Source: a virus. Taken from it: a DNA stretch of 20,977 bases. The stretch lies in IMG/VR virus record IMGVR_UViG_3300034198_002634, positions 1 through 20,977 of that record; one strand, given 5' to 3'. The notes beneath the pieces were generated by a model that was not told the origin of the DNA, did no database searches, and saw nothing but the letters and a program-made list of their open reading frames with translations. Position numbers and translations under genes: made by a program. This document shows positions 1-20,977 of this stretch, piece after piece (position 1 is the stretch's first letter; the number at the start of each line of letters is the position of its first letter).

Positions 1-1037
1 CCTGCGCCAAACTGACGCGACTGCTCCCCAAGCTGCTGGGCTGCTTGTCCATACTGAGCCAGCTGCTGGGCCGCAGTCATCTGCTGGCCGTAGCCAAACT
101 GGCGTGATGCCTCCCGCTGCGCCAACATGTTTTGGTACGCCTGTTGGTTGGCAAGCTGGGCCTGCAAATTCTGTCCAGCGCCAAGCTGTTGAACACCCAA
201 CTGGGCGGCAAGGTTCTGCCCACCCACGGTGAGTCCGGCTTGCTGATTGGCAAGTTGTGCTTGCATCCGCGCCTGCTGCTCTGCATTGAACTGCTGCTGT
301 GCGTTTTGGAACGCGGCCTGCTGGCCGGTGCCATAGATGTCGCTCTTGAGTTGTGCAAGATCGCGGGCGTTTGCCGCCTCAGTCACAGCCGTGCGGCCAC
401 CACCAAACGAACCCCGCTGAATGGACTGTGCCCGCTGCTGACGCGCAGCAATACCCGATTGCCTCTCTGCTTCACGGGTCTGCTTGTCCACCACGTTCTG
501 CATGTACGGCGACATGAACGACTCGGCTGATCCGGGCTGCGTGAAGCTCTGCGTCTGCGCTCTCTCGGCTGGCCCCATCTGGAATTGCTGAAGGTTCGGC
601 GCTTGTGCCGACATCATGTCAAACTGACTTGGCTGATATTGCTGCGGAGCTTGAAACTGATTGGCAAAAGACCCAGGCTGGTAGTTTGCGCCAAGACCCA
701 TTAAGCCAGCAGCGGTCGCCAGACCAGTGCCGGTGCCAAGTTGGCCAGATGTGCCCATGTTGTAGGCGGTCTGTTGCGCTTTCTCTTGCATGGGGGAGAA
801 GCCAGCAAATCGCGGTGCGTCATAAGACTGATACGGCGCGTTGCTGAGTTGCTTGGTCTTCTCCAGTGTTTCTTGGGCATACGGTTTTGCCCAATCTGGT
901 AGATCAGTAACCTGAGTGGAAGAACCACCACCTCCGCTACCGCCACCGCCATATACGATGCGCCCAGCTTCTTCGCGCGTGGCGGATTCACCAAATGGCT
1001 CACCAAAAGCTTCAAGCTGTTTGCGGGAATAACTCAT
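1..1037 (-). CDS. Gln-rich internal virion protein (3' end cut off by window edge)
   Basis: The frame opens with ATG at 1037 and stays open to base 1, giving 345 residues without a stop, so the gene runs off the left edge. The start MSYSRKQLEAFGEPFGESAT is followed by a Gly/Ser-rich linker (about residues 28-40), a conserved-looking block LPDWAKPYAQETLEKT, a middle rich in Gln and Pro, and FMSPYMQNVVDKQ with a basic helical region. From about residue 235 it becomes Gln/Ala-rich with repeated units such as LANQQA and QFG, likely long helices. I recognise this as a family common in uncultured podovirus-like phages, usually without a function. Its place after the hub and Gly/Ala-rich genes suggests an internal or ejection protein (inference). 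The ATG overlaps the TGA of the upstream acetyltransferase-like gene (ATGA), so translation is probably coupled. Confidence 0.85.
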   Translation of the reverse strand, partial: MSYSRKQLEAFGEPFGESATREEAGRIVYGGGGSGGGGSSTQVTDLPDWAKPYAQETLEKTKQLSNAPYQSYDAPRFAGFSPMQEKAQQTAYNMGTSGQLGTGTGLATAAGLMGLGANYQPGSFANQFQAPQQYQPSQFDMMSAQAPNLQQFQMGPAERAQTQSFTQPGSAESFMSPYMQNVVDKQTREAERQSGIAARQQRAQSIQRGSFGGGRTAVTEAANARDLAQLKSDIYGTGQQAAFQNAQQQFNAEQQARMQAQLANQQAGLTVGGQNLAAQLGVQQLGAGQNLQAQLANQQAYQNMLAQREASRQFGYGQQMTAAQQLAQYGQAAQQLGEQSRQFGA

Positions 1038-1438
1038 AGTTTCACCCCAACAATTTTGTATTTTTCCTCAAAGCCATAGCGTGACCACAGCCTTGCAATT
1101 GAATCCCGAGCAGCACCTTCGATGTAAGTAACACCAACGGTACGAAGTAAATCTTTCAGTTGCGCAAAACTGTCTGCGCTGCTTATAAGCTTCCCGCCAA
1201 TCGCGGTGACAAAAGCAACGCGGTCATGCGGCCTGTTATTAAATGAGACTGTTGCAGCGCCTTTTACTTGGCCATCATCAACTGCCACAACAAGCATCCA
1301 CTGCCCAGTGACCAGCAACACCTTTACTGACTCAAGGGTGTAGTCGCCTTTTGAATGCTCAAGCGCGGATGCAAGGTATCCCTCAACCAAAGGCCATGCC
1401 TGATGGATGTGCCCTACATCGACGCGCTGGATATTCAT
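1034..1438 (-). CDS. GNAT-like acetyltransferase
   Basis: This 134-residue protein starts MNIQRVDVGHIHQAWPLVEG, then has a strand pair around WMLVVAVDDGQVKGAATVSF, a strand-helix element with AIGGKLI, and a C-terminal ARDSIARLWSRYGFEEKYKI. That order matches the short GNAT-like proteins often found among phage virion genes, which would transfer an acetyl group from acetyl-CoA to an amine. The classical Q/R-x-x-G-x-G/A acetyl-CoA loop is not clear, and the protein is shorter than typical GNATs (about 150 residues or more), so activity is uncertain. The start overlaps the TGA of the upstream gene and the stop overlaps the next ATG, both as ATGA. It sits between two putative internal virion proteins. 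The DNA looks somewhat AT-richer than its neighbours. The substrate is unknown. Confidence 0.75.
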   Translation of the reverse strand: MNIQRVDVGHIHQAWPLVEGYLASALEHSKGDYTLESVKVLLVTGQWMLVVAVDDGQVKGAATVSFNNRPHDRVAFVTAIGGKLISSADSFAQLKDLLRTVGVTYIEGAARDSIARLWSRYGFEEKYKIVGVKL

Positions 1439-2664
1439 GCTGGCAAGAATCTGTCAGAGCGGCTGTCCACTGCAACATTGTCTTCGCCAATGGTCTTCTT
1501 CCGGTTTTCTTGGATGCGATCCATCATGGCGTAGAGCTTACGTGCGCCAGCCTCGGTGGAGCCATTACCCAACTCGGAAACGATACGCGCAGGAACCACA
1601 AATTCACCATCTGCGAGACGAGCGGGTTGCTTCTTACCAATCATGGCCGGAATGTCATCGGATACGCCGTCACCAGGGCCTTTGAGCAGCCTGCCGCCGT
1701 CAGAGTAGTCGCCAAGGTGAGAGATGCCACCACGGGCCATGCGCTGCATCCCGGTGGAGTTGTCGATGCCCATGTCGGAAACGCCACCACGAGCATTCTG
1801 CATGTCATAGACATTTGCTGCGGACATTGCCTCTACTGGCCCGCCAGCGGCCATACCACCACCAAAATCATTAACTATGGGCATCGTTGTGATCGGCGCG
1901 ACAGGGGGCACGGGCGCTGGCGTGAACTGATGATTGAAGTACCGACGCTGCCTGCCGAAGTCTTGCCCCAAATTGCCGTACCCAGGAACATCAGCCTGCG
2001 GGGTTGGGCCAACCGGGTTGGCGTTGTATTGCAGCGGCGTAGTTGGCGTTGTGGGCTTGATACCGGGGGCCTTCTCCTCCTGCCCCATAAGCATTGGAGC
2101 GGCAGCGGCCAGTCCAGATTGAAGCAGACCTTTGCTTCCGCCCACGCCTGACATAAACGCACTTCTCCCTCCTTCTGATCCAAGGGCTTGTAGACCCTGG
2201 CCCATCTGAGAAAGACCCGCCTGTACACCTGGGGCGGCCCCTTGGCCAGCCATCGCTGCGTCTAACACTGCGGCACTAGGCGCTGTCCCTGCTGCACCAG
2301 CCGCAGCAGAGCCTGCCGCCGTAAGTCCGCCAGCCAACCCGGCACCACCATAAGCACCAAGGCCAGCCATCAAACCCTTTTCCACGCTGCCAGTCAGAAG
2401 ACCAGTACCGCCGCCAACCATCAGCGCAGCCATGGGAGCGCCAACTCCGGTGGCCATAAGAGCGGCACCGGCAACCATCGGAAGAATGTTGGAAAGGAAA
2501 CCGGCTTCAGGCAGGCCGGTATCAGGGTTAATACTTAGCGACCCACCATGAGCCTTGGCAAGTTCTTGCAGGCTATTAAGCTCACCCAACGTCATGTGGA
2601 CAAGCTGAGTGTCTGGGCCTCGGCCCTTGGAGGCAAGATGCTTGGCGGCGATTTCAAGGCTCAT
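1435..2664 (-). CDS. Gly/Ala-rich virion protein, possible ejection protein
   Basis: The product has 409 residues. The N-terminal part carries a conserved-looking phage block, VHMTLGELNSLQELAKAHGG then LPEAGFLSNILPMVAG. Residues of about 55-205 form a long Gly/Ala/Met-rich hydrophobic stretch that could contain membrane-active helices. A Pro-rich linker follows, then a C-terminal domain (about residues 329-384) with DGVSDDIPAMI, LADGEFVVPARIV and LGNGSTEAGARKLYAMMDRI. I know this C-terminal signature from many large or internal phage virion proteins, which usually lack an assigned function. The hydrophobic core and its place among late genes after the tail hub suggest a protein ejected with DNA or crossing the envelope (inference). 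The start is ATG at 2664 with GAGG five bases upstream; the stop forms ATGA with the acetyltransferase-like gene. Confidence 0.85.
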   Translation of the reverse strand: MSLEIAAKHLASKGRGPDTQLVHMTLGELNSLQELAKAHGGSLSINPDTGLPEAGFLSNILPMVAGAALMATGVGAPMAALMVGGGTGLLTGSVEKGLMAGLGAYGGAGLAGGLTAAGSAAAGAAGTAPSAAVLDAAMAGQGAAPGVQAGLSQMGQGLQALGSEGGRSAFMSGVGGSKGLLQSGLAAAAPMLMGQEEKAPGIKPTTPTTPLQYNANPVGPTPQADVPGYGNLGQDFGRQRRYFNHQFTPAPVPPVAPITTMPIVNDFGGGMAAGGPVEAMSAANVYDMQNARGGVSDMGIDNSTGMQRMARGGISHLGDYSDGGRLLKGPGDGVSDDIPAMIGKKQPARLADGEFVVPARIVSELGNGSTEAGARKLYAMMDRIQENRKKTIGEDNVAVDSRSDRFLPA

Positions 2665-2713
2665 TTTTGCCTCGCAGAAAAGGGTTTAAACGAGTCTATC
2701 ATGGGGTGTGCGA
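2665..2713. other. Longest intergenic gap in the window
   Basis: These 49 bases between the small virion gene and the Gly/Ala-rich virion gene hold the latter's ribosome binding site (GAGG) and one copy of the palindrome GTTTAAAC at 2684-2691. I see no GC-rich stem followed by a U-run, so I do not call a terminator, and no convincing promoter. All other gaps in the window are shorter. Confidence 0.6.
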
Positions 2714-3061
2714 TTAGCCAACTTTCCAGTTGGTTCCGTCAGAGTAAACCGGGGTGAAAACCGCGCCGCCCCCCGCAACCGTAGCCCCAAACGTGGGGGT
2801 CAGCGCATTTGTAACAAACGTGCGAGCGCCAGCGCCAGATGTAACGGCACTGGGTAGCGTGGCTACGGTGTAATTTGTTGTTGATGGAATAACCGCAGAA
2901 GCGCCAAGTTGCCCCAAAATGTTGTTAAGCTGATTGAAGTACAGACGCAAGATGTCGGCAAATTGGTCGTGATACCGCGCCTCATACTCCTTGGGGGCCG
3001 CAGGCAGGCGCGGCGCTGTGACCCGGTTGAGCGTGTTCTGTGATGTGACGATGAGGGTCAT
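2714..3061 (-). CDS. Small conserved phage virion protein
   Basis: This 115-residue protein begins MTLIVTSQNTLNRVTAPRLP. Its N-terminal half is helical, with ARYHDQFADILRLYFNQLNN, and its C-terminal half is beta-rich and ends YSDGTNWKVG. That ending is typical of short phage proteins and fibre-associated domains whose last strands display a small Gly/Asn/Trp motif. It follows the gp10-like hub gene by 11 bases, and an AGG-containing ribosome binding site lies in that gap. It may be a small tail or collar component, but I cannot name a function. About 49 bases of non-coding DNA follow its stop. Confidence 0.75.
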   Translation of the reverse strand: MTLIVTSQNTLNRVTAPRLPAAPKEYEARYHDQFADILRLYFNQLNNILGQLGASAVIPSTTNYTVATLPSAVTSGAGARTFVTNALTPTFGATVAGGGAVFTPVYSDGTNWKVG

Positions 3062-3072
3062 TAGGGTTTACC

Positions 3073-5064
3073 TTACCTTCGGCCATCCGGCCTAACGTCC
3101 AGTGACGGCACGCCCAACTGCCACTGCACCCCAAGCCCGTCAGAACTGATCTTGAACGCCATCTGCCGCCCACGGATGCGCGTGTAAACAATCTGAGTGA
3201 ACTGCTGCACCGTGTAGTTGCGCTGGCTCTGATAGTTCTGGGCGCTGGTCACTGTCGGCGTATCGGCAGTGTTGTAGTTGGCACCTGGGTTCTGACGCGG
3301 GCGCAGTGTAAACGTCACCTGTGGGTTGTTGACGGTAGACCCGTCGAAGGTGATGTCAGGGATCATGCGCCATGCAAAGCCGTAGTTGTGCCCGTCACCA
3401 ATGTCAAAGTCTGCGGATTGGATGTACGCACTGATCGGCGCGGGTGGGTTTACGGATGCATCATCGACGCCCTGCTCATGGTAAATCAATGTGGCATTGC
3501 TGCTCTCCAACCCTGCCGCAGACGGGAAGGTTCTCAAGGGAGTATCAAGCCAAGCCGTACGGGTCAGGTTGCCGTAAGACCAAATGCGCTCCAAGTGGTT
3601 GTAGATGACGTAGCGGTCAATCGTGTTGGAGTTGGCGGAGCAGTAGAACCACCAAACTTCATTGAAGCCCTCATTGGTCCCAGAGAAGAACTGATACTGC
3701 TGCTGGAGATTGATGTCGCCAAAGATGTATTGGCGCAGTGGGCAGTACAAGGTCTCAACGCGACCCGAGTACATGTAGAACTTGTCCAGCCCCATCCAGT
3801 ATGTGATGTTCGCTGCCGTGGACATGGCGTTGGGGCTGGCAATCGAAATGTTGTCGGCCAGAATCTGAAAGCCCCAAGTATCGGGTGGGCCAAGAAACTG
3901 CATGGAATACAACGCCGCGTCAGTCCAGATCAAAATCTCCTGACGAGCTTGCATTGCACCCACGATTTCAGAACCGTGGCTCAGACGATAAGACCCAGCA
4001 TCATTGGTTTCAAGCGGTTGCCAGACAAGGATATTCTCTGCGTCAGACCAGCGAATGAGCAGCGGGTCTTGCGTGGCTGAACCATAGTCATTGCAGCCAA
4101 ACGCAATCACAAAACGAGATGCGTCTGAAACCATCACGAAGTTGCACACTGTCGGGCAATCTGCGTCCGTCAGCCAATACTGAACACCGTTTTGGGTGTT
4201 GGTGTTGGTCGGGCTCAGCACCTGAGCCCGGTTGAATGTGTTCGGGCTGGTGTCAACCACCCAGTAGTACAGTGCCCCGCCTCGCGGGTTGAGCACGAGG
4301 TTTTGCCCGAAATTAGACTCACTCCACAAGCGAAGCTGCTGACCAATCCCAACACCAGAAGTAGACGGGGAGCCCCAACCAGTAGGCGTGCCGCTCCCAA
4401 CAAAGCCACCCCATCCGCCAGCGCCCCATCCGACGTTTATGGTGAAGATGGCGTTGCCCGTTGTGATCTGATAGGCAAAGGTGGCGCTGACCGCAGGAGT
4501 GCCGCTGCTCGATGCGGTGCCCGTAACAACGATTGAGTACGTGCTCGATGAGATAAATGTGATCTGATGCTCGCCATCGATGTTGGCCGCAAGCACACCG
4601 TTTACAGCACCCGATGTGGCCGAGATGGTGACGAAATCACCCGTCTGAGCGCCGTGCCCGGGGTCGTTGACGACGAGCGTGGTCTGACCGCCCGAGTTGG
4701 TGGCGGTGTTGGTCGTGAATGCGTTGGCCACTGCAACTGCGGTATCCCTGATTGGGGTGACATCGTAGAAGCCGCCGCCAGTGCCGTTTTGAATGTAGTA
4801 TTTCAGGTTGGTGCCAAGCCCCATCAAGTTGAAGCCAGCAAGGTTGAGCCAGTTCCACAAAGAGCGGCAGATGCCCCAGATCGTGCCCGTGGGCGGCTTG
4901 AGCGTCGATGTATTCGGGCCGTTATCCTTGACCCAGCCGCCAAGCTTCTCAGGATACCCCGAGCGAAAGCGCACCTTGTCCATCTCAAACCACGTACCCT
5001 CATTGGCAAGCGTGGTTGACTCTCTGTTGACGCCGGGTCGCAGTTGAAGTTTTTGGAGTGGCAT
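3073..5064 (-). CDS. Large tail hub / packaged-DNA stabilisation protein (gp10-like)
   Basis: The product has 663 residues. I chose ATG at 5064 because it has AGGA seven bases upstream and yields the family start MPLQKLQLRPGVNRESTTLA. The frame is open further upstream to 5229, but that would overlap the lysozyme gene by about 155 bases. Recognisable blocks in order are KVRFRSGYPEKLGGWV, ICRSLWNWLNLAGFNLMGLG, a Ser/Thr/Val-rich beta region, LLIRWSDAENILVWQPLETN, GSEIVGAMQARQEILIWTD, WGFQILADNISIASPNAM, WWFYCSAN, DFDIGDGHNYGF and a C-terminal SLDVRPDGRR. These mark a widespread podovirus-like virion family that I link to P22 gp10-like or beta-propeller tail hubs. The family match is firm from the motifs; the exact role in closing the portal channel is inference. 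It is the largest intact protein in the window. Confidence 0.85.
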   Translation of the reverse strand: MPLQKLQLRPGVNRESTTLANEGTWFEMDKVRFRSGYPEKLGGWVKDNGPNTSTLKPPTGTIWGICRSLWNWLNLAGFNLMGLGTNLKYYIQNGTGGGFYDVTPIRDTAVAVANAFTTNTATNSGGQTTLVVNDPGHGAQTGDFVTISATSGAVNGVLAANIDGEHQITFISSSTYSIVVTGTASSSGTPAVSATFAYQITTGNAIFTINVGWGAGGWGGFVGSGTPTGWGSPSTSGVGIGQQLRLWSESNFGQNLVLNPRGGALYYWVVDTSPNTFNRAQVLSPTNTNTQNGVQYWLTDADCPTVCNFVMVSDASRFVIAFGCNDYGSATQDPLLIRWSDAENILVWQPLETNDAGSYRLSHGSEIVGAMQARQEILIWTDAALYSMQFLGPPDTWGFQILADNISIASPNAMSTAANITYWMGLDKFYMYSGRVETLYCPLRQYIFGDINLQQQYQFFSGTNEGFNEVWWFYCSANSNTIDRYVIYNHLERIWSYGNLTRTAWLDTPLRTFPSAAGLESSNATLIYHEQGVDDASVNPPAPISAYIQSADFDIGDGHNYGFAWRMIPDITFDGSTVNNPQVTFTLRPRQNPGANYNTADTPTVTSAQNYQSQRNYTVQQFTQIVYTRIRGRQMAFKISSDGLGVQWQLGVPSLDVRPDGRR

Positions 5065-5071
5065 GATTGTC

Positions 5072-5587
5072 CTACGACAGAAAGAAAGCGCGCTCTTCCT
5101 TGCGGCGGCGGTCCAAGCCTGCAAACACTTTACCCCCGGCCTTGTTCCAAAGCAATAAAGCGTCTGCCGCCCCTTCCCACTCTCCACGGTTTGCCTTGAT
5201 CCGCACCGTGCTGCGCTGGAGATTGCCAAGCCCTACGTTGAATGCAAAAGAGACCAGAGCGTCAAAGCGGCCTTGATGCCCAACAACGCCGGGAACAAGA
5301 CGAAGAACACCGCGTTCAAAAGCTGCGATGTCAGCCGCGAATAGATCATCATTTTCCTGCTTCGTCCAGACACGATTGTCCTCCGGTCGTAGGGGCATGT
5401 CCTTGCGGAGCACCGGGATGTCTTGCTCGGTCTTGCCGGGAGGGCGCACCATTGGGAGCTTGATCTGATCCTGATACAGCACATGGCCATAGCCAATCGT
5501 CCACATGTGCGCCACGCACTGATACGGGCGGTTTCTGTACCCCTCGTACTTGTGCATCATCGCAGCGGCGGCTTTGCTCAGTTTCAC
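5072..5587 (-). CDS. Endolysin, GH24 lysozyme (E-C-T type)
   Basis: This 171-residue muramidase would cleave the N-acetylmuramic acid to N-acetylglucosamine bond of peptidoglycan at the end of infection. The catalytic region is near the N-terminus: E15, eight residues, C24, five residues, then T30 in WTIGYGH. This is the spacing of the T4/P22 lysozyme triad with Cys in place of the usual Asp. Further family signs are LVSFAFNVGLGNL and a C-terminal GLDRRRKEERAFFL. No signal peptide or anchor is seen, so export should depend on the holin just upstream. The start is GTG at 5587, fused to the TGA of the holin gene (GTGA), which implies translational coupling; two ATG codons at residues 10-11 would leave very little ahead of E15. 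Confidence 0.92.
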   Translation of the reverse strand: MKLSKAAAAMMHKYEGYRNRPYQCVAHMWTIGYGHVLYQDQIKLPMVRPPGKTEQDIPVLRKDMPLRPEDNRVWTKQENDDLFAADIAAFERGVLRLVPGVVGHQGRFDALVSFAFNVGLGNLQRSTVRIKANRGEWEGAADALLLWNKAGGKVFAGLDRRRKEERAFFLS

Positions 5588-6087
5588 TTCTTGCCCCAGG
5601 TCCGAGTCCCAAACCAGAAGCCGATGATCCCGCCCAGCATGGCCATCTCATCGGGGCTGAAGATGATGTCCGAGTAGCGCAGCACATCGTCCATGCTCTT
5701 AATCATGCCGGGGTTTGTATACAGGTAGTAGCACAGGAACAAGTTGATCAGCACCAACTCCAGCACGAAGATGTAGGTCACGGTCGGGCGCACAGTGCCG
5801 ACGTAGTTGGCAACCCACTGGCTGGCTTTCTCCAACACCTTTTCATCGTGCTTGAGCGCCGCCTCGGTCATCTGCGCCTCGGTCTGCATCATGACCTGAT
5901 CGGTGCGGATTTCCTCGATTTTCTGCTGGGCGGCGTACCCCTGAGCGGCCAAAGCAAGCTCCCGTTCGTTTTGGAGCCGGGCCAGTGCAAGCTCGTGCTT
6001 CTGGTCTGCCTTGTTTTGGAAAAACTCAAGTAGTTTGGGCAGGCCGCTGATCAGCAGGCCGCCGAGGGTAGAGATGAGTGACAGCAT
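5584..6087 (-). CDS. Holin, 3TM type
   Basis: The product has 167 residues with three hydrophobic segments: about residues 3-20, 102-124 and 146-162. Between the first and second lies a long charged helix (about 25-90) rich in Glu, Gln, Ala and Lys that looks like a coiled coil. The TVRPTVTYIFV entry to the second segment and the final GGIIGFWFGTRTW match the 3TM holin family first described with gene transfer agents (PF11351-like). It should form lesions in the inner membrane that release the lysozyme encoded immediately after it. The gene starts within a TAATG junction with the preceding membrane-protein gene and ends in a GTGA junction with the lysozyme gene, a compact lysis cassette. Confidence 0.88.
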   Translation of the reverse strand: MLSLISTLGGLLISGLPKLLEFFQNKADQKHELALARLQNERELALAAQGYAAQQKIEEIRTDQVMMQTEAQMTEAALKHDEKVLEKASQWVANYVGTVRPTVTYIFVLELVLINLFLCYYLYTNPGMIKSMDDVLRYSDIIFSPDEMAMLGGIIGFWFGTRTWGKK

Positions 6088-6569
6088 TATCTTGTTCCTT
6101 GTGCGGTTGCTTCCATGATAAACCAGACGGTTGCGCCGACAGTGACGAACACCACGACGATGCCAATCACCACGACAAACAATTCTTCCATTTCCTGTTC
6201 GTGTTTCTTTTGGGCTTCTTTTTTGCGCCGTGCCGCATGTGCCGCGTCGGCTTCCATCCTTTGCGCCCTGGCTGCGATTCGCGCCCAGACATCCATTTTG
6301 TTTGCCTGGAAAAACAGCATCTTGATCTGCTCTTCAAACTGCTTGGCCTGCTCGATGGCCATCTCCAACTCAAGCGCCTTGCCCAGCGCCGACCCCTTGA
6401 ACCCACCCTCTTGCGACTTTTGAACAACTTCAATCGCGTCGGCTTTGGCATCAAAATATTTACCCAGCACCGGCCCGAGCGAGGTGACATCATCAACCGT
6501 CGCGGCGACCTTTTTTACAAGCTCAACCGCTGACGATATCGCAGCAAGGGCGGTAATTGGGTCGATCAT
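6087..6569 (-). CDS. Membrane-anchored coiled-coil protein of the lysis cassette
   Basis: This 160-residue protein starts MIDPITALAAISSAVELVKK, a start shared by many small phage proteins of unknown function. The middle (about residues 65-128) is highly charged and helical, probably coiled coil. A single hydrophobic segment at about 130-151 (FVVVIGIVVVFVTVGATVWF) is followed by a short tail. With its C-terminal anchor most of the protein would lie in the cytoplasm. Being directly in front of the holin and lysozyme genes, it may modulate lysis or act as an accessory holin, but I see no classical spanin layout (N-terminal anchor or lipobox). A GGAG sequence lies about 11 bases before the ATG. 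Confidence 0.75.
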   Translation of the reverse strand: MIDPITALAAISSAVELVKKVAATVDDVTSLGPVLGKYFDAKADAIEVVQKSQEGGFKGSALGKALELEMAIEQAKQFEEQIKMLFFQANKMDVWARIAARAQRMEADAAHAARRKKEAQKKHEQEMEELFVVVIGIVVVFVTVGATVWFIMEATAQGTR

Positions 6570-6610
6570 GTTTTATTAAACTCCAACCGACAATTTCTTG
6601 TGTATGGCGT

Positions 6611-6880
6611 TTAAGCTTTTGGTCGAGGCGGGGGTGGGGGCACGAGCAATATCTGATTGGTTGCGCTGTTGTAATACCAAACATCGGCAACCACGTCGTC
6701 GGCACAATCAATCCAAAACAAAGGCGGCGACACCGGAAAGTCGATTGTTTGCACTTCAGCCACCCTGTTTGAGTTTGGTATCTCGGTGTAAACAGGCTTA
6801 TATTTTTTAGTGGTTTGGTCGTACTCCCAATTGGTTAGAGCAAAAACAACCGCGTTTGGATCAATTAAAGCTTTTTTCAT
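6611..6880 (-). CDS. Small fibre-associated protein (possible fibre assembly factor)
   Basis: I chose ATG at 6880 (89 residues, MKKALIDPNAVVFALTNWEY) because GGAG lies six bases upstream; an in-frame ATG at 6904 has no clear ribosome binding site. The protein has VYTEIPNSNRVAEV, then PPLFWIDCADDVVADVWYYN and a Pro-rich end. The pattern of a short beta-rich protein with F-W-x-D-C-A-D-D-V is familiar from genes just after tail fibres in aquatic phages, where they are often called tail fibre assembly-like. Here it directly follows the large Gly-rich fibre gene, starting 17 bases after its stop. A role in folding or capping that fibre is inference. Confidence 0.7.
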   Translation of the reverse strand: MKKALIDPNAVVFALTNWEYDQTTKKYKPVYTEIPNSNRVAEVQTIDFPVSPPLFWIDCADDVVADVWYYNSATNQILLVPPPPPRPKA

Positions 6881-6886
6881 TTTGTA

Positions 6887-6890
6887 CTCC
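6887..6890 (-). promoter_or_regulatory. Ribosome binding site deciding the fibre-associated gene start
   Basis: GGAG on the minus strand, six bases before ATG 6880. The alternative in-frame ATG at 6904 has no such element, so this site favours the shorter product. Confidence 0.6.
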
Positions 6891-6897
6891 GCGTGGT

Positions 6898-8628
6898 TTA
6901 CCATTCAACAATTACAACACCGCCACCGCCACCACCGCCACCACCATAAAGACCTGCGGCACCCGTACCGCCATTGGGGCTTCCGCCAGAACCGCCAGTT
7001 GAGACTGACGAATTTGAGCCGGGATTTCCACCACCAAAACTTGAGCCGCCAACACCGCCGCCGCCAGCGCCACCACCCGTAAAAGCTCCACCGCCACCAG
7101 CTAAACTACCATTAGTCGCGCCATTAAGATTGGTTGTGCTGTTTCTGGCAATTATGACTCCCGTGGTTGAAAACGTCCCCGATGAACCGATTGCACCACC
7201 AAACCCGGCGGATTGGCCGCCACCTCCACCAGTGGCAGTCACACTAGCCCCAAAACTGGATGCTGCGCCCGGCGACCCATCGTTACCATTAACGCCAGCA
7301 GGAGAAAATCCGGCTCCGCCAGCGCCGCCAGCACCAACAACCACAGAAATGCTTGCGCCGGGTGTCAAGCCTGTGATAAAAGCCTGACCAACACCGCCAG
7401 AACCACCAATACCGCCGAAGTTGGCAGAGGAGTCACTTCCGCCGCCGCCGCCAGCGCCACCAAAAACCGTAACTCGCACGCTAGTTACGTTACTCGGCAC
7501 AACAAAAGAACTATTGCTTGTAAAAACCTGCCTGCCGCTTGCATTGGATATTGCGGATTGCACAAACGCAGTTGTTGCAATTTTGGTGGTGTTGTCGCTA
7601 CTGGCTTGTGTGGTGCCTGTTGCCCCAGATGCAATTGTTGTTGTTACAGTTGCCGCATTAGTTGCATTCGTTGCGTTTGTCGCATTTGTTGCGCTGTTGG
7701 CAAAATTAACGGATTGGCTGCCGATGTTCAGGGACGTAATGAACGACCCACCAGAAGCTGGGTTTGTGGCGTTTGTGGCATTTACCGCGTTCGTTGCGTT
7801 GGTGGCAAAATTAACGGACTGACTTCCGATATTCAAAGACGTAATAAACGAGCCACCAGAAGCAGGATTGGTGGCGTTTGTCGCGTTTGTCGCTGTAACG
7901 GCACTGCCACTGATGCTGATGTTCCAAGTCCCAGAGGCCCCGGTGCCGGTTGGGGACGGCACATCAGTGCCAATCACAAGGCCCAGGTTGGTCCGCGCTC
8001 CAGAAGCCGTTGAGGCCCCAGTACCCCCGTCAGCAACCGCAAGGTCTGTGATGCCGGTAATCGACCCACCTGTGATGGCGACGGCATTTGCGTTCTGGGT
8101 CGCTATCGTGCCCAGGCCAAGGTTGGTCCGCGCTCCGGATGCCGTCGATGCGCCCGTGCCCCCATTCACTACGGCGACAATCCCAGTGACGTTGCCGCCC
8201 TTGACCTCATAGAAGTTTGTGCCGTTTGACCAGACCAAAACCCTGTCGCCATCAGCGATAGTAACCCCCGAGCCCGCAGCCGTAGTGTTGCCAATGACGG
8301 TGGAGTTGTAGATCGTGGCAGCGTATCCGCTGTTATTCCAGATGATGTACTGCTTGGAGTTTGGCGGGGCGTAGATGTTGAAAGCAGCCCCGGTCGTTGT
8401 GGTCAACCGCAGCATCGCGTAGACCGCTTGATTGAGGCTGGCGGTGCTTACTGGCCCGTTGTTGTACGTGAATGCCTGACTGGCCGATGTGACGCTGACC
8501 GTCTGATACCCGGCGATTGCTGCGTCAAAGACGTACGCAAAGTTGTCGTTGGTCGTGTTGCCCCACGTACCGGCTTGGTCGCCCGATGTGATCAACTCCA
8601 CGCGGAGATTGGGTGAGTAAGTGCTCAT
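6898..8628 (-). CDS. Large tail fibre / adhesin with Gly-rich tip
   Basis: The product has 576 residues. The N-terminal part (1-150; MSTYSPNLRVELITSGDQAG, then WGNTTNDNFAYVFDAAIAG) is the conserved virion-proximal section of many aquatic phage fibres. Two GGTGASTASGARTNLGL units (starting near 156 and 201) are a common phage fibre repeat. Residues 251-320 are two 35-residue Asn/Ala/Thr-rich repeats. Residues 336-360 carry the shaft motif DNTTKIATTAFV. From about 366 the protein becomes a glycine-rich domain beginning with VFTSNSSFVVPSNVTSVRV and ending GGGGGVVIVEW, like the Gly_rich_2 domains that may pack as polyglycine helices and can form receptor-binding tips. An AAGGA site precedes the ATG. 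It likely binds the host surface (inference from family and context). DNA after the N-terminal third is AT-richer. Confidence 0.88.
   Translation of the reverse strand: MSTYSPNLRVELITSGDQAGTWGNTTNDNFAYVFDAAIAGYQTVSVTSASQAFTYNNGPVSTASLNQAVYAMLRLTTTTGAAFNIYAPPNSKQYIIWNNSGYAATIYNSTVIGNTTAAGSGVTIADGDRVLVWSNGTNFYEVKGGNVTGIVAVVNGGTGASTASGARTNLGLGTIATQNANAVAITGGSITGITDLAVADGGTGASTASGARTNLGLVIGTDVPSPTGTGASGTWNISISGSAVTATNATNATNPASGGSFITSLNIGSQSVNFATNATNAVNATNATNPASGGSFITSLNIGSQSVNFANSATNATNATNATNAATVTTTIASGATGTTQASSDNTTKIATTAFVQSAISNASGRQVFTSNSSFVVPSNVTSVRVTVFGGAGGGGGSDSSANFGGIGGSGGVGQAFITGLTPGASISVVVGAGGAGGAGFSPAGVNGNDGSPGAASSFGASVTATGGGGGQSAGFGGAIGSSGTFSTTGVIIARNSTTNLNGATNGSLAGGGGAFTGGGAGGGGVGGSSFGGGNPGSNSSVSTGGSGGSPNGGTGAAGLYGGGGGGGGGVVIVEW
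7669..7878 (-). repeat. Two 105-bp direct repeats in the fibre gene
   Basis: Two consecutive 35-codon units encode NATNPASGGSFITSLNIGSQ followed by SVNFA and a NAT-rich tail. Copies are very similar at the DNA level (for example the shared GGCAAAATTAACGGA on the plus strand near 7699 and 7804) with scattered, mostly silent, differences. The unit preserves frame, so copy number could change without breaking the fibre. Confidence 0.85.
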
Positions 8629-8637
8629 GTGCGGTCC

Positions 8638-9261
8638 TTACGAATTGTTGATATTCTGCCAGTTCGGGCTTTGGCTGGCATCTATGCCTGCCCAGTTAAC
8701 ATTTTGCGAATTGATGATCTTAACCCAGCCCCCAACGCCAAAAGCTTCTGCAAGGGCGGCGTTCTCCGCAATGACTGCCTGAAATGCGGCAACGACAGTA
8801 GCAGCATCTGCGCTGCTCAAATTTTCCAGCGCCGTAAAGTTGAAACCCTGAGCCGCCGTGTTTGCATCATCGGCTGAAAAGTTTTCAATGACGGTCTCAA
8901 AGAACAATTGGATTATGGTTGCCGCATCTTGCGCCGTCACCCCCTCAGTAATGGATTGAGCAAACTGCGCGGCAATGCTTTGGGCATCGGCCAAAGTGCT
9001 ACCCTCGGAAATCGACTGCGCAAATTGCGCTGTAATCGCCTGGGCATCAGCCAAGCTAATGGCCTCCGTGACGCTGCCCAAGAACGCCCCCGCAAAAGAA
9101 GCTGCATCCCCCATCGTGACGGGTTCTGTTCGACTCATGTCGTAAGCCGAAACCTGCGTGTTTGAATCACCTACCTGAATGCCCTCTGTGATAGACAGGA
9201 AAATGCCTGTGCTTGCCAGCGATGCAAATGGCGTTTGGGCAAAACTTGAGGTGCCGAACAT
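8638..9261 (-). CDS. Tail protein built from 20-residue tandem repeats
   Basis: The product has 207 residues. After a short lead (MFGTSSFAQTPFASLASTG) residues 23-162 divide exactly into seven 20-residue units of the form S-I-T-E-G-x-x-x-x-D-A followed by an Ala/Gln/Phe helix such as AQFAQ; half of an eighth unit follows. The C-terminus (GWVKIINSQNVNW, then WQNINNS) has the Trp/Asn/Gln ending seen in other phage fibre-associated proteins. The E-x5-D-A pattern with fixed period suggests a repetitive fibrous shaft. I know similar E/D-periodic proteins from aquatic phages but not their function. The gene lies between fibre genes; AAGGTG at the end of the preceding gene is its likely ribosome binding site. 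Confidence 0.8.
   Translation of the reverse strand: MFGTSSFAQTPFASLASTGIFLSITEGIQVGDSNTQVSAYDMSRTEPVTMGDAASFAGAFLGSVTEAISLADAQAITAQFAQSISEGSTLADAQSIAAQFAQSITEGVTAQDAATIIQLFFETVIENFSADDANTAAQGFNFTALENLSSADAATVVAAFQAVIAENAALAEAFGVGGWVKIINSQNVNWAGIDASQSPNWQNINNS
8776..9195 (-). repeat. Seven 60-bp coding repeats (20-residue units)
   Basis: Units begin at residues 23, 43, 63, 83, 103, 123 and 143 of the encoded protein. Units three and four are closest (both end AQFAQ); the outer units have diverged. No length changes are seen between units. Confidence 0.8.
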
Positions 9262-9263
9262 GA

Positions 9264-9503
9264 TTACACCTTAGCAGGGTCTATTACTGCCGTCGAGGTT
9301 TCCCGGTCAATCCGGAAAATCCCGTCACAGGCGATGTTCCAATCCTGGCCCGTGGCATCCATCTCGCTGACTGAAGGCACGTTGATCTTGAAGTGTTTAA
9401 ACAGGTACTCGCGGCCATCCACGAAGACGCGCCAAACGTGCTCAGGCGTGCCCCTGCCGGGCTGCCCACGGCTCTTGTTGAAGCGGATGGAAACGTGGCT
9501 CAT
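9264..9503 (-). CDS. Small phage protein of unknown function
   Basis: This 79-residue protein reads MSHVSIRFNKSRGQPGRGTP, then HVWRVFVDGREYLFKHFKIN and a C-terminal DWNIACDGIFRIDRETSTAV. It appears to be a compact beta-rich protein without membrane segments. The start forms ATGA with the stop of the oxygenase gene and the stop is followed by the repeat-protein gene. Conserved placement between fibre-block genes suggests a structural or chaperone role, but I cannot assign one. Confidence 0.7.
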   Translation of the reverse strand: MSHVSIRFNKSRGQPGRGTPEHVWRVFVDGREYLFKHFKINVPSVSEMDATGQDWNIACDGIFRIDRETSTAVIDPAKV

Positions 9504-10135
9504 ACGATGATCGGGCCGCTCGGCTGCTCCACCGGGCGCACGGAGACATTGAAGTGGATGAACTTCATGGGGTCAGACGACGAGTTTCGCGTGAACGAGT
9601 GCGGCAGCCATGCGTTGGAGAACACCATCAGCCCAGGCTCTGGGGTGACATGCAGCATGTTGTTGGCATCCCGTACCTGGGTCTGCTCCTTGATCGGAAG
9701 GCTGGCCTGCACCTTGCCCGGCCTGGGGTCGTGCAACTCGATCACGGAGCCACCCTGCGGCGCGGTCAGGAAGTAAAAGCCAGAAATGACCACCCCATAC
9801 GGGTGAACATGCTGCTCCATGCCGGAATACTTGAAGTGCTCCTGAACCCAGAACTCGCTGACGTAGGCCATGAACTGATCCATCTGGTAGCCCTGGTTGT
9901 CCAGAATCGCCCAGGCAGACTCCGCGATGAACCGCTCCAGCGGCATGGTGCGCTCGTCACCAATCATGGAGTTCGACATCACGAACGGGTATGTCTCGTT
10001 CATGGGGCGGGCGGCCTTGGCCTTGGCCAAAGCCTCATCAGAGGCGCCCAGCGTGGCGTCAAGGAACTCCGGCTTCTTGATGGTGTAGACCATCGAAGCG
10101 AAGAGCGGGGACGGCTCCAGAATGGCTTTGCTCAT
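9500..10135 (-). CDS. 2-oxoglutarate/Fe(II)-dependent oxygenase-like protein
   Basis: I chose ATG at 10135 (211 residues, MSKAILEPSPLFASMVYTIK) because it forms ATGA with the upstream stop; the frame also has an ATG at 10156. The C-terminal half matches the double-stranded beta-helix of the prolyl-4-hydroxylase-like 2OG-FeII_Oxy_5 family: H109-V-H111 in MEQHVHPYG, then SGFYFLTAPQGGSVIELHDP, TPEPGLMVFSNAWLPHSF with H179, and MKFIHFNVS, where K191 or nearby may hold 2-oxoglutarate. Such enzymes couple oxidation of 2-oxoglutarate to hydroxylation of a protein or small molecule. Homologues are frequent in aquatic phages. Here it sits among tail fibre genes, so hydroxylation of a virion or host surface protein is possible (inference). 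The exact second iron ligand is not clear to me. Confidence 0.82.
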   Translation of the reverse strand: MSKAILEPSPLFASMVYTIKKPEFLDATLGASDEALAKAKAARPMNETYPFVMSNSMIGDERTMPLERFIAESAWAILDNQGYQMDQFMAYVSEFWVQEHFKYSGMEQHVHPYGVVISGFYFLTAPQGGSVIELHDPRPGKVQASLPIKEQTQVRDANNMLHVTPEPGLMVFSNAWLPHSFTRNSSSDPMKFIHFNVSVRPVEQPSGPIIV

Positions 10136-10482
10136 GCTTGCACGCAAGTGTTCCACGGGGCGGGCTTGATGACCGGGCGCGGGGGCGGATTGGCCTTCAA
10201 CTCAAGGGCGCGGGTCAGGCCAAGCTCGTAGTGCCGCTTGTCCTCCGGACGCATTGACGCCTTGACCCACTCGATCACCTGATCTTGAGTCAGGTTCTCA
10301 AAGGGGATGAAAGTCCCATCCTCGCTGGGCTTGAGTTGCGCCGCGCCGCCGATGGAGTGGGTGTGCGTGCCGTCCGTGGCAGTGATGGTGTACCGAACCT
10401 GCACAACAGTGTCGGCGCGGCCAGCGTGGGTGATGGTGGCCACGCCATCAGCGGGGACTGACCAAGTGAAAGTTGGGGTCAT
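10132..10482 (-). CDS. DUF7936-like small phage protein
   Basis: The product has 116 residues. It opens MTPTFTWSVPADGVATITHA, continues with strands VVQVRYTITATDG, then FIPFENLTQDQVIEWVKASM followed by a helical charged stretch and a Pro-rich tail. The FTWS start and the LTQDQVIxWV motif are typical of a small phage family (DUF7936 in my recollection) common in aquatic and proteobacterial phages and lacking a known role. A strong AAGGAG precedes the ATG. The stop overlaps the oxygenase start (ATGA), so both are translated from the same stretch of message and could cooperate. Confidence 0.78.
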   Translation of the reverse strand: MTPTFTWSVPADGVATITHAGRADTVVQVRYTITATDGTHTHSIGGAAQLKPSEDGTFIPFENLTQDQVIEWVKASMRPEDKRHYELGLTRALELKANPPPRPVIKPAPWNTCVQA

Positions 10483-10500
10483 GATGATCTCCTTGTTGAA

Positions 10501-12042
10501 TTACCCGTAAGTGATTTCACGAGTGCATGGACAATAGTAAAGCGCAAAACAAGTTGTGGCGTTACGAATTGGCCCGATATGAGTTTGGCATAAACTGACG
10601 GAAGAAGTACCGAGTCCGATAGCGACCGAATTTGAAACAGAGGATGAATAGACTCCAATAGCTACTGAACAGCTACCTTGGCAGAACGAGCCAGCACTAT
10701 AACCAATCGCAACTGCGTAATTGCCTTGACAATATTGGCCCGCTTGAGCGCCAACTGCGACCGCGTACTCGCCTTGACAACCGTAGCCAGAAGCAAGCCC
10801 AACTGCAACCGATTGTCTACCCTGACTGGAATACCCAGCATTCTGACCGATTGCAACAGACCTGCCTTCACCAAAAGATAAAGTAAACCCCTGGCAGATA
10901 GCCCCTGCATTAAATCCGATTGCAACTGATGAATTTACTTGGTTTGTGGCACCCGCTCCAGTGCCAATCGCAACGCCTCCGGCCCCTTGATTGCATAGTC
11001 CAGCATTGAAACCAAGCGCGGTACGGGAATTACAAATGCAAGTCGTTCCAAACACCCTGCCCGGAACTGTCGGGGTGGCGCAGCCAATAGAAGTATCACT
11101 AGTTACTTCACGAGTACAAGCGTTGTAATACAACGTCTGAAGTCCACTGCTGGGAGTGGAACGGATTGGGCCAATGAAAGTTCTATCATTGTTAGAACCG
11201 AAAGTATTCGTACCAATTGCGATTGTATTTATTGACGTAATGCAGCACGCGCCGACACTTGCACTTTTACCTATTGCAATTGAGCCACACGAATTAGCGC
11301 CAGCATCATGACCAATTGAAACCGCATTAGTATAAGCATATGCAGAAAACCCAACAGCTACCGCTGAATTTGCTGCACCTGCTGTATAGCCAACTGCAAC
11401 GCCTGCATTTCCAGCGCCAGCGTTATAGCCCAACGCTGCTTTTCCATTTGGACAACAAACTGTTGTTTCCCCATAAACAATACCCGGAGAACCAGGTGTG
11501 GCTGGGCATACGCTAGCAGCGGAAATAGTGATTGACCCCGCGCCGTTGGTAATCGTCACCCCGCAGCCAGCAGTCAGCGTGGCTTTGACAAGCGTATTGC
11601 CCGTGGTGTTGCCGATCAGTATCTGCCCGTTGGTATAGGTTGTTTGCCCAGTGCCGCCATACGCGACCCCAATGGTTGACCCCTGCCATGTGCCGCTTGA
11701 CACCGTGCCCAAGGCCGACACATTGCCGCTGCCATCCAGATTGACTGAGCGGCCAGACGGGTACGTCACAAAAACGCTCACCGCACCAGAGAACGTGACA
11801 GCAAGGTTGGAGTTGCTGGAGGCGTAGACCGTGGTGCGGGTCAGCGTTGGACCCGTGGTCGAGTACGTGCCAAGACCCACCTCCCAATTGCCGGAGGCGT
11901 CGGTGGATGAATAGTACGTGGTGTTACCGTTTCCAATTACGGCAAACGACTGAAAGCCTGCCACAGCCCCCGTGAGCGTGAAGCTCACAGTGGTATTCGC
12001 CGTGCCCGTCTGCTGGACACGATTTGCAAGGACCAGAGGCAT
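10501..12042 (-). CDS. Tail fibre with duplicated Cys-rich VAIG beta-roll modules
   Basis: The product has 513 residues. The N-terminal 1-110 (MPLVLANRVQQTGTANTTVS, then GNWEVGLGTYSTTGPTLTRT) is a common virion-attachment section. Residues 124-175 contain YGGTGQTTYTNGQILIGNTT, a widespread phage fibre motif. Then come two modules (about 187-314 and 328-512), each with ALG(Y/F)NAG, a run of VA(I/V)G repeats like the head repeats of YadA-type adhesins, an IGPIR segment and a closing LYYxxCTRE(V/I)T. The VAIG units near 395-474 are mostly 16 residues long. All 21 Cys residues lie after residue 159, three in register at 422, 438 and 454. This should be a trimeric or beta-roll fibre binding the host (inference). 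DNA composition shifts to AT-richer where the modules begin. Confidence 0.87.
   Translation of the reverse strand: MPLVLANRVQQTGTANTTVSFTLTGAVAGFQSFAVIGNGNTTYYSSTDASGNWEVGLGTYSTTGPTLTRTTVYASSNSNLAVTFSGAVSVFVTYPSGRSVNLDGSGNVSALGTVSSGTWQGSTIGVAYGGTGQTTYTNGQILIGNTTGNTLVKATLTAGCGVTITNGAGSITISAASVCPATPGSPGIVYGETTVCCPNGKAALGYNAGAGNAGVAVGYTAGAANSAVAVGFSAYAYTNAVSIGHDAGANSCGSIAIGKSASVGACCITSINTIAIGTNTFGSNNDRTFIGPIRSTPSSGLQTLYYNACTREVTSDTSIGCATPTVPGRVFGTTCICNSRTALGFNAGLCNQGAGGVAIGTGAGATNQVNSSVAIGFNAGAICQGFTLSFGEGRSVAIGQNAGYSSQGRQSVAVGLASGYGCQGEYAVAVGAQAGQYCQGNYAVAIGYSAGSFCQGSCSVAIGVYSSSVSNSVAIGLGTSSVSLCQTHIGPIRNATTCFALYYCPCTREITYG
10507..11061 (-). repeat. VAIG beta-roll module, copy B
   Basis: Encodes residues 328-512. 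It carries the GRVFG start, the ALGFNAG unit, at least seven VA(I/V)G turns, HIGPIR and LYYCPCTREIT. The 16-residue turns start at residues 395, 411, 427, 443 and 459. It parallels copy A but has more turns. Confidence 0.8.
11101..11484 (-). repeat. VAIG beta-roll module, copy A
   Basis: Encodes residues 187-314: GIVYG, ALGYNAG, several VAVG/SIG/IAIG turns, FIGPIR and LYYNACTREVT. The same order of landmarks as copy B argues for an internal duplication of the whole module. Confidence 0.78.
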
Positions 12043-12054
12043 TTTTACCCCCTA

Positions 12055-12660
12055 TCAGGAAGTTGCGGTGGTGCTGTACGTGACGCTTACAGTGTCGCCT
12101 GCGGTCGTGACTTTGGCAGTGGCAAAAGCTCCCGCGCTGTACAACGTGCCTGCCGTGCTGCTTTGAGTGCTGACAGCGCCTGTGCCCGTCACCAAGAAGC
12201 AACCGCCGACCGTGCCGCCACCACCAGTGATGGTGTACGTGATTGCCGACGCGGCTTTCGTGGTCACGTTCGCTGGAGACAAGCCAGTTGAAGTGGCCGA
12301 ACCGAAGACTGCGGTGCCGCGCACAGCCGAGCCGCCAACCGTGTAGTTGGTGAACTCCGTCCAACCAGCGTGAGATGCCATTGTGTCTGCGGCCAAGAAA
12401 GTGGGCGAGGCACCGGAAATCAAACCCAGGAACGGGCCAACCGTGGTGTAGGTGGTCCCGGACAACAGGGTGTCCAGCATCAATTGCTTGCCAACTGCAT
12501 TGACCAGATTGGGAAACTCCTCTTCCCACTTGATGTTGCCATCCGCGTCACGGCAGACCACATGGTAGTGGCCCTCAATCCCGACAGACTCTTTGCCTGC
12601 TGCGCTGGTTTGCATGACCACTTCTGCGTGGTCGCCAAAGTTTGAAAATTCGTTTGCCAT
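12055..12660 (-). CDS. Small beta-rich virion protein
   Basis: The 201-residue product has an N-terminal region HYHVVCRDADGNIKWEEEFP followed by NLVNAVGKQLMLDTLLSG, a pattern I know from phage minor structural proteins. A GPFLGLISGASPTFLAADTM block and a Ser/Thr/Gly/Ala-rich beta C-terminus follow. It probably belongs to the virion surface or tail tip, but no precise role is visible. A strong AAGGAG lies before its ATG and it is followed after 12 bases by the Cys-rich fibre gene. Confidence 0.78.
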   Translation of the reverse strand: MANEFSNFGDHAEVVMQTSAAGKESVGIEGHYHVVCRDADGNIKWEEEFPNLVNAVGKQLMLDTLLSGTTYTTVGPFLGLISGASPTFLAADTMASHAGWTEFTNYTVGGSAVRGTAVFGSATSTGLSPANVTTKAASAITYTITGGGGTVGGCFLVTGTGAVSTQSSTAGTLYSAGAFATAKVTTAGDTVSVTYSTTATS

Positions 12661-12669
12661 GATGGCTCC

Positions 12670-13092
12670 TTAAACAAGTCTGATGAGGGCAGATGTGCTG
12701 GTGTTGGCGGGCATCTGGACGGTGAAAGTGGTGGTTGAAATCTTGTCAGACCCAAAGTCCAACACGCACACAGCGCCGTTTGCACCCGGCGTGTAGATCA
12801 ACGCCCCACGAGCGGTGATAGAACCCGTCCATGCTGGGGACGAAAAATTGATGTACGTGGTGCTTCCGCTGGAAGTTTCTTGGCTTGCAACGGTGGCCGT
12901 CACCACCAAACCACCGGCAACGTAATCTCCGCCCGAAGCTTCACCTGTCGTGGTGTAAGCAGTGGTTGTTTGATCCAGCGTTGCCGCGTTGGTGTACAGC
13001 GCCAGATAGAACGTATCCGAGGCAAAGTTGATCGTGCCGTTGGCCAGACCAGACCGCAACGTGTTGCAGGAATAGTTGCCAGTGAAAGCCAC
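12670..13092 (-). CDS. Small beta-rich virion protein, GTG start
   Basis: This 140-residue protein has the family-like blocks FYLALYTNAATLDQTTTAYT, GDYVAGGLVVT, INFSSPAWTGSITARGALIY, VLDFGSDKIS and a C-terminal ALIRLV, seen in short structural proteins of many aquatic phages. It is paired with the next virion gene. The start is GTG at 13092, directly after the TGA of the HNH endonuclease gene. The ribosome binding site GAGG lies inside the last codons of the endonuclease gene, which suggests the nuclease gene arrived without destroying initiation. Confidence 0.82.
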   Translation of the reverse strand: MAFTGNYSCNTLRSGLANGTINFASDTFYLALYTNAATLDQTTTAYTTTGEASGGDYVAGGLVVTATVASQETSSGSTTYINFSSPAWTGSITARGALIYTPGANGAVCVLDFGSDKISTTTFTVQMPANTSTSALIRLV

Positions 13093-13656
13093 TCAGATCA
13101 CCTCGAAATTGTTGGATTTGGCGCGGTTCATTTTGGCAGGGATCACTTGCAGATTTAGGGGCACATGTAACCCCGACACAAGTTTACCTTGTAGGGGCAG
13201 CACATGATCCACCTGAAACGAAATGCCAAACAACTTAGTTCTCAGCTCGGCCAGCTCATAGGCTTGTTCCATCAACCAATGGTCGTCTTCTGTAAGCCAC
13301 GCGGGGGTGCGCATCAACTCAGCAGCGTGCCGTTTGGCTTTTATTTTGGCGTAAATATGCAAGTGTGTTTTTTGGTACGCCCGCTTCTTTGCGTTCACAA
13401 CATCAACATTTTTCGCATGATATTTTCTGGTGGCGACCTTGATTTTTTCAGCAAAACGGCTGTACTGCGTCTTGTTGTGCTGCTGCACTTTGGCGGGGTT
13501 TTGTATCCGCCATGCCTTCAACCGCTCTGCTCGACACACAAGGCACTCCCCGTTAGTAGCGCGACGAGGAGCAACATGCCCGTGCTGGCACGCCTTCCCA
13601 GTGAAGTACTGGGCGTCTCCTTTTGCAATCGCTGCTTTACGGGCTGCCTCCATCAT
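13093..13656 (-). CDS. HNH homing endonuclease-like protein
   Basis: The product has 187 residues. An N-terminal Cys/His cluster (C23, H25, H27, C38, C41 in CQHGHVAPRRATNGECLVC) looks like a small zinc-binding element. A long basic helical region follows (about 45-115; many Lys, Arg, Tyr), then an HNH-type core FQVDHVLPLQGKLVSGLHV with D150-H151, H164, N168 in LNLQVIP, and MNRAKSNNF. Such enzymes nick or cut DNA with a divalent metal and often spread between phage genomes. It lies between two virion genes with no functional tie to it, starts in an ATGATG overlap with the adaptor gene stop and ends flush with the next gene, and its DNA is AT-richer than the neighbours. These points fit a free-standing mobile endonuclease (inference). 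Confidence 0.85.
   Translation of the reverse strand: MMEAARKAAIAKGDAQYFTGKACQHGHVAPRRATNGECLVCRAERLKAWRIQNPAKVQQHNKTQYSRFAEKIKVATRKYHAKNVDVVNAKKRAYQKTHLHIYAKIKAKRHAAELMRTPAWLTEDDHWLMEQAYELAELRTKLFGISFQVDHVLPLQGKLVSGLHVPLNLQVIPAKMNRAKSNNFEVI
13101..13104 (-). promoter_or_regulatory. Ribosome binding site inside the HNH gene end
   Basis: GAGG eight bases before GTG 13092; it overlaps the final Glu-Val codons of the upstream endonuclease gene. Confidence 0.55.
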
Positions 13657-14345
13657 TTGACCCCGTTGTTCTGTGGTAACGGTGCCTGACGGTACTGGCC
13701 ACTACGATATGCGTCCGATCTTTCAAGGCCGTCGCCAAGCCTGGAAGCAAGCGCCAATGCCTCTTTGTACTTGGTTTCATAGTAGCCCATCATGTCCGCT
13801 TCGCTCTTCATGAAAATCGCCGCCTCAACCAGAGAGCCATAGAGCAGCACGGTATCAAAGTTGTCGCCCAGCCATGTTTGCCCATCTACCGCCACCGTGA
13901 TTGACTCAGGGTAGTAGAAGTAGTGCAACTCGATGACGTACGCAGCATCAGGCGTCGGGCCAAGCAGGAACGACAACTCATCAGAAATGACCGCCCCAGA
14001 AACCGTCGGGCCAAACAGCGCGTAGTACTTGGGGATGGCCGTGTCAGTCGGGCTGGGGTATGCCTGCCTGATGAAGTTCACATCCTTGTTCAGCAAATAC
14101 TCATACGTGCCCGTGGCATCAATGACCGCCATCGAATAAACCGAGAGGAAATCATCTGGGCACGACAAGTACCTGTTGTTGATAGTCGTAGAGCCCGTGA
14201 CGTTCTTTCTCAGGGACGGAAACTGAACTGAGTTGTAGATGCGCTGCTCTGCCTGTTTGACGAAGACAGGGATATTCGCCACAAACTCCGTTTCGGAGTT
14301 CTGGGTGTAGTCCTGAATTGCAGCAGACAGGGCAGCGTAGTTCAT
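13653..14345 (-). CDS. Head-tail adaptor protein (SU10 adaptor-like)
   Basis: The product has 230 residues and starts MNYAALSAAIQDYTQNSETE, followed by FVKQAEQRIYNSVQFPSLRK, YLSCPDDFLSVYSMAVID, LLNKDVNFIRQAYPS, a strand-rich PDAAYVIELHYFYYPESI and WLGDNFDTVLLYGSLVEAAI, then a C-terminal helix YYETKYKEALALASRLGDGL. This order is characteristic of connector adaptor proteins that attach below the portal, as in phage SU10 and relatives. It should form part of the neck ring. It overlaps the preceding small basic gene (ATGA) and is directly followed by the HNH gene. Confidence 0.82.
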   Translation of the reverse strand: MNYAALSAAIQDYTQNSETEFVANIPVFVKQAEQRIYNSVQFPSLRKNVTGSTTINNRYLSCPDDFLSVYSMAVIDATGTYEYLLNKDVNFIRQAYPSPTDTAIPKYYALFGPTVSGAVISDELSFLLGPTPDAAYVIELHYFYYPESITVAVDGQTWLGDNFDTVLLYGSLVEAAIFMKSEADMMGYYETKYKEALALASRLGDGLERSDAYRSGQYRQAPLPQNNGVK

Positions 14346-14542
14346 GCCATCGGACCCCTAGCCATGACGCCCTTGGTGGCGCAGCCCGTACCACGGATTT
14401 TGATGCCGCTGGTTTTCATCGGCGGGTAGTCTTGACTGCGGGTGTTGGCCACAGCCACATTGGCCTTGCGCATGGTCGTCTTGGCGGGTTCTTCACCCAC
14501 CACGACCGACGGGGCTTTTTTGGGAGACTTGTACGTTGCCAT
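14342..14542 (-). CDS. Tiny basic virion-region protein
   Basis: The 66-residue product begins MATYKSPKKAPSVVVGEEPA and ends GIKIRGTGCATKGVMARGPM. It is rich in Lys, Arg and small residues and has no hydrophobic segment. The closing G-x-K-x-R-G-x-G-x-A-T-K-G motif recurs in small phage proteins of the neck region in my recollection. Its function is unknown; binding of DNA or a connector ring is possible. The stop overlaps the adaptor start as ATGA. Confidence 0.72.
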   Translation of the reverse strand: MATYKSPKKAPSVVVGEEPAKTTMRKANVAVANTRSQDYPPMKTSGIKIRGTGCATKGVMARGPMA

Positions 14543-14543
14543 A

Positions 14544-14738
14544 TCAACCTCCCTTGCGGCCAGGGCTGCGCTGGTTCATGACCTTGGCCATGTTACGCCC
14601 GTACTTGAGCATGTCGGCGTTGGTCTTGCCGCCAGCCTTCATCTTGGTCAGGGGCTTGCCGGGGTGCAGGGCTTTCTCGTGCTTATGCACAGCCTTTGCA
14701 GCCGTCTTTTTGTCCTGCGCCATATCCTTCTTGTCCAT
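14544..14738 (-). CDS. Tiny Lys-rich virion-region protein
   Basis: I chose ATG at 14738 (64 residues, MDKKDMAQDKKTAAKAVHKH) because AAGGAG lies six bases upstream; the in-frame ATG at 14762 would lie inside the previous gene. The protein is very basic and includes ALHPGKPLTKMKAGG and a C-terminal ADMLKYGRNMAKVMNQRSPG. The GRNMAKxMNQ end is familiar from small proteins in phage neck regions. Unknown function; high charge suggests binding to nucleic acid or to an acidic virion surface. One base separates its stop from the following ATG. Confidence 0.72.
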   Translation of the reverse strand: MDKKDMAQDKKTAAKAVHKHEKALHPGKPLTKMKAGGKTNADMLKYGRNMAKVMNQRSPGRKGG

Positions 14739-14744
14739 GATCGA

Positions 14745-14750
14745 CTCCTT
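14745..14750 (-). promoter_or_regulatory. Ribosome binding site overlapping the upstream stop
   Basis: AAGGAG on the minus strand, six bases before ATG 14738; its first two bases are part of the TAA that ends the zinc-ribbon protein gene. Confidence 0.6.
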
Positions 14751-15171
14751 ATGTCGTTGCAACTGTAACTGTACCCAAATTCACCGCCAACACCAAATTG
14801 TTTGGCGTTTCGTTTGCGGTGAAAAATGAAGAACCACCAACTGGGTTCCATCCCCATTGAAATATGCGACTTCCAGCCTCCACGGTCCCAGTACCCAATG
14901 GCCCGGAACCAACCTCAACCTGCAACCCACTGGTCCCAGAAAGCCTGTAACTGCGGTCTGGGCGAGGATTCATCAAACCCTGCGGGTCGTCCACCGGGTA
15001 CATGCCCAACTGCAACTGCGGCTGATCCGGGTCCCAACATTCCGGGCACACCAGCAGTTCGTAGTTCTTGGTCTTGATGACCTCACGACGAAGCTGCTTG
15101 AGCATGTACCGCTGATCGCAGCGGTCACACTGAGCAATCGCATACTTACCGCTGGCAAATCTGTTGCCCAT
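14749..15171 (-). CDS. Zinc-ribbon virion protein
   Basis: The 140-residue product opens MGNRFASGKYAIAQCDRCDQ and has two Cys pairs, C15-x-x-C18 and C42-x-x-C45 (VCPECWDPDQPQLQLGMYP), a likely zinc ribbon of about 30 residues. A PVDDPQGLMNPRPD segment and a beta-rich end with FQWGWNPVGG follow. The family is very common next to gp4-like genes in aquatic phages. Zinc would stabilise the fold; a nucleic acid or connector contact is possible but unproven. The ATG shares one base with the TGA of the gp4-like gene (TGATG). Confidence 0.82.
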   Translation of the reverse strand: MGNRFASGKYAIAQCDRCDQRYMLKQLRREVIKTKNYELLVCPECWDPDQPQLQLGMYPVDDPQGLMNPRPDRSYRLSGTSGLQVEVGSGPLGTGTVEAGSRIFQWGWNPVGGSSFFTANETPNNLVLAVNLGTVTVATT

Positions 15172-16109
15172 CAGTAAGTGCTCCCAATGAACTGCTGACG
15201 GGGCACGAACCGAATTGCGGCCTTCTCACGATCTTCATCGGCGGCCAACTGCCAAGCCTCATCATACTGAGCTTTCAGCATGGGCAACCGCTCCATGCCA
15301 CCAGGGATTTTCCCGGCGATGTAATAGGACAAGCCAGCCGCCATGCACGGGATGAACCGGAAGGGAACATCCATGACGTTTACACCGCCACCAGCATCCT
15401 GCGTTCTGCGAAGACGCCAGTACACGAACTGATACTGCTGGGCGTTGTCCGGTGTTGGCCAGACTGTGACGGCAGGAAGCTGCTGCCAGTAAACCGCTGC
15501 CCCGTTGTTGTGGGATGCGGCTGTGGTGTCAGCCTGCCCCCGGAAGCAGTTGTATAGGGTATTCCCTGAGATGTATCCGTAGTTGATGATTTCAGAGTCA
15601 ACCTTGATGAACCCCGTGGCGGGCAGGCCAACCACAGAGTTGAGGGTAATCTGATTGACGGTGGCGTTGACTCCACCCACTTGGCTGATAGACAGGCCGG
15701 TCGGGCTCTGCTGGCCGTTGTACCGCTGGACCCAGACTTGGATCGGTCGGGCCTGCTGGAGCTTGTTGGGCAGCGTGGCGTAGGTGGAAACACTGATCCG
15801 GGTAATGGTCAGGTCTGCCTGAGTCGCAGCCACGTTGGCCCCGGTGCGGATCACATGCTCCAGAAGATCAACCGTGTCGGTTGGCAAGGCGTAGGTGTTC
15901 TGCCCCGGCACAAGGTCAATCGTGCCCTGCTCAATCGTCCAGAGGTTGATGCCACGGTTTGCCCAATCGGCAAACATGATGTTTAAACTGCGTCGGGCAG
16001 TTTTGAGATCATAGCCCGTGCGCAACTCTGAACCGGCGCGTTCAAACGCCTCCTCAACCAACTCAGTCAGGTCGAGGTTGAAACTGCTTGCGCCTGATGT
16101 GGTTGCCAT
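15171..16109 (-). CDS. Neck protein, P22 gp4-like
   Basis: The product has 312 residues. The N-terminal block LTELVEEAFERAGSELRTGY followed by ARRSLNIMFADWANRGINLW is the hallmark of gp4-like tail accessory proteins of podovirus-like phages. Next comes LVPGQNTYALPTDTVDLLEH, a beta insert with YNGQQSPTG and a VGLPATGFIKVDSEIINYG domain, then WRLRRTQDAGG and the C-terminal helical PFRFIPCMAAGLSYYIAGKI and YDEAWQLAADEDREKA. It should form a ring under the portal that connects head to tail. Together with the gene at 13653 it gives two connector proteins. AAGG lies upstream of the ATG. Confidence 0.85.
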   Translation of the reverse strand: MATTSGASSFNLDLTELVEEAFERAGSELRTGYDLKTARRSLNIMFADWANRGINLWTIEQGTIDLVPGQNTYALPTDTVDLLEHVIRTGANVAATQADLTITRISVSTYATLPNKLQQARPIQVWVQRYNGQQSPTGLSISQVGGVNATVNQITLNSVVGLPATGFIKVDSEIINYGYISGNTLYNCFRGQADTTAASHNNGAAVYWQQLPAVTVWPTPDNAQQYQFVYWRLRRTQDAGGGVNVMDVPFRFIPCMAAGLSYYIAGKIPGGMERLPMLKAQYDEAWQLAADEDREKAAIRFVPRQQFIGSTY

Positions 16110-16111
16110 AG

Positions 16112-16987
16112 TTAAACCTTACCGCCTTTTTTGAAAAAGGAGTTGCGCTGCGGCATGTCCATCGACATGCGCGGCTGCGGCATACCACCCCCGCCGCCCA
16201 TCAGGCCCATCAAACCCATTGGCTGCTGAAATTGCCCACGGCGAAACGGTGACGGACGTTGCATCATCTGCTGCTGCATCGGTTGCTGCTGCCGCCGCTG
16301 GTACTCGTGTATTTTGCCTTGCAGGTCTTGTATCTGCTGATACATCGGGGCTTTCTGCATGTAATCGTTCATCTGCTGCTGAAGTCCCTGCATCTGCGTC
16401 TGATACCCCTGGTACTCAGGGCTCTGCATGAACGCAGGCTGCTGGGGCTGAAAGGGGTTCTGCATTGACTGGGGGCCACCAAAACCACCGGACGACCGCC
16501 GCATAGCTTGTAGGGCTTGCTGCTGCTCCTGAAATGTGTCCTGAGTAGGTTGTTGCCCAAGGTTGGGCTGCTGTTGCCCACGAACAGAGTACCCCGTACT
16601 CGGGGCCATAAACTTTTCCCCTGTGGTGGGGTTTGTAAGTTCGGTAAATGCCTGACCAGTCGCCATTCCGGGATCGGGCGCTTGAACCCAATCCGGCACT
16701 TTAAGCTCTTGCTGGGGCCTGGTAGGTAATTGACTAAATGGGCTTGGCTGTTGCTGCCCACCCCCAAAACCACCACCCCCACCCCCACCGCCGCCACGCA
16801 AAAGCTGCCCAATGGGCATCATGATGGGTGGTTGCTGCCCGCCAAAACCACCACCCGTATTTTGCTGCGGCGGGCCAAACGGGTTGTTGGCAAAGCTCGG
16901 CATCTGGCCTGTCCCGCCAGTCGGAGGAGTGCTCTGCCCCTGCTGCGGACCCAGAGGGTTCGACGAATTGGTGCCACCGCCTGCCAT
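16112..16987 (-). CDS. Gly/Gln/Pro-rich low-complexity protein
   Basis: The product has 291 residues dominated by Gly, Gln, Pro and Met. It has a run of nine Gly with flanking Gly-rich sequence (about residues 65-76), a more ordered block VPDWVQAPDPGMATGQAFTE with TGEKFMAPSTG (about 97-133), then a Gln-rich probably helical region with YQTQMQGLQQQMNDYMQKAP and a C-terminus ending FFKKGGKV. No hydrophobic segment or enzyme motif is visible. Low-complexity proteins of this kind occur near neck genes in many aquatic phages and their role is unknown. TAATG junction with the gene before it. Confidence 0.75.
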   Translation of the reverse strand: MAGGGTNSSNPLGPQQGQSTPPTGGTGQMPSFANNPFGPPQQNTGGGFGGQQPPIMMPIGQLLRGGGGGGGGGFGGGQQQPSPFSQLPTRPQQELKVPDWVQAPDPGMATGQAFTELTNPTTGEKFMAPSTGYSVRGQQQPNLGQQPTQDTFQEQQQALQAMRRSSGGFGGPQSMQNPFQPQQPAFMQSPEYQGYQTQMQGLQQQMNDYMQKAPMYQQIQDLQGKIHEYQRRQQQPMQQQMMQRPSPFRRGQFQQPMGLMGLMGGGGGMPQPRMSMDMPQRNSFFKKGGKV

Positions 16988-17256
16988 TATTTCTTCCCCA
17001 GCTTTTCGCGTTCTTCAAGGAGTCTGACTTTGACCTGAAGCTCATTGATGTGGTTCATCAACTGCTCTTTCATGATGGCCCTGCGCTCCGCACTGATCGG
17101 GCTGTCGGTCGGGATGCCTTCCTTTGTGATGAGCGCAGGCATCTGCCCCTCGATCTTGGTCAGGCGCTCAGAAAAAGATGCAACCTGCCCCAGCAGCCAA
17201 GCCAGGGCCGCCACCACGATGGGGATTACCGCCTTCAGTACGTCTGACCAAGCCAT
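16987..17256 (-). CDS. Small membrane-anchored coiled-coil protein
   Basis: The 89-residue product has one N-terminal hydrophobic segment (about residues 7-26, VLKAVIPIVVAALAWLLGQV), then a charged part with FSERLTKIEG and a C-terminal coiled coil (about 58-86, ERRAIMKEQLMNHINELQVK). This N-anchor plus coiled-coil shape is that of an inner-membrane spanin or of a small lysis-associated protein, yet the gene is over 10 kb from the lysozyme. Which way it faces is not clear. It has TAATG junctions on both sides. Confidence 0.7.
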   Translation of the reverse strand: MAWSDVLKAVIPIVVAALAWLLGQVASFSERLTKIEGQMPALITKEGIPTDSPISAERRAIMKEQLMNHINELQVKVRLLEEREKLGKK

Positions 17257-17489
17257 TACCTGTACCTTGCTGTCTTTGCCGCCACCTTGGGCGGCTGTTT
17301 TACGAACTGTTTCCCGGCCTTCTTGCCTGCCCGCTTGGCACGGGTCGTCGCGGCATACTCAGCGGGTGACAGCGCTTTGATCGCATTTTCAGGCAGATAT
17401 CGCTCCCCCGTCTTGCTTGACGGTTTGCCAGACTTGGTACGCCACTTCTGCGCACCCCAGTCCTTGAGCGATTGCTGCGGGTCTTTCAC
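17256..17489 (-). CDS. DUF5872-like protein, C-terminal half (GTG start)
   Basis: I chose GTG at 17489 (77 residues, MKDPQQSLKDWGAQKWRTKS), which shares bases with the TGA of the previous gene (GTGA); a longer frame to 17552 would run through the previous gene. The protein carries KPSSKTGERYLPENAIKALS, then PAEYAATTRAKRAGKKAG and a basic end QFVKQPPKVAAKTARYR. In cellular and viral homologues I recall, this block follows a GQWSARKxQLL block in the same polypeptide (DUF5872-type). Here that first block ends the gene just upstream. Very basic; may bind DNA or the capsid interior (inference). Confidence 0.75.
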   Translation of the reverse strand: MKDPQQSLKDWGAQKWRTKSGKPSSKTGERYLPENAIKALSPAEYAATTRAKRAGKKAGKQFVKQPPKVAAKTARYR

Positions 17490-18007
17490 TTGTAACCACC
17501 CCCACGGGCCTTGTATTGCTTGGCCAGAAGCTGTGCCTTGCGGGCGCTCCACTGACCTGCGCCTGTGCCCTGTACCGCACGAGACTTGATTGACTCAAAC
17601 AGCGACTTGCGCATACCCGGCTTGGTGTAGACGCCAGCCTGATTGACCTTAGACTCTGTCTTGCCCCCCTTGGCAAACCTCTTGGTCAATTTAACACCGC
17701 CGCCTGTTATCTCACCCTTGGGCGACATACCCTTTGGTTTAAACGCTTGACCTTCCAGATACGCCTCAAGGTCAAGGTCTTTGCCCAGATTTTTCTGCAC
17801 CGTAAATCGTCCGCCAGCACCGGACCCCATCTCTCCAGAGGCTCCCATGGCTTTCACGCCATAGCTGGGCTTAACCGGCTTAAATTTCGACTCTACCTCA
17901 CCGCCCTCGGCGTACTGATCAAAGTCCGTGTTATCCCGACGGGCCTTGCGTTTGGCTCCGGGCATCTTGCTTGGGTTGATGGCACCCATACCACGGCTGG
18001 ACATCAT
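17486..18007 (-). CDS. Basic virion-region protein with DUF5872-like N-terminal block
   Basis: The 173-residue product starts MMSSRGMGAINPSKMPGAKR with a basic, probably disordered N-terminus and YAEGGEVESKFKPVK. A middle part reads GAGGRFTVQKNLGKDLDLEA and GVKLTKRFAKGGKTESKVNQ. The C-terminal 50 residues AGVYTKPGMRKSLFESIKSR and GQWSARKAQLLAKQYKARGG are the well-conserved half of DUF5872-type proteins. The frame stops at TGA within a GTGA overlap, and the matching second half is encoded by the next gene in the -1 frame. Function unknown. Confidence 0.78.
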   Translation of the reverse strand: MMSSRGMGAINPSKMPGAKRKARRDNTDFDQYAEGGEVESKFKPVKPSYGVKAMGASGEMGSGAGGRFTVQKNLGKDLDLEAYLEGQAFKPKGMSPKGEITGGGVKLTKRFAKGGKTESKVNQAGVYTKPGMRKSLFESIKSRAVQGTGAGQWSARKAQLLAKQYKARGGGYK

Positions 18008-18009
18008 GG

Positions 18010-18387
18010 TTACACCATCTTCCCGCGAGTTTTGCCGCGCTGGGCAATACCATCTGCGCGACGGGATGCACTTACCACGCCGCCTTTTTTCTTACCAACA
18101 CCAAACAGCCCTGGGTCCCTCTCGCCTTGAAAAAAATCAACATCCTCTACCCTTGGCTGCAAACGGGCAGCAGGGGTAGCAGGCGCGGGCTCGGGCTCGG
18201 GCGCAGAACGCTTATCTACACGGTTCGCCTCTACCCTTGCTCGCGTCGCTGCCGCGTCCGCTGCCGCATCCTCGGCGCTTACATCTTCCGGCTGCACACC
18301 GGGGCGAATATAGCCACTGGCAAGATATGCCGCACCAAGACCGCCAAGTACTTTGGCCGCATTCCCAAGTTTTTTCTTCCTCGACAT
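18010..18387 (-). CDS. Small tagged virion-region protein (1)
   Basis: This 125-residue protein has a basic start MSRKKKLGNAAKVLG, a short hydrophobic Gly/Ala helix (GGLGAAYLASGYI), a charged Ala/Glu/Arg region (VSAEDAAADAAATRARVEAN), a Pro/Ala-rich linker and a C-terminal tag of 24 residues. The tag core SASRRADGIAQRGKTRGKM is almost the same as that of the gene upstream. The layout (basic, hydrophobic helix, linker, tag) is shared too. AAGGGG precedes the ATG. I recognise tags of this type in aquatic phages but do not know their role. Confidence 0.76.
   Translation of the reverse strand: MSRKKKLGNAAKVLGGLGAAYLASGYIRPGVQPEDVSAEDAAADAAATRARVEANRVDKRSAPEPEPAPATPAARLQPRVEDVDFFQGERDPGLFGVGKKKGGVVSASRRADGIAQRGKTRGKMV
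18013..18084 (-). repeat. C-terminal tag, copy 1
   Basis: Encodes the last 24 residues of the protein at 18010-18387; 16 of 24 positions are identical to copy 2 without gaps. Confidence 0.75.
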
Positions 18388-18396
18388 GGTTTCCCC

Positions 18397-19446
18397 TTAG
18401 TACATCTTGCACTTGGTTTTGCCTTTGGTGGCAATGCCGTCAGCGCGTTTGGATGCGGACAACATGCCTCCAGAGGCCATCTTCTTTGGCATGGCCTTGG
18501 TCTTTCCGCCACGTTTAAACTCAACGTTCTCAGAGTCTTCGTCAAACTTTTTTGTCCGCTTGGAGGCTTCATTTGTCCTGGCGGTTGAACTTGATTTTGT
18601 GCTCGTGAAGTTGGTCGGCGTTTGACCACGGCGAGCAGCTTCTGTTAGCTCCGTCCGTGCAGCAGCAGCCCTTTGAAGAGCGCCCCTTGCAGTTGCGGCT
18701 TCAACTGCGGCATTACCAAATCCAGCAAGTCTGGTTGGACCCATGGCAGCGGCAATATTTGCAAGATTTCTTGAGATATCGCCGCCAGTCACCCGCCTTC
18801 CGCCAGAAACCGTAGTGTTTTCGCCCGTGGGAATCTGATTAATTAATTCCTCTCTCGTCATTGGACGGGACCCCGGAACCACTGGGCGGGCTCGCGGATC
18901 AACATCAACCCTTCCAAGACCTCGACCGCGCATCGCTTCTTGTTGTTGCTGGCGACGATACATGGCAATATCGGCGGCAGTAGGACCCCCGACACCTTCG
19001 CTGCGAGGCCCAATGACTGGAGCTTGAGCCATCCTCGATGGCATGAAATCCTCATCGGTGGAAAGGAGTCGGGCGGTCGAAACAGGCGCATTACGGGCGG
19101 CGGGAGCAAAACTGCGAGTGGCGACTGGCGCGACGGCAGGGGGAGGCATGGCGGCCTGATTCGCAGCCGCCACTTCTGCCCGCCCTACTCCACCAGTATC
19201 AGCAAGTGGGCCAAGTCCCTCAAACATGCCTTGCAGATCACTGGGTTGTTGGCGCACTTGTGCGGCTGCCGGGACTGCCGGGGCTGCAACACTTTCTGCG
19301 GGCGGACGATCAGTCCCCCGATACTCTACGTCAGCACGCCTTTCTCCTGGCTTGCGGTCGCGCCCAGGCCCGAAGAAGTTATAACCAAAAGCGCCAAGCG
19401 CGGCTAAACCCGCAAGCTCTGCTGCGCGAATACGTCTTTTAGCCAT
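18397..19446 (-). CDS. Ala/Pro-rich tagged virion-region protein (2)
   Basis: I chose ATG at 19446 (349 residues, MAKRRIRAAELAGLAALGAF) because GGAGG lies five bases upstream; an in-frame TTG at 19458 is less likely. The N-terminus is basic and followed by a hydrophobic Ala/Gly/Leu helix ending GYNFFGPG. A long Ala/Pro/Arg-rich, probably disordered middle contains MPSRMAQAPVIGPRSEGVGG and a helical ISRNLANIAAAMG stretch. A basic end reads FKRGGKTKAMPKKMASGG and then the 24-residue tag with SASKRADGIATKGKTKCKM. It shares architecture and tag with the smaller protein downstream but is nearly three times as long. No enzyme motif seen. Confidence 0.77.
   Translation of the reverse strand: MAKRRIRAAELAGLAALGAFGYNFFGPGRDRKPGERRADVEYRGTDRPPAESVAAPAVPAAAQVRQQPSDLQGMFEGLGPLADTGGVGRAEVAAANQAAMPPPAVAPVATRSFAPAARNAPVSTARLLSTDEDFMPSRMAQAPVIGPRSEGVGGPTAADIAMYRRQQQQEAMRGRGLGRVDVDPRARPVVPGSRPMTREELINQIPTGENTTVSGGRRVTGGDISRNLANIAAAMGPTRLAGFGNAAVEAATARGALQRAAAARTELTEAARRGQTPTNFTSTKSSSTARTNEASKRTKKFDEDSENVEFKRGGKTKAMPKKMASGGMLSASKRADGIATKGKTKCKMY
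18400..18471 (-). repeat. C-terminal tag, copy 2
   Basis: Encodes the last 24 residues of the protein at 18397-19446 and aligns without gaps to copy 1; the penultimate region has Cys where copy 1 has Gly. Confidence 0.75.
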
Positions 19447-19451
19447 ATCGG

Positions 19452-19456
19452 CCTCC
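19452..19456 (-). promoter_or_regulatory. Ribosome binding site of tagged protein (2)
   Basis: GGAGG on the minus strand, five bases before ATG 19446; it sits within the alternative TTG-initiated extension, which makes that extension unlikely. Confidence 0.6.
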
Positions 19457-19458
19457 AA

Positions 19459-19944
19459 TTAGCAGGCGTAGCCGCCCTTTTTCATGCCCAGCGGCTTGCT
19501 GCCAGACATCTTGACCTGAGTGCCTTTGGTCTTGCCTTTGGCGGCCAAACCATCACGGCTGGGGGCTGCGGTACGCACAGTGCCCATCTTGGCTTTGGTG
19601 ATGCCGCCGTTGGCCATTTTCTTCATGCCAGCCTCTGCCATCTCATGCTTGATCATGGATTTGGGAGCGCCTTTCTTTTTCATGAACGACACTTCCTTCT
19701 TCATCATCTCTTTCGACTCTTTCATGTCACCACCTCTTGAGAAAAGTTCCATCTTGCCTTGATTGGTTTTGGGCCTGTTGATTACCTGCACATCTGCGCG
19801 GTTGCCAGAACCAAACCTCCGACCCTTGTCTGCCTTCATGAACTCCTGACCGACAGACTGAGGGATTCCTTTGCGCTTGGCGGCAGATGGGTTATTTGCA
19901 ACCATCGCCATCAAGTTGTGTTGCGCTTTACTCTTGCTCGGCAT
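19459..19944 (-). CDS. Lys-rich virion-region protein with DUF3008-like start and tag core
   Basis: The product has 161 residues. The N-terminus MPSKSKAQHNLMAMVANNPS, followed by GIPQSVGQEFMKADKGRRF, resembles DUF3008-type SKAQQ proteins. A second part has MKESKEMMKKEVSFMKKKGA then PKSMIKHEMAEAG. Near residues 129-141 it carries SRDGLAAKGKTKG, matching the core of the C-terminal tags in the next two genes, and ends MKKGGYAC. It thus looks like a chain of short basic motifs. No membrane segment. Its start lies inside the end of the holin-like gene (17-base overlap). Confidence 0.78.
   Translation of the reverse strand: MPSKSKAQHNLMAMVANNPSAAKRKGIPQSVGQEFMKADKGRRFGSGNRADVQVINRPKTNQGKMELFSRGGDMKESKEMMKKEVSFMKKKGAPKSMIKHEMAEAGMKKMANGGITKAKMGTVRTAAPSRDGLAAKGKTKGTQVKMSGSKPLGMKKGGYAC
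19522..19560 (-). repeat. Tag core, diverged copy 3
   Basis: Encodes residues 129-141 of the Lys-rich protein; shares R/D-G-x-A-x-x-G-K-T-K/R-G with copies 1 and 2 but is internal, not terminal. Confidence 0.6.
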
Positions 19945-20131
19945 CTGCTTTCTTTCGGCGGATCAACTCCGCAAACGTCTTGCCCGAGATCATTTCTGCG
20001 ATACGCATCAGCGTCCAGATGGCACCAATCAGGCCAAATACCGGCGTGAGCAATTCCAAGAACGAGCCAATGGTTGCAACCACCGAAACAATGTCCAGCG
20101 CGTTCTTGACGGTGTCTGGGTTTTGGCTCAT
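19928..20131 (-). CDS. Small holin-like membrane protein
   Basis: The 67-residue product reads MSQNPDTVKNALDIVSVVAT, then hydrophobic stretches at about 12-28 and 29-48 (LLTPVFGLIGAIWTLMRIAE) and a basic tail RRKKADAEQE. The start N-P-D-T-V-K and the IWTxxRI segment match small membrane proteins in aquatic phages often called holins. With the basic C-terminus it could be a class II-type holin or holin regulator. It is far (about 14 kb) from the lysozyme gene, so a role in lysis is uncertain. Confidence 0.75.
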   Translation of the reverse strand: MSQNPDTVKNALDIVSVVATIGSFLELLTPVFGLIGAIWTLMRIAEMISGKTFAELIRRKKADAEQE

Positions 20132-20132
20132 G

Positions 20133-20549
20133 TCAGCTTATCGCCTCGTGTTTGTTGCGGTACGCATCCCAGTTTGGATGATCTGCTGAAGCATACAAAT
20201 ATTGCGCTGCAAACTCAAGCAGTGTTGGATCATCCCTGAAATGCCCAAGGCCCCTATTGCAGTGATTGCACAACATGCCGCGAATCTTACCGCTATGGTG
20301 ATCGTGATCTACCACCAATGGTTCATTAGAGCCGCAAATAACGCATTCATGCGTTGTGGCTTTTAACTCTGCGAGCGCCGCGTCAGAAATAACATCACGA
20401 AATTTTCCGCGACTGTTTGCGTTTCTGTACGCGCTGCGGCATGACCGGCACCAACTGTCCAACCCATTGCGTTTTTTATTGTGCAGCGGGAAAAACTCAG
20501 CGGTTCCGGGCTTGCCGGTTTTGCAACGAGTACAGTTCAGCAATTCCAT
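20133..20549 (-). CDS. Endonuclease VII-type HNH nuclease
   Basis: This 138-residue protein begins MELLNCTRCKTGKPGTAEFF with Cys pairs C6-x-x-C9 and C34-x-x-C37 (one possible zinc site), then the T4 endonuclease VII signature: C69-x-x-C72, VVDHDHHSGKIRGMLC with D81-H82-D83-H84, and C94-x-x-C97-N98 followed by RGLGHFRDD. The second four Cys residues would bind the structural zinc, and the DHDH/N residues the catalytic metal. The T4 enzyme resolves branched DNA before packaging; many phage members are stand-alone endonucleases. The gene overlaps the preceding gene by 13 bases and its DNA is AT-richer than its surroundings. Either a DNA-debranching late enzyme or a mobile nuclease. Confidence 0.87.
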   Translation of the reverse strand: MELLNCTRCKTGKPGTAEFFPLHNKKRNGLDSWCRSCRSAYRNANSRGKFRDVISDAALAELKATTHECVICGSNEPLVVDHDHHSGKIRGMLCNHCNRGLGHFRDDPTLLEFAAQYLYASADHPNWDAYRNKHEAIS

Positions 20550-20797
20550 GCTTTAAGAGACAACGCTTTCCGCGTTGGCTTCCCTTTTTCATCCTTCATT
20601 GGCCCCGGCATCCCCGACATCCTTGCACAAAAAGAGTCTCGCCGTGCGGCGTCTTTTTTTGTCTTGGGATGCGGCGCTGGTGGCTTGAGCCCAGGCTTGC
20701 CCGGGTTGGCCTTGTTGTAGGAGGCTCGCCCCTTGGCGTTGAGTCCGCCCTTGGGGTTCTTGCCTTCTTTGCGGGTCCATGCTGGTGTTTTAGCCAT
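20537..20797 (-). CDS. DUF6321-like small basic protein
   Basis: The 86-residue product has the strongly conserved start MAKTPAWTRKEGKNPKGGLN with AKGRASYNKANPGKPGLKPP, a basic middle, RRDSFCARMSGMPGPMKDEK and a final LKAWNC. I recognise the family from many aquatic phage genomes (DUF6321 in my recollection); it has no known function. It is very rich in Lys, Gly and Pro. The ATG overlaps the stop of the truncated gene to the right by eight bases and its end overlaps the nuclease start. Confidence 0.82.
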   Translation of the reverse strand: MAKTPAWTRKEGKNPKGGLNAKGRASYNKANPGKPGLKPPAPHPKTKKDAARRDSFCARMSGMPGPMKDEKGKPTRKALSLKAWNC

Positions 20798-20977
20798 AGA
20801 ACAAAGTAGTTGTTACGTTTGCGACCAAACCAACAAAAATGCCATCTTTGGCTAAAATTCCTTCGCCCGGAATCACCACGGGAAATGCAATTGCGTTGTA
20901 CGAATCTGCTTCCATCAAAATGTCAGCGTACATCGACACCGCAGGAGACCCGGTGATGGTGCCACTGGCAGAGTCCG
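20790..20977 (-). CDS. Beta-rich virion protein, C-terminal 61 residues only
   Basis: The frame is open from the right edge to TAA at 20790-20792. The 61 visible residues include SGTITGSPAVSMYADILMEA, then NAIAFPVVIPGEGILAKDGI and VTTTLFYG at the end. The Gly/Val/Thr strand pattern with PGEGILAKDGIFVGL resembles small phage surface or head decoration proteins of unknown function. It overlaps the next gene start. The missing N-terminus prevents a firmer call. Confidence 0.7.
   Translation of the reverse strand, partial: DSASGTITGSPAVSMYADILMEADSYNAIAFPVVIPGEGILAKDGIFVGLVANVTTTLFYG

Follow-up and report, generated by a model that had tools for sequence, protein, structure and literature searches.

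Which bacteria a phage attacks is decided by the tips of its fibres, and these tips usually contain hardly any cysteine. Cysteines that recur at a fixed place along a solenoid are known from the InlJ ladder and from the beetle antifreeze beta-helix, whose disulfide-forming cysteines lie at the period of the repeat. InlJ (cited in PMC3196904) is similar to the fibre described here in having Cys at the solenoid repeat period, but unlike InlJ and the antifreeze helix the present class carries Cys in only about a third of its turns and gives no pairing signal. The HxH iron-binding tips of T4 gp37 and Alteromonas phage R22Y embody a comparable idea, that of repeated ligand residues stacked along a fibre (PMC11705849). 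They differ in that the present fibre has Cys instead of His (only two His in 513 residues and no HxH), apparently on an outer edge and not on the axis. The YadA-like heads of bacterial adhesins (PF05658) share with it the SVAIG strand and stacked parallel turns; the turn of about 14 residues is replaced here by one of 16 with an almost invariant Gln at position 12, and the protein is a phage fibre with exposed Cys and not an adhesin. Solved structures of such rolls show V and I directed toward the threefold axis, a rise of 4.8 Å per turn and additional residues accommodated between positions 14 and 1 (PMC9543794). The only cultured phages matching the repeat part of the window's tip and of that of the contig G001 are the Tenacibaculum phages pT24, PTm1 and PTm5, whose repeat proteins in contrast contain almost no Cys (2 of 1315 residues in PTm1, 4 of the 1205 residues read in pT24). 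A search of open-licence papers turned up no account of similarly Cys-rich phage fibres.

The window is the whole 20,977-nucleotide stretch of viral DNA that was analysed. It encodes a tail fibre of 513 residues whose parts are as follows.

10501..12042 (-), tail fibre gene, 513 aa with 21 Cys, from the ORF translation and PHROG 31660
11569..12042 (-), conserved N-terminal part, residues 1-158, without Cys, GC3 0.70 like its neighbours, common to many phages at 44-90% identity
11089..11514 (-), module A, residues 177-318, with head VYGETT, short VAVG/AIG turns and cap IGPIRS...LYYNACTREVT, 43% identical to module B
10504..11088 (-), module B, residues 319-513, with head VFGTT, 16-residue VAIG turns and C-terminal cap IGPIRN...LYYCPCTREITYG, from the module alignment
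10621..10860 (-), VAIG turns of the predicted beta-roll, residues 395-474, from AlphaFold2 and Foldseek
10777..10779 (-), codon of Cys 422, turn position 11, a bridge residue in the model
10729..10731 (-), codon of Cys 438, turn position 11, a bridge residue in the model
10681..10683 (-), codon of Cys 454, turn position 11, adjoining bridge residue 61 of the model

The identity as a phage tail fibre is supported by a profile match of residues 103-177 to PHROG 31660 'tail fiber protein' (E 2e-23), by the shared N-terminus and by synteny among the tail genes. These tail genes find their nearest annotated relatives, roughly 25-45% identical, in Pelagibacter, Roseobacter and related phages. HTVC023P/HTVC027P, CRP-901/902 and Venkman-like phages have related tail adaptor genes and several (HTVC023P, Venkman, CRP-6) also the fibre N-terminus, which is linked to the fibres of cultured phages through the contig G001; no match to the window's tip was found among these cultured phages. 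The signal peptide and C-terminal membrane anchor of trimeric autotransporter adhesins are absent from the fibre, which begins with a phage fibre N-terminus and finishes ...CTREITYG.

A recount of the ORF bears out the original prediction that all 21 Cys follow residue 159: they stand at residues 160, 179, 196, 197, 252, 266, 267, 309, 321, 335, 337, 350, 383, 422, 438, 454, 458, 485, 498, 504 and 506. The 21 Cys of residues 160-513 compare with 2.3 expected from the other proteins of the window (P = 6e-14), whose Cys content is an ordinary 0.66% (39/5944). The view that such a content is unusual for a fibre is thus upheld, and is strengthened by the Cys-poor tips and VAIG rolls of relatives. 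Two tandem modules ending in LYYxxCTRE(V/I)T had also been proposed, and both are present, aligning at 43% identity with the ends LYYNACTREVT and LYYCPCTREIT; the G001 fibre has four, and module B is 51% identical to a G001/L091 module. Most of the Cys lie in or next to the modules as had been suggested, the exceptions being Cys 160 and 179 in the upstream linker.

The first 100-135 residues of the fibre recur in many phage contigs from metagenomes, which have the tail adaptor gene in common as well, and behind these residues the remainder of the fibre differs, with S74-chaperone-like, collagen-like, glycine-rich or other ends as named from reading. At the tip GC3 declines to 0.36, against 0.54-0.83 in the eight neighbouring genes that were checked. 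Because different ends follow the same N-terminus and GC3 drops at the junction, the tip is most likely an exchanged module. Comparable relatives with this N-terminus contain 0-0.7% Cys after residue 180, the sole exception by percentage being L067, a 217-aa frame with two Cys and only 37 residues past that point.

A Cys-rich homologous tip in matching local gene order is found in three contigs. The G001 fibre has 895 aa and 43 Cys, and that of L283 has 547 aa and 20 Cys with an N-terminal part 64% identical to that of the window; in both contigs the synteny extends to other tail genes. The third, in G002, has 331 aa, one module and 10 Cys behind an unrelated N-terminus. Single-sequence patterns yielded no close relatives of the tip in viral contigs. 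In bacterial genomes the Cys pattern was found in 18 stretches, where the translations showing it have it once or twice outside any VAIG repeats, and these occurrences look like chance.

The turns of module B start with [SA]VA(I/V)G at residues 395, 411, 427, 443 and 459, with a sixth turn at 472. AlphaFold2 was run on residues 395-513 as a single chain with an alignment of 25 natural rows, and gave a mean pLDDT of 80 and about 90 over the turns; a 7-row alignment gave a poor model (pLDDT 56). The strands of the model fall at V-A-I, and DSSP bridges at model residues 12, 28, 44-45 and 61 correspond to residues 406, 422, 438-439 and 455. Foldseek finds YadA-like heads, namely 3s6l_A (probability 0.99, TMq 0.61, rmsd 2.2 over 100 columns) and 1p9h (probability 0.97), albeit at E-values of 0.09-0.3. 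Among viral models (BFVD) the best matches are 'glycoprotein repeat' proteins of chloroviruses and the Qinghai Lake virophage (E about 1e-6), which differ in not being tail fibres of the window phage's type. A profile search of the tip matches 1P9H (E 2e-4). Pfam gives no match for the whole 513-aa protein since the repeats are short, and fragments do match YadA_head (PF05658; E 1.4e-4, 22.6 bits, below the curated cut-off of 25). The predicted beta-roll of the original prediction is therefore supported by model confidence over the turns and by the Foldseek matches. The model supports a YadA-head-like left-handed parallel roll, the handedness being taken from the Foldseek match.

The three Cys codons listed above had been singled out as a ladder with the exact 16-residue period of the turns, and the coordinates confirm this: Cys 422, 438 and 454 are 16 apart and each stands five residues ahead of the next [AS]VA(I/V)G. 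The full series at this position reads C383, S406, C422, C438, C454, where residues 383 and 406 are separated by an irregular insertion. In the single-chain model Cys 422 and 438 lie inside a parallel bridge ladder and Cys 454 adjoins one, in agreement with the suggested stacking on one edge, and the model supports placing these positions on the second, outer edge of the roll. When turn positions 10-11 are mapped onto the scheme of the solved rolls they would occupy the outer, solvent-facing corner. The further suggestion that the stack locks the trimer is unlikely, because by this mapping the Cys corner should face solvent and it is V and I that face the threefold axis (PMC9543794).

Whether such a tip is exceptional was judged against a sample of homologous viral VAIG rolls drawn by the turn pattern irrespective of Cys position. 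Among these 81 proteins the turns are free of Cys in 65 and contain less than 1% in 74; two proteins fall at 1-3% and five reach 3% or more. The class of Cys-rich rolls is defined here by a Cys content of at least 3% across the turns and by the restriction of this Cys to exposed positions; with 4.9% over the turns and about 10% at exposed positions the window fibre belongs to it. A second, independent sample, picked out by the C-terminal cap motif, comprised 22 stretches, of which L091 and L210 alone are Cys-rich and the rest have 0-0.3%. Exposed positions hold 12.6% Cys in the Cys-rich group and 0.03% in the Cys-poor group; since the groups were split by Cys content, it is the gap between the two modes that counts as independent evidence. 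Taken together, a distinct bimodal class of Cys-rich viral VAIG rolls, along with the fibre anatomy, is proposed with high confidence. Cys-rich rolls follow a Mtd_N domain in L084, L085/L092, L087/L090, L088, L093, L094 and others, where PF18454 was confirmed for L084 and L092 and the unscanned ones were grouped by reading their N-termini; other N-termini precede the rolls of L086, L278 and L280. L280, a 2075-aa frame on the minus strand with 71 turns and 76 Cys, is the longest Cys-rich roll seen.

In the turns of the Cys-rich rolls, positions 10 and 11 are each Cys in 32% of cases, position 14 in 14% and positions 6, 13 and 15 in 5-7%; the core positions 1-4, 7, 8, 12 and 16 never are. Where these rolls carry Cys, the Cys-poor rolls have Thr, Asn or Ser. 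The relatives had been expected to have Ser, Thr or Asn at the ladder position, which is true of most of them (position 11 of the Cys-poor set is 25% S, 22% T, 22% N and 0% C) but not of the Cys-rich subclass with its 32% C. The Ser of position 16 stays in the Cys-rich rolls (35%) and is not exchanged. From the aligned turns it is apparent that replacement by Cys is restricted to non-core positions, where it takes the place of Thr, Ser and Asn on the exposed edge. Corner loops of the class contain 13.3% Cys compared with 0.4%, with clusters such as CDCCGCGSC. Dense clusters of this sort (CDCCGCGSC, CCCCSC) are seen in the Mtd_N-type fibres L084, L087, L093 and L094, where the exposed edge is enriched in His and Tyr.

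One account of the pattern ascribes no function to it: mutational or codon bias, or a targeted mutagenesis system, made Cys codons that are tolerated. Exposed codons of the Mtd_N-type group are indeed rich in YRY triplets. Against this, no Cys codons are found at the core positions and Ser16 is retained, and the Cys-rich genes span GC3 values of 0.11-0.46 at a similar Cys density of 8-17% of exposed positions, so that codon bias is not the explanation. Under neutral drift one would expect Cys content to vary continuously and not to fall into two modes, and the Cys content of the other window proteins is ordinary. The close pair L085/L092 shows 54 synonymous and 26 nonsynonymous codon differences, with purifying selection visible. 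A search of 16 records, several of them fragments, found no reverse transcriptase (RVT_1), leaving the tips without the mark of a diversity-generating retroelement target. An origin without function is thus highly improbable.

The cysteines could also form a disulfide zipper, in which the position-11 Cys of successive turns, about 4.8 Å apart, pair up by oxidation once the cell has lysed and thereby lock each roll. The stacked bridge positions of the model, three consecutive Cys-bearing turns in the window fibre and the rise per turn in solved rolls (PMC9543794) all speak for this, as does the P22 tailspike: it folds through a disulfide-bearing protrimer and shows that disulfides can serve transiently in the assembly of phage spike trimers (PMC4705272). 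Across 230 turns of the Cys-rich class, however, Cys at the same position of adjacent turns occurs at the shuffled rate (19 against 20.0 for position 10 and 25 against 22.4 for position 11; z of -0.3 and +0.8), and Cys lacking a Cys neighbour are no rarer than expected (59 observed, 51 expected). Several pairwise statistics on Cys that reached z near 3 were disregarded, since over 100 combinations had been tested. The Cys positions also change freely among homologues: only 33% of the aligned exposed Cys places are matched by Cys, which is close to how often Cys occurs at positions 10 and 11, and in a global alignment of the window tip with that of L283 (42% identity) 8 of 29 Cys columns are common. 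L085 and L092 differ in 3 of their 22 Cys (Y/C, C/Y, A/C). The zipper is accordingly rather unlikely, and the 16-residue ladder is not supported as a designed feature, with its adjacent pairs at the shuffled rate and its single Cys unconserved. Three in-register Cys in one module readily arise from one-third occupancy. As site conservation is weak in spite of purifying selection, the comparisons indicate that the density of Cys on the exposed edge is maintained and the individual sites move.

A metal-binding edge, where dense thiols and in one subgroup His bind Zn, Cu or Fe for stability or for recognition of a metal-uptake receptor, is also unlikely, if slightly easier to credit than the zipper. 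CC and CxCC clusters occur in corner loops, His is enriched 6-fold together with Cys, mainly in the Mtd_N-type group and L086, and iron in a fibre tip is known for T4 gp37 (PMC11705849). Yet vicinal CC at positions 10-11 is at chance (25 against 24.6 expected), there is no fixed ligand set, and His is not enriched in the window's own group, for which a metal site deduced from His was rejected.

Cysteine is a rare surface residue in air-exposed proteins. This weighs against a third possibility, that Cys, along with Tyr, provides contacts as a small and polarizable residue on an edge that binds the receptor and changes rapidly, with redox or metal chemistry unneeded. That Cys exchanges with Tyr, Ser and Asn (L085/L092 differ by Y/C twice), that Tyr is itself up 1.8-fold and that the tip modules are swapped would suit such a surface, but the rise from 0.03 to 12.6% Cys goes far beyond that of Tyr or any other residue and makes this possibility doubtful.

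Overall the best explanation, with a probability of roughly 0.4, is a host-recognition tip with a thiol-rich exposed edge. In this explanation the C-terminal two thirds of a podovirus-like fibre would be an exchangeable tip of two tandem YadA-head-like left-handed parallel beta-rolls. The conserved V-A-I, A-G and Gln positions would build the core and the trimer axis, and the predicted exposed edge (turn positions 10, 11, 13 and 14 and the corner loops) is densely set with Cys. The functional step is put forward more tentatively, its chances being nearer one in three than one in two. The fibre would fold in reduced form in the host cytoplasm, and after release the crowded outer-edge thiols may react opportunistically, forming disulfides between near neighbours or holding soft metal ions. 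The outcome would be a stiffer tip or a thiol- or metal-reactive adhesive edge toward the host surface. Fixed disulfide pairs or metal sites are disfavoured because pairing and conservation are absent, and the corner-loop clusters such as CDCCGCGSC favour thiol chemistry in the Mtd_N-type group. No thioredoxin gene was found in 15 records with Cys-rich tips and no ALR-type oxidase was matched in the Cys-rich records, many of these records being fragments and the control search for the oxidase being silent too.

The significance of the class lies in a small, sharply set-off group of tips whose turns contain about 4-9% Cys, located on an exposed edge and in at least five fibre N-terminal contexts, which would imply a surface chemistry of thiols, disulfides or metals. 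Such chemistry was not found described for phage recognition in open-licence papers. It is conceivable, though short of an even chance, that a thiol-coated beta-roll tip is common to, or arose repeatedly in, aquatic phages whose fibres are of several unrelated types; such a tip would be an undescribed adhesive or metal/redox-active surface in which the density of outer-edge Cys and not specific disulfides is selected. Very Cys-rich beta-rolls beside nearly Cys-free homologues also form a natural set for comparison.

Two genes downstream of the fibre recur at the same place in G001, G002 and L283.

10132..10482 (-), DUF7936 gene, PF25590 (E 1.5e-17)
9500..10156 (-), 2OG-Fe(II) oxygenase gene, PF13759 (E 1.8e-11)

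The oxygenase gene stays beside the fibre gene in all syntenic relatives, even in G002 with its changed N-terminus, and Fe(II)-dependent oxygenases are listed among the host-recognition island genes of marine phages (PMC3909814). On the minus strand between the tail genes, 13093-13656 holds a 187-aa ORF that reads as a Cys/His endonuclease (CxxC-type, HNH-like) and has no Pfam match; it appears to be an insertion because the homologous flanking genes are directly adjacent in G001. The gene at 20133-20549 (-) encodes a Recombination endonuclease VII family protein (PF02945, E 3e-17). A 207-aa protein encoded at 8638-9261 (-) contains the imperfect repeats AQSITEGVTAQDA / AQSISEGSTLADAQS, its weak matches to DNA-binding proteins are probably due to chance, and L283 encodes a longer homologue.
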